Below, piece by piece: positions 1 through 64,000 of a stretch of 64,000 nucleotides of DNA. Source of the DNA: Eggerthellaceae bacterium. Lineage in GTDB: Bacteria; Actinomycetota; Coriobacteriia; Coriobacteriales; Eggerthellaceae. A program made the translations under genes and the position numbers. The notes beneath the pieces were generated by a model. The model had not been told where the DNA came from. It was given only the letters and a program-made list of their open reading frames with translations, and did not search any database. The DNA is taken from positions 186,001 through 250,000 of the forward strand of contig JAAVZC010000008.1 of NCBI GenBank assembly GCA_022791455.1, in the 5' to 3' direction. Within the stretch, counting starts at the first letter, position 1. Each line of letters starts with the position of its first letter.

Positions 1-3000
1 TGGGTGGAAGGCGACCCGGTCACCGGCAAGCCGGTCCTGAACGAGACCGAAAGCTACACCGCCGCCACCGGTGGCGCCCCCTACACCTATGTGACCGAGA
101 GCGACTACTACGAGAACGACGGCTACTACATCTTCTCCAGCCTGGAGCCCGGTAAGTACCGCCTGCGCTTTACCTTCCCGAAGGCCTACAAGACCTACGC
201 CCTGACCACCAAGAGCATCGGTCCGGACGAGGACGGCGACGGCGAAGCGGACGTGAAGATGACCATCGACCGCAGCAACGACACGCTGGTGGCCACCTCC
301 GACGCCTTCGAGGTGGCGGAAGTGGAGTACACGCCCGAGCTGTTCAAGGTGGGCGCCTTCGACCCGGTACATGCCGCCTACGACGCCAAGGCCACCAGCT
401 ACGACGTGGGCATCGCGCGCCCAGTTACCTATACCGGCACTGTGTTCCGCGACGACATGCAGGAGAACCCCGGCAACCCCGAGGTGCCCTACGTGGAGGA
501 AGACCCGGCCGACATCAACGGCGTGCTTGACACCTACGGCGTGGACCTGGATCTGGAAGACCCGGTAGAGGCCATGAATTCCGGCAAGGCCAACAAAGAG
601 CTGCGCCTGGCCAACATGAAGGTGACCCTGTTCGAGTACGAGAAGTACGTGGACCCGAACACCGGCATCGAGACCGACCGCTACGGCTGGGGCCTGGATC
701 CGGAGGATAACACCTGGAAGAACGGCGTGGTGCCGGCGAAGGATGCCGACGGCAACGAGGCCTCCATCATCACCGGTGCCGACGGTAACTTCTCTTGGAC
801 GCTGGTGCCGGACAAGCAGTACATCATCGTGGCCGAGGACACCCGCCAGCGCCTGTTGAAGCCCACCATTTACGCGTGGGACGACAGCGCCCTTACCTAC
901 CCGACCATCACCTGGAAGAACAACCGCTGGACTACCGGCGTGTGGGACAACGACCTGCGGCTGGAGCTGGGCGTGGCCCGCACCAAGCCCTTCACCTCGC
1001 GCGTGCCGGTGGACGCCAACGGCGTCATGCTGCTGGAAGTGCCCGGCAACGCCGACGAAGGCTATCAGGTGCAGCGCAAGTTCGCCCTGGGCTGGGTGGA
1101 CGGCACCAAGGGCTACCTGGGCAACTACATTTGGAACGACGCCAACTACGACGGCGCTCAGGGCATGAGCGAAGAGGGCATCGGCTCCATGAAGGTCATG
1201 CTGGAGCAGTACTGGTGGAAGCCGAGCAACTACGAGGCCATGCGCGCCAACCCGAGCCTGGCGCCGGCGTCGACCGGTTCGTGGGAGGCGGTGCCTTCCG
1301 CCAAGCAGCCGAAGACCACGGTGGAGACCACCACGCCTTCCGGCCAGTACGTGTTCAAGGGCGTTTCCACCTACGTGACCGACCCGCTGGACGACACCAA
1401 CAAGAGCGAGGAAGAGAAGCTGAAGTTCCTGGCCGGCTATCGCCTGCGCCTGGACCGCGCCACTCTGGCCACCCATGCCCGCGACTGGGGCGTGACCATT
1501 CACAACCCGTTCACCTCTTCGAATGCGGCGGGCATGCTGACCACGCTGGACGATGAAGTGGACTCCGACGCCAGCTTCGCCGTCACCAACAGCATCTTCC
1601 CCGGCAACTACGACATGAACAACGGCAGCGAGTACATTCGCTACGATTCCGTGAACGCCTGCTGGGCCACCTTCGATCCCACCAACCTGAAGACCCAGGT
1701 GGCGGCCGGCAAGGCTACCGGTACCGAGGGCGTGGCCTTCGACCGCACCTCCGGCGCCTGGTGGTTCGTGGATCGCGACGACAACCGTCTGGCCCAGACC
1801 ACCCGTTTGGGCTCCATGCTTGACCTGAAGCTTTCCGACGACGGCAAGAAGTGGCAGTGGGTGGACGAGAACGGTAAGGCTCACAGCAAAGACGCCCATG
1901 CTGCTGGCTACTATTTGAACGAGGACGGCCTGACGGTGGATCTGGACGTGTCGCTGAACTCCATGATTGTGGTGGCGAAGGAGCTGGATGCTTCCGAGCC
2001 GCTGCCCGATGGCGTTTCTCAGGACACGGTGCGCAGCGTCACCGGCAAGGCGTCTACGGGCCTGGGTGCCGTGACCCACATGTACGACTTGGCCACCACC
2101 GCCGATCCCATTTGGCATTGGGACGCGGGCCTCATCGAGGTGCCCCGTTCCGACGTGGCCGGCCGCGTGTGGCGCGACGACAACTACGACGGCGTTCAGG
2201 CGAAGACGGGTGACGGCAGCTACACGCTGGCGGAGGAGAAGCCGGAGACGACCGATCCGGACAGCGAGGCCTACGACCCGGATGCCGCGAACAAGTTCGC
2301 CGCCGCCGACGGCAGCTGGTCTGCCCGCGAGCCGGGCCTTGAGGACCAGACGGTGCTGCTCACCCAGTGGTACTACGATCCTGCCCGCACCAACAGCGCC
2401 GATGGCGGCAGCCACTGGTTCCGCAACACCGCGTTCGGCAGCGACCTGCGCACTTCGCACGTGCCCGGCGCTTCCACAGTGAAGGGCTCCAAGGACGCCA
2501 TCTACCGCGCGCGCAGCCTGGGCAACGGCATCGTGGCCCAGCAGACCGGCGCGGACGGCGACTACCGCTTCAACCAGCTGCCCGTTGCCTACATGGCGCC
2601 GGACGGCACCCATTACCTGGCCGCCTACCGCGTGGCCCTGAAGGAGACCATCGTCGAGGACGCCGGCACGCCGGACACCGCCACCGACGACATCCACTGG
2701 CTGCTCACCCGCTTCCATGCCGGCGACGACGAGCTGATGGACGCCGACATCGAGAACGACGAGGGCAACGGCACGGCCATGGGCATCGCCATCCAGGGTC
2801 GCGAGACTTACAAGGATGCGGACGGCAACCTGCACACGCTCGATCGCGCCCACAACGGCCAGATTATCCTGGCGGATGTGACCGATACGGTGTACAGCAA
2901 CGTCAATTCCGTTACCGGCCAAACGGTGAAGAAGGACTCCCAGGTGGCGGTTGCCGCCGAGGATGTGGCCGAGGGCCTGAGCGAGCTTTCCGGCTGGGGC

Positions 3001-6000
3001 TCCACGCTACAGTTCGACTGGCTGCTGGCCCGCGAGGGCATCACCGGCGAGAAGGACTGGGAAGGCAACTTCACTGAGCGCCTCATCGACGGTGGCGACG
3101 CGGGCGAGCTGGCGCCTCCGGTGCAGTCCATCGTGGGCGTGGTGTGGACCGACGACAACAACGACGGCATCCAGAACGAGGTGCCGAAGCTCGACGCCGA
3201 CGGCAACCCGGTGCTCGACGCCACCGGCGAGCCGGTCATGGAGATGGAGAAGGGCAAGAACGACATCCGCGTGACGCTGGAGCGCTACATCCCCAACATC
3301 ACCTACGCGGCGGACGGCTCTATTGCTTCTGTCGACGGGTGGGTGAAGGACCCGGCTTGGGCCGACGCCGACCATACCTGGGAAGACTACGAGCGCGACA
3401 ACACCGGCGGCATGTCCCTCATCCAGGGCCATAGCCAGCTCACCTCTAAGCAGCTGGGCGCCGAAGGGGTCGAGGAAGACGGCGTGTACCGCTTCGACAA
3501 CCTGGCCACCCAGACCCGCGACGAGTACGGCAATGCCATCGTGTACGCCTACCGCGTGCGCGCCACCGACCCGGCGTTCAAGCGCAACGCCTACATGATT
3601 GCGAAGTACCTGCGCGGCGACGACTTCACGCTGGACTCCAACTTCAAGTTGAAGGACGCCTACTTGATGAAGAACGCTGCCACCAACGCGGAGGGCGTCG
3701 ACGAGTACGACGTGCTGCTGAACACCTATGTGGAGGGCGTCTCCAACATGGAGAACGTGGTCTTGGCTGCGCCTTCTCAGAATGAGAACCAGAACATTGG
3801 CCTGGGCGTGAAGGGCGCGCCTTCCACCCAGGGTGCCACCCGCGCCCGTGCGGCGATGCAGCTGCCCGGCGTGGCCGCGATGCCGCTCATGGCGGTGCTC
3901 GCGGAGGGCACGGTGGACCCGGATGCCGCTGCCGAGCCGCACTTCGACCTGGCGGACGGCTCCGACCGCGCCTACAACGACGCTGGCGTGCTGGACGTGC
4001 CCATGCAGACCATCTCCGGTACCCTGTGGCACGATTCCAACTACAACGGCCTGCTTGACGAGGGCGAGGAGCCGCTCGAGGGCATCGAAGTGTACCTGAA
4101 GGTGTGGATTTGGAACACCGCCACTAATAAGTGGGAGCGCTTCGTGGCCGACCCGAGCAACGGCATCGATCACGACACCCCGCAGGACGAGACCGTGACC
4201 ACCAACGAAGACGGTCTGTACAAGTTCGTGAACCTGCCGGTTTCCGCGCCGTACGACCTGAACAACCCGGAGGATCGCAACCTCTATGGCTATACCGTCG
4301 AGGTGAACAACAAGGTGCCGGCCGATGACGACTTTACTGGTACGGTGAACAGCCTGCCGGTCACCCGCCTGCTGGTGGATTCCGAGGACGGCCTGACGCC
4401 GAACTCCAAGGGCCGCCGCTCCGCCATGAACGACGAGGGCGCCGAGCTGCAGGCGAAGGATAAGGGCCTGGGTGCTGACTCCAATGGCTACAACGTGCGG
4501 GACATCTACGACACGGACACCATTCCGGTGGCCTTCGGCGAATTCAACCGCATCGAGGCTACCACCGAGGTGGACTCCGCCACCGACACCGTCTCTATTG
4601 TGGACGGCCGCATTGTGCTGGCCCGCCCGGCGACGGAGGCGACCGAGGACATCTACCGCGAGGACCTGGTGACCTCCGAGGGCACGGCGCTTTCGTTCGA
4701 CCTTTCCGAGGGCCACGACCAGGGCGACATGAACTCCGGCTTCGGTCCCTTCAACACCTCCGTCATCAAGGGTGTGGTGTGGAACGACGAGAACTATGAC
4801 GGCCTGCGCAACTTCCGCACCAGCCTGGACGCCGAGGACGACGAGATCGACCTCACCATGCTGGAGAAGCCGGTGCCCGGTATTGAGGTGTACCTCACCC
4901 AGTACTACCAGAGCCCCGACGGCGAGTGGATTCTGAACAAGAACTTCGGCAACGCCGAGCTGCACGTGGGCAACCTGAAGGCCACCCGCGACACGGTGAC
5001 CGTGGTGCAGCCCATCAAGGGCGTTGAGTACGCCATCCGCAAGCATGGCGACACCACCGCGCCCGAGGACCTGCAGTACTTCGCGCTGGAGTCCACCGAG
5101 GACGGCGACGGCACGGCGCCGGCTCCCATCCGTTGGACCGACGACAATCGTGGCGTGTTCACCAGCGTGACGCTGGCGGACGGCACGGTGGAGCCCATCC
5201 AGCCCATCACCGAATACGAGGTGTTTGGCCGCCGCGTGGACGATCGCAATATCTACTGCGACGAGAAGGTGCCGGTAAAGGTGTTCACCTACGGCACCAA
5301 GGTGGAGAACTGGACGGTGCCGTATCAGGACAAGACGTTCGTGGAAGACCCGGCCGATCCCGATCAGATGATCGAGGGGACGCCGGTGGACCGCACGCTG
5401 GCCGGCACCATCGAGTACGCCCGCACGGACGCCACCCTGACGGTGAAGACCGCCGACCTGGCGGCGCTGGCGGAGTCTGCTCCGTTCGGCTTCGAGGTGC
5501 AGCTGCTCAAGGGCGATGCCGACGGCGAGCCGGCGAGCGACTGGACGCCGCTGGTGGCGCCCGAGGCGGACGACCCGGCCGAGCTGCCGGAAGATGTGAC
5601 GCTCAAGTTCAAGAACCTTGAGCCCATGACGCAATACACGGTGACGGTGCGCAAGGGGGCCGATCCAAACCCGGCCCCCAAGCCCGATCAGCCTGGAGAT
5701 AACGAAAACGGCGACAACAACGGCGAAGACGAGGGCGAAGCCGGTAATCCTGAAACCGCCCAAGTTGTCATCCTGAGCGGAGCGCGAAGCGCGGAGTCGA
5801 AGGATCTTTCCGACCCCGATAACGCCACGGAAGGCGACGGTACCGAGGGCAGCAACCCCGGTGACGGCACCGAAGGCGGCGACGAGGACGACGAGACCCC
5901 CGAGCCGGAGAACCCCATCCTGGGCAACGTTCCCTTCAAGACCCTCACCGACGTGATGGGCAACTCCGTGAACTATCTGCCCATTGGCTCCGATACGCGT

Positions 6001-8328
6001 CAGCCCTCTCGCACGCCGGCTCCGGTGGGCGCGCAGGTGGCCAAGACCGACGCCCAGGGTATCTACACCTTCGGCGAAGACGGCGCCAAGGTGCCCAGCT
6101 ACCTGCAGCTGGATGCCGACAACAAGCCCATCGCCTGGGGCAAGCGCGGCGTGAACGACGAAGTGGTGCTAGTGTCCTACCGCATCACGGTGGGCGAGTT
6201 GGGCGCGTTCGCTCCCAGCCGCCTGCAGGTGAACTCGCCGAAGTGGATGCGCCAGGACTCCGACATCGAGCGCGACGCCGACGGTGCGCTGAACCTGCGC
6301 GAGCAGTTCATCGAGAACAACGCGGTGCGTCGCGACGGCTACGTGCTGGTTTCCGTGAAGGCGGAGGATACCGACGGCGACAAGAAGACTCGCCAGTACG
6401 GTGATACGTACAACGGCGTGGAGTACGACACCCCGTACTCGATGGACATGCAGCGCGGCGGCGACGCCGGTCTGAAGGCCATCACCCGCGCCTACATCGC
6501 CGGCAAGGTCTGGGAAGACGCCAACAACGATGGCGTTCAGCAGGCGGGCGAGAAGGGCGTGGCCGGCGTGCCGGTGCAGCTCACCCGCTACTGGTACGAC
6601 CCGGTGGACAACTACTGGGTGTACGACGAGGGCTTCAACGACGCCGAGGGCGACCTGGCCTACGTGCGCCAGCTGGATTCCGCGGCCGACGGCACCTGGA
6701 AGTTCGAGGATCTTGAGGCCACCGGCCTGGAGATGCGCGACGACGAGGAGATTGACGTGGTCTACGGCTACCGGGTGCACGTGCTGTCGGTGCCGGGCAA
6801 CTACGGCATCTCGCCGATGAACCGCGGCGACAATGCTGAACTGGATTCCGACCTGAACGAGCACACCACCCGCCTGCTGCCGGATGAGCCGGTGGACGGC
6901 CTGATCGTGCTGGCTCAAACCCGCCAGGACGGCGAGCCGGACGAGCGCGTGATTTCCGAGGGCCCCGGTGGTGTGGAGTGGTCGATGGCCGCTATCAAGA
7001 ATTCCGAGTACAACGACGCCGGCCTGGTGCCCTTCAGCCGCATCACGGTTGACGGCGTGGTCTTCAACGACCAGGCCAAGGACGGCGTGCTAGACACCGC
7101 TGATGAGCGCCTGGACGGCATGGAAGTGTGGCTGGAGCGCACCATCGTTTCCGCTGACGACGCCATGGACGCCGGTTGGTTGAGCCGCATCGGCGACGGC
7201 GTGGCCGGCAGCAGCCTGGATGCGTCCGGCGAGCCGCTGGTGGCCTCCGAGCGCTACTACGACGAGCTGCCTACTGGCGTGGCCGACCAGCTGTCCCGCC
7301 CGCATGACGCACGCGGTCCCATCGAGGACAAGCCGGAAGCACCGGAGGAACCGGAAGAGCCCACCGTGCCCGAAGAGCCCACCGACCCGGTTGACCCGGT
7401 TGACCCTGTCGATCCGGTAGACCCGGTTGACCCGGTTGATCCTGTCGACCCGGTGGATCCGGTTGATCCCGTTGATCCGGTTGATCCCGTTGATCCGGTT
7501 GAGCCGACGGATCCTGAAGTGGTTGCGCAGCTGGCGCTGCTGGATGCCGCTGCCGAGCTGCCGCTCGTGGCAGTGAAGGCTACCGCCGCTGCTGCCGAGC
7601 TGCGGGCTCTGACCCCGGTGGCCGACCCGCTGACCACCTCCGACATCATGGCGCTGGCCGACACGGGTGCCACGGTGGCCGGCACCACCAGCCGTGCGAT
7701 GACCGGCGAGGAGCTTTCCGCCGCCGAGAACCTGCTGCGCCGCGTGGAGGCCAACCCGGATGCGGCTGCTAAGGCCGAGGCGCCGAAGGCCGAACGCACC
7801 GAGACCGACGGCATTCTGCACGAGGGTGAATGGGAGCGCGTGGCTGCCACCACCTCCGACGAGGAAGGCAAGTACTCCTTCGAGGGCTTGCCGGTGGCGG
7901 ACGAATACGGTCGTCCCTACAGCTACCGTGTGCGCATGCTGAAGCCGGCCGATGCGGAGTACGTGCCGCTGCACGGCACCACCAACCGCAACGCCGACAA
8001 CGACTACGGCCACCTGAACGTGCTGGGCGCCACCACGCCGGAGGAGCACGGCACCACCGAGGAGCTGAAGCTGGTGGTGGCGCGCACCGATGGCGCCAAC
8101 GCCTATGGCCACGCCTACACGGTGCTGGCTGGCAGCAGCTACACCCGTGAGAGCGGCGCCGCCGTCGACCTGGGTATCTACCAAATCGACGACGACATCC
8201 CGCCGCTGGCACGCCTGCTGCCCAAGCTGGGCGACGGCATCCCCTGGGCCATCCTGCTGCTCATGATCGGCGGCATGGTGATAGCCCTCTGGGCCTACCG
8301 CCGCAAAGAAGAAGAGTCAGAAGCCTAA
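1..8328 (+). CDS. Giant SdrD-type B-domain surface adhesin (5 prime partial)
   Basis: The reading frame is open from the first base, so the N-terminus and any signal peptide lie outside the window; at least 2775 residues are present. It is built of Cna/SdrD B-like modules whose start motif G-x-V/L-W-x-D-x-N-x-D-G recurs near residues 375, 720, 1045, 1339, 1590, 2167 and 2352 (for example GRVWRDDNYDG, GKVWEDANNDG). A fibronectin-III-like stretch lies near 1800-1890. About 12 Val-Asp-Pro triplets near residues 2463-2498 form a wall-spanning-like stalk. The C-terminus has LPKLG, a hydrophobic helix and a basic tail (RRKEEESEA), the layout of a sortase substrate, though the canonical Thr of LPxTG is Leu. 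Residues about 1921-1936 come from an inserted palindromic repeat. Role inferred: extracellular adhesion or structural fibre. A terminator follows the stop. Confidence 0.9.
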   Translation, partial: WVEGDPVTGKPVLNETESYTAATGGAPYTYVTESDYYENDGYYIFSSLEPGKYRLRFTFPKAYKTYALTTKSIGPDEDGDGEADVKMTIDRSNDTLVATSDAFEVAEVEYTPELFKVGAFDPVHAAYDAKATSYDVGIARPVTYTGTVFRDDMQENPGNPEVPYVEEDPADINGVLDTYGVDLDLEDPVEAMNSGKANKELRLANMKVTLFEYEKYVDPNTGIETDRYGWGLDPEDNTWKNGVVPAKDADGNEASIITGADGNFSWTLVPDKQYIIVAEDTRQRLLKPTIYAWDDSALTYPTITWKNNRWTTGVWDNDLRLELGVARTKPFTSRVPVDANGVMLLEVPGNADEGYQVQRKFALGWVDGTKGYLGNYIWNDANYDGAQGMSEEGIGSMKVMLEQYWWKPSNYEAMRANPSLAPASTGSWEAVPSAKQPKTTVETTTPSGQYVFKGVSTYVTDPLDDTNKSEEEKLKFLAGYRLRLDRATLATHARDWGVTIHNPFTSSNAAGMLTTLDDEVDSDASFAVTNSIFPGNYDMNNGSEYIRYDSVNACWATFDPTNLKTQVAAGKATGTEGVAFDRTSGAWWFVDRDDNRLAQTTRLGSMLDLKLSDDGKKWQWVDENGKAHSKDAHAAGYYLNEDGLTVDLDVSLNSMIVVAKELDASEPLPDGVSQDTVRSVTGKASTGLGAVTHMYDLATTADPIWHWDAGLIEVPRSDVAGRVWRDDNYDGVQAKTGDGSYTLAEEKPETTDPDSEAYDPDAANKFAAADGSWSAREPGLEDQTVLLTQWYYDPARTNSADGGSHWFRNTAFGSDLRTSHVPGASTVKGSKDAIYRARSLGNGIVAQQTGADGDYRFNQLPVAYMAPDGTHYLAAYRVALKETIVEDAGTPDTATDDIHWLLTRFHAGDDELMDADIENDEGNGTAMGIAIQGRETYKDADGNLHTLDRAHNGQIILADVTDTVYSNVNSVTGQTVKKDSQVAVAAEDVAEGLSELSGWGSTLQFDWLLAREGITGEKDWEGNFTERLIDGGDAGELAPPVQSIVGVVWTDDNNDGIQNEVPKLDADGNPVLDATGEPVMEMEKGKNDIRVTLERYIPNITYAADGSIASVDGWVKDPAWADADHTWEDYERDNTGGMSLIQGHSQLTSKQLGAEGVEEDGVYRFDNLATQTRDEYGNAIVYAYRVRATDPAFKRNAYMIAKYLRGDDFTLDSNFKLKDAYLMKNAATNAEGVDEYDVLLNTYVEGVSNMENVVLAAPSQNENQNIGLGVKGAPSTQGATRARAAMQLPGVAAMPLMAVLAEGTVDPDAAAEPHFDLADGSDRAYNDAGVLDVPMQTISGTLWHDSNYNGLLDEGEEPLEGIEVYLKVWIWNTATNKWERFVADPSNGIDHDTPQDETVTTNEDGLYKFVNLPVSAPYDLNNPEDRNLYGYTVEVNNKVPADDDFTGTVNSLPVTRLLVDSEDGLTPNSKGRRSAMNDEGAELQAKDKGLGADSNGYNVRDIYDTDTIPVAFGEFNRIEATTEVDSATDTVSIVDGRIVLARPATEATEDIYREDLVTSEGTALSFDLSEGHDQGDMNSGFGPFNTSVIKGVVWNDENYDGLRNFRTSLDAEDDEIDLTMLEKPVPGIEVYLTQYYQSPDGEWILNKNFGNAELHVGNLKATRDTVTVVQPIKGVEYAIRKHGDTTAPEDLQYFALESTEDGDGTAPAPIRWTDDNRGVFTSVTLADGTVEPIQPITEYEVFGRRVDDRNIYCDEKVPVKVFTYGTKVENWTVPYQDKTFVEDPADPDQMIEGTPVDRTLAGTIEYARTDATLTVKTADLAALAESAPFGFEVQLLKGDADGEPASDWTPLVAPEADDPAELPEDVTLKFKNLEPMTQYTVTVRKGADPNPAPKPDQPGDNENGDNNGEDEGEAGNPETAQVVILSGARSAESKDLSDPDNATEGDGTEGSNPGDGTEGGDEDDETPEPENPILGNVPFKTLTDVMGNSVNYLPIGSDTRQPSRTPAPVGAQVAKTDAQGIYTFGEDGAKVPSYLQLDADNKPIAWGKRGVNDEVVLVSYRITVGELGAFAPSRLQVNSPKWMRQDSDIERDADGALNLREQFIENNAVRRDGYVLVSVKAEDTDGDKKTRQYGDTYNGVEYDTPYSMDMQRGGDAGLKAITRAYIAGKVWEDANNDGVQQAGEKGVAGVPVQLTRYWYDPVDNYWVYDEGFNDAEGDLAYVRQLDSAADGTWKFEDLEATGLEMRDDEEIDVVYGYRVHVLSVPGNYGISPMNRGDNAELDSDLNEHTTRLLPDEPVDGLIVLAQTRQDGEPDERVISEGPGGVEWSMAAIKNSEYNDAGLVPFSRITVDGVVFNDQAKDGVLDTADERLDGMEVWLERTIVSADDAMDAGWLSRIGDGVAGSSLDASGEPLVASERYYDELPTGVADQLSRPHDARGPIEDKPEAPEEPEEPTVPEEPTDPVDPVDPVDPVDPVDPVDPVDPVDPVDPVDPVDPVDPVEPTDPEVVAQLALLDAAAELPLVAVKATAAAAELRALTPVADPLTTSDIMALADTGATVAGTTSRAMTGEELSAAENLLRRVEANPDAAAKAEAPKAERTETDGILHEGEWERVAATTSDEEGKYSFEGLPVADEYGRPYSYRVRMLKPADAEYVPLHGTTNRNADNDYGHLNVLGATTPEEHGTTEELKLVVARTDGANAYGHAYTVLAGSSYTRESGAAVDLGIYQIDDDIPPLARLLPKLGDGIPWAILLLMIGGMVIALWAYRRKEEESEA
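5767..5807 (+). repeat. Family A palindromic element, in frame inside the adhesin
   Basis: This 41-nt segment matches the family A element seen in intergenic gaps at 10593, 10648 and 39310. It starts GTCATCCTGAGCGGAGCG and ends TCGAAGGATCT. It is translated without disrupting the frame as VILSGARSAESKDL, between a Glu/Gly/Asn-rich linker and an Asp/Gly-rich linker. Confidence 0.9.
7390..7506 (+). repeat. VDP triplet-coding tandem repeat
   Basis: Twelve consecutive 9-nt units encode Val-Asp-Pro and a thirteenth encodes Val-Glu-Pro. Codons vary synonymously (gtt/gtc/gta/gtg, gac/gat, ccg/cct/ccc), so selection appears to act on the peptide while the DNA has diverged. It probably forms an extended stalk in the adhesin. 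Confidence 0.9.
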
Positions 8329-8345
8329 GCCGAAGCCTAAACCAA

Positions 8346-8378
8346 AAGGAGGGCCGCCAAAGCGGCCCTCCTTCTTTG
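8346..8378 (+). terminator. Rho-independent terminator of the adhesin gene
   Basis: A perfect 12-bp stem (AAGGAGGGCCGC, loop CAAA, then its complement) is followed by the T-rich CTTTG, 17 nt after the adhesin stop codon. Confidence 0.9.
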
Positions 8379-8390
8379 TCGCAACTCCTC

Positions 8391-8545
8391 GCGGGGCGGC
8401 GGGGCGGGGCAACCCTCAGTCGCTCAAACAGTCCTGCTTTGGCGAAAGTGCCACTGGCACTTTCGCGTCGTGCGGAACTCGCTTTGTGAGGGCCGCCCCG
8501 CCCCGCTGATTCGTCAATGCAGCTGCCTGCCGTCCCGTCCGCCCC
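8391..8545. repeat. GC-rich palindromic element, copy 1
   Basis: The outer arms GGGGCGGGGC and GCCCCGCCCC and the inner arms CCCTCA and TGAGGG form a long stem. The loop carries a further perfect 11-bp hairpin (8442-8466, GCGAAAGTGCC loop ACT). The element and its 3 prime flank (ending GTCCGCCCC) recur at 33093-33221, where the inner hairpin is replaced by a short sequence. It fills the gap between the convergent adhesin and the next minus-strand gene. Confidence 0.85.
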
Positions 8546-9541
8546 CTACAGCGGTAGGGCAACGACGAAGCCGGAGGCGTAGAGCTTTCCGAAGATGTAC
8601 TTGTTGCAGGCGCTTTCGCTGGCGTAGTAGACCCAACCGTCTTTCTCCACCAGCCCTTCGCTCATGGGCGGCGCGGTGAATTCCGACACCTTGTTCGTGG
8701 CACTCATGAAGTACAGAGGCACTTCCGCGCCCATGGCGGTGTAGGTGCCCTCGGGCTCAAGTCCTTCCAGCGAATAGGCGGGCAGCGACGACGCCTGGAA
8801 CCCCCACGAGCAGGAGAACAGCATCTGTCCCTCCTGGTTGATGCACACCCCCTGCGTCCGGTCGGGGATGGAGTACACGCGGCTTGGCACGTTCGTATAG
8901 CCGAATTCGCCGTCCGCATCGGCGTCGAAGGCGTACATGACGGCGTGGTTCTGCGTGCCGTCCGGCGCGGTCAGGTGCTGCTCGGGCGGGGTGGGGTAGT
9001 CGGTGGCGTAGTAGAAGACCCCGGTGTAGAGGGTGCCCTTGTCGATGTTGATGAACGCGGGGTCGATGCCCAGGTCCACTTTCGCGATGGCCTGCACCTG
9101 GCTGCCCGGTTCGGCGGTGGCCACCTCTTGGGTGTTCAGCACCAGGTAGCCGTCCTCGGTGGTGAGGAAGGTGAACTGGTCGTCGGCCGTGATGCCGCCG
9201 CCGTGGCCGTCGTAGACGCTGCCGTCGGGGTTCTTCACGAAGAACTTCACCACGTCGGTGCCGCTTTCGGCCGTGCGGTAGACGGGGGAGGGGCCGTGGT
9301 CGCCCACATATCCGGAGAACAGCCATTGCTGACTGCCACCCAGCCATGCCATGTCCTGCGGCACGAACCCGTGGTTGATGTCCGGGATGGGGAACTCCTG
9401 GCGCATTTCCTTGTAAAAGTCGGCGTAGGTGGCGTGGATGTAAATGTTGAAGCCGGCCACCACCGCGGCCGCCAGCCCCAGCACCGACCCGGCCGCCAAA
9501 CCCACAATGTGCCCGATGGACCTCTTTTTATCTTTAGCCAT
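8546..9541 (-). CDS. Membrane-tethered hypothetical protein
   Basis: 331 residues starting MAKDKKRSIGHIVGLAAG. One N-terminal hydrophobic helix (about residues 10-33) follows a basic stretch, so the rest is probably extracellular. The body has short beta-strand-like, Gly/Asp/aromatic-rich segments (WLGGSQQWLFSG, WVYYASESACNKY) reminiscent of a beta-propeller or lipoprotein-like fold. I do not recognise the family and see no catalytic motif. The start is supported by AGGCTGAGACC shortly upstream of ATG. It converges on the adhesin and stands alone. Surface or secreted binding is only a guess. Confidence 0.8.
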   Translation of the reverse strand: MAKDKKRSIGHIVGLAAGSVLGLAAAVVAGFNIYIHATYADFYKEMRQEFPIPDINHGFVPQDMAWLGGSQQWLFSGYVGDHGPSPVYRTAESGTDVVKFFVKNPDGSVYDGHGGGITADDQFTFLTTEDGYLVLNTQEVATAEPGSQVQAIAKVDLGIDPAFINIDKGTLYTGVFYYATDYPTPPEQHLTAPDGTQNHAVMYAFDADADGEFGYTNVPSRVYSIPDRTQGVCINQEGQMLFSCSWGFQASSLPAYSLEGLEPEGTYTAMGAEVPLYFMSATNKVSEFTAPPMSEGLVEKDGWVYYASESACNKYIFGKLYASGFVVALPL

Positions 9542-9634
9542 GGTCTCAGCCTTTCCGATCTGCCTGTTTTCCCTTCATCTTAGGCCTCGCTCCCGCTTGG
9601 CGCGAATTTAGCTATCGGATCGTGAGAAACGCAC

Positions 9635-9640
9635 TACAAT
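9635..9640 (+). promoter_or_regulatory. Candidate -10 box giving a leaderless patatin-like mRNA
   Basis: TACAAT lies so that a start 6-7 nt downstream falls on the A of the ATG at 9647. There is no good -35 and no Shine-Dalgarno sequence upstream of that ATG. Only the position is direct evidence; leaderless translation is inferred. Confidence 0.4.
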
Positions 9641-9646
9641 CGAGCT

Positions 9647-10549
9647 ATGACTATGGAGATCAACATACCGGGTGTGGCGCTGGTGTTCGAGGGCGGCGGG
9701 ATGCGGGCGGCCTACACTGCCGGCTTCGTGACGATGCTTCTGGAGAACGAGCTGAACTTCCCGAAGGTGTACGGCATTTCCGCAGGTAGCAGCCACACGG
9801 TGAACTACCTCTCGCGCGACATTCCGCGCGCACGGGCATCGTTCGTGGATCTGGTGTTGGACCCGCAGTTCGGCGGCTGGGGCAGTTTCCTGCGCGGGCA
9901 GGGCTATTTCAACGCCCATCATCTTTACGAGGGGCTTATCGAGCAGCTGGCGGGCACCGACGAGGTGATGAGTTTCGACTTCGCCACCTTCCGCGACAAC
10001 CCGGCCGACTGCCATATAGAGGCATTCGATTGGGAAACGGGCGAAACGGTAGCCTGGACGAAGGCGGACATGCCCACCCCGCGCGACGTAGGCGTTCGGG
10101 TGCGCGCCTCGTCCACCATGCCCATCTTCATGCCGCCGACGGAGGTGGCTGGCCGCACCTACATGGACGGCGGTATGGGCTCCAGCTGGGGCATCTGCCT
10201 GGACGCGGCGCTGGCGGATGGCTTCGAGCGGCTGGTAGTGGTGCGTACCCAGGAGCGGGCGTACCGCAAAGGCGAGATGGGTGGCGCGGCGAAGACGGCA
10301 TTTCGGGCGCTGTTCCGCAAGCACCCGCTGGTGGCGGAGAACACCATCGAGCGCTGGCGCCATTACAATCGGCTGCTGGACCGCATCGACGAGCTGGAAG
10401 CCGAAGGGCGCGCGTTCGTGTTCACGCCGGAGAAGATGGACATCACGAACCGCGAGACCGACTACGAGAAACTGAACGCCACCTACGAGCGCGGCCACGC
10501 CCAAGCACTGCGCGAATACGACCGCCTCACAGAGTGGCTGCAAGGGTAG
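9647..10549 (+). CDS. Patatin-like phospholipase family protein
   Basis: 300 residues. The patatin signature is complete: oxyanion-hole glycines in FEGGGMRAAYTAGF (about residues 12-25), the nucleophile elbow GISAGSS (G-x-S-x-G, about residues 44-50) and the dyad aspartate in MDGGMGSS (about residues 173-180). It resembles the bacterial RssA/YjjU-type group with a Ser-Asp dyad. Predicted role is a cytosolic or membrane-associated acyl hydrolase acting on lipids. No signal peptide or membrane helix is seen. The start is ATG 9647 or in-frame ATG 9653; neither has a clear ribosome-binding site. A cluster of palindromic repeats follows. Substrate unknown. Confidence 0.88.
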   Translation: MTMEINIPGVALVFEGGGMRAAYTAGFVTMLLENELNFPKVYGISAGSSHTVNYLSRDIPRARASFVDLVLDPQFGGWGSFLRGQGYFNAHHLYEGLIEQLAGTDEVMSFDFATFRDNPADCHIEAFDWETGETVAWTKADMPTPRDVGVRVRASSTMPIFMPPTEVAGRTYMDGGMGSSWGICLDAALADGFERLVVVRTQERAYRKGEMGGAAKTAFRALFRKHPLVAENTIERWRHYNRLLDRIDELEAEGRAFVFTPEKMDITNRETDYEKLNATYERGHAQALREYDRLTEWLQG

Positions 10550-10555
10550 CCTCCC

Positions 10556-10726
10556 GTCATCTCGACTGGAGGCCGCAAGGTTCAAGCCCTGTTGTCATCC
10601 TGAGCGGAGGCCTTTAGGCCGGAGTCGAAGGATCTCTGCGGCCGGGGAGATCCTTCGACTACGCGCTTCGCGCTCCGCTCAGGATGACAAAGGGGTGGGC
10701 TGCTTCGCGCTCCGCTCAGGATGACA
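10556..10726. repeat. Cluster of palindromic elements (B fragment, A, inverted A, A fragment)
   Basis: A truncated family B element begins at 10556 (GTCATCTCGACTGG). A full A element spans 10593-10634. An inverted A copy spans 10647-10688, and its 3 prime part is repeated at 10702-10726 (CTTCGCGCTCCGCTCAGGAT). The A and inverted-A copies could pair into a large hairpin. Together they occupy the gap between the patatin and SpoU genes. Confidence 0.85.
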
Positions 10727-10751
10727 ATGGGGCAGAAAAGAAAGAGAGAGC

Positions 10752-11744
10752 ATGATCGTTCGGTTGGATAATTTGGGCGATGAGCGGCTGGACGTGTTTG
10801 CGCGGCTGACCGATGTGCAGTTGCGCAGCCGTTTGGAGCCGGAGCGGGCGCTGCTTATTGCAGAGTCGGCGAAGGTGGCGGAGCGCGCGCTGGAGGCGGG
10901 TTTGCGGCCGGTGTCGCTGCTGATGGAGGAGAAGTGGCTCGCCGCCATGGAGCCCCTGCTGGCGAAGGTGGAGGCCGCTGCGCCGGGTACGCCGGTGTTC
11001 GTGCTGCCCACCGAAGAGCTGCGGCAGCTAACGGGCTTCGAGCTCACCCGCGGCTTGCTGGTGGCCTTCCGCCGCCCGGCCCCGCTTTCGGTGGAGGAGG
11101 CGGTGGCCGGCGCGCGGCTGGTGGCGGTGTTGGAGAACATCACGAATCATACGAATGTGGGGGCAATCTTTCGCAGCGCAGCGGCGCTGGGGGTAGATGC
11201 GGTGCTGGTGTCGCCCGCCTGCTACGACCCCTTCTACCGCCGGGCAGTGCGCGTTTCCATGGGCACCGTCTTCCAAATCCCCTTGGCCCGCATTCCCGAA
11301 ACGGCCCACCCTTCGTCATCTCGACCGGAGGCCGAAGGCCGGAGTGGAGAGATCCCGTGTGCGCCGAATGGCGTGTCAACGCTTTCAACTTCCGACACTG
11401 ACGCGCGTGCGGTGATTGGGTGCGATGGGCGCCCTTCGCCTCATCGGGGGCGCGCGGTGCGAGAAGGGGCGGCGGCCGGCGTGCGCCAACTGCAGCGCCT
11501 GGGATTCACCGTGGCCGCCATGGCGCTAGAGGAAGATTCCATCCAGCTGTCGGACGCGCTCCTGCAAGAGGCCCCCAAAGTGGCGCTCGTTTTCGGAACG
11601 GAAGGGGAGGGGCTGGAGCCGGCCACCATCGCTGCGTGCGACGCTACCGTGTGCATCCCCATGCACCACGGCGTCGACTCGCTGAACGTGGCAGCGTCGT
11701 CCGCCGTTGCCTTCTACGCTTTGGCGAACCGTCCGGGAGCCTAG
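10752..11744 (+). CDS. TrmH/SpoU-family RNA 2'-O-methyltransferase
   Basis: 330 residues. It has an N-terminal substrate-binding region (residues 1-110) and a SPOUT domain: motif 1 ENITNHTNVGAIFRSAAALG (about 126-145), motif 2 LVFGTEGEGL (about 278-287) and motif 3 IPMHHGVDSLNVAASSAVAF (about 303-322). It should methylate a ribose 2'-OH of rRNA or tRNA with SAM; the exact site is unknown. Between motifs 1 and 2, about 45-50 extra residues (roughly 185-232) start with a family B palindromic element read in frame. The SPOUT motifs are intact on both sides, so the enzyme may still fold. The start ATG follows a purine-rich AAAGAGAGAG. Confidence 0.88.
   Translation: MIVRLDNLGDERLDVFARLTDVQLRSRLEPERALLIAESAKVAERALEAGLRPVSLLMEEKWLAAMEPLLAKVEAAAPGTPVFVLPTEELRQLTGFELTRGLLVAFRRPAPLSVEEAVAGARLVAVLENITNHTNVGAIFRSAAALGVDAVLVSPACYDPFYRRAVRVSMGTVFQIPLARIPETAHPSSSRPEAEGRSGEIPCAPNGVSTLSTSDTDARAVIGCDGRPSPHRGRAVREGAAAGVRQLQRLGFTVAAMALEEDSIQLSDALLQEAPKVALVFGTEGEGLEPATIAACDATVCIPMHHGVDSLNVAASSAVAFYALANRPGA
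11315..11373 (+). repeat. Family B palindromic element, in frame inside the SpoU gene
   Basis: The sequence from GTCATCTCGACCGGAG to GTGCGCCGAATGGCG matches the intergenic copy at 33261-33319, including the 3 prime tail; the central arm differs. It encodes roughly SSSRPEAEGRSGEIPCAPNG without a stop. Confidence 0.9.
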
Positions 11745-11761
11745 CCCCGCTTACTGCTGGG

Positions 11762-11788
11762 AAGATCCTTCGCTTCGCTCAGGATGAC
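11762..11788 (-). repeat. Family A palindromic element (inverted)
   Basis: AAGATCCTTCGCTTCGCTC followed by AGGATGAC is the short family A form in reverse orientation, directly after the SpoU gene. Confidence 0.85.
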
Positions 11789-11825
11789 GAGAGTAGGGCG
11801 CTGTCTTAGTAGGCGCGGAGTCGAA

Positions 11826-12656
11826 TCACACGTCCCACTGGAGGACGGCCCAGCGGTCGCATCGGGGGTAGTCCATCATCCATTGGCCCGCTTCGTTCTG
11901 TACCATGTGCTCCGCCAGGAAGGCGTTCAGGGCCGCTTCTTCGGCGGCGTTGCGCGGGGTATGGCCGCGACGCACCGTTTCCTCCATCGCCTCGCGGGTG
12001 GGCCGCTGCCACACGCCGGGGTATTCGATGTAGCTTATCTTCGGGAAACGGCCATGGGCCCACAGATAGCCGGCGATAATCATTAGTTCGTCCGGCGGCA
12101 TGTTCGCTTCTTCGGCGCGTCCCATGGCCTCGAACACGCGGGCGTCGCGGTAGGGAAGGTCGCCCGCGCCGCAGGTGAGCACCACGCTCCGGCGCGCTTG
12201 CCCTTCCAACTTCCCGATGCCGTCCGCCAGGTCGTCGGTCACGAACGAGCGCGACGAGATAGCCACGTCCGCCTTCGGCAGCCCTTCCCACGGCTCCTGC
12301 CACGAGCGCTGGAAGGTTTCGATGCGCGCGCCCACTCCGGCCTCTTCCGCCGCTTCCCGCAGCTGCTCCAGCATTTGGGAGGAGAAGTCCACCGCCACAA
12401 CGGTGTGCCCCTCTCGCGCGAGCGGAATCGCCAACGTGCCGGAACCGCAGCCCATGTCGAACACGGTTTCGCCTTCGCGCAGGTCCAGCATTTCAAGCAG
12501 CTGGTAGATGTAGTCGCTGCGCTGGGGCTTTTTCGCGAAACTGCTGGCCTTGGCGTCCCAGAACTCGCGCGACTCGTCGCTGCCGGGCAGGGCCTTGTCG
12601 TTGGAATGGAGGCGATGGCGATAGGCCGCCGCCCAGTCGATGGTGGTGATGTCCAT
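11826..12656 (-). CDS. Class I SAM-dependent methyltransferase
   Basis: 276 residues. Motif I is VFDMGCGSGTLAIPLA (SAM-binding glycine loop), followed by VVAVDFSSQML with the acidic residue that binds ribose, then ADVAISSRSFV. It fits the Methyltransf_11/25 type; the substrate cannot be told. The start chosen is MDITTIDW because AAAGGAGGAGAATCCC sits directly upstream; a longer frame to 12788 has no such site. It is divergent from the purine permease, with about 210 nt between. A single gene with no operon partner. Confidence 0.85.
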   Translation of the reverse strand: MDITTIDWAAAYRHRLHSNDKALPGSDESREFWDAKASSFAKKPQRSDYIYQLLEMLDLREGETVFDMGCGSGTLAIPLAREGHTVVAVDFSSQMLEQLREAAEEAGVGARIETFQRSWQEPWEGLPKADVAISSRSFVTDDLADGIGKLEGQARRSVVLTCGAGDLPYRDARVFEAMGRAEEANMPPDELMIIAGYLWAHGRFPKISYIEYPGVWQRPTREAMEETVRRGHTPRNAAEEAALNAFLAEHMVQNEAGQWMMDYPRCDRWAVLQWDV

Positions 12657-12865
12657 GGGATTCTCCTCCTTTATTCTCATCCGTGGATTATAGCGGCTCT
12701 TGCCCGCCGTGTCGCCGAAGCCGCGCCTTGGTGGAAAAAACTTTGCAGCCCGCTTCAAAAAGTTGGGCATTCTGGGGCCTGCGCCCAACCGCGCCCCGTA
12801 AAATAAGCCTGTTGCGCCCGACGGGAGAGGCGCACCGAATCCTTCACGGGGAAAGAGGGGTGTCC

Positions 12866-14242
12866 ATGGCTCAGGAAGAATCGTTTCTCGAGCGCTGCTT
12901 CAAGCTGAAGGAGCATGGCACGAATGTAAAGACCGAGGTTATGGCCGGTGTCATCACCTTCTTGGCCATGGTTTACATTCTGGCGGTGAATCCTTCCATC
13001 CTGTCCGCATCGGGCATGGAGCCGGGTGCGGTGTTCACGGCGACCGCGGTTTCCGCCTGCTTCGCCACGTTGTTCATGGCGTTTTACGCCAACTATCCCA
13101 TCGCGCTAGCATCGGGCATGGGCCTGAACGCCTACTTCGCCTACTCGGTGTGCGTTCCGCTGGCGGAGGCCGGGGTAAACGACCCCTGGACGGTGGCCCT
13201 CACCGCTGTTCTGGTGGAAGGCATCATCTTCATTCTGCTGACGCTGTGCAAGTTCCGCGAGGCGCTGGTGAACGACGTTCCCACCAACTTGAAGAACGGC
13301 ATTGCCGTCGGTATCGGCCTGTTCATTGCTCTGGTGGGCCTGGAGAACGGCGGCGTGGTCATCGGCAATGCCTCCACGCTTGTGGAGATGGGCTCGTTCG
13401 CCACGCCCGAGATGGCTTTGGCGGTGATTGGCCTGATTGCTTGCGCCATCATGTACAACTACCGGGTGCCCGGCTACATTCTGTGGAGCATCATCGGCAC
13501 CTGGGTGCTGGGCATGGGCGCGCAGCTTATCGGCTGGTATCAGGTTGACGCGGCGGCCGGCGTGTACTCGCTGTTCCCGGATTTCTCCAACGGCCTCAAT
13601 ATTCAAGCGCCGTACCTGCTCGCCTTCAATTGGGATTTCGTGGCGAGCCACTTGGTGGACTTCGCCGTGATCGTGTTCTCGTTCCTGTTCGTGGACTTGT
13701 TCGACACGGCCGGCACGCTCATTGGCGTTGCCAGCAAGGGCAATCTGCTGGACAAGGACGGCCGCTTGCCCCGCGCCAAGGAAGCCCTGATGGCTGACGC
13801 GGTGGGCACGGTGTTCGGCGCGTGCGTTGGCACTTCCACCACCACCAGCTTTGTGGAAAGCTCCGCCGGCGTGGCGGCGGGCGGCCGCACCGGACTTTCG
13901 GCGGCCACTACCGGCGTGTTGTTCGGCGTGGCCTTGGTGCTTTCGCCCATCTTCCTGGCTATCCCCAGCTTCGCCACCGTGCCGGCGCTTGTGTGGGTAG
14001 GTCTGCTCATGATGTCCTCGGTCACCAAGATGGACTTCTCGGAAGACCCGGCCGGCGCCATCGGCGGCTACCTGGCCATCATCATGATGCCCTTCACCTA
14101 CTCCATCGCCAACGGCATCATGTTCGGCATCCTGGCCTTCGTCATCGTGCGCATCTTCCAGGGCCGCGCCAAGGACGTCCACTGGGTCATGTGGGTAGCA
14201 GCCGCACTGTTCCTGCTGCGCATCGTCACGCTGGTGATTTAG
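12866..14242 (+). CDS. NCS2-family purine permease (AzgA/PbuG-like)
   Basis: 458 residues with about 12-13 hydrophobic helices. The N-terminal motif TEVMAGVITFLAMVYILAVN, with ASGMGLNAYFAY and LFVDLFDTAGTLIGVA, is characteristic of AzgA/PbuG/PbuO transporters for guanine, hypoxanthine or adenine with proton symport. The start MAQEESF has GAAAGAGGGG a few bases upstream; the longer frame to 12683 is not needed. A terminator lies about 105 nt downstream. I looked for a purine riboswitch in the leader (12660-12865) and did not find one. Confidence 0.9.
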   Translation: MAQEESFLERCFKLKEHGTNVKTEVMAGVITFLAMVYILAVNPSILSASGMEPGAVFTATAVSACFATLFMAFYANYPIALASGMGLNAYFAYSVCVPLAEAGVNDPWTVALTAVLVEGIIFILLTLCKFREALVNDVPTNLKNGIAVGIGLFIALVGLENGGVVIGNASTLVEMGSFATPEMALAVIGLIACAIMYNYRVPGYILWSIIGTWVLGMGAQLIGWYQVDAAAGVYSLFPDFSNGLNIQAPYLLAFNWDFVASHLVDFAVIVFSFLFVDLFDTAGTLIGVASKGNLLDKDGRLPRAKEALMADAVGTVFGACVGTSTTTSFVESSAGVAAGGRTGLSAATTGVLFGVALVLSPIFLAIPSFATVPALVWVGLLMMSSVTKMDFSEDPAGAIGGYLAIIMMPFTYSIANGIMFGILAFVIVRIFQGRAKDVHWVMWVAAALFLLRIVTLVI

Positions 14243-14348
14243 ACTTTATTCACCTGTCCGCGTCGCGACGACCGAGAGGGGCTTTGCAAACACCCGCTTT
14301 CGCTTCCTCGCCTTCGGCTCGCGCGCTTCGCTCTTCGTGCTTTCATGG

Positions 14349-14376
14349 GAAGCGCCCTTCGTGGGCGCTTCTTTTT
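14349..14376 (+). terminator. Terminator of the purine permease gene
   Basis: A 9-bp perfect stem (GAAGCGCCC, loop TTCGT) is followed by TTTTT. Confidence 0.85.
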
Positions 14377-14435
14377 GCGTGTGCTCAGAGTGTTTGGAAA
14401 GCCCCCCTCAGCCGCCGCGACGCTACTCGGGCATG

Positions 14436-14462
14436 AAAAAAGCGGACGCTTTCGCGTCCGCT
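14436..14462 (-). terminator. Minus-strand terminator hairpin
   Basis: AGCGGACGC, loop TTTC, then its complement; read on the minus strand it is followed by a T-run (AAAAAA on plus). It could end transcripts crossing the tRNA-like segment. Confidence 0.75.
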
Positions 14463-14469
14463 GCAAGTT

Positions 14470-14612
14470 TGGTGGAGCATAGGGGGCTCCGGAAACGCCT
14501 GCGGCGTTTCCGACCCTTCGCGATCACAGATCGCTCAGGTTAAGCGCTACAAAAGCCCCACTGGGGCTTTTGCTTTACGCGCTTCAACCTCATCGGTTCG
14601 ATCCCCCTATGC
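14470..14612. repeat. Palindromic segment flanked by inverted tRNA-Ala 3 prime-end fragments
   Basis: The left end (14470-14486, TGGTGGAGCATAGGGGG) is identical to the 3 prime end of the nearby tRNA-Ala. The right end (14595-14612, GGTTCGATCCCCCTATGC) is an inverted 18-nt match to its T-arm and acceptor. Between them are nested hairpins: GGAAACGCC/GGCGTTTCC (14490-14510), GCGAT/ATCGC (14520-14534), AGGTT-AAGCGC/GCGCTTCAACCT, and AAAAGCCCC/GGGGCTTTT (14551-14571). It could be a scar of integration or tRNA duplication, or a structured RNA. No gene is seen in it. Confidence 0.75.
14551..14571. terminator. Bidirectional terminator-like hairpin
   Basis: AAAAGCCCC, loop ACT, GGGGCTTTT: a perfect 9-bp stem with A/T runs on both sides, at the centre of the tRNA-flanked palindrome. 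Confidence 0.65.
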
Positions 14613-14619
14613 AAGAAAA

Positions 14620-14645
14620 GAAAAAGCCGTCCAGAAGGACGGCTT
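14620..14645 (-). terminator. Terminator of tRNA-Ala
   Basis: On the minus strand AAGCCGTCC, loop TTCT, GGACGGCTTTTT, starting 8 nt after the tRNA CCA end. Confidence 0.85.
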
Positions 14646-14652
14646 GGATGAT

Positions 14653-14728
14653 TGGTGGAGCATAGGGGGATCGAACCCCTGGCCTCAAGATTGCGAACCT
14701 TGCGCTCTCCCAGCTGAGCTAATGCCCC
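14653..14728 (-). tRNA. tRNA-Ala (anticodon CGC)
   Basis: 76 nt on the minus strand with encoded CCA. Acceptor GGGGCAT pairs with ATGCTCC, including the G3:U70 pair that alanyl-tRNA synthetase recognises. The D-arm is GCTC...GAGC. The anticodon stem is CAAGG/TCTTG with loop TTCGCAA, so anticodon CGC reads GCG. The T-arm is AGGGG-TTCGATC-CCCCT. It lies downstream of the Veg-like gene on the same strand and has its own terminator. Confidence 0.97.
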
Positions 14729-14806
14729 GAAGTGACTGCCCGTAAATGGGCAAGTGGATATTTTGAAGGTAGCGGCGCGGTTTGTCAACCGCAAAACCGG
14801 AAGTGG

Positions 14807-15127
14807 TTACAGCAGAATTTGCTCGGGAACCTCTTCTTCGAAGGTTTCCTCCTCCACGAAGGGAGCGAACAGCGGCTCGTCGTTCTGCGACAGCTCCACC
14901 ATGCCGGTGAGCACGTCGGCGTACTGGTAGGATTGACGCGCCACGCGGCCGCGCTTGCGATCCATCTCCATGATGAACAGCTGCGGGTGCACCTGCGTGA
15001 GCACGCCCTCGTTCTCGACAATCTTCGAGCGGCCCATGTTCGCGCGCACCTTCAGGCGCTGGCCGAGGAAATCATTGAGGGTATCGTGAATAGAACCGAC
15101 GAGCTGGGCCTGTTTAGCCAAATCCAT
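14807..15127 (-). CDS. Veg family protein
   Basis: 106 residues. The core GQRLKVRANMGRSKI...NEGVLTQVHPQLFIMEMD...SYQYADVLTGMVEL matches the small Veg protein of Gram-positive bacteria, an Sm-like beta-barrel (DUF1021). In Bacillus it is linked to biofilm and spore outgrowth; its role here is unknown. An acidic C-terminal extension (EEETFEEEVPEQ) goes beyond the usual 80-90 residues. The start MDLAKQAQ is chosen for the AAGGAAG about 8 nt upstream; an earlier in-frame ATG adds 11 residues without a good site. Confidence 0.88.
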   Translation of the reverse strand: MDLAKQAQLVGSIHDTLNDFLGQRLKVRANMGRSKIVENEGVLTQVHPQLFIMEMDRKRGRVARQSYQYADVLTGMVELSQNDEPLFAPFVEEETFEEEVPEQILL

Positions 15128-15260
15128 TGATGAAACTTCCTTACTTCTGCCAAAAAACACGTGTGACAGTCGTATAGGTTATCACGTCTGTCAAGAGCAG
15201 TTAACCACTGGCGACTTATAGCCGCCGTTTGCGCGAGCGATCGCCCGCATTAACGCTGTT

Positions 15261-16082
15261 TTATGGAAGGGGACGCTCGGTTGCAGCAGGCAGGCGGACG
15301 GTGAAGGTGGAGCCCGTGCCTTCCTCGCTAGTTACTTCCACGGAACCGGCATGGTGCAGGGCGGCGTGCTTGACGATGGCCAGTCCTAGGCCGGTGCCGC
15401 CGGTTTCCTTCGAGCGGCTCTTGTCCAGGCGGTAGAAACGCTCGAAGATCTTTTCCCGTGCCTCCGGCGGAATGCCGGGGCCGGTGTCGGACACGCGCAC
15501 CACGGCAAAGCGCGTCGCGGTGGTGGCGGCGCCGGCATCGGTCGCCGCTTCTTCGGTGGACACCTCCACGCGCACCTGGCCATGGGGGCGGTTGTAGCGG
15601 ATGGCGTTCTCGATCAGGTTGTAGATCATCTGCTCCAACAGCGTTTCGTTGCCGCGCACCTTCGCCGGCTGCGCTTCCAAAACAACGGTCACGCCGGCAT
15701 CGGCGGCCGGTTTCTCCAGGCGGCTTACTGCGTGGTTCGCCAATGTGGCCAGGTCTACGATGGCGGCCTCGTCGGCTCCCAGCGGCTTCTCGTCCAGATG
15801 CGACAGCACCAGCACGTCGTCGATGAGCGCGCGCATGGCCTGCGCTTCCTGATAGATGAGGGCGCTGAACTTCTGCATGTCTTCGGGGGGCACCATGCCG
15901 TTGGCCATGAGCTCCGCATAGCCGGAAATTACTTGCAGCGGCGTCTTCATCTCGTGGGACACGTTGGCGGAGAAGTCGCGCCGCAGGCTTTCCGCGAGCG
16001 CCCGCTCCGCCGCTCGCGCGTCGGGGGTCGGGCGTTTCGACGCATGCTGCGCCTGGTCGCCTGGTTGTGAATTCGCGCTCAT
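15261..16082 (-). CDS. Sensor-less histidine kinase (PhoR-like core)
   Basis: 273 residues. It has HisKA with the H-box NVSHEMKTPLQVISGY (His near residue 46) and HATPase_c with the N-box NLIENAIRYN, G1 VSDTGPGIP, F-box FERFYRLDKSRS and G2 GGTGLGLAIVKH. There is no signal peptide, membrane helix, PAS or HAMP: only about 35 polar residues precede the HisKA helix. It overlaps the response regulator by ATGA, so the two are translationally coupled. The kinase core is closest to PhoR/ResE types. Together with the downstream-encoded Na/Pi cotransporter, phosphate control is a reasonable guess, with the input possibly from a separate protein. Confidence 0.9.
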   Translation of the reverse strand: MSANSQPGDQAQHASKRPTPDARAAERALAESLRRDFSANVSHEMKTPLQVISGYAELMANGMVPPEDMQKFSALIYQEAQAMRALIDDVLVLSHLDEKPLGADEAAIVDLATLANHAVSRLEKPAADAGVTVVLEAQPAKVRGNETLLEQMIYNLIENAIRYNRPHGQVRVEVSTEEAATDAGAATTATRFAVVRVSDTGPGIPPEAREKIFERFYRLDKSRSKETGGTGLGLAIVKHAALHHAGSVEVTSEEGTGSTFTVRLPAATERPLP

Positions 16083-16879
16083 GCCTCGTCTCCTTGGAAC
16101 ACATAGCCCACGCCGCGGACGGTGGCCACGCGGGCCTCGCTGCCCGGCGCGGCTTCCGCCAGCTTCTGCCGCAGCGTCTTTACGTGGGCGTCCACCGTGC
16201 GGGTGCCCCCGGCGAAGTGGATGTCCCACACGCGCGCCAGCAGCTGGTCGCGCGTGAGCACGCGGCCTTCGTTCTCCATAAGGGTGCGCAGCAGGTCGAA
16301 CTCCTTCACGGTAAGGGGTATGCGCTGACCGGCGACTTTCACGGAATGCGCAGCAGGGGAGAGACGAATGCCGCCGGACTCCAGCACCGGCTCTTCGGCG
16401 GCGGCCTGGGGGCCGGAAGCATCGGGTGGAGCGCTTTGACCTGCCGCGTTCTTCTCGTCCTTGGGCTCGCGCGCCTCATTCTTCGCGGCCGCTACTGCGC
16501 GGTCGGCGCGACGCAACAACGCATTCACGCGCGAGATCAGCTCCATCATGCCGAAGGGCTTCGCCAAGTAGTCGTCGGCGCCGGCATCCAGTCCGCACAC
16601 GGTGTCGAACTCGGTGCCCTTCGCCGTGAGCATCATCACCGGCAGATGAGCGGTGGCGTCGTTTTCGCGCAGCTGCTTCAGCAGTTCCAGGCCGTCATCG
16701 CCCGGCAGCATGATGTCCAGCAGCACTGCGTCCGGCAGTTCGGCGGCGCATCGTTCCACGAACCCTTCGCCGTCAGGGAAGGCGCGCACCTCATACCCCG
16801 TTCGTTGCAACGCATAGGCGGTCAAATCGCGGATGTGCTCGTCGTCTTCTACATAATATATACGTTCGGAATTCGCCAT
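16079..16879 (-). CDS. OmpR/PhoB-family response regulator
   Basis: 266 residues. The receiver has acidic residues EDD near 8-10, the phospho-acceptor Asp in AVLLDIMLPG, Thr in MMLTAKG and Lys in LAKPFG. A long Ala/Pro-rich linker (about 125-165) leads to a winged-helix domain with VKEFDLLRTLMENEGRVLTRDQLL and RTVDAHVKTLRQKL...VRGVGYVF. The start MANSERIYYVEDD is chosen for AGAGGTCGAG just before ATG; two in-frame upstream ATGs exist. It precedes and overlaps its cognate kinase and lies 60 nt after the Na/Pi cotransporter on the same strand. Confidence 0.92.
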   Translation of the reverse strand: MANSERIYYVEDDEHIRDLTAYALQRTGYEVRAFPDGEGFVERCAAELPDAVLLDIMLPGDDGLELLKQLRENDATAHLPVMMLTAKGTEFDTVCGLDAGADDYLAKPFGMMELISRVNALLRRADRAVAAAKNEAREPKDEKNAAGQSAPPDASGPQAAAEEPVLESGGIRLSPAAHSVKVAGQRIPLTVKEFDLLRTLMENEGRVLTRDQLLARVWDIHFAGGTRTVDAHVKTLRQKLAEAAPGSEARVATVRGVGYVFQGDEA

Positions 16880-16939
16880 CTCGACCTCTTCCGCAGGCAT
16901 GCCGCTCATCTGCGCGGGGGCTGTTAGCGCCTGCACGCC

Positions 16940-17971
16940 TTAGGCCGCCGCACCGGCGATTTCGTCCCGCGTGCCCAGCGGGTTGCGGGGAATATCGCCC
17001 TTATCAGGAAGTATAGCGGTTACCATTTTTGCCATCAGCGGAACGAACGGCAGCCACAAACCCGTCATGATCACGTTGAAAAGCGTATGGGCATTGGCAA
17101 TTTGCCGGGCGATAACCTCCACCTCGGCGCCGGCGGGCGGGATGGCGGCCACCAGGGCGGCGAAGGGGCCCACGAACCAGATGAACAGCAGGCAGCCGGA
17201 AAGGTTGAACAGGCAGTGGGACAGTGCCACTCGCTTGGCGTCGCGGCTCTGGCCGATGCAGGCGAACAGCGCCGTAACGGTGGTGCCCAGGTTGTCGCCT
17301 AGCAGGATGGGGATGGCGCCCTGAAGTCCGATGAGGCTGGCGCCGTCGGGGCCCGGTTGGGCGGCGAAGTTCTGCAGTACGGCGATGGTGGCGCTGGAGC
17401 TCTGCACGATGAGCGTCATGAAGGTGCCCACGGCCACGCCCAGAAGCGGCACGCCGGTGACCTGGGCAATCATGGCGGTGAACACAGGGTTCTCAGCCAG
17501 AGGCTTCATGACGCCGCCCATGGTGTCTATGCCAAGGAACAGCAGGCCGAATCCGAACACCGCCGTGCCCGCAAGCTTCGCCTTCTGCTGCTTGGCCAGC
17601 GACATCATCACGAAGCCGGCGAACACGATGGCCAGCACGTAGTCCGAAAGCTTGAAGGCAATGATCTGGGCGGTGATGGTGGTGCCGATGTTGGCGCCCA
17701 TGATGATGGGGATGGCCTGGGGCAGGCGCATGAGGCCGGCGCTCACGAACCCGATGGCCATGACGGTGGTGGCGCTGGAGCTTTGCAGCACCGCGGTGGC
17801 CACGGCGCCGGTGAGCACGCCCAGAAGCGGGTTCTTCGTCACGGCGGCCAGAATGGAGCGCATGCGTGCGCCGGCCGCTTCCTGCAGGCTCGAGCTCATG
17901 AGCTTCATGCCGTAGAGGAAGATGGCCAGTCCTCCCAAAAGTCCGATTCCAATTTGCAGCAGCTCCTGCAT
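16940..17971 (-). CDS. Na/Pi cotransporter family protein
   Basis: 343 residues, mostly membrane. Both inverted PNaS repeats are visible: GLLGGLAIFLYGMKLMS at the N-terminus, QSSSATTVMAIGFVSAG in the first half and QSSSATIAVLQ in the second, with the matching glycine-rich GANIGTTITA and GDNLGTTVTA. These are hallmarks of the NptA/YjbB type II Na+/phosphate transporters. The cytosolic PhoU-like C-terminal domain common in this family is absent. The start MQELLQ follows GAAGGGAAG. It is first in line with the two-component genes on the minus strand, which suggests phosphate homeostasis. Confidence 0.9.
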   Translation of the reverse strand: MQELLQIGIGLLGGLAIFLYGMKLMSSSLQEAAGARMRSILAAVTKNPLLGVLTGAVATAVLQSSSATTVMAIGFVSAGLMRLPQAIPIIMGANIGTTITAQIIAFKLSDYVLAIVFAGFVMMSLAKQQKAKLAGTAVFGFGLLFLGIDTMGGVMKPLAENPVFTAMIAQVTGVPLLGVAVGTFMTLIVQSSSATIAVLQNFAAQPGPDGASLIGLQGAIPILLGDNLGTTVTALFACIGQSRDAKRVALSHCLFNLSGCLLFIWFVGPFAALVAAIPPAGAEVEVIARQIANAHTLFNVIMTGLWLPFVPLMAKMVTAILPDKGDIPRNPLGTRDEIAGAAA

Positions 17972-18259
17972 GGGCTTCCCTTCTCGTGGGGCGCGGGCGC
18001 CGCTTTGGGGCGCCCGCAACGTTTTCGCCCAGAATAGAAGTCCCATGCGAGAGGCCGGTGAGAGCTGTGTAAAGCGAATGTGAAATCTTGCGGTTTGCGT
18101 TCTGTGTCAAACGGAACGGCAACAAGCGCGTTGGGGTTTGTTGAGCGCTGCCCATCTGCGCCGTCGACCCTGCATGACGATCCTAGAATGAGAACAGGGC
18201 TGGCTGCGGCTTGCCGCCGTGCCCGCGTTCGCAATCAAAAATGCAAGGAGTGATCTCCC

Positions 18260-18577
18260 ATGGAGAACAAAGAGTTGCTGCAGAAAATCATCGCCAAGCA
18301 GGAATTTATCATCCCCGCCGTGCGCGAGGCCGAGCGTCACGAAGATATTCCCGAAGAACTGCGCCACGCTATCGACGAGGGCGAGCAGTGGGCGGACATC
18401 ATCGAGAAGAAGGAAGGACGCGACAAGGAAGCGCGTCCGAAGGCGGTTAAGCAGTTGGCGAAGTTGCTGCACGAGCACATCGAGCTGTTCGACCACGAAA
18501 CCCGCCAGCAGATTCAAGAGTACTGCGAGCTGGTGAAGCGCCTGCCCTACAACGACGACGCCCCGATGGGCGTGTAG
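18260..18577 (+). CDS. Small charged helical protein, unknown
   Basis: 105 residues, strongly charged and apparently all-helical (MENKELLQKIIAKQEFII..., EELRHAIDEGEQWADIIEKKEGRD). No membrane segment, cysteine cluster or recognisable domain. The start is well supported by AAGGAGTGATCTCCC before ATG. A terminator follows at once, so it is a monocistronic gene. I do not recognise the family. Confidence 0.85.
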   Translation: MENKELLQKIIAKQEFIIPAVREAERHEDIPEELRHAIDEGEQWADIIEKKEGRDKEARPKAVKQLAKLLHEHIELFDHETRQQIQEYCELVKRLPYNDDAPMGV

Positions 18578-18601
18578 CTGCGCAAGGTTTTAATTGAAGC
18601 C

Positions 18602-18641
18602 AAGAAAGGGGGGCGTGCTTGTTGCGCGTCCCCCTTTCTTG
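18602..18641. terminator. Terminator after the small helical gene
   Basis: AAGAAAGGGGG and CCCCCTTTCTT pair across a 16-nt loop. T-rich sequence follows on plus, and A-rich sequence precedes, so it could also serve the converging lactate dehydrogenase gene. Confidence 0.75.
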
Positions 18642-18681
18642 TTTGCTGGGCGGTTGCTGCCCCCATGCGCGGCGGCGGAGG

Positions 18682-19656
18682 CTAGTCTTCGGCTTTCGCC
18701 TCTTCGCCCAGGTCGAGCGCCTCTATTACCTCGCGCAAAGTTTCGGCGGAGGCCTTCAGCTCTTGCTGCTCCTGGTAGTTCAGCGACGGCGGGATGCGCA
18801 CCTCGATGCCCTCCTTGCCCACAATGCAGGGGGTGGAAAGGGCCACGTCGGTGATGCCGTACTCGCCGTGCAGGCAGTTCGACACCGACAGCACCGATTT
18901 CTCGTCCCGCACGATGGCGCCGCAGATGCGGGTGACCGCCATGGCAATGCCGTAGTAGGTGGCCTTCTTCTTCGCGATGATCTCGTAGGCGGAATTGCGC
19001 ACCACGTCGCTCATCTCGTGGCGGAAGTCGTCGTAGCTGCCGTCCACGCGCATGTGGTAGAAGTCTTCCAGCGGAATGCCGGCCACGTGCGCGCTCGACC
19101 AGGCGATGAGCTCGCTGTCGCCATGCTCGCCCAGAATGCGGGCGTGCACGTTGCGCGGGTCCACCGCCAGCCGCTCGCCAATGATGTGCTTCAAGCGGCC
19201 GGTGTCCAGCACCGTGCCCGAGCCGATGACGCGGCTCTCGGGCAGGCCGGAGAGCTTCACCGTCACGTAGGTGAGGATGTCCACCGGGTTCGCCACCACC
19301 AGCAGAATGCCGCCGCAGTTGCGCGCGCGGATTTCTCCCAGAATGCCCTTGAACACTTCCACGTTCTTGTTCACCAAATCGATGCGGGTCTCGCCGGGCT
19401 TTTGGCCGATGCCGGCGGTGATGACGATGACCCCGGCGTCCGCGATGTCGTCGTAGCCGCCGGCGCGAATTTCCATGGGGCTCGCGAATGCGGTGCCGTG
19501 GGAGATGTCAAGCGCCTCGCCTTCCGCCCGTGCCTGGTCCACATCTACCAGCACCATTTCCGAGAACAGGCCCGACTCCATGAGGGCGAAGGCAGAGGCA
19601 GAGCCTACGAACCCGCATCCGATGATGGCCACTTTTCGATCGTTGACAACGCTCAT
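18682..19656 (-). CDS. ldh: L-lactate dehydrogenase
   Basis: 324 residues. The NAD-binding loop is VAIIGCGFVGSASAFALM, the active-site loop TAGIGQKPGETRIDLV, then VVANPVDILTYV, and the catalytic His in ARILGEHGDSE. Gln in the loop (GQKPGETR) is the residue that distinguishes lactate from malate dehydrogenases (Arg in the latter), so pyruvate/lactate specificity is expected. Length matches the family (about 315-325). The start MSVVNDRK has GGAAAGGAGC upstream. It converges on the small helical gene and stands alone, as a fermentative enzyme. Confidence 0.92.
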   Translation of the reverse strand: MSVVNDRKVAIIGCGFVGSASAFALMESGLFSEMVLVDVDQARAEGEALDISHGTAFASPMEIRAGGYDDIADAGVIVITAGIGQKPGETRIDLVNKNVEVFKGILGEIRARNCGGILLVVANPVDILTYVTVKLSGLPESRVIGSGTVLDTGRLKHIIGERLAVDPRNVHARILGEHGDSELIAWSSAHVAGIPLEDFYHMRVDGSYDDFRHEMSDVVRNSAYEIIAKKKATYYGIAMAVTRICGAIVRDEKSVLSVSNCLHGEYGITDVALSTPCIVGKEGIEVRIPPSLNYQEQQELKASAETLREVIEALDLGEEAKAED

Positions 19657-19809
19657 AGCTGCTCCTTTCCCGGCGCTTCGCGGCAGCGTTCGCGCCCTTT
19701 TGTGCTGACGCAATTCTAGGGTTCGTCAATTCCGCCAGCCCGTTTTGTCATTTACCGGTCATGGGCGTGAATGGAACTCCGCTGATTCGGTGCGGGCGGG
19801 GAATGTTTC

Positions 19810-19837
19810 TTTCAAAAACGCGGAAACCTCTTATAAT
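19810..19837 (+). promoter_or_regulatory. Promoter of the giant activase-like gene
   Basis: A perfect TATAAT at 19832-19837 with a weaker TTTCAA 16 nt upstream. The predicted start near 19844 lies upstream of ATG 19902 but downstream of an earlier in-frame ATG at 19761, which favours the later start. Confidence 0.6.
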
Positions 19838-19901
19838 TCATGGGTTGAACATTGAAGCGAAGCGTTTGATTTTGACCGGGCCGAGGAGGGCCCTTTCAAC
19901 T

Positions 19902-22900
19902 ATGCTGAAAAAGAACAATGCAAGTTCCTATGTGACGGTCGGCCAAGGGGAGAATGCTCCTTCCTGTGCTCCGCGCGTGACGCGCATCGAAGACGAATCG
20001 CCTGCTCAGGGGCAGGATTCCGCCGCGCCCGCCAATGCGTCGCTGGCCTGCGCCATGCCCGACGCCCAGGCCCCGGAGGCCAAAGACGTGCTGCACATCG
20101 GTATCGACGTGGGCTCCACCACGGTGAAGTTGGCGGTGCTGGACGGCGAAAACGAGATCCTGTGGGCGGTGTACCGCCGCCATCACGCCGACGTGCGCGC
20201 CACCATCGTGGAAGTGCTGAAAGAGGCGGCTGAGCAGTTCCCCACGCAAGCCATGACCATCGCCATCACCGGTTCCGGCGGCCTGCTGCTTTCCCAGTGG
20301 CTCTCCATCGAGTTCGTGCAGGAGGTCATCGCGTCAAAGACCGCGGTGGAGACCTTCATCCCTGCGACGGACGTGGCCATCGAGCTGGGCGGCGAGGACG
20401 CGAAGATCATCTACTTCGACAACGGCATCGAGCAGCGCATGAACGGTACCTGCGCCGGTGGCACGGGCGCTTTCATCGACCAGATGGCGGCGCTGCTGGA
20501 CACCGATGCCGGCGGCCTGAACGAGCTGGCGAAGAGCCACACCACCATTTACCCCATCGCCAGCCGCTGCGGCGTGTTCGCCAAGACCGACGTGCAGCCG
20601 CTGCTGAACGAGGGCGCGAAGAAGGAGGACATTGCCGCCTCCATTTTCCAGTCGGTGGTCACCCAGACCATCTCGGGCCTGGCGTGCGGTCGTCCCATCA
20701 GGGGAAACGTTGCCTTCCTGGGCGGCCCTTTGCAGTACTTGCCCCAACTGCGCGAGCGCTTCTACGAAACCTTGGGGCTGGCCGGCGACGCCATTATCGT
20801 GCCGGACAACGCCCACCTGTTCGTGGCCTGCGGCTGCGCCATTGCCGGTGCTGAAGCGGGAGCGAAGATCGAGCGTTTGTGCGACGTGCTGGCCCGTTTG
20901 GAAAATTTGGGCGACATGCAGGGCTCGGAAGTGGTGCGCTTGGCGCCGCTTTTCGACGGCGAGGCGGCTTACGAGGAATTCAAGACCCGCCACGACGCCG
21001 AGCAAGTGCGCCGCGAGAGTCTGGCCGATTACCGCGGCACGGCGTTTCTGGGCATCGACGCCGGTTCCACTACCTTCAAGGCGGCGCTGGTGGCGGAAGA
21101 CGGCGCGCTTCTGTGGTCCACCTACGCTTCTAACAAGGGCGACGTGCTGGGCTGCGCGAAGACGGCGCTCGCCCAACTCTACCGCGACCTGCCGGTTGAT
21201 GAGGCGGGCAATCCGCTTGTGACCATCGGCCATGCCACGGTCACCGGCTACGGCGAGGGCCTGCTGCTGGAGGCGCTTCAGGTGGATTCTGGCGAAATCG
21301 AGACGGTGGCCCACTTGCGCGGCGCCCAGGAGATGCTCCCCGGCGTTGAGTTTATTTTGGACATCGGCGGCCAGGACATGAAGTGCCTGCGCGTGAAGGA
21401 CGGGGTCATCGACTCCATTATGCTGAACGAGGCCTGCTCTTCCGGGTGCGGCAGCTTCATCGAGTCCTTCGCCAGCGGCCTGAACCTGGACGTGGCGGAG
21501 TTCGCCAGCACTGCCATCGCCGCCGAGAACCCGGTGGACTTGGGCAGCCGCTGCACGGTGTTCATGAACTCCCGTGTGAAGCAGGCGCAAAAAGAAGGCG
21601 CCACGGTGGGCGACATCGCTGCCGGCCTGGCCATTTCCGTCATCAAGAACGCGCTTTTCAAGGTCATTAAAATCCGCGACCCGCGCGACGTGGGCACCAA
21701 GGTCATCGTGCAGGGCGGCACGTTTTTGAACGACGCGGTGCTGCGCGCCTTCGAGCAGCTTTCCGAAGTGAACGCCGTGCGGCCGGATATCGCCGGCAAC
21801 ATGGGCGCGTACGGCGCGGCCCTGCTGGCGCGGGACCGTTACCGGGTTGACCTGCACAAATACGAGTCTGCCGTTGCGGCTTCCGGTGCCGAGGCGGCCG
21901 GCAACCCGCCCACGTTCCGCCTGCTGTCGCTGGCGCCCACCCATCGCACCGTGCGCTGCAAGGGCTGCTCCAACGCGTGCCTGCTCACCGTGAACGATTT
22001 CGGCAAGGACGAGGCCACCGGCAAGCACCGCCGCTTCATCACCGGCAACCGCTGCGAGAAGGGCGAGAGCCTGGGCACCGGTGCCGAGAAATCGGCCGTG
22101 CCGAACCTGTTCGAGTACAAAGCCCAGCGCACCTTCGGCTACGAGCCGCTGGCCCAGGAGGACGCCCCCCGCGGCACCGTCGGCATTCCGCGCGCCCTGA
22201 ACATGTACGAGAACTACCCCTTCTGGTTCACCTTCTTCACGAAGTTGGGCTATCGGGTGGTGCTTTCCGACCCCTCCACGAAGAAAACCTACGAGGCGGG
22301 CATCGAATCCATGCCCTCCGAGAGCGTGTGCTATCCGGCGAAGCTCTCCCACGGCCACATCATGAACCTGCTGGAGAAGGGGCCGGACTTCATCTGGATG
22401 CCCTGCTCGAAGTGGGAGCGCCAGGAAGATGAGACCGCCGGAAACCACTTCAACTGCCCCATCGTGGCAAGCTACCCGGAGGCGCTGCGGCTGAACATCG
22501 ACGAGCTGCAGGATTCGCCCGTGGCGTTCGTTTCCCCGTGGCTGCCCTACGACAATAAAGAGAAGCTGAAGAAGCGCCTCTACGTGGAGCTGGCGGAGAA
22601 CTTCAAAGAGGCGGTTGGCGCGAAGGGCGGCAAGCTCACCCAGGCGGAAATCGACGCGGCTGTGGAAGCGGCGTGGGCCGAGGACGAGGCCTTCAAGCGC
22701 GACATTCGCACTAAAGGTGTGGAGACGCTGGCCTGGATGCAGGAAACCGGCACCCACGGCATTGTGCTGGCCGGGCGCCCCTACCATCAGGATCCGGAAA
22801 TCAACCACGCCATCCCCGAGCTGCTCACCAGCTTCGGCCTGGCGGTGCTCACCGAGGACTCCGTGGCGCACCTGGGTCAGCTGGAACGCCCCATCCGCGT

Positions 22901-24668
22901 GGTGGACCAGTGGATGTACCACACCCGCCTCTACGCGGCGGCGAAGGTGGTCACCCAGCGCAAGGACTTAGACCTCATTCAGCTGAACTCCTTCGGCTGC
23001 GGCCTGGACGCGCTGACCACCGACCAGGTGCAGGAGGTGCTGGAAGCAGCCGGCAAGGTGTACACCGTGCTGAAGATCGACGAGGTGTCCAACCTGGGTG
23101 CTGCGCGCATTCGCGTGCGCAGCCTGTTGGCGGCCCTGAAGGACCAGTCCGACCGCGAGGCGGAAGCTGCGTCCGACGCCGCCGCCGAGGCCCTGGGCTG
23201 CCCGGCCGCCTGCATCGATCTGGCCGATATTGACAAGCTGGTGCCGCAGTCGTTCACCGAGAAGGCGGACGGCGTGGTTGCGGCCGCCGAGGTGAAGCAG
23301 CGCGACGGCGAGTCCACCGAGTTCGAGCGCGTGCAGTTCACCGAGCAGATGCGCGACGAGGGCTGGACCATCCTGGCGCCCCAGATGGCGCCCTTCCACT
23401 TCGAGCTGCTGGTGCCCATCTTCCACCGCTTCGGCTACAACGCCGTGCTGCTGCCCAGCGTGGACCACGGCGCGGTGGACGCTGGCCTGAAATACGTGAA
23501 TAACGACATCTGCTACCCGTCCATCCTGGTCACCGGCCAGATTATGGAAGCGGTCATGTCCGGCAAGTACGACACCGACAAGCTGGCGGTGCTCATCACT
23601 CAAACCGGCGGCGGCTGCCGCGCCACCAACTACATCTCGCTCATTCGCAAGGCGCTGAAGTCGGTGGGGCTGGGGCACATTCCCGTCATCGCCCTTTCGT
23701 TCAAGGACCTGGGTGAGGAGAACCCCGGCTTCAAAGTTACCCCGAAGATGCTCTACCAGGCGGTTTACGCGCTGCAGTACGGCGACCTGTTGATGATGTG
23801 CCTGTACCGCACCCGCCCCTACGAGGTGGAGCCCGGCAGCGCCCAGCGGCTGTTCGACTACTGGATGGCCGAATGCAAATCGCAGCTGGACCGCGGCGTG
23901 AAGCAGGCGGAATTCAAGAGCACCGTGGCCCGCATCGTGGAGGATTTCGACACGCTGCCGCTGCAAGGGGAGGGCACGAAGCCGCGCGTGGGCGTGGTGG
24001 GCGAGATTCTCGTGAAGTTCCATCCCACCGCCAACAACCAAATTGTGGATGTTATCGAGCGCGAGGGCTGCGAAGCGGTGGTGCCGGGGCTCATCGAGTT
24101 CTTCCTGTTCGGCATTGCCGGCGGCATCTTCCAGCAGCAGATTGGCAAGTCGAAGAAGAGTGCGCTGGGCAGCCGCATTGGCCTGGCCGCGGTGAAGCAG
24201 CTGCGCAAGCCGGTGACCGACGCGCTGGAGAAGTCGAGCCGCTTCCACCCGCCTGCCGACATCTACGAGCTGGCCGAGTACGCGAGCGAGATTCTGTCGC
24301 TGTGCAACTCCATGGGCGAGGGGTGGCTGCTCACGGCCGAGATGGTGGAGCTTATCCGCTCTGGTTGCCCGAACGTGGTCTGCACCCAGCCCTTCGCCTG
24401 TCTGCCGAACCACGTGGTGGGCAAGGCCACCATCAAGGAGCTGCGTCGCCGCTACCCCGAGAGCAACATCGTGGCGGTGGACTACGACCCCGGCGCTTCG
24501 GAGGTGAACCAGCTCAACCGCATCAAGCTGATGATCGCGGTGGCGAAGGCGAACCTGGCCGAGAAGGAGCAGCAGGCCAAAGCTGCCCGCGACGCCTTCG
24601 TCGGCGACGTGGCCGCCCGAGCCGAAATCCAAAAAGCCGGCCAACTGGAAGTAGAAATCCAGGAGTAA
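19902..24668 (+). CDS. Giant acyl-CoA dehydratase activase-related protein (two BcrAD domains + DUF2229)
   Basis: 1588 residues. Two ASKHA ATPase domains are in tandem: [16 protein letters not shown] near residue 67 and [14 protein letters not shown] near 384. Each keeps the two cysteines used by 2-hydroxyglutaryl-CoA dehydratase activators for a shared [4Fe-4S] cluster (GTCAGGTG and SRCGVF; ACSSGCG and SRCTVF). A Cys-rich patch [10 protein letters not shown] (near 684) and a DUF2229-like region (from about 760) follow, then a second dehydratase-like half (about 1130-1588). The architecture is known in anaerobes as a single long protein of unproven reaction, probably ATP-driven low-potential electron transfer. 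The start ATG 19902 fits the promoter. The next gene follows after 1 nt. Confidence 0.88.
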
Positions 24669-24669
24669 C

Positions 24670-25530
24670 GTGGCCGCTGCGGGGAAACTCATAATTGTGC
24701 CTACCCCTATTGGGAATTTGGGGGATATGACGTTGCGCTCGCTGGAGGCGCTTCGGGCGGCCGATGCGGTGTGCGCGGAGGATACGCGGGTGACGGGGAA
24801 GCTGCTGGCGCACTTCGACATTCGCAAGCCCCTGGAGCGGCTGGACGAGGCGATGATCGGGGCGAAGGCAGCTGCGGTTATGGAACGCGTCGCGGCGGGG
24901 GAGACCGTCGCCTATTGTTCCGACGCCGGCATGCCGGGGGTTTCCGACCCGGGGCTTCGGCTGGTGGCGGCAGCCCGCGAGGCGGGCGTGCCGGTGGAGG
25001 TGCTGCCGGGGGCAAGTGCGGCCGCTACCGCCTATGTGGCAAGCGGCACCGTGAACCCGCGGTTCTTCTTCGCCGGGTTCTTCCCGCGCAAGGTGGCCGA
25101 GCAGCGGTCGGTTCTGCAGGAGCTGCAGCCGTTGGACGCCGCCCTTATTTTCTACGAGAGCCCGAATCGCCTGGTAGCGGCTTTGCGCGCCATTGCCGAG
25201 GTGCTGCCGCAGCGCACGGTGGCGGTGTGTCGGGAACTGACGAAGCTGCACGAGGAAGTGGCCCGCGGCAGTGCGGCCCAGCTGGCAGAAGTGTTCGCCG
25301 CGCGGGCAGACGAGCCCGGTGGCATCCGCGGGGAAATTGCGCTGGTGATCGACGGGCCGAACGCGGCGGAAGAGGCGGCGCAGTTCCAAGACGCCCGCGC
25401 GGCGGCGGCCGAGCGCGCCCAGGAGCTAGCGGCCCAGGGCGTGCGCACCAAGGATGTGGCCAAGGCGCTCGCTGCCGAATTCGGCATTCCCCGCAACGAC
25501 GCCTACGAGCTGGCGATGGCGGCCCGATGA
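24670..25530 (+). CDS. rsmI: 16S rRNA (cytidine1402-2'-O)-methyltransferase
   Basis: 286 residues, GTG start 1 nt after the previous stop. The tetrapyrrole-methylase fold is shown by LIIVPTPIGNLGDMTLRSLEAL, CAEDTRVTGKLLAHF, YCSDAGMPGVSDPG and VEVLPGASAAATAYVASG. These are the conserved RsmI blocks. It 2'-O-methylates C1402 in the ribosomal decoding centre with SAM. It overlaps the next gene by ATGA and appears co-transcribed with the giant activase-like gene. Confidence 0.95.
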   Translation: MAAAGKLIIVPTPIGNLGDMTLRSLEALRAADAVCAEDTRVTGKLLAHFDIRKPLERLDEAMIGAKAAAVMERVAAGETVAYCSDAGMPGVSDPGLRLVAAAREAGVPVEVLPGASAAATAYVASGTVNPRFFFAGFFPRKVAEQRSVLQELQPLDAALIFYESPNRLVAALRAIAEVLPQRTVAVCRELTKLHEEVARGSAAQLAEVFAARADEPGGIRGEIALVIDGPNAAEEAAQFQDARAAAAERAQELAAQGVRTKDVAKALAAEFGIPRNDAYELAMAAR

Positions 25531-26105
25531 CCCCCCGGCAATCGCGCAGCGCCGCGCGGCCCACGCAGCTTATCTTCATCGATGACCTGGAAGTTTGGCT
25601 GACGCGCAAATCCATCAAGAACATGCATCTGCGGGTGAAACCGCCCGACGGTCGCATCGAGGTGTCGGCACCGCTGCGGCTTCCCCAACGAACCATCGAA
25701 CGGTTCGTGCGAGAGAAACGCGACTGGATTCAAGCCCAGCAACGGGCTATCGCTGCCTCACCCCGCGTTGAAGCGGCCGAGGCGTCGCCGGAGGAAATCG
25801 CGCAATGGAAGGCAGTCGTTTCCGCTTGCGTGCCGCCCCTCATCGAGGCATGGGAGCCCATCTTGGGAGTGAAGGCGGGGAATCTCGCCTACCGCAACAT
25901 GACCAGCCGCTGGGGAAGCTGCCAGCCGGCCACGGGCCGCATCTGCATCAACGTGCGGCTGGCCCTCTACCCGCCCGAGTGCCTGGAGTACGTGGTGGTC
26001 CATGAGCTCTGTCACCTGCTGGAGCGCGGCCACGGCCCGAAATTCCACGCCCTCATGGACGCCGTGATGCCCGATTGGAAGCAGCGCCGCGCGAAGCTCC
26101 GCTAA
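25527..26105 (+). CDS. SprT/YgjP-like zinc metallopeptidase (DUF45)
   Basis: 192 residues. The zinc site is VVHELCHLLERGHGPKFHALM (HExxH followed by a third His), with the preceding MTSRWGSC typical of YgjP/M48-like DUF45 proteins. The N-terminal half has the usual strand-rich leader (LRVKPPDGRIEVSAPLRLP). No signal peptide, so cytoplasmic. The start overlaps the rsmI stop by four bases, giving translational coupling. Physiological substrate unknown. Confidence 0.9.
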   Translation: MTPRQSRSAARPTQLIFIDDLEVWLTRKSIKNMHLRVKPPDGRIEVSAPLRLPQRTIERFVREKRDWIQAQQRAIAASPRVEAAEASPEEIAQWKAVVSACVPPLIEAWEPILGVKAGNLAYRNMTSRWGSCQPATGRICINVRLALYPPECLEYVVVHELCHLLERGHGPKFHALMDAVMPDWKQRRAKLR

Positions 26106-26163
26106 AACATTACGAAAACCTTTCGTTTATCTGAAAAATAGCAACACAGACCTGGAGAAACCC

Positions 26164-26191
26164 TTTCATGGTGATTTTGTGGGCGTAAAAT
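26164..26191 (+). promoter_or_regulatory. Candidate promoter of the LCP gene
   Basis: TAAAAT (26186-26191) with a weak TTTCAT 16 nt upstream in an AT-rich gap of 125 nt. Confidence 0.35.
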
Positions 26192-26230
26192 AACAGAGTT
26201 TGTTTGTGGTTTTAACAGGAAGTGCGCCCC

Positions 26231-27877
26231 ATGAAGAACGAACCCTCCAAGACCGCCTCCGAAACGACAGCCCTCGACATGTCCGAGGGCGCCTCTAGCG
26301 CTCCCGGCGAAGAGGCAAATCCGCCCAAGACTCGCATGAAGAAACGCAACATCGCCATTGCCATTGTGGCGTCGGCGCTGGCCATCGTGGCCATTGGCTG
26401 CGGCGTGGCCTCGGCGTTTCTTAACAACGTGTCCAAGGACCTCAACCAGGGTGATAAGACCGAGCAGGAGGTAGAGGACATCAAGCGGGTGCTTCCTCAA
26501 GAAAAGAAGGAAGCGAGCGAGCCCTTCTATATGCTGCTGCTGGGCTCGGACAAGCGCGAAGGCGACCCTTCCATGGGTCAGCGTTCGGACACCAACATCG
26601 TGGCGCGGGTGGACCCCGCTAACAACACGGTCATCCTCATCTCCATTCCCCGCGACACGAAAATCCAGATTGACGGCTATGGCACCAACAAATTCAATGC
26701 TGCCTACGCCTTCGAGGGCACGGCCGGCGCCATCAAGGCGGCCAACGAGCTGCTGGACATCGAGATTTCCCATTACGCCGAAGTGAGCTTCACCGAGCTG
26801 GTGGGCTTGGTAGATGCCGTGGGCGGCGTGGACATTGACGTGGACACCCGCATCAACGATACCAAGGCGGACCTGGACTCGGACAACAACCACGTGATCC
26901 TGGAAGAGGGCCCGCAGCATCTCAACGGCACCCAGGCGCTCTCCTATGCTCGTAGCCGTCAGTTCGTGGATGGCGACTTCACCCGCACCTCCCATCAGCG
27001 CCAGCTGGTGGGGGCCATCGTGCAAAAGGTGGTGAGCCTTCCTCTGACCGACCTGCCCGGCGTCATCGAGAAGGGCGCGAAGTGCGTGACCACCGACCTC
27101 ACCATCGCCGAGCTGCTGGACTTGGCGCAGCAGTTCGAAGATCCGCAGAACCTGAAGGTCTACTCCGCCATGGTGCCTTCCACCACCGCCAATATTGGCG
27201 GCGTGTCCTATGTGATCAACGACGCCGAGGCCACCAAGGAGATGATGGCCCTGGTGGAGAAGGGGGAGAACCCCGGCGAGATTGTCTCGAAGCTCTCTAC
27301 GCAGGAGGCCATCGCGCAGGATCCCTCCAATCCCGCCAACAAGAACAATGCTTCTTCTGCTGCTTCTGGATCCAGCTCCAGCTCTTCCAAGTCTGGCTCT
27401 TCCGCCAGCAGCTCGAGCTCTTCCAGCGGCAAGTCCAGCGCATCGAGCGGGTCCAGCTCGTCGGGCAGTTCCATCTCTTCGGGGAAGGGGAGCGGGTCGT
27501 CTTCGAGCAGTTCCAGCAACTCCGGGTCGAGCAGCTCGAGCGGCGGGTCCTCTTCGAACGGGTCTTCCTCGAGCGCCACGGTGCCCGATAGTTCCGGTTC
27601 CGGAAGTTCGAGCAACAGCGGCTCCGGTTCTGGTTCCGGCAGCTCCGGAAGCGGCGATTCGGGCAACAGCTCGTCTGGCGACACGGGCAACTCCGGCGCC
27701 ACCACTCCCGATTCCGGTTCGAGCGGCTCGGGATCCGGCAGCGGTTCGGGTGGATCGAACACTCCCGACCCGGAGCCGACGCCCACTCCCGACCCCACGC
27801 CTACCCCTGACCCCGGCACCGGCGGCTCGGGCGAGACGGGCGAGGGGAATAATTCCGCGGGCGCCGGCGGGAACTAG
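26231..27877 (+). CDS. LytR-CpsA-Psr (LCP) family wall-polymer ligase with Ser-rich tail
   Basis: 548 residues. A cytosolic basic N-terminus and one membrane helix (about residues 36-60) lead to an extracellular LCP domain with LLLGSDKREGD, RSDTNIVARVD, ISIPRDTKIQI, KFNAAYAFEG and ALSYARSRQFVDGDFTRTSHQRQ. The conserved Arg and Asp residues that bind the polyprenyl pyrophosphate are in place. LCP enzymes move wall teichoic acids or polysaccharides from the lipid carrier to peptidoglycan. From about residue 365 it is a low-complexity Ser/Gly/Asn tail of about 140 residues, then a Pro-Thr-Asp segment. The start ATG 26231 has AGGAAG 8 nt upstream; GTG 26222 is less likely. A terminator follows. 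Confidence 0.93.
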   Translation: MKNEPSKTASETTALDMSEGASSAPGEEANPPKTRMKKRNIAIAIVASALAIVAIGCGVASAFLNNVSKDLNQGDKTEQEVEDIKRVLPQEKKEASEPFYMLLLGSDKREGDPSMGQRSDTNIVARVDPANNTVILISIPRDTKIQIDGYGTNKFNAAYAFEGTAGAIKAANELLDIEISHYAEVSFTELVGLVDAVGGVDIDVDTRINDTKADLDSDNNHVILEEGPQHLNGTQALSYARSRQFVDGDFTRTSHQRQLVGAIVQKVVSLPLTDLPGVIEKGAKCVTTDLTIAELLDLAQQFEDPQNLKVYSAMVPSTTANIGGVSYVINDAEATKEMMALVEKGENPGEIVSKLSTQEAIAQDPSNPANKNNASSAASGSSSSSSKSGSSASSSSSSSGKSSASSGSSSSGSSISSGKGSGSSSSSSSNSGSSSSSGGSSSNGSSSSATVPDSSGSGSSSNSGSGSGSGSSGSGDSGNSSSGDTGNSGATTPDSGSSGSGSGSGSGGSNTPDPEPTPTPDPTPTPDPGTGGSGETGEGNNSAGAGGN

Positions 27878-27977
27878 CCGCCCGGCTGCGAGTGTTTGGC
27901 GAGATCAGCCGCTTGGTTGGCGTCTCGCACGGGCGCAAAGCCCATCGACAATAACCCAGCCATTCGTCAATTACCTC

Positions 27978-28005
27978 AAAAATGCCCCGCGTAAGGGGCA
28001 TTTTT
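27978..28005 (+). terminator. Terminator of the LCP gene
   Basis: A perfect 11-bp stem (AAAAATGCCCC, loop GCGTAA, GGGGCATTTTT), usable in both directions. Confidence 0.9.
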
Positions 28006-28069
28006 GCGTTATTCTTGGAGCGAAGTCAAAAAACGCCCCAAGCGACGCCGCGGCAAGTCCGGAGGATAT

Positions 28070-30013
28070 GTGCACCTCGACCTCAACATAGGGTTTCTTG
28101 CCTCTGCGGCCGCATCGCTGTTGTTTATGCTCTTGCATCTGGCCTTTTCGTCGCGGGGGCGCGATGCGGCGACGGCCCGCATTTTCAAAGTAGTGCTTCT
28201 GCTGGGATTTCTGGAAGTGGCCGCCGAGGTGGTTGCCCTCATCGCTTTTGCCGATCCTGCCGCGGTGGCGCTGCCGCTTCTCTACCTTGTCGTGACGTTC
28301 CTGGCCCTGATGCGCTGCCTGTTGCCATTTGCTTTGGCGCTCTACACCCTTTACCTGTGCGCCGACTACATGCGCCTTGCCGCGCCGGTAGTGGCGGCGC
28401 TCTGCCTGCCGTTCGCGTTCGCCCTGTTCGCGACGGTGGCAAACCCCTGGTTCCATCTTTTGTTCTCTTTCGAGGGCCAATCCCACCTGCTGCAGATGGG
28501 CAGCATCGGCCTCTTCGAAGGAGGGTATACCGCGTTCTATTGTCTGCTATCGGTAGCCTGCGCGCTCCGCTATCGTCTGGTGCTGCGTCGGCGAACGCTT
28601 GTGGCGGTGCTGGAGTTTGCGGTGCTCATCTTGGGGTCGTGTTTGGGGGAGTGGCTGGTGCCGCAGCTGATGCTCACGGGGCTGGCCATCGCGTTGGGTG
28701 GTCTGGTGCTTTTGCTGTCGGCCGGAAGCCCTTTCTCCGCAACCGATCCGCTTACTGGTGCCTACGACGCGGCCCTGTTCCGCAGCGATGCGGAGCGAAT
28801 CCTGAAGGCGGACCGTCCGTTCGAGGTGGTGTTCGCCCGTCTGCAGTTCCCTCAGCAGCTTGCCGGGCTTATCGGGTCAAGTTTGACCGAGGAAGGCCTG
28901 GTGCTCTGCGCCAATGCGTTCTTCCGCGCTTCCGGCGGTCGGCGGGTTTACCGGCTGGCGCCCTCGCTGTTCGCCTGCATCGTGCTCTCCCGCCGCGAGC
29001 GGCTGCGCACCACAGAGCAGCTGGAGCAGTTTTTCGCCGCCAGCCATCAGCTTTCGGGAGCCACTGTTTCGCTTGGGGGCGCCGTTGGGTTCGTGGCGCC
29101 GCAAGGCCCGCTCGCCTCGGCCGACGAGCTGCAGAATTTGGTGGAGTTCGCCGCGGAGGCGCTTGAAACCTGGGGCCGGGGAGAGCAGCTTGCGCCCGCG
29201 CCCAGCCCGGAAGAGGTGGAAACGGCCTTCCGGCGCCAGAACCTGGTGCGCCGCTGCCTGGGAGAGGCGCTCGAGCACGACTACTTTGCCGTGTACCTGC
29301 AGCCGCTCTGGTCGGTGGCGGAAGGCAAGTTCGCCAGCGCCGAGGCCCTGTCGCGCCTGATCCATCCGGAGGAAGGGTTCATCTCGCCGGCCGAGTTCAT
29401 TCCCCTGGCCGAGGAAGCGGGCTCTATCGGCGAAATCGGCCGGCTGCAGTTTCGCCGCATCTGCGCCTTCGCCGCCGCCCATCGCTCGCGCCTGGAGGAG
29501 CTGGGCATCCGGTCGATCAAGGTAAACGTGTCGGCGGTGGAGATCATGGATCCGGATTACCCGGCATTTGTGGCCGCGACCATGGCGGAAGCGGGCATCG
29601 GGGCGGATTTCTTCGAGTTCGAGATCACCGAAACCGCCGCAACTTCCCTGGACGAGCGCATGGATTCCTTCCTGCGCGCGGTGGCAGCTGGGGGCTCGAA
29701 GCTATGCATGGACGATTTCGGCAGTGGCTTCGCGAACCTATCTATGATATGCTCATTGCCCTTTGATGTGGTAAAACTTGATTCGTCGTTGCTGCGGGGC
29801 GTGGTGAGCGACCACCGCGTTGCGGCGCTGTACCGCGATGTCCTTTCCACCATGGCCAATCTCGGGATGGAGACGGTCTGCGAAGGAGTGGAGACCGCGG
29901 AAGAGGTGCAGCTGGTTACGCAGTGGCGGGCGGATTTGATCCAAGGGTTTTATTTTGCCCGACCGATGCCCTTCGAGGACGTGCTCGAAGGGTCTTGGCG
30001 GGAGAGAAGGTAA
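28070..30013 (+). CDS. Membrane c-di-GMP phosphodiesterase: 7-8 TM, degenerate GGDEF, intact EAL
   Basis: 647 residues. The first 215 or so form seven or eight membrane helices. A GGDEF-like domain starts at DPLTGAYDAALF, but the active loop reads YRLAPSLFACIV where GGDEF is expected, so it cannot make c-di-GMP. The EAL domain keeps the catalytic set: E in AEALSRL, N in VNVS, E in FEITE, DD in MDDFGSG, K in VVKLD, E in CEGVET and Q in IQGFYFARP. It should therefore hydrolyse c-di-GMP. GTG 28070 after GGAGGATAT is the chosen start, since the longer frame begins inside the upstream terminator. A surface-protein gene follows after 11 nt. Confidence 0.88.
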   Translation: MHLDLNIGFLASAAASLLFMLLHLAFSSRGRDAATARIFKVVLLLGFLEVAAEVVALIAFADPAAVALPLLYLVVTFLALMRCLLPFALALYTLYLCADYMRLAAPVVAALCLPFAFALFATVANPWFHLLFSFEGQSHLLQMGSIGLFEGGYTAFYCLLSVACALRYRLVLRRRTLVAVLEFAVLILGSCLGEWLVPQLMLTGLAIALGGLVLLLSAGSPFSATDPLTGAYDAALFRSDAERILKADRPFEVVFARLQFPQQLAGLIGSSLTEEGLVLCANAFFRASGGRRVYRLAPSLFACIVLSRRERLRTTEQLEQFFAASHQLSGATVSLGGAVGFVAPQGPLASADELQNLVEFAAEALETWGRGEQLAPAPSPEEVETAFRRQNLVRRCLGEALEHDYFAVYLQPLWSVAEGKFASAEALSRLIHPEEGFISPAEFIPLAEEAGSIGEIGRLQFRRICAFAAAHRSRLEELGIRSIKVNVSAVEIMDPDYPAFVAATMAEAGIGADFFEFEITETAATSLDERMDSFLRAVAAGGSKLCMDDFGSGFANLSMICSLPFDVVKLDSSLLRGVVSDHRVAALYRDVLSTMANLGMETVCEGVETAEEVQLVTQWRADLIQGFYFARPMPFEDVLEGSWRERR

Positions 30014-30024
30014 GGGAGTTTCCT

Positions 30025-31191
30025 TTGAGCTTTGGGGAAATTGAGAGAGCGCGCGCGGCGGGGGAGATGCCCCCGCTTTTGTGCGTGCTGCTCTGCCTTG
30101 CATTGACGGCGGCGCTCGTGTGGGGAACTGCGGTGGCTCCCGCGCTCGCGTGGGCGCAGGGGGAGGCGCACGCCGATGAGGCCAGCGGCTTAGTTGCTGC
30201 GGCCGAGGGGGATGACGCGCCCGAGGATGAGTCCGAGGGCGACGACCCGACGGTTGAGCCAGCACCTTTGGTGGACGCCATGTTCTTCGTCGCTTACCCG
30301 GAAGACACCTCGCGCTTGCCCCAGACGGAGGAAGATCTGGGCGATGTGCGCTATTCCGGCGCCATTACGGTTGACGAAGCCATCTGCCCGGCGCAGGAGT
30401 GGTTGGACTCGGGCGAATTCGGCACCAAGGCCTTTGGCTTCGACGGCAAGGCGGTGGCGGCTCACTTGACCGCGGTTCCCACGGTTGAGCAGATTCAGCG
30501 CGCCGTTGCGGCGAGCGGAGGCACCTTCGACCCCGAAACTCAGACGGTGGTCTGGTACGTCATCAAATGGCTGAGCGACGGCTGGCACGTGGACGGCATC
30601 CTGGTGGACAAGGCGGCGGTGGAGCCCGAGGGCCCCGAGAATCCGGAGCCGGTCGATCCGACGCCGGAAGGGCCGGAGAAGCCTGGGCCCGATAACCCCC
30701 AGCCCGACAAGCCGACGCCTGTGGATCCGCAGCCGGAGGCCCCCGAAGCGCCTTCGCCACAGCAGCCCGACCAGCCGCAGCCACCTATGATTTCTGAGGA
30801 TTCGGAACCTAGCCCCCGTCCTGAGCAGCGGCCGAACTCCTCTGATAGCGCCGCCGATGCCGCGCCGGAGGAGGCGCCCGTGCCGGAAGCCCCTGCTTCG
30901 GAAGAAGAGGAATTGCCGGCTGCCCCCGTTCCGGAGGCGGCCGACGACGCCGTCCCTGCGCCCCCGGAGAAGGCGGCGCAAGCGCCCGAGCCGCCCGTTT
31001 TCGAAATTGTTCCCGCTGCCGCTTCGCCGCTTTCTCAGGAAGCTGCCGCCGCAATGCAGGCGGTTGCTGCCGGAGGCTTGGCAACTTTGGCCGTTGCCGC
31101 CCTTGTCCTGGGCGGTGTTTCCGCCGTTTCCGCTCTGCGCCTGCGCCGAACCGCTCGCATTCTGGAATCGCTCATGGGGCAGGTGAAATAA
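30025..31191 (+). CDS. Secreted proline-rich, membrane-anchored protein
   Basis: 388 residues from a TTG start preceded by GGGAGTTTCCT. A signal peptide (MPPLLCVLLCLALTAALVWG...ALAWA) is followed by a small folded segment ending VVWYVIKWLSDGWHVDGILV, a motif I associate with actinobacterial surface modules but cannot name. A long Pro/Glu/Gln-rich stalk (about residues 195-335) follows, then one C-terminal membrane helix (ATLAVAALVLGGVSAVSAL) and a basic tail. No LPxTG is seen. It sits between the EAL gene and a small membrane protein with gaps of 11 and 6 nt, which suggests one operon, so c-di-GMP-linked surface function is possible. Confidence 0.75.
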   Translation: MSFGEIERARAAGEMPPLLCVLLCLALTAALVWGTAVAPALAWAQGEAHADEASGLVAAAEGDDAPEDESEGDDPTVEPAPLVDAMFFVAYPEDTSRLPQTEEDLGDVRYSGAITVDEAICPAQEWLDSGEFGTKAFGFDGKAVAAHLTAVPTVEQIQRAVAASGGTFDPETQTVVWYVIKWLSDGWHVDGILVDKAAVEPEGPENPEPVDPTPEGPEKPGPDNPQPDKPTPVDPQPEAPEAPSPQQPDQPQPPMISEDSEPSPRPEQRPNSSDSAADAAPEEAPVPEAPASEEEELPAAPVPEAADDAVPAPPEKAAQAPEPPVFEIVPAAASPLSQEAAAAMQAVAAGGLATLAVAALVLGGVSAVSALRLRRTARILESLMGQVK

Positions 31192-31197
31192 CCGTCC

Positions 31198-31716
31198 ATG
31201 ACCGCCCTCGCCATCATAATCGCCGTCGTTTCGCTGGGGACGCTCGCCCTTTGGTACGTGCCGGTGCTCTTGGGCTACCATTCCCCCTACGATGGGCTGT
31301 TCTTCGTGGTGTGGCTGGTGCTGGTGGCGTTTCTCGTGGTGCTCTGGTTCGTGAAGAAGAACGCGGCCGAGCGGTCCATGCGCACGGCTTACCTGGACTT
31401 TCACCGCAATATGGGCTTCAGCCAGATGGGCGGGGCGTTCCAATTCGACAGCCGCGAGGACTTGATGGAGCAGCTGGTGGCCCAGTTCACGGCGAAAGTG
31501 CCCGCGCTGGCGAAAGCGCCGGAGCTGCCGGAGGGATTCCACCCGACGGCCGTGGTGAACACCTACAAGTTCCTTTCCCGCACCGGCCCGCAGCCGCAGG
31601 GCTTTCTGGTGGAGCAATGGCAGGGGGACGTGCAGGAAACGCTCTCCGACGGCACCGCCCGTACTCACCTGTTCAACAGTGAGATGCAGCTGGAGTCTAT
31701 TCTGGACGCCCTGTAG
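31198..31716 (+). CDS. Small membrane protein, unknown
   Basis: 172 residues. Two N-terminal helices (TALAIIIAVVSLGTLALWYVPVLLG and LFFVVWLVLVAFLVVLWFV) with a short loop, then a soluble domain of about 115 residues (QFDSREDLMEQLVAQFTAKVPA, PTAVVNTYKFLSRTGPQPQGF). No catalytic motif recognised. It follows the proline-rich protein after 6 nt, so it is probably the last gene of the EAL-containing operon. Confidence 0.75.
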   Translation: MTALAIIIAVVSLGTLALWYVPVLLGYHSPYDGLFFVVWLVLVAFLVVLWFVKKNAAERSMRTAYLDFHRNMGFSQMGGAFQFDSREDLMEQLVAQFTAKVPALAKAPELPEGFHPTAVVNTYKFLSRTGPQPQGFLVEQWQGDVQETLSDGTARTHLFNSEMQLESILDAL

Positions 31717-31818
31717 CCGCGTCTTCGAAGGACTTTCCCTTAATTTCACAGAACCGAAACTTCCGGACGGTACAGTGGTGCCCGTCATTTTGATGGACGA
31801 CGCAAAAGGAGCACCGCC

Positions 31819-33039
31819 ATGGCCCATGTGAACCCTCACTTCCAGCAGCTGCCGGGAAGTTACCTGTTCTCCGAGATTGCCCGCCGCACCGCCGCTTTCA
31901 AGGAGGCGAACCCGGACGCGCCGCTCATTCGCATGGGTATCGGGGACGTCACGCAGCCGCTGGCGCCGGCGGTGGTGGCGGCCATGCATGCCGCCGTCGA
32001 CGACCTGGCAGCGCCCGAGAGTTTCCACGGCTACGGCCCCGAGCAGGGCTACGGCTTTTTGCGCGACGCCATTGCCGAGCACGATTTCGCGGCGCGCAAC
32101 ATTAACGTTTCCGCTGATGAGATCTTCATTTCCGACGGCGCGAAGTCCGATTGCGGCAACATTGGCGACATTTTCTCGCTGGACGCGAAGGTGGCGGTGT
32201 GCGACCCGGTGTACCCGGTCTACGTGGACAGCAACGCCATGGCCGGCCGCGCGGGGGACTGGGACGCCGCGGCTGAGTGTTGGACCAACATCTACTACAT
32301 GCCCACGGTGCCGGAGAACAATTTCGTGCCCGCACTGCCGGACGAGCCGGTCGACCTGGTATACCTGTGCAGCCCCAACAACCCTACGGGCACGGTGCTC
32401 TCCCGCGCCGACCTGGAGAAATGGGTGCGCTGGGCCAACGAGCACGATGCGGTGATCCTCTTCGACGCCGCCTACGAGCGTTTCGTGACCGAAGAGGATG
32501 TGCCCCGTTCTATCTACGAGATCGAAGGGGCGCGCACCTGTGCTATCGAGTTCCGCTCGTTCTCCAAAACTGCCGGCTTCACCGGCGCCCGCTGCGGCTA
32601 CACGGTGGTGCCGAAGGACCTGGTGCGGGACGGCCAGAGCCTGCGCGATATGTGGAACCGCCGCCAGTGCACCAAGTTCAACGGCGCCTCCTACGTCATC
32701 CAGCGCGGGGCGGCGGCTGTCTATACACCGGAAGGGGAGCGGCAGGTGGAGGCGACGCTGGATGTCTACCGCGGCAACGCGCGGGTCATCTGCGAAGGGC
32801 TTAAGCGCGCCGGGTTCTCCGTCTGGGGTGGTGTGAACAGCCCGTATATCTGGTGCGCCACGCCGGAGGGCATGGGGTCGTGGGAGTTCTTCGACCTGCT
32901 GCTGAACGAGCTGGCCATCGTCACCACTCCCGGCGCCGGCTTCGGACCGGCCGGCGAAGGCTTTATCCGCCTCACCGCCTTCAACACCCCCGAAGCCACC
33001 CAAGAAGCCATAACCCGCATCCAAACCCGCTTCGCCTAA
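31819..33039 (+). CDS. dapL: LL-diaminopimelate aminotransferase
   Basis: 406 residues. The PLP lysine is Lys250 in SFSKTAGFTGARCGYTVVP. Other fold-type I blocks are GDVTQPLAPAVVAAMH, FHGYGPEQGYGFLRDAI, YLCSPNNPTGTVL and ILFDAAYERF. This set is characteristic of DapL, which converts tetrahydrodipicolinate and glutamate directly to LL-diaminopimelate for lysine and peptidoglycan synthesis. Length matches the family (about 400-410). The start has AAAAGGAGCACCGCC upstream. Single gene. Confidence 0.93.
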   Translation: MAHVNPHFQQLPGSYLFSEIARRTAAFKEANPDAPLIRMGIGDVTQPLAPAVVAAMHAAVDDLAAPESFHGYGPEQGYGFLRDAIAEHDFAARNINVSADEIFISDGAKSDCGNIGDIFSLDAKVAVCDPVYPVYVDSNAMAGRAGDWDAAAECWTNIYYMPTVPENNFVPALPDEPVDLVYLCSPNNPTGTVLSRADLEKWVRWANEHDAVILFDAAYERFVTEEDVPRSIYEIEGARTCAIEFRSFSKTAGFTGARCGYTVVPKDLVRDGQSLRDMWNRRQCTKFNGASYVIQRGAAAVYTPEGERQVEATLDVYRGNARVICEGLKRAGFSVWGGVNSPYIWCATPEGMGSWEFFDLLLNELAIVTTPGAGFGPAGEGFIRLTAFNTPEATQEAITRIQTRFA

Positions 33040-33092
33040 GCACGCCATTGTCCGCGGCCGCGCCGGCCGGAGGGATTCCGCTCGACGCTCAT

Positions 33093-33221
33093 CGCGGGGC
33101 GGCGGGGCGGGGCAACCCTCAGTCGCTCAGACAGTCCTCGCTGCGCTGCGGAACTCGCTTGGTGAGGGCCGCCCCGCCCCGCTGGCTGGTTGACGTTGTT
33201 GCCTGACGTCCTGTCCGCCCC
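33093..33221. repeat. GC-rich palindromic element, copy 2
   Basis: Same arms as copy 1 at 8391 (GCGGGGCGGCGGGGCGGGGC to GCCCCGCCCCGC, inner CCCTCAGTCGCTCA and GGTGAGGGCC), plus the shared 3 prime flank ending GTCCGCCCC. The 25-nt inner hairpin of copy 1 is absent; CTCGCTGCGCTGC takes its place. It fills the gap after dapL, followed by one A and one B element. No gene is seen in 33040-33373. Confidence 0.85.
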
Positions 33222-33224
33222 ATC

Positions 33225-33251
33225 GTCATCCTGAGCGCAGCGAAGGATCTT
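33225..33251 (+). repeat. Family A palindromic element
   Basis: Short form: GTCATCCTGAGCGCAGCG followed by AAGGATCTT; the stem is ATCCT/AGGAT. Confidence 0.88.
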
Positions 33252-33260
33252 TCCACCTAC

Positions 33261-33319
33261 GTCATCTCGACCGGAGCGCGAAGCGCGGAGTGGAGAGATC
33301 CCGTGTGCGCCGAATGGCG
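33261..33319 (+). repeat. Family B palindromic element
   Basis: Full-length form: GTCATCTCGACCGGAGCG, arms GCGCGAAGCGC, GGAGTGGAGAGATC, tail GTGTGCGCCGAATGGCG. The nearest relative in this window is the copy inside the SpoU gene. Confidence 0.88.
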
Positions 33320-33373
33320 GAGTTGATGTGCTAAACTTTCGGCTGCTAAAAATCGACCGAAGAAGGGTGCCCC

Positions 33374-33793
33374 ATGATCAAGGAAATCATCAAGGACGAA
33401 GAGATCCTGTCCAAGAAGTGCGAGCCGGCGATGGCCGAGGATGCCCCGGTGGCGCAGGATTTGGTGGACACCCTGCTGGCAAACGACGAGGCGGCGTGCC
33501 TGGCGGCGAACCAGATTGGCGTGACCAAGTGCATTGTCGCGTACCTGAACGAGGCCGAGAAGCCGGTGGTGCTGTTCAACCCGCACATCACTCAGAAGCT
33601 GAAGCCCTTTGCCGCGGTGGAGTCGTGCCTCTCGCGCGACGAGCCGGCCGCTGTTGAGCGTTACAGCTGGATCCGCATCTCCTACGACCGCCTGGAAGAC
33701 GGCCGCCTGGTGCCGGCGAAGAAGAAGCTGGAAGGCTACGGCGCCCAGGCAGTCCAACACATGATCGACCACTGCAACGGCATTCTGGTGTAG
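33374..33793 (+). CDS. Peptide-deformylase-like protein lacking the catalytic Glu
   Basis: 139 residues with the deformylase fold motifs. Motif 1 is CLAANQIG (residues 42-49), motif 2 ESCLS (83-87, with the metal-binding Cys85) and motif 3 QHMIDH (128-133). The two metal His residues (129 and 133) are kept, but the catalytic Glu of HExxH is Met130. The first glycines of the usual GxGxAAxQ are also replaced. Active deformylases need this Glu, so it may be inactive or specialised. A canonical def is not seen in this window. Length fits short type-III-like homologues. The start ATG follows AGAAGGGTGCCCC. Confidence 0.85.
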   Translation: MIKEIIKDEEILSKKCEPAMAEDAPVAQDLVDTLLANDEAACLAANQIGVTKCIVAYLNEAEKPVVLFNPHITQKLKPFAAVESCLSRDEPAAVERYSWIRISYDRLEDGRLVPAKKKLEGYGAQAVQHMIDHCNGILV

Positions 33794-33896
33794 GCCCGTT
33801 TCTGAGACAAAGGGACACTCCTAATGTCTCGCTTTCGCGGACAGAGGCCCGGGGATGTGAGCCGATTGGTGCCTGAGCGTGTTTCGGGGGCCTGAA

Positions 33897-34472
33897 TTAT
33901 GCGTCTGATTTTGCGGCGAGCATCTTGTTCGCCGCTTCGATGATGCCCTGGCCGAACGAGAAGATGATGTCGGCAACCTCCTCGGGGCTCTCTTTGCGGC
34001 CTTGCTGGATCCAGCGGGACACGATGCTTCCGGCACCGTAGGTAAATGCTATTGCAAGATACTCTCTCGTCCGTTCGTTAAGTTGAGGGCAGGCTCGGGA
34101 AAGCTCGGCAAGGTTCTGCGAAATGGCGTTCTGGGTGGCGCTTTCGAGAAAACTGAAATCATTGTTCTCGTGCGTGCTTACCAAGAAGTCATTCTGCGTC
34201 GTTTCGTAGAGACGTTCAAGCACCCGCTCCCGGCCATCTTCTCTGAGGCCCGAGAGCCCTTGGATGATGGCATCGTTCTGTTCGACGATTTCCCTCAGCA
34301 GATCTTCCGGCGCGGCGTAGTGCGCATAAAAGGTGTTTCGATGGACGTCGGCTAGTCGGCAAATTTCTGTGACCGTAATTTTGTCTATCGATTTTGTCTC
34401 AAGTAGTTCGAACAGAGCGTCCCTCAATGCGCTCTTTGTGTATTTGACCCGTCTCGATTCGGCGCGATCCAT
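33897..34472 (-). CDS. TetR-family transcriptional regulator
   Basis: 191 residues. The N-terminal helix-turn-helix is ALFELLETKSIDKITVTEICRLADVHRNTFYAHYAAPEDLL in outline (tetR_N), with an all-helical ligand/dimer domain behind it. The start MDRAESRR is chosen because GAGAGGGG lies 6 nt upstream; three in-frame upstream ATGs exist. It is divergent from the molybdoenzyme operon with 187 nt between, so it is the likely regulator of that operon; the ligand is unknown. Confidence 0.9.
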   Translation of the reverse strand: MDRAESRRVKYTKSALRDALFELLETKSIDKITVTEICRLADVHRNTFYAHYAAPEDLLREIVEQNDAIIQGLSGLREDGRERVLERLYETTQNDFLVSTHENNDFSFLESATQNAISQNLAELSRACPQLNERTREYLAIAFTYGAGSIVSRWIQQGRKESPEEVADIIFSFGQGIIEAANKMLAAKSDA

Positions 34473-34495
34473 CGGCATCCCCTCTCTGCAATCTC

Positions 34496-34507
34496 GCATT
34501 ATAGTGC
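34496..34507. promoter_or_regulatory. TetR promoter -10 and candidate operator
   Basis: GCATTATAGTGC is a near-perfect 12-bp palindrome (one mismatched pair). On the minus strand it contains TATAAT (34498-34503), placed to drive the tetR gene. Autoregulation through it is inferred. Confidence 0.45.
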
Positions 34508-34554
34508 AGGTCATTTTCTGGAAAAGCATCCATAAACAGGCAAATATTCAAAAA

Positions 34555-34583
34555 TTGCACAGTCGAGGGCATTCTCGTAAAGT
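34555..34583 (+). promoter_or_regulatory. Promoter of the molybdoenzyme operon
   Basis: TTGCAC (34555-34560), a 17-nt spacer, then TAAAGT (34578-34583), about 76 nt before the start codon of the catalytic subunit. Confidence 0.6.
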
Positions 34584-34659
34584 TTGCGCTCGTGATTTTT
34601 CGCTCCGGTTTTTATCCTCGAACCGTCCTGAACGGATGAAGGAAGACAAGGAGGGAGAA

Positions 34660-37137
34660 ATGACCAAATCCTTATCTGGAAGCGGGAAGATTACTCGTAG
34701 GGGCTTCTTGAAGGCGTCGGGGGCCGCTGGGGCCTTGGCGGTTGTCGGCTCGGGGGCGACTACTTTATGTGCCCTTGCGGACGATCCTTCTCAGGGGGCG
34801 GAAGAGCGCATCTGCGATGAGGCCTGTTTCATCAACTGCGCAGCGCAAAACTGTGGCATGAAGGTGCACGTGCGCGACGGCAAAGTGGTGAAGGTGACTC
34901 ACAAGACCGATGTGGAGATTCCTGCCGAGATGGAAGGTAAGTACGAGTATGACCGCCGGCCCTGCCTGCGCGGCCGCTCGCATATCCAGTGGATCTACCA
35001 TCCCGATCGCATCCAGTACCCCATGCGCCGCGTGGGTGAGCGCGGCTCGGGCCAATGGGAGCGCATCACTTGGGAAGAAGCCATTGACGAAATAGGGGAG
35101 AAGTTCAACTCCTATCGTGCTGAGTTCGGACCGCAGAGCATCGCCATGCCGGGCATGACTGGCAACAACGGTTGCGTCCAGGGCAACAAGGGTATATTGG
35201 CTCGCTTCGCCAATGTGGCTGAAGCGACAGACATTGAGTACTGTCTTGACGACGGGTGGGCCGTTGGCGAGGCCCGCGTTGTTGGCTCCGGTTTTGGATC
35301 CAACAACAGCTATTGGGATTGCGTCAATTCCAAGCACATTTTTATTTGGGGCGGCAACCATGCGGAAACGCTCATCCAGTCGTGGAATTGGATTCCAAAG
35401 GCGCAGGAGAAGGGCGCGACTGTGGTTTGCATCGACCCGCGCTACTCGGTGACCGCTTCGAAATCGGACGTTTGGATACCCCTTACGGTAGGTACCGACT
35501 CTGCGCTGATGATGGCAATGATCCATCAACTTATCGAGGGCAGCCTCTATGACGAGGAATATGTCAAAGTCCACACGGTAGCTCCGTTTCTGGTGCGCGA
35601 GGACAACGGCCAGTTTCTGCGCATGAGCGACTTCGGCGTGGAGCCTGTCGAGGGGCCGCCGGATCGGTTGGGGAATCCCACAATCGTCGATCCGGCCGTG
35701 GTGCTCGATGCCGCCACCGGCCAGCGCATGTCGGAAAAGGAGTGCGCAAACCCCGTGTACGAGGGAAGCTTCGATGTCGACGGCTTCAAGGTGACCACCG
35801 CATTCACCCTGCTGCGCAACCAGGTGCAGCCCTATACTCCCGAGTGGGCGGCCCCCAAGACCGGCATCGATGCGGAGACGATCGTGAAGTTGGCGAAGAT
35901 GTATGCCGACGGCCCCACTACCTTCTGGACCTGCTATGGTTTCGACCGTTACGATAACAGCGACTCGTTGGGACATGCGGCCACCACCATCTGCGCCCTC
36001 ACCGGAAACCTGGGCGTCAACGGCGGTGGATTCGGCCTTCCGGGCACTGCGGCCGGCCCCATGTTGTTCCTGAACCCGGCTTACTCCAATCCGTCGATGA
36101 CGGTTGCCTCCAAGATCCCGTGGCTTTGTTTGCCTGAGATCTTAGAGACCGGAACTTATGGCGGGGATCCTTACACTATTAAGGCCTTGTTGAATGTAAG
36201 CGGCAATGCGTTTGCGAATCAGGCCGAAATGGCCACGTTCCTGAGCGACACGCTACCCAGAGTTGAATTCGTGGTGACGCACGATTCTCGGATGACGGAT
36301 ACCGCCCGTTATTCCGATCTGGTGCTGCCGGCTGCTCATTGGTGGGAGGACTACGATGTCGCCACTTCTACCTGGCTGCAGATGAACGACAAGGCCATCG
36401 ATCCTCTGTATGAATCGAAAAGTAACGTGGAGTTCCTCAGCTTGGTTGCGCAGGCAATCGGCCTGGGCGAGTATTTCACTCAGACGTCCGAAGAGGCCTG
36501 CGAGTTTGCCGTCAACGAGTTTGTTCTCATGCAAATGCAGGGCATCACCTACGAAATGCTGAAGGAGAAGGGCTCCATCTTCAACGTTAATCCAGCGAAC
36601 TACGACGGCCTGAAGATCCACGACTTCAAGTTCTCCACCCCGTCCGGGCGCCTGGAGTTCTACTGCGAGAACCCCCAGCCGCGCATGAACTACGGTCAGG
36701 AGTACGATCCGATACCGCTGCGGCTTCCCGACTACACCGAGCCGCTGGAGGTGAACGAGGGCAACCCTTTGCGCGAGAAGTATCCGCTCTCGGTTCTGCA
36801 GGAGCACAGCAAGTGGCGTGTGCATACCTCCTTCGGCGACCTGCCGTGGCTGCGCGAGCTCGACCCCGAGCCGACGGTGAAAATCAGTATCGGCGACGCC
36901 TCTGCCCGCGGCATACAGGCGGGTGACATGGTGCGTGTGTTCAATGATCGGGGATATGTGGTGTTGAATGCGGTCGTGGACGGCTCGCTTCCCGTGGGCG
37001 TGTGCAACATTCCTAAGGGCTGGGAAAAGTGGCAGACCGTTGAGGGCAGCTACCAGGATCTGACGTCGCGGCAGCTGAACCCGGTGACGCTCAACCAGAC
37101 GTTCAACGACATTCTCGTTGAGATCGAGAAGGCTTAA
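34660..37137 (+). CDS. DMSO-reductase-family molybdoenzyme, catalytic subunit
   Basis: 825 residues. A Tat signal (ITRRGFLKASGAAGALAVVG) sends the folded enzyme out. Cysteines 52, 56, 60 and 65 and C102 (RRPCLRGRS) supply the FeS0 [4Fe-4S] ligands; the last matches DmsA's ACLRGRS. Further molybdopterin-binding blocks are HIFIWGGNHAET, VCIDPRYSVTASKSDVWIPLTVGTDSALMMAM, GFDRYDNSDSLGHAATTICALTGNLG and a C-terminal MopB domain (VKISIGDASARGIQAGDMVRVFNDRG). Closest in layout to DmsA-like reductases; the true substrate is not deducible. The start MTKSLSG has AAGGAGGGAGAA upstream; longer frames fall before the promoter. First gene of a three-subunit operon. Confidence 0.9.
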   Translation: MTKSLSGSGKITRRGFLKASGAAGALAVVGSGATTLCALADDPSQGAEERICDEACFINCAAQNCGMKVHVRDGKVVKVTHKTDVEIPAEMEGKYEYDRRPCLRGRSHIQWIYHPDRIQYPMRRVGERGSGQWERITWEEAIDEIGEKFNSYRAEFGPQSIAMPGMTGNNGCVQGNKGILARFANVAEATDIEYCLDDGWAVGEARVVGSGFGSNNSYWDCVNSKHIFIWGGNHAETLIQSWNWIPKAQEKGATVVCIDPRYSVTASKSDVWIPLTVGTDSALMMAMIHQLIEGSLYDEEYVKVHTVAPFLVREDNGQFLRMSDFGVEPVEGPPDRLGNPTIVDPAVVLDAATGQRMSEKECANPVYEGSFDVDGFKVTTAFTLLRNQVQPYTPEWAAPKTGIDAETIVKLAKMYADGPTTFWTCYGFDRYDNSDSLGHAATTICALTGNLGVNGGGFGLPGTAAGPMLFLNPAYSNPSMTVASKIPWLCLPEILETGTYGGDPYTIKALLNVSGNAFANQAEMATFLSDTLPRVEFVVTHDSRMTDTARYSDLVLPAAHWWEDYDVATSTWLQMNDKAIDPLYESKSNVEFLSLVAQAIGLGEYFTQTSEEACEFAVNEFVLMQMQGITYEMLKEKGSIFNVNPANYDGLKIHDFKFSTPSGRLEFYCENPQPRMNYGQEYDPIPLRLPDYTEPLEVNEGNPLREKYPLSVLQEHSKWRVHTSFGDLPWLRELDPEPTVKISIGDASARGIQAGDMVRVFNDRGYVVLNAVVDGSLPVGVCNIPKGWEKWQTVEGSYQDLTSRQLNPVTLNQTFNDILVEIEKA

Positions 37138-37149
37138 GGGGGAGTTCAA

Positions 37150-37770
37150 ATGACACGTTACGGCATGGTCATTGATAAGAAGAAGTGTATCGGTTGCAAC
37201 ACCTGCGCCATTGCCTGCAAGTCCGAGAACGGAGTTCCCGACGACATTTGGTGGAACCGCATCCTGACCGAGGGCGAGGGGGTCGACGTCCCATTCGGGG
37301 AGTTTCCGAACTGTTCCATCGGCTATCTGCCGGTGAATTGCCAGCACTGCGAGAACCCCGCGTGCGTGAAGGTGTGCCCCGTAGGCGCCACGTGGAAGGA
37401 TCCGGATACGGGCATCGTGCGCCAGGACTACGACAAGTGCATCGGCTGCCGCATGTGCATGGCGGCGTGTCCCTACACCGGTGTGCGCAGCTTCAACTGG
37501 GAGGAGCCCCGTTATGCGATCGGATTCGCGACGGGCGATGCGGACGTGCCGGCGCACCAGAAGCACACGGTGGAGAAGTGCACCTTCTGCTACCACCGCG
37601 TGGCGCGCGGGGAAGAGCCGGAGTGCATCGGCTCGTGCCCCGGTCGCGCCCGCTTCTGGGGCGACCTGGACGATCCGGAAAGCGAGGTGTCGAAGATGGT
37701 CGCCACGCGAAGCCACGAGCAATTGCTTCCGGAAATGGGCACCAAGCCATCTGTGTACTACCTGGTATAA
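37150..37770 (+). CDS. Four-cluster ferredoxin-like electron transfer subunit (DmsB-like)
   Basis: 206 residues with four cysteine groups in DmsB/NrfC order: CIGCNTCAIACK, CQHCENPACVKVCPVG, CIGCRMCMAACPYTGVR, and CTFCYHRVARGEEPECIGSC in outline. That gives four [4Fe-4S] clusters. It should carry electrons from the membrane NrfD-like subunit to the exported catalytic subunit; it has no signal of its own and would be co-exported. It starts 12 nt after the catalytic gene with GGGGGAG upstream. Confidence 0.94.
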   Translation: MTRYGMVIDKKKCIGCNTCAIACKSENGVPDDIWWNRILTEGEGVDVPFGEFPNCSIGYLPVNCQHCENPACVKVCPVGATWKDPDTGIVRQDYDKCIGCRMCMAACPYTGVRSFNWEEPRYAIGFATGDADVPAHQKHTVEKCTFCYHRVARGEEPECIGSCPGRARFWGDLDDPESEVSKMVATRSHEQLLPEMGTKPSVYYLV

Positions 37771-37781
37771 CGCCCTCGTTC

Positions 37782-37890
37782 GTCATCTCGACCGGAGCGA
37801 CCGGAGGGAGCGCAGTGGAGAGATCCCGCGTCGGATGGCCGGGATGGCAGCAATCCTCCCTCGTCATCCTGAGCGCAGCGAAGGATCTTC
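37782..37890 (+). repeat. Family B then family A elements inside the molybdoenzyme operon
   Basis: A divergent B copy starts at 37782 (GTCATCTCGACCGGAGCGAC, later GTGGAGAGATCCCG). A short A copy lies at 37863-37889 (GTCATCCTGAGCGCAGCG, AAGGATCTT). They fill most of the 196-nt gap between the Fe-S and NrfD-like subunit genes. Confidence 0.85.
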
Positions 37891-37966
37891 CGGCTACGGC
37901 CGGAAACGGGCCTCGCTCGCGCTCGGGGTGGCGAGGGAAAACCTCGATCTTTAAGGAGAAACTCCT

Positions 37967-39190
37967 ATGACTGAAAACGTTTCGACGGCAGGCGCCGTCA
38001 AGGCTCCTGCGGCCAAGAAGGGCGGCGCGGGGCTCAACATCGCCATCGGCGTGTCCGCCGTTCTGGTGGTGCTCGGCATCGTCCTGTGGGCGATGCAGCT
38101 CTCGGGCGGCATGATTCAAACCGCCATGAGGAACCTGGATTCCTGGGGCCTTTACATTACGAGCTTTATGTTTTTCGTCGGTTTGTCCGCCGGCGGCTTG
38201 ATTATCTCTTCGGTGCCGAAGGCCTTTGGCATCGAGGGCTTCGGCGGCATCGCCAAAGTAGCCGTCATGACCTCCATCGCCTCCACGGTGGCCGCCATCG
38301 GCCTGGTGGTGGTGGACATGGGCCAGCCCTTCCGCGTGTGGGAGCTGTTCGTCTACTCGAACTTGGGGTCGCCCCTCATGTGGGACATCATCGTGCTCGG
38401 CACTTACCTGATCCTCTCCTGCGTGTACCTGTGGGCGCAGGTCCAGTCCGAGAAGGGCAAGGTGTCCCACGTGGCCCTTCGCGTGATCAGCGTGATCGCG
38501 CTGGTGTGCGCTATCCTCGTCCACTCCGTGACCGCCTGGATCTTCGGCCTGCAGCAGTCCCACGAGATGTGGCACACCGCGCTTTTGGCCCCGTGGTTCG
38601 TCTCGTCCGCCCTCGTCTGCGGCACCGGCCTCGTGATGGCCGCTGTCATCGCGCTTCGCGCCGCCGGCTACCTGAAGCTGGGCCAGTCCCACCTGGTGAA
38701 GCTTGCGAAGCTGCTCGCGGTGTTCCTGCTCGTGGACCTGTACTTCTTCGGCTGCGACCTGCTGACCGAGGCGTTCCCGGCGGGCTCCGGCATGGCCGTG
38801 GTGGAGATGCTGGTCTCCGGCCCGCTGGCCCCGTTCTTCTGGATCGAGATCGTCGGGTGCATCGCGGCCGCCGTGATCTGCCTGGTGCCGCAGCTGCGCA
38901 CGAACCCGCTGCTGGTCGTCGCCTCCCTGCTCGCCATCGCCGCCATCTTCTGCAAGCGCGTGCAGCTCTTGGTCGGCGGCTTCCAGATCGCCAACATCGA
39001 CTACGCGGGAGTAATGACCCCGTTCACCGTCACCAACTGGGAGGGCAACATGGCCCAGGCGTACCAGGGAATGGTCTACTGGCCCACCCCGCTCGAGTTC
39101 GGCGTCACGCTGGGCGTCGTGGCCCTCGGCTTCCTGATCTTCTTCTTAGGGCTCAAGTTCCTGCCCCTCAAACCTCAGAATCAGGAGTAG
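37967..39190 (+). CDS. NrfD/PsrC-like membrane anchor subunit
   Basis: 407 residues, about 9-10 membrane helices. NrfD features include WGLYITSFMFFVGLSAGGLIISS near the N-terminus and VVDMGQPFRVWELFVYSNLGSPLMWDI, typical of quinol-interacting polysulfide-reductase-type subunits. It anchors the catalytic and Fe-S subunits and exchanges electrons with menaquinone. The start has TTTAAGGAGAAACTCCT upstream. It lies 196 nt after the Fe-S gene, with palindromic elements between, so subunit stoichiometry could be tuned there. No chaperone (TorD/DmsD) gene is adjacent. Confidence 0.92.
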   Translation: MTENVSTAGAVKAPAAKKGGAGLNIAIGVSAVLVVLGIVLWAMQLSGGMIQTAMRNLDSWGLYITSFMFFVGLSAGGLIISSVPKAFGIEGFGGIAKVAVMTSIASTVAAIGLVVVDMGQPFRVWELFVYSNLGSPLMWDIIVLGTYLILSCVYLWAQVQSEKGKVSHVALRVISVIALVCAILVHSVTAWIFGLQQSHEMWHTALLAPWFVSSALVCGTGLVMAAVIALRAAGYLKLGQSHLVKLAKLLAVFLLVDLYFFGCDLLTEAFPAGSGMAVVEMLVSGPLAPFFWIEIVGCIAAAVICLVPQLRTNPLLVVASLLAIAAIFCKRVQLLVGGFQIANIDYAGVMTPFTVTNWEGNMAQAYQGMVYWPTPLEFGVTLGVVALGFLIFFLGLKFLPLKPQNQE

Positions 39191-39218
39191 TCTCCGACTC
39201 CCGGATCCTCTCCAGCTC

Positions 39219-39351
39219 GTCATCCTGAGCGCAGCGAAGGATCTTCCCAGCTGCGACCGGAAGATCCTCCGCCTGCGGCTCAGGATGACGAGGGGGAGGA
39301 GACCGCGGAGATCCTTCGACTGCGCGCTTCGCGCTTCGCTCAGGATGACAA
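39219..39351. repeat. Three family A elements after the molybdoenzyme operon
   Basis: Forward short copy at 39219-39245. Inverted copy at about 39260-39289 (AAGATCCTCCGCCTGCGGCT). Longer inverted copy at about 39309-39350 (AGATCCTTCGACTGCGCGCT...AGGATGAC). Opposed copies can pair and may act as a 3 prime stabiliser or terminator for the operon. Confidence 0.85.
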
Positions 39352-39396
39352 CGGGGGGTAAAGACGCGGGAACGAAGGCGGCACCGCGCTCCGCCA

Positions 39397-40046
39397 GGAT
39401 CGGAAACCCCGTGTATCCCCACGGACTGCGCCTGCTCAGGACCGAAAACCCCGCCGTCCCCCACGCGGATCGCGTATTTCGTGGGGGACGGTCGCATTTG
39501 CGATCCCCGCGCAGCCCCTCCGTCGGTCCCCGGGATCGTAAACCCCCTCGTCCCCCACGGAGCCGTGGGGGATGGCGGCATTTCGGGTCCTGGGCCACCG
39601 ATTGTGGCCTTTTGGGATCGAGAATCCCCTCGAACCCCGCGGCGTCGTGGGGGACGATGGTGTTTTCGGTCCTGGCAATTGCCGAAGCGACGCCTCGGGA
39701 CCGAAAACGGCGTCTCGTCCACCGCTCGAGGCGCGTCTCCGTGGACGAGGCGGCGATGTTGATCCCGGGACAGCTCACCGGGACCCAGCCAGGACCAAAA
39801 AGGCCGACTCGTCCACAGTTGTCGTCATTTTGCGGTGGACGAGGCGGAGTTTTTGATCCCCGCGGTTGCTCCTCGGGGTTTTGGGGGATCGAGATGTGCG
39901 CCTTATCCACCGTTTTCGCTGCTACTTGGTGGACGAGGCGGAGTTTCTGGTCCGTGGGCCGGCGAGCCGGGTTTCTGCGGATCCGAAATATTCTCTCGTC
40001 CACCCGATTTTGCGGCTCCTCCGTGGACAAGGCGGCCTTTTTGGTC
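39397..40046. repeat. Ordered array of alternating inverted 27-nt arms (half-unit plus seven palindromic units)
   Basis: Units: 39397-39438 (half), 39439-39506, 39533-39590, 39615-39672, 39698-39765, 39792-39859, 39886-39953 and 39979-40046. Each full unit is arm (27), loop (14 nt; 4 nt in the third and fourth), reverse-complement arm (27). Arms begin GGAYC-n-n/AAA and end CGTCCACC (last four units) or GTCCCCCACG (first four, one arm more diverged). Spacers are 24-26 nt. Loops and spacers differ in sequence but not length. No protein is supported: open frames exist on both strands merely because GC content is high. With the family A copies and the rplU promoter it accounts for the 1-kb gap 39191-40229. 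Confidence 0.9.
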
Positions 40047-40161
40047 TTTTGCCGCAGCGGAGCAGCGAGGGGCGGTTGTGCTTTATAATACCGGCCGACA
40101 TATTCTTGCCCGGGCTCTGGGGGCCGCTTATGCCGCTTGCGTGAATCGGGCAAAATTTTTG

Positions 40162-40190
40162 TTGACGGCGGGTTTTCCCGCTGCTAGCAT
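40162..40190 (+). promoter_or_regulatory. Promoter of rplU-rpmA
   Basis: TTGACG (40162-40167), a 17-nt spacer and TAGCAT (40185-40190), giving a leader of about 33 nt. A further TATAAT at 40084-40089 could be a second, upstream start but lacks a clear -35. Confidence 0.7.
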
Positions 40191-40229
40191 ATTCCCTTGC
40201 GTTTACTGACCTATAAGGAGATATATACC

Positions 40230-40550
40230 ATGTACGCAATCGTAAAGACGGGCGGAAAGCAGTACAAAGTTGCCCCGGGCGACAAGATCAACATCGAGAA
40301 ATTGGACGCTCAGCCGGGCGACAAGGTGGAGCTTCAGGCTATCTGCGTTGTGGACGGCGACAAGGTGGAGGCGGATCCTGCGAAGGCCGCCGGCACCAAG
40401 GTGACCGCCACGGTGCTTGAGCAGTTCCGCGGCAAGAAGCAGCTGGTGTTCAAGTTCAAGAAGCGCAAGAACTATAAGAAGATGCAGGGCCATCGTCAGA
40501 ACCTGACCCGCGTCCAGATCGATTCCGTTGGCGCTGCCACGGCTGAGTAG
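40230..40550 (+). CDS. rplU: 50S ribosomal protein L21
   Basis: 106 residues; MYAIVKTGGKQYKVAPGDKI is the L21 N-terminus and FKFKKRKNYKKMQGHRQNLTRVQI the rRNA-binding C-terminal part. It binds 23S rRNA. The start ATG 40230 follows TAAGGAGATATATACC. rpmA follows after 19 nt, the conserved L21-L27-Obg order. Confidence 0.97.
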   Translation: MYAIVKTGGKQYKVAPGDKINIEKLDAQPGDKVELQAICVVDGDKVEADPAKAAGTKVTATVLEQFRGKKQLVFKFKKRKNYKKMQGHRQNLTRVQIDSVGAATAE

Positions 40551-40569
40551 ATAAGAAGGAGGCAATCTC

Positions 40570-40824
40570 ATGGCTCATAAGAAAGGTCTCGGCTCTACTC
40601 GTAACGGCCGCGATTCCCGCGCACAGCGCCTGGGCGTAAAGAAGTTCGCCGGCGAGAAGGTGAAGACTGGCATGGTTATCGTGCGCCAGCACGGCACCCA
40701 CTTCCATCCTGGTGAGAATGTGGGCCGCGGCGGGGACGACACCCTGTTCGCCCTGTGCGACGGCACGCTGGAGTTTACTCGCGGACAGAAGCGCCGCGTA
40801 CACGTTCGTCCTGCTGCCGAGTAA
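40570..40824 (+). CDS. rpmA: 50S ribosomal protein L27
   Basis: 84 residues; [29 protein letters not shown] matches L27 in outline, including the N-terminal tail that reaches the peptidyl-transferase centre. There is no Firmicutes-type cleavable extension before AHKKG. The start follows AAGAAGGAGGCAATCTC. A terminator follows. Confidence 0.97.
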
Positions 40825-40853
40825 ACGCCCCAACACGACTGCGGTATATTTAG

Positions 40854-42322
<1,469 letters not shown>

Positions 42323-42323
<1 letters not shown>

Positions 42324-43462
42324 TGGACAAGACGGGCACTGCGGCGCGTCGGCGCCGCTTGGTGGTGAAGATTGGGTCTTCTACGCTGACCACTTCCGAA
42401 AGTTCGATCGACTACGGGTTTCTGGACGATTTGGCGGCCCAGTTGGCGGCGGTGCGCGACGCCGGCTGGGACGTGGTGGTGGTGACCTCGGCCGCCATTG
42501 CCTGCGGGTTGGAGGCCCTGGGCATCCCTAAGCGCCCGACCGACATGCCCAGCCTTCAGGCGGCGGCTTCGGTGGGGCAGAGCGCCCTCTCCACCGCCTA
42601 TTCCCAGGCCTTTGGTGCGCGGGACATGCTCACCTCGGTGGTGCTGCTCACCCGTCGCGACACCGCGGATCGCACCGCCTACCTGCACGCCCGCGACACT
42701 TTGAACCGCCTATTAGAGCTTTCGGTGGTGCCCGTCGTGAACGAGAACGACACCGTCTCGGTGGAGCAGATTCGCTTCGGCGACAACGACACGCTGGCGG
42801 CGCTCGTGGCCTGCTTGGTGGACGCCAACTTGGTGGTGATCCTCTCCGACATCGACGGCATGTACACCGCCAACCCGCAAAGTGACCCGTCTGCTGCGCT
42901 GATTCCCGAGATCGACCGCATTGGCCGCGAGGTGCTGGCGGCGGCAGGGGGCGCGGGCTCTACGGTGGGCAGCGGCGGCATGATCACCAAGATCAAGGCG
43001 GCCCGCGTGCTGATGGCGGCGGGCATTCCCATGGTCATCTGCCACGGGCGTCGGCCTAACTGCATTGTGGACGCCGCTGCGGGCCAGAGCGTGGGCACCC
43101 TGTTCGTGGCCCCGGAGCGCCCTCACGAGATAAGCGCCAAGAAGCTGTGGATTGCGCTGGGAGATTCAACGCGCGGCACCGTCACGGTCGACGGGGGAGC
43201 GCGCGACGCCCTGGTTCGCCACGGCAGCTCGCTTTTGGCGGTAGGCGTGCGCGGCGTGGAAGGCTCGTTCGAGTACGATGACATTGTGGACGTGGCCGAC
43301 GAGACGGGCCATGTGTTCGGCCGCGGCCGCGCGAGCGTGGGAAGCGACCTGCTGGAACTGGCCATCGGCCGCAGCCGCGAGGAGATGGAGGCCAATTCGC
43401 TTTTGGCGCTTCTGGCCGACCGACCGGTCATCCATCGCGACGAATTGGTGCTGTTCGAATAA
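42323..43462 (+). CDS. proB: Glutamate 5-kinase
   Basis: 379 residues. The amino-acid-kinase domain begins VVKIGSSTLTT, with VTSAAIACGLEALG, VNENDTVS and FGDNDTLAALVA, and a C-terminal PUA domain (from about residue 280). It phosphorylates glutamate in the first step of proline synthesis. Feedback inhibition by proline is known for the family. It overlaps obg by one base and is followed by proA after 39 nt. Confidence 0.96.
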
Positions 43463-43501
43463 TATTTTCCGTTGAGAACAAACGGGAAAGAAGGGAGCCC
43501 C

Positions 43502-44794
43502 ATGACCCTGGAACAAGATGTGGTGCAGTTGGCCGAAGCCGCCAAGGCGGCCAGTGCGCGGCTGGCCCAGACTACCGAGGCCGAGCGCAACGGCGCGCTG
43601 TTGGCGATGGCCGCCGCGCTTCGCGCGAACGCGGGCGCCATTGTGGCCGCTAACGGCCAGGACATGGAAGCGGCCCGGGCTGCTGGCACCAAGGACTCGC
43701 TGCTGGACCGGCTGATGCTGGACGAGGGCCGCGTGGAATCTATGGCCGCCGCCCTGGAGGATTTGGCGGCGCTGCCGGACCCGCTCGGGCGCGTGCTGAA
43801 GCGGGACACGCTCTACAACGGAATCGAGCTTTCCCGGGTCACGGTACCTTTGGGCGTGGTGGCCGTGGTGTACGAGGCGCGACCGAACGTGACCGCCGAT
43901 GCCGCGGGCATCTGCCTGAAGTCCGGCAATGCGGCGCTCTTGCGCGGCGGCAGCCTGGCCGCCCGCAGCAACGAGGCCATCGCCGATGTGCTGGCGGCCG
44001 CCGCTGAAGGGGCCGGCATGCCCGTCGGTTGCATCCAGGCCATCACCACCACCGACCGTGCCGCCACCGACATCCTCATGAGCCTCCACGGCCTGGTGGA
44101 CGTGCTCATCCCGCGCGGAGGCGCCGGGCTCATCCGTCATTGCGTGGAGTGCGCGAAGGTGCCGGTAATCGAGACCGGCACGGGCAACTGCCACGTGTAC
44201 GTGCACGAAACCGCCGGCGGCTCAATGGCCGCTGATATTCTGGAGAACGCGAAGTGCCGCCGCTACGGCGTGTGCAATGCCGCGGAAACCCTGCTGGTGG
44301 ACGAAGGGTGCGCCGCGCGCGTGCTCCCCGAGGCCTTGCGCCGCATGGCCGCCCACGGCGTTACGGTGCACGCGGACGAAGCGGCCACGGCCATCGCCAC
44401 CAAGAGCGCCATCGAGGGGCTCTCGCTTCTGCCCGCCACGGAAGAGGATTGGGAAACCGAGTACTTGGCACCGGAGCTGGCGGTCAAGGTGGTGAGCGGC
44501 CCGGAAGAGGCCATTGCCCACATCAATCGCTTCGGCACCATGCACTCCGAGGCCATCGTGGCAGATGCGTCCACCGAAGCCGGCGCGCAGGCCATCGAGG
44601 ACTTCCTGAACCGGGTGGACGCCGCCGCGGTCTACGCCAACGCCTCGACCGCCTTCACCGACGGCGGTCAGTTCGGGTTGGGGGCCGAGATTGGCATCTC
44701 TACCCAGAAGACCCACGTTCGCGGCCCCTTCGCGCTGGAGGCGCTTACCTCCTACAAGTACCAACTGCGGGGAAACGGCCAGGTGAGAGCGTAG
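43502..44794 (+). CDS. proA: Gamma-glutamyl phosphate reductase
   Basis: 430 residues, aldehyde-dehydrogenase fold. Blocks seen: VTVPLGVVAVVYEARPNVTADAAG in outline, KSGNAALLRGGSLA, IETGTGNCHVYV, and the catalytic cysteine in CRRYGVCNAAETLLV. It reduces glutamyl 5-phosphate with NADPH to the semialdehyde, the step after ProB. The start MTLEQDVV follows GAAGGGAGCCCC; an upstream in-frame ATG adds 10 residues. The next gene starts immediately at the base after the stop. Confidence 0.96.
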   Translation: MTLEQDVVQLAEAAKAASARLAQTTEAERNGALLAMAAALRANAGAIVAANGQDMEAARAAGTKDSLLDRLMLDEGRVESMAAALEDLAALPDPLGRVLKRDTLYNGIELSRVTVPLGVVAVVYEARPNVTADAAGICLKSGNAALLRGGSLAARSNEAIADVLAAAAEGAGMPVGCIQAITTTDRAATDILMSLHGLVDVLIPRGGAGLIRHCVECAKVPVIETGTGNCHVYVHETAGGSMAADILENAKCRRYGVCNAAETLLVDEGCAARVLPEALRRMAAHGVTVHADEAATAIATKSAIEGLSLLPATEEDWETEYLAPELAVKVVSGPEEAIAHINRFGTMHSEAIVADASTEAGAQAIEDFLNRVDAAAVYANASTAFTDGGQFGLGAEIGISTQKTHVRGPFALEALTSYKYQLRGNGQVRA

Positions 44795-46162
44795 ATGACG
44801 GTCATTTCAAGCCGCTTCGACCACTTGGGCCAGGATGGCGCCGAGGTGCGCTTGGGCATCATGGGCGGCACCTTCGACCCCATCCACATTGGGCACTTGG
44901 CTTGCGCCGAGCAGGCGCGGGAACACTTCGGCCTGGACGCGGTCATCTTCATCCCCACCGGAAATCCCGCCCACAAGCAGGGCAAACCCGTCACGCCGGC
45001 GCTGCAGCGGCTGGACATGTGCCGCCTGGCCTGCCTACCCAATCCCCACTTCGACGTGAGCCCTATGGAAATCGAGCGCGGCGGCCTCACCTACGCCGTG
45101 GACACGGTGCGCGAGCTGCGGGAGCATTTCCCCGAAAACGTGCGCCTCGTCTACATAACCGGCGCCGACTCCATTCTCTCCATCGCACGATGGAAGGACA
45201 GCGGGTGCATTGCCCAGATGGTCGATTTCGTGGCCGCCACCCGTCCGGGCTACGAAGTGACGGAGTCGTTCAAGCAAGAAATTGCCGCCCTGGGCGATTT
45301 CCGCATCAGCTATTTCCAGGTGACGTCGCTCGCCATTTCCTCGAGCGAGCTGCGTCAGATGGTGGGGGAGGGCTATTCGCTGCGCTATCTCACCACCCTT
45401 TCGGTGTGCGAGTACATCTTCCGTCACCGCCTCTACCGGACGCCGGAAACCGTGCTGAAAACGGCATCGCCGCAGGTGGTGGATGACCCGCATGCATCAG
45501 CTGTGGCGCCGGGCACGGCCGAAAGCGACGGCCAGGGAGCGTTGTCGCAGGCCTTCTACGATGCCCGTCACGAAGACCTGAAGACCCGCGTCTCCGCGCG
45601 GCGGCTGGCCCACATCGAAGGCGTTGCGGAAACGGCCGCCCATCTGGCCACTGTCTACGGCGTCGATCGCGATAAGGCTCATCTGGCGGGCTTGCTGCAC
45701 GACTGGGACAAGGGCTACGGCGACGAAGAGATTCGCCAACGGGCGCTTGACCTGGGGTTGGAGGGAAAGATTCCCCCCGAGGTGATCTACGACATGCCGC
45801 AGGTTCTCCACGGCCACACCGCCGCTGCCGCCCTCGGGCGCGATTTCCCGCAGATTCCCGCCGACGTGCTGCAGGCCATCGACCGCCACACCACCGCCGC
45901 CGTGGACATGACGCCGCTGGACATGGTGGTCTACATTGCCGACGCGCTTGAGCCGGGTCGCCAGTTCGGCGACATCGACGAGTTGCGCGCCCTTATCGGC
46001 CACGTGAGCCTGGAAGAGCTGTTCCTCCGGGTTTACGAGTACTGGACGTTCCTGCTGCTGTCGCGCCAGCGTCCGCTGCATCCTGATACCATTAAAGTCT
46101 GGAACGCCTACGCCAAGCGCGTTCCGAAGCGAAAGGACAACGATCTTGGAAAACGAAACTGA
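44795..46162 (+). CDS. nadD: NadD-YqeK fusion: nicotinate-nucleotide adenylyltransferase plus HD phosphohydrolase
   Basis: 455 residues. Residues about 18-215 are NadD, with GIMGGTFDPIHIGHLACAEQ, IPTGNPAHK and the C-terminal ISSSELR; this makes NaAD from nicotinate mononucleotide and ATP. After a linker (about 220-265), an HD domain follows: AHIEGVAETAAHLA, HLAGLLHDWDKGYGDEEI and HGHTAAAALG, as in YqeK, a diadenosine tetraphosphate hydrolase in Firmicutes. The two are usually separate neighbours. The 3 prime end overlaps rsfS by 17 nt, so translation is coupled. Confidence 0.92.
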   Translation: MTVISSRFDHLGQDGAEVRLGIMGGTFDPIHIGHLACAEQAREHFGLDAVIFIPTGNPAHKQGKPVTPALQRLDMCRLACLPNPHFDVSPMEIERGGLTYAVDTVRELREHFPENVRLVYITGADSILSIARWKDSGCIAQMVDFVAATRPGYEVTESFKQEIAALGDFRISYFQVTSLAISSSELRQMVGEGYSLRYLTTLSVCEYIFRHRLYRTPETVLKTASPQVVDDPHASAVAPGTAESDGQGALSQAFYDARHEDLKTRVSARRLAHIEGVAETAAHLATVYGVDRDKAHLAGLLHDWDKGYGDEEIRQRALDLGLEGKIPPEVIYDMPQVLHGHTAAAALGRDFPQIPADVLQAIDRHTTAAVDMTPLDMVVYIADALEPGRQFGDIDELRALIGHVSLEELFLRVYEYWTFLLLSRQRPLHPDTIKVWNAYAKRVPKRKDNDLGKRN

Positions 46163-46595
46163 GCAGAAGGTGCCCGAAGGACAGGTCAGCTCCCGCACTG
46201 CCGCGCTGATTGCCGCCCGCGCCGCCGACGAGAAGAAGGCCACCGACATCATGGTGCAGGAGGTGAAGGAGCTCATCGGCGTCACCGACTACTTCGTCAT
46301 TGCCACCGCCTCCAACAATCGCCAGGTAGAGGCCATTATCGACGAGATTGAGGACAAGCTGCGCGAAGAGGCGCACCTGAAGCCGCTGCACCGCGAGAAC
46401 ACCAAGGACGGCTCGTGGGAGCTGCTTGATTACGGCCACGTGGTGGTGCACGTGTTCCAGCCGGAAACGCGCGAGCACTATCGCCTGGAGGATCTGTGGA
46501 ACGACGCGCCGGTGGTGGACTTGGAGTCCGAGGGCGGCATGACCGACCTCATCTACAGCGAGCGCATCGCCAAGCTCCTCGGCCGCAGCGAGTAG
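46146..46595 (+). CDS. rsfS: Ribosomal silencing factor RsfS
   Basis: 149 residues from a TTG start inside the preceding gene (AAAGGACAACGATC upstream). The RsfS/Iojap core is ATDIMVQEVKELIGVTDYFVIATASNNRQVEAI in outline, followed by GSWELLDYGHVVVHVFQPETREHYRLEDLWNDAP in outline. It binds L14 and blocks subunit joining under starvation. The nadD-yqeK-rsfS order is conserved widely. Confidence 0.95.
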   Translation: MENETEQKVPEGQVSSRTAALIAARAADEKKATDIMVQEVKELIGVTDYFVIATASNNRQVEAIIDEIEDKLREEAHLKPLHRENTKDGSWELLDYGHVVVHVFQPETREHYRLEDLWNDAPVVDLESEGGMTDLIYSERIAKLLGRSE

Positions 46596-46664
46596 CCGCC
46601 TGTCCGCGCGAGGCCCTGGGGGCAGAGGGGCATCGGCCTTAGCCTCGCGCTTATCCCGCGTCGA

Positions 46665-46732
46665 ACGCGATGAAGGAAGGGACGCAAAGATTTGCTTCGC
46701 AAATCGGGTCCCTTCTTCATGTATCGCGTTCT
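46665..46732. repeat. Long imperfect palindrome after rsfS
   Basis: Nested arms pair across a TTC loop: AACGCGAT with ATCGCGTT, GAAGGGAC with GTCCCTTC, and GATTTGC with GCAAATC. No clear T-run follows, so it is either a terminator of unusual shape or an element. The rest of the 309-nt gap before hppA holds the leader hairpin described separately. Confidence 0.7.
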
Positions 46733-46845
46733 TTGGCGGGGCGCTCAGAATCGGCCTCAACCCCTCCGACCCCAGGACCCCGCGCTACCGGGATGCTCTT
46801 CCGATGGGGAAATTCGCACGGTGCAACCCCAGATTTGATGATATA

Positions 46846-46882
46846 AAGACACGCGGTGCTCGAAGTGGGCGCCGCGTGTCTT
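46846..46882 (+). promoter_or_regulatory. Leader hairpin before hppA
   Basis: AAGACACGCGG and CCGCGTGTCTT form a perfect 11-bp stem with a 15-nt loop, ending 22 nt before the hppA start. It could control read-through or translation; no T-run follows. Confidence 0.5.
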
Positions 46883-46904
46883 ATACGTTTCGGAAGGGAG
46901 ATTC

Positions 46905-49034
46905 ATGGAAGCTTCTATTCCCTTGATCTTGGGCCTGCTGGCGGGCGTTATTGCCGCCGTGTATGCCGGCGCCTTGATCAAGCGCATCAACGGATTGCCC
47001 GCGGGCAACGAGAAGATGCAGAGCATCGCATCGGCGATTCAAGAGGGCGCTATGGCCTATCTTGCTCGCCAGTACAAGACGGTGGCCATTGCCGCTGTCA
47101 TCATCGCGGTGATCCTGCTCGTCCCCGGCTTCATGGGGGTTTCCGGCTTCGGCATTTGGACCGCGCTGGGCTTCCTGCTGGGTGGCGCCGCCTCTGCTGC
47201 TGCCGGCTATATCGGCATGCGCATTTCGGTTGCCGCCAACGTGCGCACCGCTGAGGCTGCCCGTACCGGCCTTGGTGCCGCTCTGCGCGTGGCGTTCCAG
47301 TCCGGCACCGTGACCGGCATGTTCGTCATCGGCCTGGGCATCCTGTCCGTCTCCCTGTTCTCCTTCCTGGTGTACTCCGGCGTGGCTTCTTGGAGCGCGC
47401 TGGTGGGCCTGGGCTTCGGCGGCTCGCTCATCTCGGTGTTCGCCCGTCTGGGCGGCGGCATCTTCACCAAGGCCGCCGACGTGGGCGCCGACCTCGTGGG
47501 CAAGGTTGAGGCCGGTATCCCCGAGGACGACCCCCGCAACCCTGCCGTTATCGCGGACAACGTGGGCGACAACGTGGGCGACTGCGCTGGCATGGCCGCC
47601 GACCTGTTCGAGACCTACGTGGTGACCACCGTGGCCGCCATGCTCATCGGCAACCTGGCCTTCGGCATGGAGTCCATCGCCATGTCGCTGGGCTTCCCGC
47701 TGGTCATTGGCGCCGCTTCCATCATCGCCTCCATCATCGGCACGGTGTTCGTGAAGATGAGCCCGGGCGGCACCATCATGGGCGCCCTGTACAAGGGCCT
47801 CTGGATTGCCGCCGGCATTGCTGTTGTGGCCTTCCTGCCCATCACCTTCTGGATGCTTGGCGACATCACCGTGGTGAACACCGCGCTGGCCCCTGCGGGC
47901 TTGAGCGCCATTTCCGTGTGGATCTGCGCTGTTATCGGCGTTGCCCTCACTGCCGCCATGGTCTACATCACCGACTACTACACCTCTTCCACTAAGAAGC
48001 CCGTCGACTCCATCGCCGAGGCTTCCGTTACCGGCCACGGCACCAACGTCATCCAGGGCCTGGCCGTGGGCATGGAGGCCACCGGCCTTCCCATCCTGGT
48101 CATCGTGGTGGCCACGCTTGCCAGCTTCTTCCTGGGCGGCATCTTCGGTATTGCCGTTGCGGCGCTTGCCATGCTCTCCATGGCCGGCATCGTGGTGGCC
48201 ATCGACTCCTTCGGTCCTGTGACCGACAACGCCGGCGGCATCGCTGAAATGAGCGGCCTGCCGGAAAGCGTGCGCGAGAACACCGACGCGCTGGACGCGG
48301 TGGGCAACACCACCAAGGCGGTCACCAAGGGCTATGCCATCGCCTCCGCCGCGCTGGCGGCCGTGGTGCTGTTCGCCGACTTCACCCACACGGTGACGGA
48401 GGAGACCGGTTTCGTGGTGGCCTTCGACCTGTCCGACCCGTTCGTGCTCATCGGCCTGTTCATCGGCGGTTTGCTGCCCTACCTGTTCGCCTCCCGCGCC
48501 ATGACCTCGGTTGGTCGCGCTGCCGGCGACGTGGTGAAGGAAGTGCGCCGCCAGTTCAAGGAAATCCCCGGCATCATGGAAGGCGAGGGCAAGCCGGACT
48601 ACGCCAAGTGCGTCGACCTGGTGACCCAGGCGGCCCTGCGCGAGATGGTGCTCCCCGCCTGCCTGCCCATCGGCACCCCTGTGGTGATTATCATCATCGG
48701 CTTCATCCTGAGCGCCGTGGGCTATCCGGATGCGTTCGCGTTCGCCACCCGCGTGCTGGGCGGCGCGCTTGTGGGCACCATCATCACCGGTCTGTTCGTG
48801 GCCATTTCCATGACCTCCGGCGGCGGTGCCTGGGACAACGCCAAGAAACTCATCGAAGAGGGCAAGTACGGCGGCAAGGGCTCCTTCGCCCATCAGGCGG
48901 CCGTTACCGGCGACACCGTGGGCGACCCCTACAAGGACACTGCCGGCCCCGCGCTGAACTCCATGATCAAGGTGTTCAACATCGTGGCCCTGCTGCTGGT
49001 GCCCCTGCTGGCCCTTCTGGCCCCCACGCTGTAA
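46905..49034 (+). CDS. hppA: K+-independent H+-translocating membrane pyrophosphatase
   Basis: 709 residues, about 16 membrane helices. The substrate site is [20 protein letters not shown] with [22 protein letters not shown], and further [14 protein letters not shown] near the C-terminus. It couples PPi hydrolysis to ion pumping across the cytoplasmic membrane. In [12 protein letters not shown] the residue after GNTT is Lys (Lys471 here); in this family Lys there marks K+-independent H+ pumps and Ala marks K+-dependent ones. The start follows GGAAGGGAGATTC. A terminator follows. Confidence 0.94.
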
Positions 49035-49070
49035 CTGCAGCGCCCCACCCGAACCTTTCGCGTTCAACCG

Positions 49071-49104
49071 AAGCGGTGCCCCTTGCCGGGCACCGCTTTT
49101 TTGT
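49071..49104 (+). terminator. Terminator of hppA
   Basis: AAGCGGTGCCC, a short loop, then GGGCACCGCTTTTTT. Confidence 0.88.
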
Positions 49105-49111
49105 TGTGGCA

Positions 49112-49141
49112 CTTGCTGGAAAAATCGATTATTCCAGCAAG
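49112..49141. promoter_or_regulatory. Near-perfect 30-bp palindrome (candidate operator)
   Basis: Arms CTTGCTGGAA and TTCCAGCAAG are perfect. The centre AAATCGATTA is symmetric except for its outermost pair, so 28 of 30 positions match. The AT-rich ATCGAT core suggests a dimeric protein site rather than a terminator. It lies about 220 nt before the SARP-type regulator start. Confidence 0.6.
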
Positions 49142-49288
49142 GTGGACGATCGCGATGAGGTAGCAAGGGGCTTGGGCAGGCGAGATTTGCGGGAATGCTG
49201 GGCAGCCGAAGTGGTCGCGGATCGTGACGGTTTTCGCGGAAGGCGGAAGGAGGGCTGTCTTGGGGCGTGAAGGGTTTGCGGGGCGCGG

Positions 49289-49318
49289 TTGAGGGGGCGC
49301 GCGGAAAAAACCTACTAT
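49289..49318 (+). promoter_or_regulatory. Candidate promoter of the SARP-type regulator
   Basis: TTGAGG (49289-49294), an 18-nt spacer and TACTAT (49313-49318). Confidence 0.45.
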
Positions 49319-49363
49319 GGCCGTCCGTTCTTTCGGGACGAAACTGCGCTGTGAGGAGGGGTT

Positions 49364-51985
49364 ATGACCAATTTCATCCGAGATGCTGCCTGTCGGGGAC
49401 GCCAGCCGCAGGGGGTGATTCCGCTTCGTCACATTTCGCGACCCCAGCTGGTGAACGAGCTGCTGGCAGAGCGCTATAGCCCCCGCTTCCTGGTGGCGCC
49501 AGCGGGGTTCGGGAAGAAAACCCTGATGGGGGAGTACGCCCAGGTCGTCTTCTCCTTCGAGCACGTGTTCTGGATCTGCGGCACCTCTCCCTGCTTTCTG
49601 CGGGACTTGGACGCCGGCACCATTCTCTCCGACCTGCAGACCCACGATAACGGCCAGCTGCTTGTGGTGTTCCAAGATGTTCCCTGCTTGGACGAGCGTC
49701 GCGCCGACGAATTCACCGCGCTCATCGAGGAGCTCATTCGGAAAGGCAACGAGGTGATCTGCTCGCTGGCGCCCTCGGCCGACGTATACGGCGGCCGCCT
49801 GAAGGATCGCGTGCTGCTGAACGGCTTCGGGCTGCTGGTCACCGTGGAGGAGCGGCAGCCGCGGCTGGTCGACGAAGAGCGCCCGGTCGCGGAAACGCTG
49901 CCTCCCAGCTCCCGCATTCCGTGCCTGGTGTGGGGAGAGCGCGGCCAGTTGCAGCTGCTGGAGGGTCTGCGGCGCGAAGACATTCCCCAAGATTTGTTTC
50001 TGGTGGCAAGCGCCATTCTGCTGGTGGGGCGCGGCGAGGTGTCGGAACTGGAGTGCTTCTTGGAGAAGGGGCGGCTGGCAGAGGCCGTCGACCTGCTCGC
50101 CCGCGACTACCCCTACACCGGGCTTGGCGGGGAAGGGGACACCTTTCTCGCGTCGCCGATTGCGGTGGGGGATTTCACCCAGGTGATCAGCCACTCGCTG
50201 CGGCAAAGCTGCGCCAACGCCCTGTGCGGCAACCGCGATGGCATGGCGTCGCGGGCGGCGAACCTGCTGCTGAACCATGGGGAGGTAGACCGCGCTTTCG
50301 AAACTATGGCCTGCGTCGCCTCCCAAAGCTCCACCATGCAATGGCTGGGCGAGAACAGTTGGACGCTTGTGCGGGCGGGTTACTCGAAAGACTACTGCGT
50401 GGCCTTCATGCGGGCCAGCTGCCGTCATGTGCCCGTGCCGGCGCCGGCAGGCTCGGCAGCCGCTTGGAGCTTCGCCGCCATGGGCGACGACGGCGAAGCG
50501 GTGCGAACGGCCCGCGGAGTGGTGGCCTCATCCATCAGCGACGACTCTTCGCGCACGATGGCCGCCCTGCTCTTGGCCATGATCGGATCCGGTGAAGAAG
50601 TCGAGAGCGCCGATAGGGCCATCAGCGCGGTGGCGCGGCGCTCGGAGGCGCAGCAGGCAATGGGAGAAGAGCCCGAAGTGCCAGCGAAGATGCTGGACGT
50701 GCTTGCGGTGCACGCGGCGCTCCAGGAATCGCCGGCGCTTGCGGCCAGCGTCTTCGAGGAGCAGAAGCGTCAGCGGGTGGGGCCCGCGGCCCGCCTTTGG
50801 CCGAAAGAGATGCTCGTGTCCGCCTGCCTGATTCTCTCGGACATCGTCCGGCACCGGCCGGCGCTCGACGCCATGGCGGTGGAAGAGGCGGAGGCGCTGG
50901 AGGATTTTGTCCAGGATAGCGTGCTCTCGTTGGACGCCATGGCGGCGCAAGGCGACGCGCTCGGCTGGGGCCATGTGCAGATGGGGCGCCTGATCCAGGC
51001 GGTGCTGGACGGGCGCCTGGTGGAAGTGAACCTGCGCTTGCGGTCGGCCACCGAAAGCGCGCTCAAGAAGCGCGGGGGAGAGTTGGCGGAAGAGCAGGGC
51101 TTCTATCGGCGCACCTGTCGCCAGATGGAGTCCGACAAAGCGGCCCGCAAGGCAGCCCGCGCCGATGCCTTCCGGCCGGATACCCCCGACCATCCCAAGA
51201 CCGAAGGCTCGGGCCGCGGCATGTACCCGCCGCTGAGGGTGAACCTCTTCGGCTCCCTCTCCGTGCAGCTGGGGGACGTTCGCCTGGACGAGCAGCTGCT
51301 GGCCCGCCGCAAGAGCCGCACCCTTCTGGCGCTGCTGGTGCTCAACCACGGCCGCGAGGTGTCGGTGGACTACCTGGCCTCCACCTTCTGGCCCGACGCC
51401 CGCCCCGCCGCCGCGCGCAAGAACTTCTACTCTATCTGGGCGCTGCTGCGCCGCGTGCTGTCGGTGGAAGGGGAGTGTCCCTACCTCATCCGAACCGAGC
51501 TGAGCGTGCGCATCAACTACGACCTGGTGGAAACCGACCTGGAACCCTTCGAGGACCTGTGCCGCCAGCTGCTGTTCGGCGGCGGGGGCGGCACCGACTG
51601 GGAGGAGCTGCTGGCGCTCGCGAGCGGGCGATTCGGCGGCGTGCTTCTGCCGGCGGAGCGGGACAACGCGCTGATTCGGGAGAACCGTCGCCGCATGCAC
51701 ACCAACATTACCGATGCGCTCGTGGCGGCGTCGGGGCGGCTGCTCGACTCGGGCGAGCCGCAGGGAGCGCTCTGGTTCGCGCGGGAGGCGCTGCGCCGCG
51801 ACCAGTCCCGCGAGGACATCTACCTGGTCCAGATGCGGGCCCAGATTGCCGCCGATCAGCGGGCGGCGGCGCTGGATACCTTCTTTGCCTGCCGCGCCTA
51901 CCTCACCGACCAGCTGGGCATCGACCCCTCTCCGGCCCTTGTGGGGCTGTACCGCTCTATCATCGAGGAGGAAGTTCCCTTCTGA
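49364..51985 (+). CDS. Large SARP/BTAD-type transcriptional regulator with degenerate P-loop domain
   Basis: 873 residues. The N-terminal 230 resemble the MalT/STAND ATPase domain: LVAPAGFGKKTLMGEY sits at Walker A, but the Thr after GK is Lys, while LLVVFQDVP could be Walker B. The middle (about 240-610) is helical and repeat-like. From about 622 a winged helix (VNLFGSLSVQLGDVRL..., DYLASTFWPDARPAAARKNF) joins a BTAD domain (about 715-870, ending YLTDQLGIDPSPALVGLYR), the SARP layout. It probably activates transcription with BTAD-mediated oligomerisation. The target is unknown. The start has GTGAGGAGGGGTT upstream. It stands alone between hppA and secA. Confidence 0.88.
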   Translation: MTNFIRDAACRGRQPQGVIPLRHISRPQLVNELLAERYSPRFLVAPAGFGKKTLMGEYAQVVFSFEHVFWICGTSPCFLRDLDAGTILSDLQTHDNGQLLVVFQDVPCLDERRADEFTALIEELIRKGNEVICSLAPSADVYGGRLKDRVLLNGFGLLVTVEERQPRLVDEERPVAETLPPSSRIPCLVWGERGQLQLLEGLRREDIPQDLFLVASAILLVGRGEVSELECFLEKGRLAEAVDLLARDYPYTGLGGEGDTFLASPIAVGDFTQVISHSLRQSCANALCGNRDGMASRAANLLLNHGEVDRAFETMACVASQSSTMQWLGENSWTLVRAGYSKDYCVAFMRASCRHVPVPAPAGSAAAWSFAAMGDDGEAVRTARGVVASSISDDSSRTMAALLLAMIGSGEEVESADRAISAVARRSEAQQAMGEEPEVPAKMLDVLAVHAALQESPALAASVFEEQKRQRVGPAARLWPKEMLVSACLILSDIVRHRPALDAMAVEEAEALEDFVQDSVLSLDAMAAQGDALGWGHVQMGRLIQAVLDGRLVEVNLRLRSATESALKKRGGELAEEQGFYRRTCRQMESDKAARKAARADAFRPDTPDHPKTEGSGRGMYPPLRVNLFGSLSVQLGDVRLDEQLLARRKSRTLLALLVLNHGREVSVDYLASTFWPDARPAAARKNFYSIWALLRRVLSVEGECPYLIRTELSVRINYDLVETDLEPFEDLCRQLLFGGGGGTDWEELLALASGRFGGVLLPAERDNALIRENRRRMHTNITDALVAASGRLLDSGEPQGALWFAREALRRDQSREDIYLVQMRAQIAADQRAAALDTFFACRAYLTDQLGIDPSPALVGLYRSIIEEEVPF

Positions 51986-52136
51986 TAAGTCCCGATGGCG
52001 GACGTGTTTGGCTGTGGAGCCTATGAAGAGGGGGTGCAGTTCGCCGGCCGTGTAGTATAGTGTCGAAGGTTAAAAACAAACACGGTCCTGCGTTCTCGTT
52101 TCGCAAGATTCCGCATGAGAGAAACGGTTGCCATTT

Positions 52137-54935
<2,799 letters not shown>

Positions 54936-54997
54936 CCCGCTCCTGCCCGCTCGAAAGAAGATGACAGGAACCGAACGTCAGAGGAGAGAACCCCGTC

Positions 54998-56092
54998 GTG
55001 ATTGAGGCAAGAGAGGTAGAAGAGGCCGCCAAGCGTACCGAAGAGGCCCGCGGCTTTTTGCGAATCGATGACAAGAAGCGCCAGCTGGAAGAGCTGGAGC
55101 GGCAGCTGTCGGATGCGAGCATCTGGGACGACCCGCAGGCGGCGAGCGCCCTTTCCAAGGAGGCGGCCGACCTGCGCTCGGTGATCGAGAGCTATGCCGA
55201 AGCGGAGGCCATGCTCGATGAGGTGCGCACCGCGCTGGAGCTGGCGGCCGAAGACGAGTCCTTCGCCGCGGAGGCGAGCGCCCAGTTCAAGCAGCTGACC
55301 GAGCGGCTGGACGCCTTGGAAGTGGAGAGCTGGTTCACCGGCCCCTTCGACGGCGGCGACGCCATCCTTTCGGTGAACCCGGGCCAGGGGGGCCTGGAGG
55401 CGCAGGACTGGACGGACATGCTCTATAAAATGTACGTCCGCTACGCCGAGGACAAGGGCTGGAAGGTGACCGGGCTCGACATCGTTCCCGGCGAAGGCAT
55501 CGGCCTGGACCGCGCCACCATCCAGGTGGAGGGGCGCAACGCCTACGGCATGCTCACGAGCGAGGCGGGGGTGCACCGGCTGGTGCGCATTTCCCCCACC
55601 GACGCCAAGAAGCGCCGCCAGACCACCTTCGCCAGCGTGGAGGTGCTGCCAGTCATGCCCGACGACATTGAAGTGGACTTGAATCCGGCCGATGTGCGGG
55701 TGGATGTGTACCGCTCCAGCGGCCCGGGCGGCCAATGTGTCAATACCACCGATTCCGCGGTGCGCCTCACGCACCTTCCCACCGGCATCGTGGTAACCTG
55801 CCAGAATGAGAAATCGCAAATCCAGAACAAGGAGGCGGCGTTTCGCGTGCTGCGGTCGCGCCTCTACGAGCTGGAGCAGCGCAAGCGGCAAGAGGAACTG
55901 GACCAGTTGCGCGGCGAGCGGATGGAGAACTCCTTCGGCTCGCAGATTCGCAACTACGTGCTGTACCCGTACCAGATGGTGAAGGACTTGCGCTCGGGGG
56001 TGGAGACCGGCAACGTGGACTCCGTCCTCTCCGGCGACCTGGACGATTTCGTCATCGGCTACCACAAGTGGAACGTCTCGCAGAAGGGGTAA
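54998..56092 (+). CDS. prfB: Peptide chain release factor 2 (SPT variant)
   Basis: 364 residues from GTG, preceded by GAGGAGAGAACCCCGTC. The GGQ motif (residues 244-246, SSGPGGQCVN) places it as a class I release factor, and length and secA context fit RF2. The stop-codon-reading tripeptide is SPT (199-201) instead of SPF. The frame is continuous: the programmed +1 shift site (CUUUGA) found in many RF2 genes is absent, with GGCTTTTTGCGA at the equivalent place. It should terminate at UGA and UAA. Followed after 8 nt by a transketolase half. Confidence 0.94.
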   Translation: MIEAREVEEAAKRTEEARGFLRIDDKKRQLEELERQLSDASIWDDPQAASALSKEAADLRSVIESYAEAEAMLDEVRTALELAAEDESFAAEASAQFKQLTERLDALEVESWFTGPFDGGDAILSVNPGQGGLEAQDWTDMLYKMYVRYAEDKGWKVTGLDIVPGEGIGLDRATIQVEGRNAYGMLTSEAGVHRLVRISPTDAKKRRQTTFASVEVLPVMPDDIEVDLNPADVRVDVYRSSGPGGQCVNTTDSAVRLTHLPTGIVVTCQNEKSQIQNKEAAFRVLRSRLYELEQRKRQEELDQLRGERMENSFGSQIRNYVLYPYQMVKDLRSGVETGNVDSVLSGDLDDFVIGYHKWNVSQKG

Positions 56093-56100
56093 GGGAACAC

Positions 56101-56916
56101 ATGCAAGACAACCAGGCGCAGGCGCGCCAAATTCGCAGGGACATCGTGGAAATGGTGAGCGAGGCCGGCAGCGGCCATCCGGGCGGATCGCTCTCCGCTA
56201 CCGACATCCTGGTGGCGCTGTACATGAACGGCGTGATGGCCCATGACCCGCAGAACCCCAAATGGGAAGGACGCGACTGGTTCTTCCTGACGAAGGGCCA
56301 CGCGGCGCCGGCCCTGTACGCCACCCTTGCCCGTGCCGGGTACTTCCCGGTCGAAGAGCTGAAGACCCTGCGCAAGCTGGGCTCGCGGCTGCAAGGGCAC
56401 CCGGACTCCTCTATGGTGCCGGGCGTTGAGGTGGGCACCGGCTCCCTTGGCCAGGGCCTCTCCATTGCCGCCGGCGCTGCCTGCGGCCTTCGCCTGGAAG
56501 GCAAGGACAACACGGTGTTTGCCCTCATGGGCGATGGCGAGTGCGAAGAGGGCCAGGTTTGGGAGGCGGCCATGTTCGCTGCCCATCAGAAGCTGGGGCA
56601 CCTTATTGCCATCGTGGACCACAACGGCCTGCAGATTGACGGCAAGGTGACCGAGGTGTGCAGCCCCGAGAGCCTAAGCGACAAGTTCTCCGCCTTCGGG
56701 TGGCGCGTGGTGGAAGTGGACGGCCACGACATCGACGCCCTGACCGAAGTGCTGAGTGCCTGCAAGGCCCAGCCCGACGGCGCTCCCTGGGCGGTCATCG
56801 CCCAGACGGTGAAGGGCAAGGGCGTGTCGTTCATGGAGAACCAGGCCGGCTGGCACGGCAAGGCGCCCAACGCCGAGCAGTGCGCGCAGGCGCTGGCCGA
56901 GCTGGGCGAAGAGTAG
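56101..56916 (+). CDS. Transketolase, N-terminal (thiamine-binding) subunit
   Basis: 271 residues. SEAGSGHPGGSLSATDILVALY and the ThDP motif MGDGECEEGQVWEAAMFAAH...DHNGLQIDG (GDG-x-N) identify the PP domain of transketolase. Split transketolases of two subunits are common in anaerobes and Archaea. It works with the next gene in the pentose phosphate pathway. The start ATG 56101 follows GGGGTAAGGGAACAC; the upstream in-frame ATG overlaps prfB. Confidence 0.95.
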   Translation: MQDNQAQARQIRRDIVEMVSEAGSGHPGGSLSATDILVALYMNGVMAHDPQNPKWEGRDWFFLTKGHAAPALYATLARAGYFPVEELKTLRKLGSRLQGHPDSSMVPGVEVGTGSLGQGLSIAAGAACGLRLEGKDNTVFALMGDGECEEGQVWEAAMFAAHQKLGHLIAIVDHNGLQIDGKVTEVCSPESLSDKFSAFGWRVVEVDGHDIDALTEVLSACKAQPDGAPWAVIAQTVKGKGVSFMENQAGWHGKAPNAEQCAQALAELGEE

Positions 56917-56929
56917 GGGAGGTTCCACG

Positions 56930-57913
56930 ATGGTTAAACTTGCATCCGCCGAGCAGCGGGCCCAGAAGAAAGCTACCCGCGCAGCCCTTGGCGCCACCCT
57001 GGCAGAACTTGCCGACGCGGGGCTGCCCGTTGTGGCAGTGGACGCGGACCTGTCCGGCTCCACCACCATGGGGAAGTTCGGCGCGGCGAAGCCGGAATAT
57101 GCCGAGCGCCTGTTCAACTGCGGTATTGCCGAGCAGAACATGATCGACGTGGCGGCTGGTCTTTCCCTGGCTGGCAACATCGCCTTCACCGGCTCGTTCG
57201 CCGTGTTCGGCACGGGGCGCACCTACGATCAGATTCGCAACACCGTGTGCTATTCCAACCTGAACGTGAAAATCACCCCCACCCATGCCGGCGTTTCGGT
57301 GGGCCCCGACGGGGGCAGCCACCAGATGCTGGAGGACGTGGCCCTCATGCGGGCGCTGCCGCGTATGCGGGTGTTCGTGCCCGCCGACTACCCGTCTGCC
57401 GTGGCCGCCATCAAGCTGGCCGCGGAAACGCCGGGGCCGGTGTACGTGCGCATGGGCCGCGCTGCCGTGCCCTGCGTTTACGACGACGGCGTGCAGCTGG
57501 AGTGCGGCAAGGCCTACGTGGTGCGCGAGGGCACGGATGTGACCATCGTCGCCAACGGCGTGGAGATCCGCGAGGCGCTTCTGGCGGCGGAATCCCTGGC
57601 TGAGCAGGGAATTTCCGCCGAAGTGCTGGACGCCTTCTGCGTAAAGCCGCTCGACGAGGAGACCATCCTGGCTTCGGCCGCCAAGACCGGCTGCGTGGTC
57701 ACCGCCGAGGAGCACTCCCGCATCGGCGGTTTGGGCGCGGCCGTGGCGGAGGCGCTCGTGCGCAACTGCCTCGTGCCCATGGAGATGGTGGCCGTGGACG
57801 ACCGCTTCGGCAAGTCCGGCGAATTCGAGGAACTGCTCTCCTACTTCTCCATTGACGCCGCTGCCATTGAAGATGCGGTGAAGAAAGCAATCTCTCGTAA
57901 GGGCCTCTGCTAG
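56930..57913 (+). CDS. Transketolase, C-terminal (Pyr + C) subunit
   Basis: 327 residues. The pyrimidine domain has LPVVAVDADLSGSTTMGKF, CGIAEQNMIDVAAGLSLAG (Glu that activates ThDP) and GSFAVFGTGRTYDQIRN. The C-domain begins near residue 195. Start 13 nt after the first subunit with GGGGAGGTTCC upstream. Together with the N-terminal subunit it makes a complete enzyme that transfers two-carbon ketol units between sugar phosphates. Confidence 0.95.
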   Translation: MVKLASAEQRAQKKATRAALGATLAELADAGLPVVAVDADLSGSTTMGKFGAAKPEYAERLFNCGIAEQNMIDVAAGLSLAGNIAFTGSFAVFGTGRTYDQIRNTVCYSNLNVKITPTHAGVSVGPDGGSHQMLEDVALMRALPRMRVFVPADYPSAVAAIKLAAETPGPVYVRMGRAAVPCVYDDGVQLECGKAYVVREGTDVTIVANGVEIREALLAAESLAEQGISAEVLDAFCVKPLDEETILASAAKTGCVVTAEEHSRIGGLGAAVAEALVRNCLVPMEMVAVDDRFGKSGEFEELLSYFSIDAAAIEDAVKKAISRKGLC

Positions 57914-57955
57914 AATTGCCGAGTTACGGTGAATTCAACTGAAACGGAGCATACT

Positions 57956-58798
57956 GTGGCAAATGAAATGAGCCAAGGGGCTCGGGGAGCCCACGGAAGG
58001 CATCGGAGCGCCGCCTCGGGCGGACAGCTCTCCGCCACCTCCCAGCTTTCCCAGTCTCTGCCCGTGCTCGACGTGAACGACGTTCCCACCCATATGGGAA
58101 TGCCGGTCATCACGTTCGATCATGTGACGAAAGTCTATGCCGCCCAGCCGAAGAAGCCGGCGCTGGACAATATTACCCTCGAGGTTTATGCCGGGGAGTT
58201 CATCTTCTTGGTGGGCCATTCCGGATCGGGCAAGTCTACCTTCATCAAGTTGCTCACCCGCGAGATCAAGCCCACCTCCGGCAAGATCTACGTGGCCGAC
58301 GAAGACCTCACCACCATGCGCAACTGGCGCGTGCCCTACCTGCGCCGCAACATCGGCTGCGTGTTCCAGGACTTCAAGCTGCTTCCCAACAAGACGGTGT
58401 TCGAGAACGTCGCCTTCGCGCTGGAGGTAATCGGCAAGAGCCGCCACGTCATCAAGACGCAGGTGCCCGAGGTGCTGCGCCTGGTGGGCCTGGCGGACAA
58501 GCTGAACAAGTACCCGGATCAGCTTTCCGGCGGCGAGCAGCAGCGCGTGTCCATTGCGCGCGCCATTGTGAACCGCCCGCCGTTGCTCATCTGCGACGAG
58601 CCCACCGGTAACTTGGACCCGCAAACCTCGCGCGGCATCATGGACCTGCTGGAGCGCATCAACCGCACCGGCACCACGGTGGTCATCGCCACCCACGACC
58701 GCGAGATGGTGGACAACATGCGCCGGCGCGTTATCGTGCTGGACCGCGGCCACCTGACCCGCGACCAGGAGAGGGGCGTGTACGGTTCCGATGTCTAG
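57956..58798 (+). CDS. ftsE: Cell division ATP-binding protein FtsE with N-terminal extension
   Basis: 280 residues. Core ABC domain: [10 protein letters not shown], Walker [17 protein letters not shown]-loop VFQDFKLL, signature [15 protein letters not shown], Walker [14 protein letters not shown] and switch His in IATHDRE, typical of FtsE. About 48 residues precede the core, Ser/Gly/Gln-rich and apparently disordered, beginning at a GTG with CGGAG upstream. If translation began at the ATG just before PVITFD, the usual length of about 230 would result. It overlaps ftsX by 8 nt. FtsEX activates wall hydrolases at division. Confidence 0.94.
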
Positions 58799-59702
58799 TC
58801 TTTTCTACTTCCTCAAGGAATCGTTCCAGGGGCTTACCCGAAACCTTTCCACCACGCTGGGCTCCATCATCACCATCTTCCTGTCGCTGCTGATCATCGG
58901 CGTGTTTTTGGTGGGCGGTGTGATTGTGGAGCACCTCGTGCGCAATATCGAGAACGAGGTGTCCATCACGGCCCACATTGCCGACGATGCCTCGCAGGAG
59001 ACCATCGATTCGGTCATGAGCCAGATCAGCGCCCTGCCGGACGTGGCCTCGGTCAGCTTTACCAGCAAGGACCAGGCGCTCGAGGACTTCCGCGAGACCA
59101 CCATCAACCCGGACATCATCGAGCAGCTGGACGGCACCAACCCGCTGCCCGCCTCCATCGAGGTGGAGCTTTCCGACCCCTCCCAGGTGGAATCGGTGGT
59201 GCAGCAAATTCTGGACAACACCGACTACAAGTCCATCACTGACAACCCGGACGACCCCTCCGAGGCCATCCGGTACGGCCAGCGCACGGTGGACAAGCTG
59301 TTCACGGTGACCAGCTATCTGCGCTACATCGGCGCGGCGCTCATCATCCTGCTCGTGTTCATCGCGCTCGTGTTCATCAACAACACCATTCGCCTGGCCA
59401 TCATGGCCCGCCGCAAGGAGATTGCCATCATGCGCCTGGTGGGCGCCTCGAACGGCTTCATCCGTGGGCCCTTCCTCATGGAGGGCGCGCTGCACGCGGT
59501 CATCGGCGCGGGGCTTGCCATCGGCGTCATTCAGCTTTTGCGCATGTACGCCCTGCCGCGCCTGCAGGATGCGGTGTCGTTCCTTTCGCTGGATGTCTCT
59601 GGCCACACCTATGTGATGATCTACCTGGCGCTTTTGGGTGCCGGCTTGGTCATCGGTCTTCTGGGCTCGGCGTTCGCGATGCGCCGCTACCTCAAGGTGT
59701 AA
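58791..59702 (+). CDS. ftsX: Cell division permease-like protein FtsX
   Basis: 303 residues. One N-terminal helix (residues about 21-45), a large extracellular loop of about 150 residues, and three C-terminal helices with [32 protein letters not shown], the FtsX signature in outline. It partners FtsE and passes its ATPase state to peptidoglycan hydrolases outside. Start overlaps ftsE by 8 nt. Confidence 0.95.
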
Positions 59703-59723
59703 CGGAGAGAATTCGAGAATCTT

Positions 59724-61010
59724 ATGGGACAGGCAGAACAGGAGAAGCGGGCCCGCAAGGTTTCGCTGGCCATGAAGCGCCAGCGGTCCCAGACCCGTCG
59801 GCTCATGGTGGCCCTCCTGGTCTTCCTGGCCATTTGCGCCTCGTTTATGGCGGGTTTCTTCCTGCGCAGCCAGCCGGACATCATGGAGTCGCTCGGGTTC
59901 CCCGTGCTGGACGGGCAGGCCACGTCAACCGATTCGAGCACCGGCAAGACCACCTTCGATTCGGTGAGCATGCGGGTGTCCGATGTGGAGAACCTGCTCG
60001 CGGACTTCAGCCTGGACTCGGTGAACTTGGACGAGGCTACGAGCGGCATGCTGACGGCTATGATGCAGGCTACCGACGACCCTTACGCCGTCTATTACGA
60101 CCCGGATCGCTACAACAGCTACATCAAAGAGACCACCGACCGCAGCTACGCGGGCATCGGCGTGGTGTTTTCCGAATACAACGGCCGCGCCTATGTGGCG
60201 GACGTGTTCGAGGGCTCGGAAGCGGAGGCGAAGGGGGTCGCGGCGGGCGACTTCGTCATCGGTCTCGACGGCGACGAGTCCCACGCCTGGACCATGACCG
60301 AGGTGGTCAACTTCCTAGCGGAGCACGACGGCTCTTCGGTGGTGGTGTCCTGGATGCGTCCCACCAGCCTGGATGCGGAAACGGGCCTCGAGTACTCCAC
60401 CACGCTCGCCTGCAAAGAATATGCGGAAGAGAACGTCTCGACTGAACTGCGGGATAACGTGGGAGTCATTCGCGTGCGCCAGATTACCGCCAATTCCACC
60501 GACTTGGTGCGCAGCGCCATCGAGTCGCTGTCCAGTCAGGGCGCGGCCGGCTTCGTGCTGGATTTGCGCAACAACCCCGGCGGCTATCTCTCGCAAGCGG
60601 TCGACATTGCCAGTTTGCTGCTGAAAAGCGGCGTGGTGGTAGAGGTCCAGACCAACGAGGGCTCCTCCACGAAGAAGGTGACCGGCACCACGCTTACCGA
60701 TGCTCCGGTGTGCGTAATGGTGGATGAGTACACCTCTGCCGCCGCTGAAGTGCTGGCGGCCGCGTTGCAGGACAACCAGCGGGCCCAGGTGGTGGGTCAG
60801 ACCAGCGCCGGTAAAGGGTCGGTGCAGGTGACGCGCGAGTTGGCTTGGGGCGGCGCGGTGCGCTATACGGCCGCCTACTACCTCACCCCACTCGGCCATC
60901 AGATTTCCGGCGTGGGCGTAGTGCCCGACATCATGGTGAGCGCCAACGAGAGCATGGACAACCAGATCATCGTTGCGGTTGACTCCGTTCGCTCGAAGAT
61001 CGCCTCGTAA
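59724..61010 (+). CDS. S41-family C-terminal processing peptidase (CtpA-like)
   Basis: 428 residues. An N-terminal helix (RRLMVALLVFLAICASFMAGFFL) anchors it; a PDZ domain (AYVADVFEGSEAEAKGVAAGDFVIGLDG in outline, about 150-185) and an S41 protease domain follow. The catalytic Ser is in EYTSAAAEVLAAAL and the Lys in TSAGKGSVQV. Substrate LDLRNNPGGYL is the conserved strand. ftsE-ftsX-ctp is a known order, so it probably processes envelope or division proteins. It precedes rnr by 5 nt. Confidence 0.93.
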   Translation: MGQAEQEKRARKVSLAMKRQRSQTRRLMVALLVFLAICASFMAGFFLRSQPDIMESLGFPVLDGQATSTDSSTGKTTFDSVSMRVSDVENLLADFSLDSVNLDEATSGMLTAMMQATDDPYAVYYDPDRYNSYIKETTDRSYAGIGVVFSEYNGRAYVADVFEGSEAEAKGVAAGDFVIGLDGDESHAWTMTEVVNFLAEHDGSSVVVSWMRPTSLDAETGLEYSTTLACKEYAEENVSTELRDNVGVIRVRQITANSTDLVRSAIESLSSQGAAGFVLDLRNNPGGYLSQAVDIASLLLKSGVVVEVQTNEGSSTKKVTGTTLTDAPVCVMVDEYTSAAAEVLAAALQDNQRAQVVGQTSAGKGSVQVTRELAWGGAVRYTAAYYLTPLGHQISGVGVVPDIMVSANESMDNQIIVAVDSVRSKIAS

Positions 61011-61015
61011 CCGCC

Positions 61016-63046
61016 ATGGCTCGCAGATCCCATTCGACGCGGCGTAAGCCGAAGGCCCTGCTGCGCGGCATTCTGGATTGTCGCGATGGCAAGAACGCCT
61101 TTGTGGCCACGTCCGAGGGCGATTTCTTCGTTCCCGAATCTTCCCGCGGTGGCGCCTCCGACGGCGATTTGGTGGAGGTGGCGCCCGCTTCCGGGGCCAA
61201 GGCGGGGGCTTCGGGTGGCAAGGCCGCGAACCGCGGCCGGCGGTTGGGGCGCGTGGTGCGCGTCATCGAGCGCTCGAGCGAGGTCATCTGCGGCCATGTG
61301 GAGCTGGCCGACCCCTTCGCCGTGGTGGTGCCGGACAACCCCGGCATTCCCTTCGACGTCTTCACGCTGCGCGCCGACGCGCCACAGGTGCCCGAGGGCG
61401 CTTATGTGCAGGTGCGCATCACCCAGTTTCCCACCCGTCGCAGCGCCTGTACCGGCGTTATCGAGGCGGTGCTCGCCGAAGATGGGCAGGGCAGCGGCGG
61501 AATCGATCTCATTGTTGCCCGCCACAAGTTGGAAACGGTGTTCTCCGAGGCGGCACTTGCGGAAGCGGCCGCGGCTGCGGTGAACGAAGCGGAGGCGCTT
61601 GCGGAAAGCTACCGCGATTTGCGGGAGCGTAAGGTGTTCACCATCGACCCGGCCGACGCCAAGGATTTCGACGACGCCCTGTCGCTTGAGCGGGTGCGTG
61701 ACGGCCAGGGCAGGGAGCTGTGGCGGCTGGGGGTGCATATTGCCGACGTGTCCGCGTATGTGCCGTGGAACAGCTCGCTCGACATCGAAGCGCGCCGACG
61801 CGCCACCAGCGTATATTTAGCCGACCGCGTCATCCCCATGCTGCCGCCGGCGCTTTCCGAAGACGTCTGCTCGCTGCGGCCAGGGGAGGTGCGCCGCGCC
61901 TTCACGGCAGATTTGCTCGTTACCGACCAGGGGCAGGTGCTCCACGCGGATTTCTACCCCAGCCTCATTCGGTCGCGGGTACGCTTCACCTACGACCAGG
62001 TGCAAGAGCTGCTGGATGCGCCGGGGGAGGGCATGCCGGAGGGCTTTGCCGCCGACGAGGCAATGGCCGCGAAACTGCGCAGCGCCTCCCACCTGGCCGA
62101 GCGCATGGCGCAGCGGCGCACGGCGGCCGGCGGCATCGACTTCTCCACGGTGGAGGCGAAGGTGGTGCTGGACGCCGAAGGGACGCCCATCGATGTGCGC
62201 TTGCGGGAGAAGACCGCGGCCACGTCGCTTGTGGAAGAGGCGATGATCGCCGCCAACGAGGCGGTGGCGCGCTTCCTTTCCGCCAAAGACTTCCCGTGCC
62301 TCTACCGCGTGCACGAGGAGCCCTCGCCCGATGCGCTGGCGGCGCTCATGCCGGTGTTTCGCGAGTTCTCCTGGTACCAGCGGGCGAACGGGCCCCTGCT
62401 CGCCCACGGCAGCCCCTTCGTTATTCAGGACATTTTGCGGGAAAGCCACGGGCGCGCCGAAGAAGAACTGGTGTCGAACCTGCTGCTGCGGGCCATGAAG
62501 CGAGCGGTTTACCGGCCGGTGAACGACGGCCACTACGGTCTGGCCAGCAAGGCCTACTGCCATTTCACCAGCCCCATCCGCCGCTACCCGGACTTGGTGG
62601 CGCACCGCATGCTGAAGGCGGCCCTCATCCGCCGACCCCAGCTGTTCGACCAAGAGGTTTCCTCCCTCACCTGGATCGGCGAGCATTCCTCCGACATGGA
62701 GCGGGTGGCGGAAACGGCGGCTCGGGAATCGCAGGAGCTGAAGCTGGCAGAGTTCCTGGAGCCGCGCACGGGCGAAACCTTCGCCGGCGTTATTTCCGGC
62801 GTCTCCTCCCAGGGGCTGTTCGTGCGGCTGGACCGCGGCGTCACCTCGCCGCAGCTGGCGCTCGGCGGCGCCATCGAGGGCTTCGTGCCGGTGCGCTGCC
62901 TGGGGGAGGAGTACTTCGTGTTCGACCCCGACCGCTACACCCTCACCGGGGCCGACACCGACCAAGTGTTCCGGCTGGGACAGCCGCTTGACGTGGTGCT
63001 CTCTCGCGTCGATATGGCTACCTCCCGGCTCGATTTGCGCCTGTAG
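61016..63046 (+). CDS. rnr: Ribonuclease R (short form)
   Basis: 676 residues. RNB catalytic domain: TIDPADAKDFDDALSL with the metal-binding Asp residues, GVHIADVSAYV, LPPALSEDVCSLRPGEVRRAF in outline, and FTSPIRRYPDLVAHR. One C-terminal S1 domain (GETFAGVISGVSSQGLFVRL). The N-terminal cold-shock part is present but about 60-100 residues shorter than in typical RNase R, and no helix-turn-helix precedes it. A 3 prime-to-5 prime exonuclease for structured RNA. Last of the ftsEX-ctp-rnr run. Confidence 0.94.
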   Translation: MARRSHSTRRKPKALLRGILDCRDGKNAFVATSEGDFFVPESSRGGASDGDLVEVAPASGAKAGASGGKAANRGRRLGRVVRVIERSSEVICGHVELADPFAVVVPDNPGIPFDVFTLRADAPQVPEGAYVQVRITQFPTRRSACTGVIEAVLAEDGQGSGGIDLIVARHKLETVFSEAALAEAAAAAVNEAEALAESYRDLRERKVFTIDPADAKDFDDALSLERVRDGQGRELWRLGVHIADVSAYVPWNSSLDIEARRRATSVYLADRVIPMLPPALSEDVCSLRPGEVRRAFTADLLVTDQGQVLHADFYPSLIRSRVRFTYDQVQELLDAPGEGMPEGFAADEAMAAKLRSASHLAERMAQRRTAAGGIDFSTVEAKVVLDAEGTPIDVRLREKTAATSLVEEAMIAANEAVARFLSAKDFPCLYRVHEEPSPDALAALMPVFREFSWYQRANGPLLAHGSPFVIQDILRESHGRAEEELVSNLLLRAMKRAVYRPVNDGHYGLASKAYCHFTSPIRRYPDLVAHRMLKAALIRRPQLFDQEVSSLTWIGEHSSDMERVAETAARESQELKLAEFLEPRTGETFAGVISGVSSQGLFVRLDRGVTSPQLALGGAIEGFVPVRCLGEEYFVFDPDRYTLTGADTDQVFRLGQPLDVVLSRVDMATSRLDLRL

Positions 63047-63127
63047 CTTACGCATTAATGGCAACCGGGTGATAATTTCCCCAAGAGCCCTATACTTTCA
63101 ACCAATTATGAGTTGGAAGGACAGGGA

Positions 63128-64000
63128 ATGCAGCGAGAAAAGTTCGGATCCCGCCTCGGGTTCATCCTGATCAGCGCCGGGTGCGCCATCGGCCTTGGCA
63201 ACGTGTGGCGGTTCCCCTTCATCACCGGCCAGTACGGCGGCGCGGCGTTCGTGCTCATGTACCTGGTGTTTCTGTGCATCTTGGGCCTTCCCATCATGGT
63301 GATGGAGTTTGCCGTGGGGCGCGGCTCCCAAAGCTCCATCGCCCGCGCCTTCAACCGCCTTGAGCCGGCCGGCACCCATTGGCACAAGTACAAGTGGATC
63401 GGCATTGCCGGCTGCTATTTGCTCATGATGTTCTACACCACCGTGGCCGGCTGGATGCTGGCCTACGTGCCGAAGATGGCATCCGGCCAGTTCACGGGCG
63501 CGGGCACTGCCCAGACCGACGCCATCTTCAACGCCATGCTGGCAGACCCCGTCGAGCTGGTGTTCTGGATGCTGGTGGTGTGCATCGCCTCCATCCTCGT
63601 GTGCTCGCTGGGGGTGCAGAAGGGGGTGGAGCGCATCACGAAGGTGATGATGGTGGCGCTGCTGGCCATCCTCGGCGTGCTGGTAATTCGCGCGGTCACG
63701 CTGCCCGGCGCCGCCGACGGCGTGGCGTTCTACCTGCTGCCGGACTTCTCGAAGATCTTCGGCAGCTTCGACGCCTTCTGCGAGGCCGCCTACGCCGCCA
63801 TGGGCCAGGCCTTCTTCACCCTCTCCATTGGCATGGGCTCCATGACCATTTTCGGCAGCTATATTGGGAAGGACCGCTCGCTCATGGGAGAGGCGGCCAC
63901 CATCGGCGCGCTGGACACCGGCGTGGCGCTGGCCACCGGCCTCATCATCTTCCCCGCCTGCTTCGCCTTCGGTGTTGCCCCCGATTCCGGCCCGGGCCTG
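63128..64000 (+). CDS. Sodium-dependent (NSS/SNF) transporter, 3 prime partial
   Basis: 291 codons to the window edge without a stop. The NSS signature is at the N-terminus (SRLGFILISAGCAIGLGNVWRFPF, residues about 8-31, in outline), then GQYGGAAFVLMYLVFL, LPIMVMEFAVGR, and later AFFTLSIGMGSMTIFGSYI. It matches bacterial Na+-coupled amino-acid/neurotransmitter-type symporters; substrate unknown. GGAAGG lies 8 nt before ATG. A TATACT at 63091 may be the -10. The rest lies outside. Confidence 0.92.
   Translation, partial: MQREKFGSRLGFILISAGCAIGLGNVWRFPFITGQYGGAAFVLMYLVFLCILGLPIMVMEFAVGRGSQSSIARAFNRLEPAGTHWHKYKWIGIAGCYLLMMFYTTVAGWMLAYVPKMASGQFTGAGTAQTDAIFNAMLADPVELVFWMLVVCIASILVCSLGVQKGVERITKVMMVALLAILGVLVIRAVTLPGAADGVAFYLLPDFSKIFGSFDAFCEAAYAAMGQAFFTLSIGMGSMTIFGSYIGKDRSLMGEAATIGALDTGVALATGLIIFPACFAFGVAPDSGPGL

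Follow-up and report, generated by a model that had tools for sequence, protein, structure and literature searches.

Apparently undescribed gene-free, hairpin-rich elements behind tRNA genes of gut Coriobacteriia, with ends that match the local tRNA

The tRNA-Ala(CGC) gene in the window (the whole stretch of DNA that was analysed, 64,000 nucleotides of an Eggerthellaceae bacterium contig) is intact, and the sequence beside it holds two further pieces of the 3' half of the same gene, one direct and one inverted, on either side of a strongly folded segment. The question raised by this locus is what the segment is and how it came to be bounded by pieces of its neighbour. A preliminary description of the DNA had offered two answers, the scar of an excised element and an RNA that mimics tRNA. 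Sequence comparison confirmed that both pieces are exact: 17 nt in direct orientation to the tRNA (TGGTGGAGCATAGGGGG, 14470-14486), which copy the tRNA-Ala 3' end with the CCA complement included, and 18 nt at 14595-14612, which include the end of the core and are an inverted copy of 14660-14677 (Table 1). The inverted piece is, as had been remarked, at odds with simple duplication by an integrase. The structure that had been seen in the segment is also real, with folds far below those of shuffled sequences on both strands (RNA folding, z -6.9 on the plus and -7.8 on the minus strand, with 0 of 200 shuffles as good; DNA folding of the minus strand, z -8.8). On the minus strand a terminator-like hairpin follows each of the two tRNA copies; shuffles are expected to give 1.5 such sites, so that two are not significant alone. 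No recognised gene lies within the unit, and the mechanical open reading frames of 68 and 84 aa that overlap it were taken as chance.

Table 1. Features of the tRNA-Ala(CGC) locus and the adjoining unit (positions in the window)
Feature	Position	Strand	Basis or remark
Intact tRNA-Ala, anticodon CGC (anchor gene)	14653-14728	minus	ARAGORN; Rfam tRNA, 63.6 bits
D1, proximal direct-repeat copy of the tRNA-Ala 3' end	14653-14672	minus	within the anchor gene
Terminator-like hairpin of the tRNA transcript	14624-14645	minus	consensus match only
I arm, inverted tRNA-Ala T-loop, T-stem and acceptor 3' strand, after TTC	14600-14612	plus	
Core, 110 nt	14490-14599	plus	fold; family alignment and covariation; covariance model
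Core hairpin H1	about 14491-14511		
Core hairpin H2	about 14520-14534		
Core hairpin H3	about 14540-14584		
Small hairpin at the core end, terminating in the family signature ACCTCATCGGTTC		plus	
D2, direct copy of the tRNA-Ala 3' end, T-loop to CCA	14470-14489	minus	19 of 20 nt
Terminator-like hairpin behind D2	14441-14462	minus	consensus match only

BLAST matches to the window segment were found in 48 of the 138 genomes of the same family, some of them to the tRNA-derived ends only. The neighbourhoods of the better matches showed the same layout behind other tRNAs, with ends fitting each local tRNA. This recurrence in many other genomes, with ends matched to other tRNAs, is the strongest argument that the arrangement in the window is not a product of chance. 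A family alignment was made from 27 copies, chosen by the ACCTCATCGGTTC motif with up to three substitutions allowed, and a covariance model with 39 pairs was built on the alignment. Compensatory changes were present in 28 of the 39 pairs, arm pairs included, while the invariance of ACCTCATCGGTTC across all 27 copies is partly due to their having been picked with that motif. In the window the model matched 14478-14611 at 118.2 bits. With strict filters, it placed the unit in 69 of the 138 genomes of the window's family, which is a lower bound, and in 123 of 396 genomes of the class, a count that takes in weak matches outside the order, accepted as they stood, in six genomes (E 1.9e-7 to 2.4e-4). 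A phylum-wide sample gave 7 positive genomes out of 396, all from the window's order. The signature ACCTCATCGGTTCRA occurred at 121 places in 45 of the 138 family genomes, and its reversed pattern at none; among 84,980 species genomes a signature pattern picked out 43 stretches, from Eggerthellaceae, Coriobacteriaceae, Coriobacteriia bacteria, Slackia, Parvibacter, Enterorhabdus, Curtanaerobium, Hugonella and Candidatus Aveggerthella. In other words, the oddity in the window belongs, as a single copy, to an apparently undescribed family of elements of gut Coriobacteriia that are short, free of genes and rich in hairpins.

The unit is about 150-200 nt long and its core about 105-110 bp, and outside the family the core ends differently. 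Variant cores were also seen, in which a long uninterrupted hairpin replaces H3, the core is shortened, or an extra hairpin is present (L172, which is G352:C7:83607-83740, L179 and L043). Single hairpins therefore seem dispensable. For the counts that follow, 142 model matches were listed; 121 were entered, 16 were omitted as repeats and 5 as weak or at contig ends, leaving 118 distinct copies. A later set to which 33 further matches were added by hand came to 141 rows, and 135 distinct copies with an I arm were used from it.

Placement behind tRNA genes was consistent. A called tRNA or tmRNA gene lay on the opposite strand, in one fixed orientation, for 110 of the 118 distinct copies. The distance was 15-72 nt for 97 copies, and 184-415 nt for 13 copies, which were outer members of tandem units. 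Eleven tRNA isotypes were represented in addition to tmRNA: Ser (45), Leu (15), Gly (14), Ala (8), Arg (8), Gln (7), Lys (6), Glu (2), Met (2), Asp (1) and Thr (1), with tmRNA once; a tandem pair in Collinsella (L278) is a further case at tmRNA. Among the eight copies that had no call, four (L137, L151, L156 and L220) have a tRNA 3' end and T-loop at the expected place, one (L162) has a partial tRNA 3' end, and three (L170, L206 and L216) lie at most 47 nt from the end of a sequence. At L137, L156 and L220 the neighbouring tRNA 3' end is normal and the whole gene uncalled; in the first two of these the tRNA seems to stop halfway.

The end pieces follow the local tRNA rather than other isotypes. 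D2 matched its own tRNA 3' end at 20 of 20 nt in 94 of the 135 copies, a set that includes some copies, mostly tandem or decayed, in which the D2 search found no repeat. For the I arm, the mean contiguous match was 7.9 nt to the own tRNA and 3.1 nt to other isotypes, and 0 of 2000 permutations were as good; the own match reached at least 6 nt in 114 copies and at least 8 nt in 56, stayed below 8 nt in 79, and was 19 nt at its longest. The three bases after TTC agreed with the local tRNA in 130 of the 135 copies (GAA 81, GAG 30, GAT 11, AAG 4, AAA 3 and GAC 1). Because the TTC position had been picked to give the own tRNA its best match, the own value is somewhat favoured, and a separate, position-free test was therefore made: I-arm pieces of 8 nt followed by GAA were found in the 250 nt downstream of 70 out of 288 tRNAs, and in no case upstream. 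A few of these 70 matches lay at 137-227 nt, inside or past an adjacent tRNA, and since the 288 tRNAs came mostly from loci fetched for the element, the 70 are no estimate of frequency.

Cores were compared among 77 copies from genomes of the window's family that had a tRNA within 100 nt. For 62 of the 77 copies the nearest core stood behind a different tRNA; for 33 it lay within the same genome. Mean core identity was 0.82 between different tRNAs within one genome and 0.69 for the same tRNA across genera. Several pairs were nearly identical: the cores behind tRNA-Arg (L131) and tRNA-Met (L132) of one genome (G138) shared 99% of their positions, those behind tRNA-Gly (L109) and tRNA-Ala (L110) of another (G124) 97%, and those behind two tRNA-Ser genes (L124 and L125) of a third (G129) also 97%. 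In such pairs the identity starts at the T-loop border, with tRNA bases that are common to both genes, and stops just past the second TTC, in tRNA-like bases. Beyond these borders the terminators and flanks are unrelated, except in L124 and L125, where the shared sequence continues through the terminator. Nearly identical cores behind different tRNAs, with sharing that stops at TTC/GAA, indicate that the core has spread between tRNA genes. The orthologous tRNA-Ala(CGC) gene of a related genome (G001), in the same gene context, is without the unit.

The duplication often extends past the tRNA itself, and the preliminary description was right that the tRNA 3' end has been duplicated in an attachment-like way. 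In 44 of 74 copies the two flanks shared sequence beyond CCA to a degree that exceeded the 99% control level; in an ungapped test, fewer than 10 nt were repeated beyond CCA in 54 of 87 copies. Some young copies have a direct repeat that spans the T-loop border, the terminator and the I arm, and in L107 it runs for 69 nt beyond CCA with 0 mismatches. Because the repeat of young copies includes the I arm, this arm may be part of the target that was duplicated, or of an earlier unit, and not of the insert. Behind the tRNA-Ser(gct) gene of G160, tandem units follow one another at 183-nt steps. Twelve Collinsella tRNA-Ser(gct) loci were compared, of which five had the core and seven were without it; among the seven, the I arm was intact in four and altered in three. 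These coreless loci fit a loss of the core between direct repeats as well as a target that already bore an I arm, and the loci compared included no clean pair of near-identical strains before and after insertion. Collinsella tRNA-Arg(acg) genes stand in tandem, some with a unit behind them and some without (L284:13285-14025, L288:5223-5966 and L262:5428-6361). In G276 the spacer between two tRNA-Arg genes (L289:6124-6440) holds the start of a unit only; it is a truncated unit and not an empty site, and resembles what a deletion would leave.

Another structured repeat, also dispersed, was encountered in the same genomes: GTGCCCCAGAT ... AGATGGGG, in many cases accompanied by a hairpin like GCGTACTTCGGTACGC. 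Its copies number 6, 6 and 7 in the three genomes that represent the window's genus and, with these three included, it is present in 10 of 60 relatives; a reversed control gave 0. Examples are L068 (reverse complement of 700-1300), L069 and L067, and six exact copies in G000, such as G000:C10:533637-533713. In L067 and L069 it lies between the tRNA terminator and the I arm.

With the placement, the TTC/GAA borders, the target-matched ends, the movement of the core, the duplication and the arrays all observed, the segment is probably best understood as an element without genes and rich in hairpins, some 105-110 bp long, which spreads among the tRNA and tmRNA genes of Coriobacteriia. On its far side stands a duplicate of the tRNA 3' half, with the terminator in many copies, and on its near side a short inverted T-arm. 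A trans-acting recombinase, or a nucleic-acid intermediate, would deliver the core to the palindromic T-loop sequence TTCGAA, and what it reads would be the universal T-arm. The recombinase or a strand-switching event would act at the T-loop in such a way that the tRNA 3' half is duplicated and the gene survives; the tRNA would thus stay intact because its 3' half is doubled, and, with TTCGAA being palindromic, one tRNA half supplies both flanks of the core, one from each of its strands. The flanking direct repeats would then allow arrays to grow and cores to be lost, and the structure of the core would be kept since movement, host function or both need it. A fuller form of this reading is offered more tentatively, as somewhat short of an even matter: any tRNA or tmRNA gene may serve both as target and as source of the ends, and a folded, gene-less nucleic acid may insert at the T-loop palindrome, duplicate the 3' half and terminator, carry the host's inverted T-arm and build arrays by way of a novel recombination system.

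Several known systems share parts of this picture. The T-loop is a known crossover place of integrases, and the border of the element is also there. The tRNA and tmRNA islands of tyrosine integrases (Islander, PMC4383910) likewise target tRNA and tmRNA genes, leave the gene intact and have a displaced 3' fragment at the far end. Islands and element accordingly have in common that the tRNA 3' end is repeated directly at the distal border. An internal integrase gene is absent, the unit being too short at about 150-200 nt, and so is the restriction of one attachment sequence to one tRNA target, as the 99% and 97% identical cores behind different isotypes demonstrate. Unlike these islands, the element also adds an inverted T-arm copy, and in many copies the terminator is duplicated as well. 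The REP/BIME repeats associated with RAYT transposases are short, gene-less, palindromic and dispersed, and are presumed to be mobilised in trans. The element resembles them in these respects; it differs in being bound to tRNA genes, in having multiple hairpins and in taking its ends from the target, and it has no association with the Y1 (RAYT) family. Integron attC sites are folded imperfect palindromes with pairing ends, and their cassettes form tandem arrays. The element is also folded with pairing ends and also forms such arrays, but it is without a recognised cassette gene, its target is the tRNA T-loop and its ends vary with the tRNA. MITEs are short non-autonomous elements with duplicated target flanks and terminal inverted repeats that are normally fixed; the element is similarly short and flanked by duplicated target, whereas its arms change with each tRNA.

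The search for a mobilising enzyme across genomes covered two families. Of the 69 element-bearing genomes 39 had Y1_Tnp (PF01797), against 32 of the 69 element-free ones (Fisher p 0.31); RVT_1 (PF00078) was present in 12 of 69 carriers and 18 of 69 others (p 0.30). Neither was associated with the element, and one genome with 10 copies (G030) has neither. A Y1 transposase or a reverse transcriptase was rejected as mobiliser, since its presence does not follow the element, which also sets the element apart from retroelements. An origin in phages or plasmids was likewise rejected: the window segment had no match in 50,697 phage and 72,556 plasmid records at E 1e-5. The signature CCACCTCATCGGTTCGA was found in 0 viral contigs, and GACCTCATCGGTTCGA in 7, for which the covariance model gave no match at E 0.001. 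At 14 fetched signature places (L264-L277) no longer, autonomous version was recognised; a covariance search of these places at E up to 1 gave 13 partial or weak matches of 10.8-51.4 bits, and none in L266. Against Rfam 15, only tRNA reached its gathering score in the window, and in four loci searched at E up to 5 nothing except tRNA rose above a family's gathering score. A hammerhead ribozyme was rejected after inspection by eye found no complete core. Searches of an open-access literature library showed no description of the element; the supplementary tables of PMC8040213 might list the motif. On these open-literature and Rfam 15 negatives, the family appears to be undescribed.

The main alternative is that the unit is a host-serving RNA, transcribed on the tRNA strand, which would act on the processing or level of the tRNA. 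In such an RNA, I' would pair with D2 and close a multi-hairpin molecule that ends like a tRNA, with T-stem strand, acceptor strand, CCA and terminator; the terminator-like hairpin behind D2 in the window agrees with this, and a tRNA-mimic RNA of the kind that had been suggested for the window is possible. Rare recombination would have carried copies from one tRNA locus to another, in the manner of a gene family. Besides the compensatory changes in the structure, the conservation of the unit at orthologous sites supports this alternative. In six Collinsella tRNA-Ser(CGA) loci the core, the I arm and the base of D2 were conserved, along with part of about 55 nt adjoining D2, while terminator and spacer varied; one of the six has an unrelated far left flank. 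Similarly, the tRNA-Leu(caa) cores of two Parvibacter genomes (L188 and L196) were 94% identical, with spacers that could not be aligned by eye. That the core is kept while spacers and terminators vary argues for a maintained function of the structure. Conservation at orthologous sites exceeds what a purely selfish element needs, and it counts against the explanation preferred here. The preliminary description had proposed that conservation across genera would favour a functional RNA over a scar, and the core was indeed conserved across genera in the loci looked at.

In the stems of 100 copies, from folds that forbade G-U, there were 4328 Watson-Crick pairs and 58 isolated mismatches, which on the plus strand were 5 G-T, 24 A-C and 29 other. 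The mismatches thus lean to G-U on the tRNA strand, with 5 distinct G-T contexts and 16 distinct A-C contexts, which counts for this alternative. The difference in folding energy between the strands was 7.67 in the observed and 6.73 in shuffled copies; being nearly the same in shuffled copies, the lean may reflect base composition. Against a host-serving RNA there also count the half of the family's genomes that are without a match (the 69 positive ones being a lower bound), the placement of the unit behind different tRNAs in different genomes, and individual hairpins that vary or are missing in some copies. This alternative appears possible and somewhat doubtful as the main account; it may also be true alongside the mobile-element explanation.

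It is rather unlikely that the units arose with no dedicated enzyme, by template switching during replication at TTCGAA, in which the core of another tRNA locus would be copied and the strand would fold back to leave an inverted arm and repeats. Both borders are the same short palindrome, the length of the contiguous I-arm match varies widely (up to the longest noted above), and the stems are nearly all Watson-Crick, all of which speaks for such a process. Against it stand the regularity of the borders from genome to genome and the fact that all finds of the unit come from a single bacterial class, T-arms being universal. The scar of an excised, tRNA-specific genomic island, which was the first proposal for the window, is highly improbable: the direct repeat, which covers 17-20 nt of the tRNA 3' end, does stop in the T-loop as in integrase islands, but the segment is itself a recurrent unit whose homologous core, accompanied by an inverted arm and found in tandem too, stands behind eleven isotypes and tmRNA, and no integrase was among the families listed for its neighbours (25 of 64 Pfam families for 50 neighbouring proteins, 50 of the 73 picked ORFs having been scanned), so this proposal was rejected.

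If the mobile-element explanation is true, the T-loop of any tRNA would be a generic landing site for gene-free DNA. It would explain a sequence form that recurs behind the tRNA genes of gut bacteria, as in the records of Slackia, Parvibacter and Enterorhabdus, and it would open the search for the machinery that mobilises it. If the units are instead host-serving RNAs, they would add a class of tRNA-linked RNA. Under either reading, tools that use tRNA fragments as the ends of islands could misread copies of this family.

Follow-up and report, generated by a model that had tools for sequence, protein, structure and literature searches.

The 64,000-nt stretch of DNA analysed here (the window, from contig JAAVZC010000008.1) carries an array of fifteen 27-nt arms between an NrfD/DsrP-like gene and rplU. 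On balance, we read this array as a member of a species-specific, BIME-like mosaic family in the genome of a gut Parvibacter (Eggerthellaceae), in which phased 27-bp sites form a putative protein-wrapping surface. The family is dispersed, keeps fixed spacer lengths and a 10.4-bp phasing, lies 3' of many genes and is absent from relatives. Its organisation is BIME-like; the novelty lies in modules that are not palindromes and, whichever way they point, share one face of the helix. The purpose of bacterial mosaic repeats (BIMEs) and the reason for their hetero dimers are still unsettled (PMC3733652). With modules that do not fold, no cognate transposase, a strict register and free spacer sequence, the family described here isolates a DNA-level, face-of-helix constraint from RNA- and transposition-based explanations.

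A position-weight matrix scan placed the fifteen arms at 39397-40047 of the window, with scores of 16-42 bits (Table 1). Reversed stretches of the same genome, used as the null, yielded no arm at 12 bits and one at 9 bits (9.6 bits), so the arms are not chance matches. The original prediction had described fifteen 27-nt arms in this interval, arranged as seven inverted pairs plus one half-unit, and both points hold, the half-unit being arm 1. The between-pair spacers (26, 24, 25, 26, 26 and 25 nt in order) agree with the predicted 24-26 nt. Loops had been given as 14 or 4 nt; the measured series is 14, 4, 4, 14, 14, 14 and 15 nt, so that six loops fit and the last does not. The claim of strict alternation has to be given up: arms 1 and 2, 15 nt apart, are a direct pair, and in other arrays as many as five successive arms run in the same direction. 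Thus, the arms and a geometry close to that described were recovered, whereas strict alternation and the exact loop set were not. At the Rfam gathering score, the sole match in the window was a tRNA (14656-14728), far from the array. A second intergenic repeat family, TCATCCTGAGCGnAGCGAAGGATC, directly adjoins the array and occurs at eight further sites; its exact core has 11 matches in the window, with 0.07 expected, and more at other loci of this genome.

Table 1. Coordinates of the arms and of other features discussed in the text. Positions without a prefix refer to the window.
Feature	Location	Strand	Score (bits)	Remarks
Arm 1	39397-39423	+	26.6	GGATC; half-unit without a partner, oriented like arm 2
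Arm 2	39439-39465	+	42.1	GGACC; consensus arm
Arm 3	39480-39506	-	28.9	GGATC; loop to arm 2, 14 nt
Arm 4	39533-39559	+	37.6	GGATC; spacer from arm 3, 26 nt
Arm 5	39564-39590	-	33.0	GGACC; loop to arm 4, 4 nt
Arm 6	39615-39641	+	25.3	GGATC; spacer from arm 5, 24 nt
Arm 7	39646-39672	-	36.6	GGACC; loop to arm 6, 4 nt; last CCCCAC-subtype arm
Arm 8	39698-39724	+	36.8	GGACC; spacer 25 nt; first CGTCCAC-subtype arm
Arm 9	39739-39765	-	34.6	GGATC; loop to arm 8, 14 nt
Arm 10	39792-39818	+	34.9	GGACC; spacer 26 nt
Arm 11	39833-39859	-	42.2	GGATC; loop to arm 10, 14 nt
Arm 12	39886-39912	+	28.3	GGATC; spacer 26 nt
Arm 13	39927-39953	-	36.1	GGACC; loop to arm 12, 14 nt
Arm 14	39979-40005	+	16.3	GGATC; degenerate; spacer 25 nt
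Arm 15	40021-40047	-	36.1	AGACC; loop to arm 14, 15 nt
NrfD/DsrP-like gene	37967-39190
rplU	40230-40550
TCATCCTGAGCGnAGCGAAGGATC family, adjoining the array	39210-39350
TCATCCTGAGCGnAGCGAAGGATC family, examples of further sites	5768; 10595-10724; 37864
Inverted array copies	L022:3663-3980; L022:9688-9964			about 5.7 kb apart
Inverted segment	L022:3663-9964			compared with G001:C1:298446-305754
54-nt gaps	L016:8024-8078; L025:3836-3889; L049:3799-3852; L050:3876-3929
Palindrome of the 54-nt gaps, further copy	G000:C11:79750
Y1 transposase gene	C7:231405-231734
RAYT-like Y1 locus	L056:4921-5868 (G000:C7:230921-231868)			flanked by AATGAGACATTAGGAGTGTCCCTTTGTCTCAT copies
Repeat related to AATGAGACATTAGGAGTGTCCCTTTGTCTCAT	L047:8347			P. 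caecicola
RelA/SpoT-domain gene flanks	L015:3697-4937			27-nt arms
RelA/SpoT-domain gene flanks	L059:1605-2720			GTGTCAGGGGGGCGTTCACTTTTGACAC units, P. caecicola

The window array is one of many in the genome. Together with the matrix scan, searches by BLAST and by pattern recovered 172 arms, which fall into 27 groups; 24 of these groups contain at least two arms. The counts come from the searched stretches of the genome and are lower bounds. This genome-wide dispersal, like the helical phasing described below, had been missed in the original prediction. The arm consensus is GGAYCnAAAACCCCGYCnnnCCCCACR, and a second subtype ends in CGTCCAC. The two 3'-end subtypes, ..CCCCAC and ..CGTCCAC, are never mixed inside an inverted pair, and 4-nt loops are confined to the former. 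At the 5' end, two classes can be distinguished, AGGACC and GGGATC (GGACC and GGATC in Table 1), in which positions -1 and 4 are linked. Inward pairs usually join different 5' classes, with a C/T difference at column 4 in 49 of 59 pairs, and in 23 of the 24 pairs with a 4-nt loop. The arrays are almost all intergenic and often start 9-60 nt past a stop codon. According to ORF calls and Pfam matches, their flanking genes are mostly convergent or codirectional, and a few arrays have divergent neighbours (L019, L015:16154). These genes (NrfD, MFS, RelA/SpoT, uvrB, coaE, atpC, McrBC, HerA and others) have no common function.

Gap lengths between neighbouring arms are held to 4, 14-15, 24-26 or 35-36 nt, depending on pair orientation. 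Inward gaps measure 4 nt (26 pairs) or 14 nt (36 pairs), outward gaps 15 nt (14 pairs), 24-26 nt (28 pairs) or, once, 36 nt, and direct gaps 14-15 nt (28 pairs) or, once, 35 nt. When the centre of the conserved AAAA (arm columns 7-10) is taken as phase reference, the 139 distances between neighbouring A-tracts are 31 bp (15), 40-42 bp (83), 52-53 bp (38), 62-63 bp (2) and 29 bp (1), corresponding in every orientation to three, four, five or six 10.4-bp turns (R = 0.96). A scan that assumed neither period nor reference column returned the same best period of 10.4 bp (R 0.965); the A-tract centre (column 8.5) was among several equivalent phase optima, the others (13.75, 19 and 24.25) being spaced half a turn apart. 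The register persisted when one random pair per array was drawn (mean in-phase R 0.965, minimum 0.908) and when each orientation and length class was counted once (R 0.88, a value that none of 20,000 random draws attained; p < 1e-4), and phase coherence within arrays extends to 300-450 bp (R 0.77). We propose that the module is a non-palindromic 27-bp DNA site that can be laid in either orientation, with neighbours almost always whole helical turns apart, so that all sites would lie on one DNA face and their A-tracts would bend alike. The helical phase is interrupted by four outward gaps, all of them 54 nt long, and each carries another conserved palindrome, close to TGACCTGGG-14 nt-CCCAGGTCA, which also occurs elsewhere in the genome (Table 1) and in one copy in Parvibacter caecicola.

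The family has a narrow taxonomic distribution. The arm pattern has 83 matches in its own genome, and the search across Eggerthellaceae that had been proposed along with the original prediction found none in 59 other genomes of the family, even with two mismatches allowed. Likewise, the exact pattern is absent from 84,980 species genomes and from viral contigs, and a representative array had no match in plasmid and phage sets; the absence of matches in the viral, phage and plasmid sets argues against a phage or plasmid origin. The same-locus comparison, also proposed, was made with relatives, including the sister genomes of P. caecicola DSM 22242 (G001) and an uncultured Parvibacter MAG (G002), and no orthologous array was found beside rplU, coaE or the RelA gene. 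The sister has a peptide deformylase gene upstream of rplU instead, and at coaE an inverted dimer of a GTAG-tagged REP (CGTAGGGCAGAGATTCTATCTCTGCC) where the own genome has an array. This REP is present in 160 copies in P. caecicola and 111 in the uncultured Parvibacter, but in none here. It resembles our family in belonging to the same genus, occupying the analogous site 3' of coaE and often forming inverted heterodimers, but its unit is self-palindromic, whereas the array module is not. Moreover, the REP dimers listed are mostly 59 bp start-to-start, or 5.6 turns, and hence are not in phase. The sister species thus swap one repeat family for another, which suggests that the intergenic niche rather than the sequence is conserved between them.

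The original prediction stated that no known class fits the array. The analysis does not support this, since REP/BIME mosaics share its copy number, gene 3'-end position, inverted dimers and heterodimer preference. Like the BIMEs and REPs of E. coli (BIME-2), Pseudomonas and Stenotrophomonas, the arrays consist of high-copy extragenic modules near gene 3' ends, which form inverted dimers and larger clusters, prefer heterodimers and have spacers of similar length but differing sequence (PMC3733652, PMC2817692). REP/BIME families have more than 100 extragenic copies in regular clusters of opposite orientation, and the 172 arms in 24 multi-arm arrays fall within this description. These shared features are what a classical REP/BIME family would show, that is, non-autonomous elements moved by a RAYT, with the regular spacing as a by-product (PMC3733652, PMC2817692), and the genome indeed contains one Y1 transposase related to NCBIfam REP_Tyr_transpos, which has no match in either sister genome. 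We nevertheless consider this explanation unlikely. The Y1 transposase scores 60, under the NCBIfam cut-off of 80; its gene, the only one found in a genome that is 93% complete, has a copy of another 32-nt repeat, AATGAGACATTAGGAGTGTCCCTTTGTCTCAT, on either side and no arm nearby, and the sisters have a true GTAG REP family yet lack a Y1 match. The REP unit is an imperfect palindrome of 20-40 nt, whereas the module here is no palindrome, and single arms fold no better than shuffles (-2.98 vs -2.92 kcal/mol). There is also no terminal GTAG or CGTC tag: arms start with (A/G)GGAYC, and CGTC, if present, is internal. Unlike in BIMEs and REPs, direct runs occur, and the spacing in every orientation keeps to whole helical turns; the E. 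coli GTAG-end distances (13, 16, 36 and 75-77 bp) follow no single 10.5-bp register, although nine distances are too few for a firm statement. Because a palindromic unit, a terminal tag and a cognate RAYT flanked by arms were each sought and not found, we file the family as BIME-like rather than as REP. New copies seem to come from duplication of whole or partial arrays and of single modules of ~42 bp, without a cognate REP transposase. The arrays also share regular repeats and unrelated spacers with CRISPR arrays, in which direct repeats alternate with uniform spacers of roughly repeat length, but differ from them in the changes of orientation at most junctions, the gaps of 4, 14-15 and 24-26 nt and the degenerate repeats.

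Two separate observations concern the repeats of this section. The two AATGAGACATTAGGAGTGTCCCTTTGTCTCAT copies at the RAYT-like locus are identical direct copies of a stem-loop repeat, and a related repeat is found in P. caecicola, where no Y1 gene was found. A self-stem GGAC/GTCC inside the arm was considered and rejected, as it fails for the GAG, CAT and CGTCCAC variants.

Could the arrays act as RNA? As long 3' UTR hairpins, they might make mRNA more stable or terminate transcription bidirectionally. Their placement past stop codons is consistent with such a role, an inward pair resembles a bidirectional terminator (A-tract, GC-rich stem, T-tract), and RNA of the window array folds far better than shuffles on both strands (z -11.5 and -9.1). 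However, strong folding arises because inverted copies unavoidably fold, and inverted partners resemble each other less than permuted partners do, chiefly at column 4 (p about 0.006; 0.002 for 4-nt loops), which disfavours structured RNA, one of the options raised in the original prediction, as the selected trait. Direct arm runs make no hairpin, terminator-like sites with a GC hairpin and a T-run are not enriched over shuffles (2 vs 1.3 +/- 1.4 expected), and an RNA role leaves the 10.4-bp-turn spacing across outward and direct pairs unexplained. We therefore regard an RNA element as improbable. Selection on RNA hairpins through strand-specific wobble was likewise rejected: G.T/A.C signs agree within pairs, mainly owing to the linked columns -1 and 4, and show no clear strand preference.

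Spacer sequence is near random between arrays (identity 0.30-0.42, against about 0.26 expected from composition) while spacer lengths stay fixed. Within this one genome, common descent is a possible but less likely source of these lengths. The arrays could also be the decaying remnant of an old amplification, with inherited spacer lengths and no present function. The family is indeed species-specific, arms are degenerate in places (arm 14 of the window array, 16 bits), and some have been lost, leaving larger gaps of 54, 87 and 175 nt. Simple decay is nonetheless quite unlikely, given that spacers with almost no resemblance between arrays keep their length within 1 nt and that all retained lengths fall at integral turns. 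Two inverted copies of one array, at L022, bear directly on this point: the two diverge at 10 of 189 arm sites (5.3%) and at 14 of 88 spacer sites (15.9%), a threefold faster divergence of the spacers without any indel (p 0.005). Random drift alone, which the original prediction had named as the sign of a remnant, is thus not what is seen within this genome. The arms and spacer lengths are kept and the spacer sequences are not, in line with the predicted gene-independent system of defined unit and fixed geometry; the part of that interpretation that stands is a defined, non-decaying system, while the novelty of the class is not supported and structured RNA is disfavoured.

The two L022 copies are homologous from one arm through to another, and one of them is longer by a single module. 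Between them lies a segment of ~5.7 kb with uvrB and a gene for a polysaccharide deacetylase; its orientation is opposite to that in P. caecicola, so the two arrays mark the breakpoints of an inversion specific to this lineage. Arms that serve as transposase- or integrase-binding ends and insert at a fixed distance from existing copies would account for unrelated spacers of fixed length (as fragments of original intergenic DNA), for homology that stops at an arm and for the inverted arrays around the inverted segment, but this is highly improbable, as no autonomous copy, with arms enclosing a gene, was seen, no target duplications were obvious by eye in the array flanks, and the inversion may be plain homologous recombination.

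We return to the phased-site reading and its possible physical basis. The AT spectrum of the arrays peaks at 10.5 bp (5.9, compared with 1.3 in random control stretches). Spacers alone show no such peak, and the signal stems from the arms, which counts against claiming a continuous gyrase-like wrap. Of the spacer types, only the 14-nt loops keep step with the A-tracts (z 8.3), whereas direct spacers and the outward ones of 15 nt lean slightly towards the opposite phase. In a wedge model with nominal parameters, the predicted bend per 105 bp is 58.5 degrees for arrays, 39 with jittered spacers and 26 for flanks, and it exceeds that of jittered spacers in 18 of 19 arrays; under one wedge model, the window array gains little from phasing (37 vs 33 degrees). 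The arrays are thus predicted to be intrinsically curved through in-phase A-tract bends. As in phased A-tract DNA, A-tract centres lie at integral turns and the predicted bend is about twice that of the flanks, but each tract is no longer than A4, neighbouring tracts are separated by three to five turns, and conservation is just as strong in other columns of the arm. Conservation of GGAYC and CCCCAC beyond the needs of curvature implies a sequence-specific reader. A literature search on phased A-tract repeats and on Parvibacter repeats returned nothing relevant.

E. coli gyrase binds 130-bp motifs with a GC periodicity of 10.75 bp, binding well-phased sequences better than a scrambled one, and BIME-2 elements are transcription-independent strong gyrase sites (PMC6379681). 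A periodic GC preference was also described for the gyrases of B. anthracis and M. tuberculosis (PMC12324340). Given the periodicity of the arrays and the preference of gyrase for phased sites, gyrase or another wrapping protein is a natural candidate binder. The arrays may share with strong gyrase sites (Mu SGS, BIME-2) a ~10.5-bp AT/GC periodicity over at least 100 bp of intergenic DNA (PMC6379681), but here the periodicity resides in discrete conserved 27-bp modules, and gyrase binding is inferred. The array would then offer a docking or wrapping surface for an architectural DNA protein, with DNA gyrase or a nucleoid protein as likeliest candidates. Acting at the DNA level, it might retain or relax supercoils between adjacent transcription units, many of them convergent, as E. 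coli BIME-2 does. That nearly all modules lie on one side of the helix, despite changes of orientation and unrelated spacers, suggests a species-specific DNA scaffold at gene ends rather than debris. More tentatively, a sequence-specific candidate protein could read the 27-bp modules on one face irrespective of their orientation, making the arrays dozens of in-register nucleoprotein or curved platforms. In the sister species, the comparable sites between genes are instead occupied by a REP family that is not related to the arms.

Finally, a RelA/SpoT-domain gene is flanked by repeats on both sides in two Parvibacter species, by unrelated families in each. Other Eggerthellaceae also have palindromes close to the RelA gene, but these are unrelated to the arrays. 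The gene has 27-nt arms at its flanks in the genome studied here, and both sides in the sister carry a third, unrelated palindromic element (Table 1).
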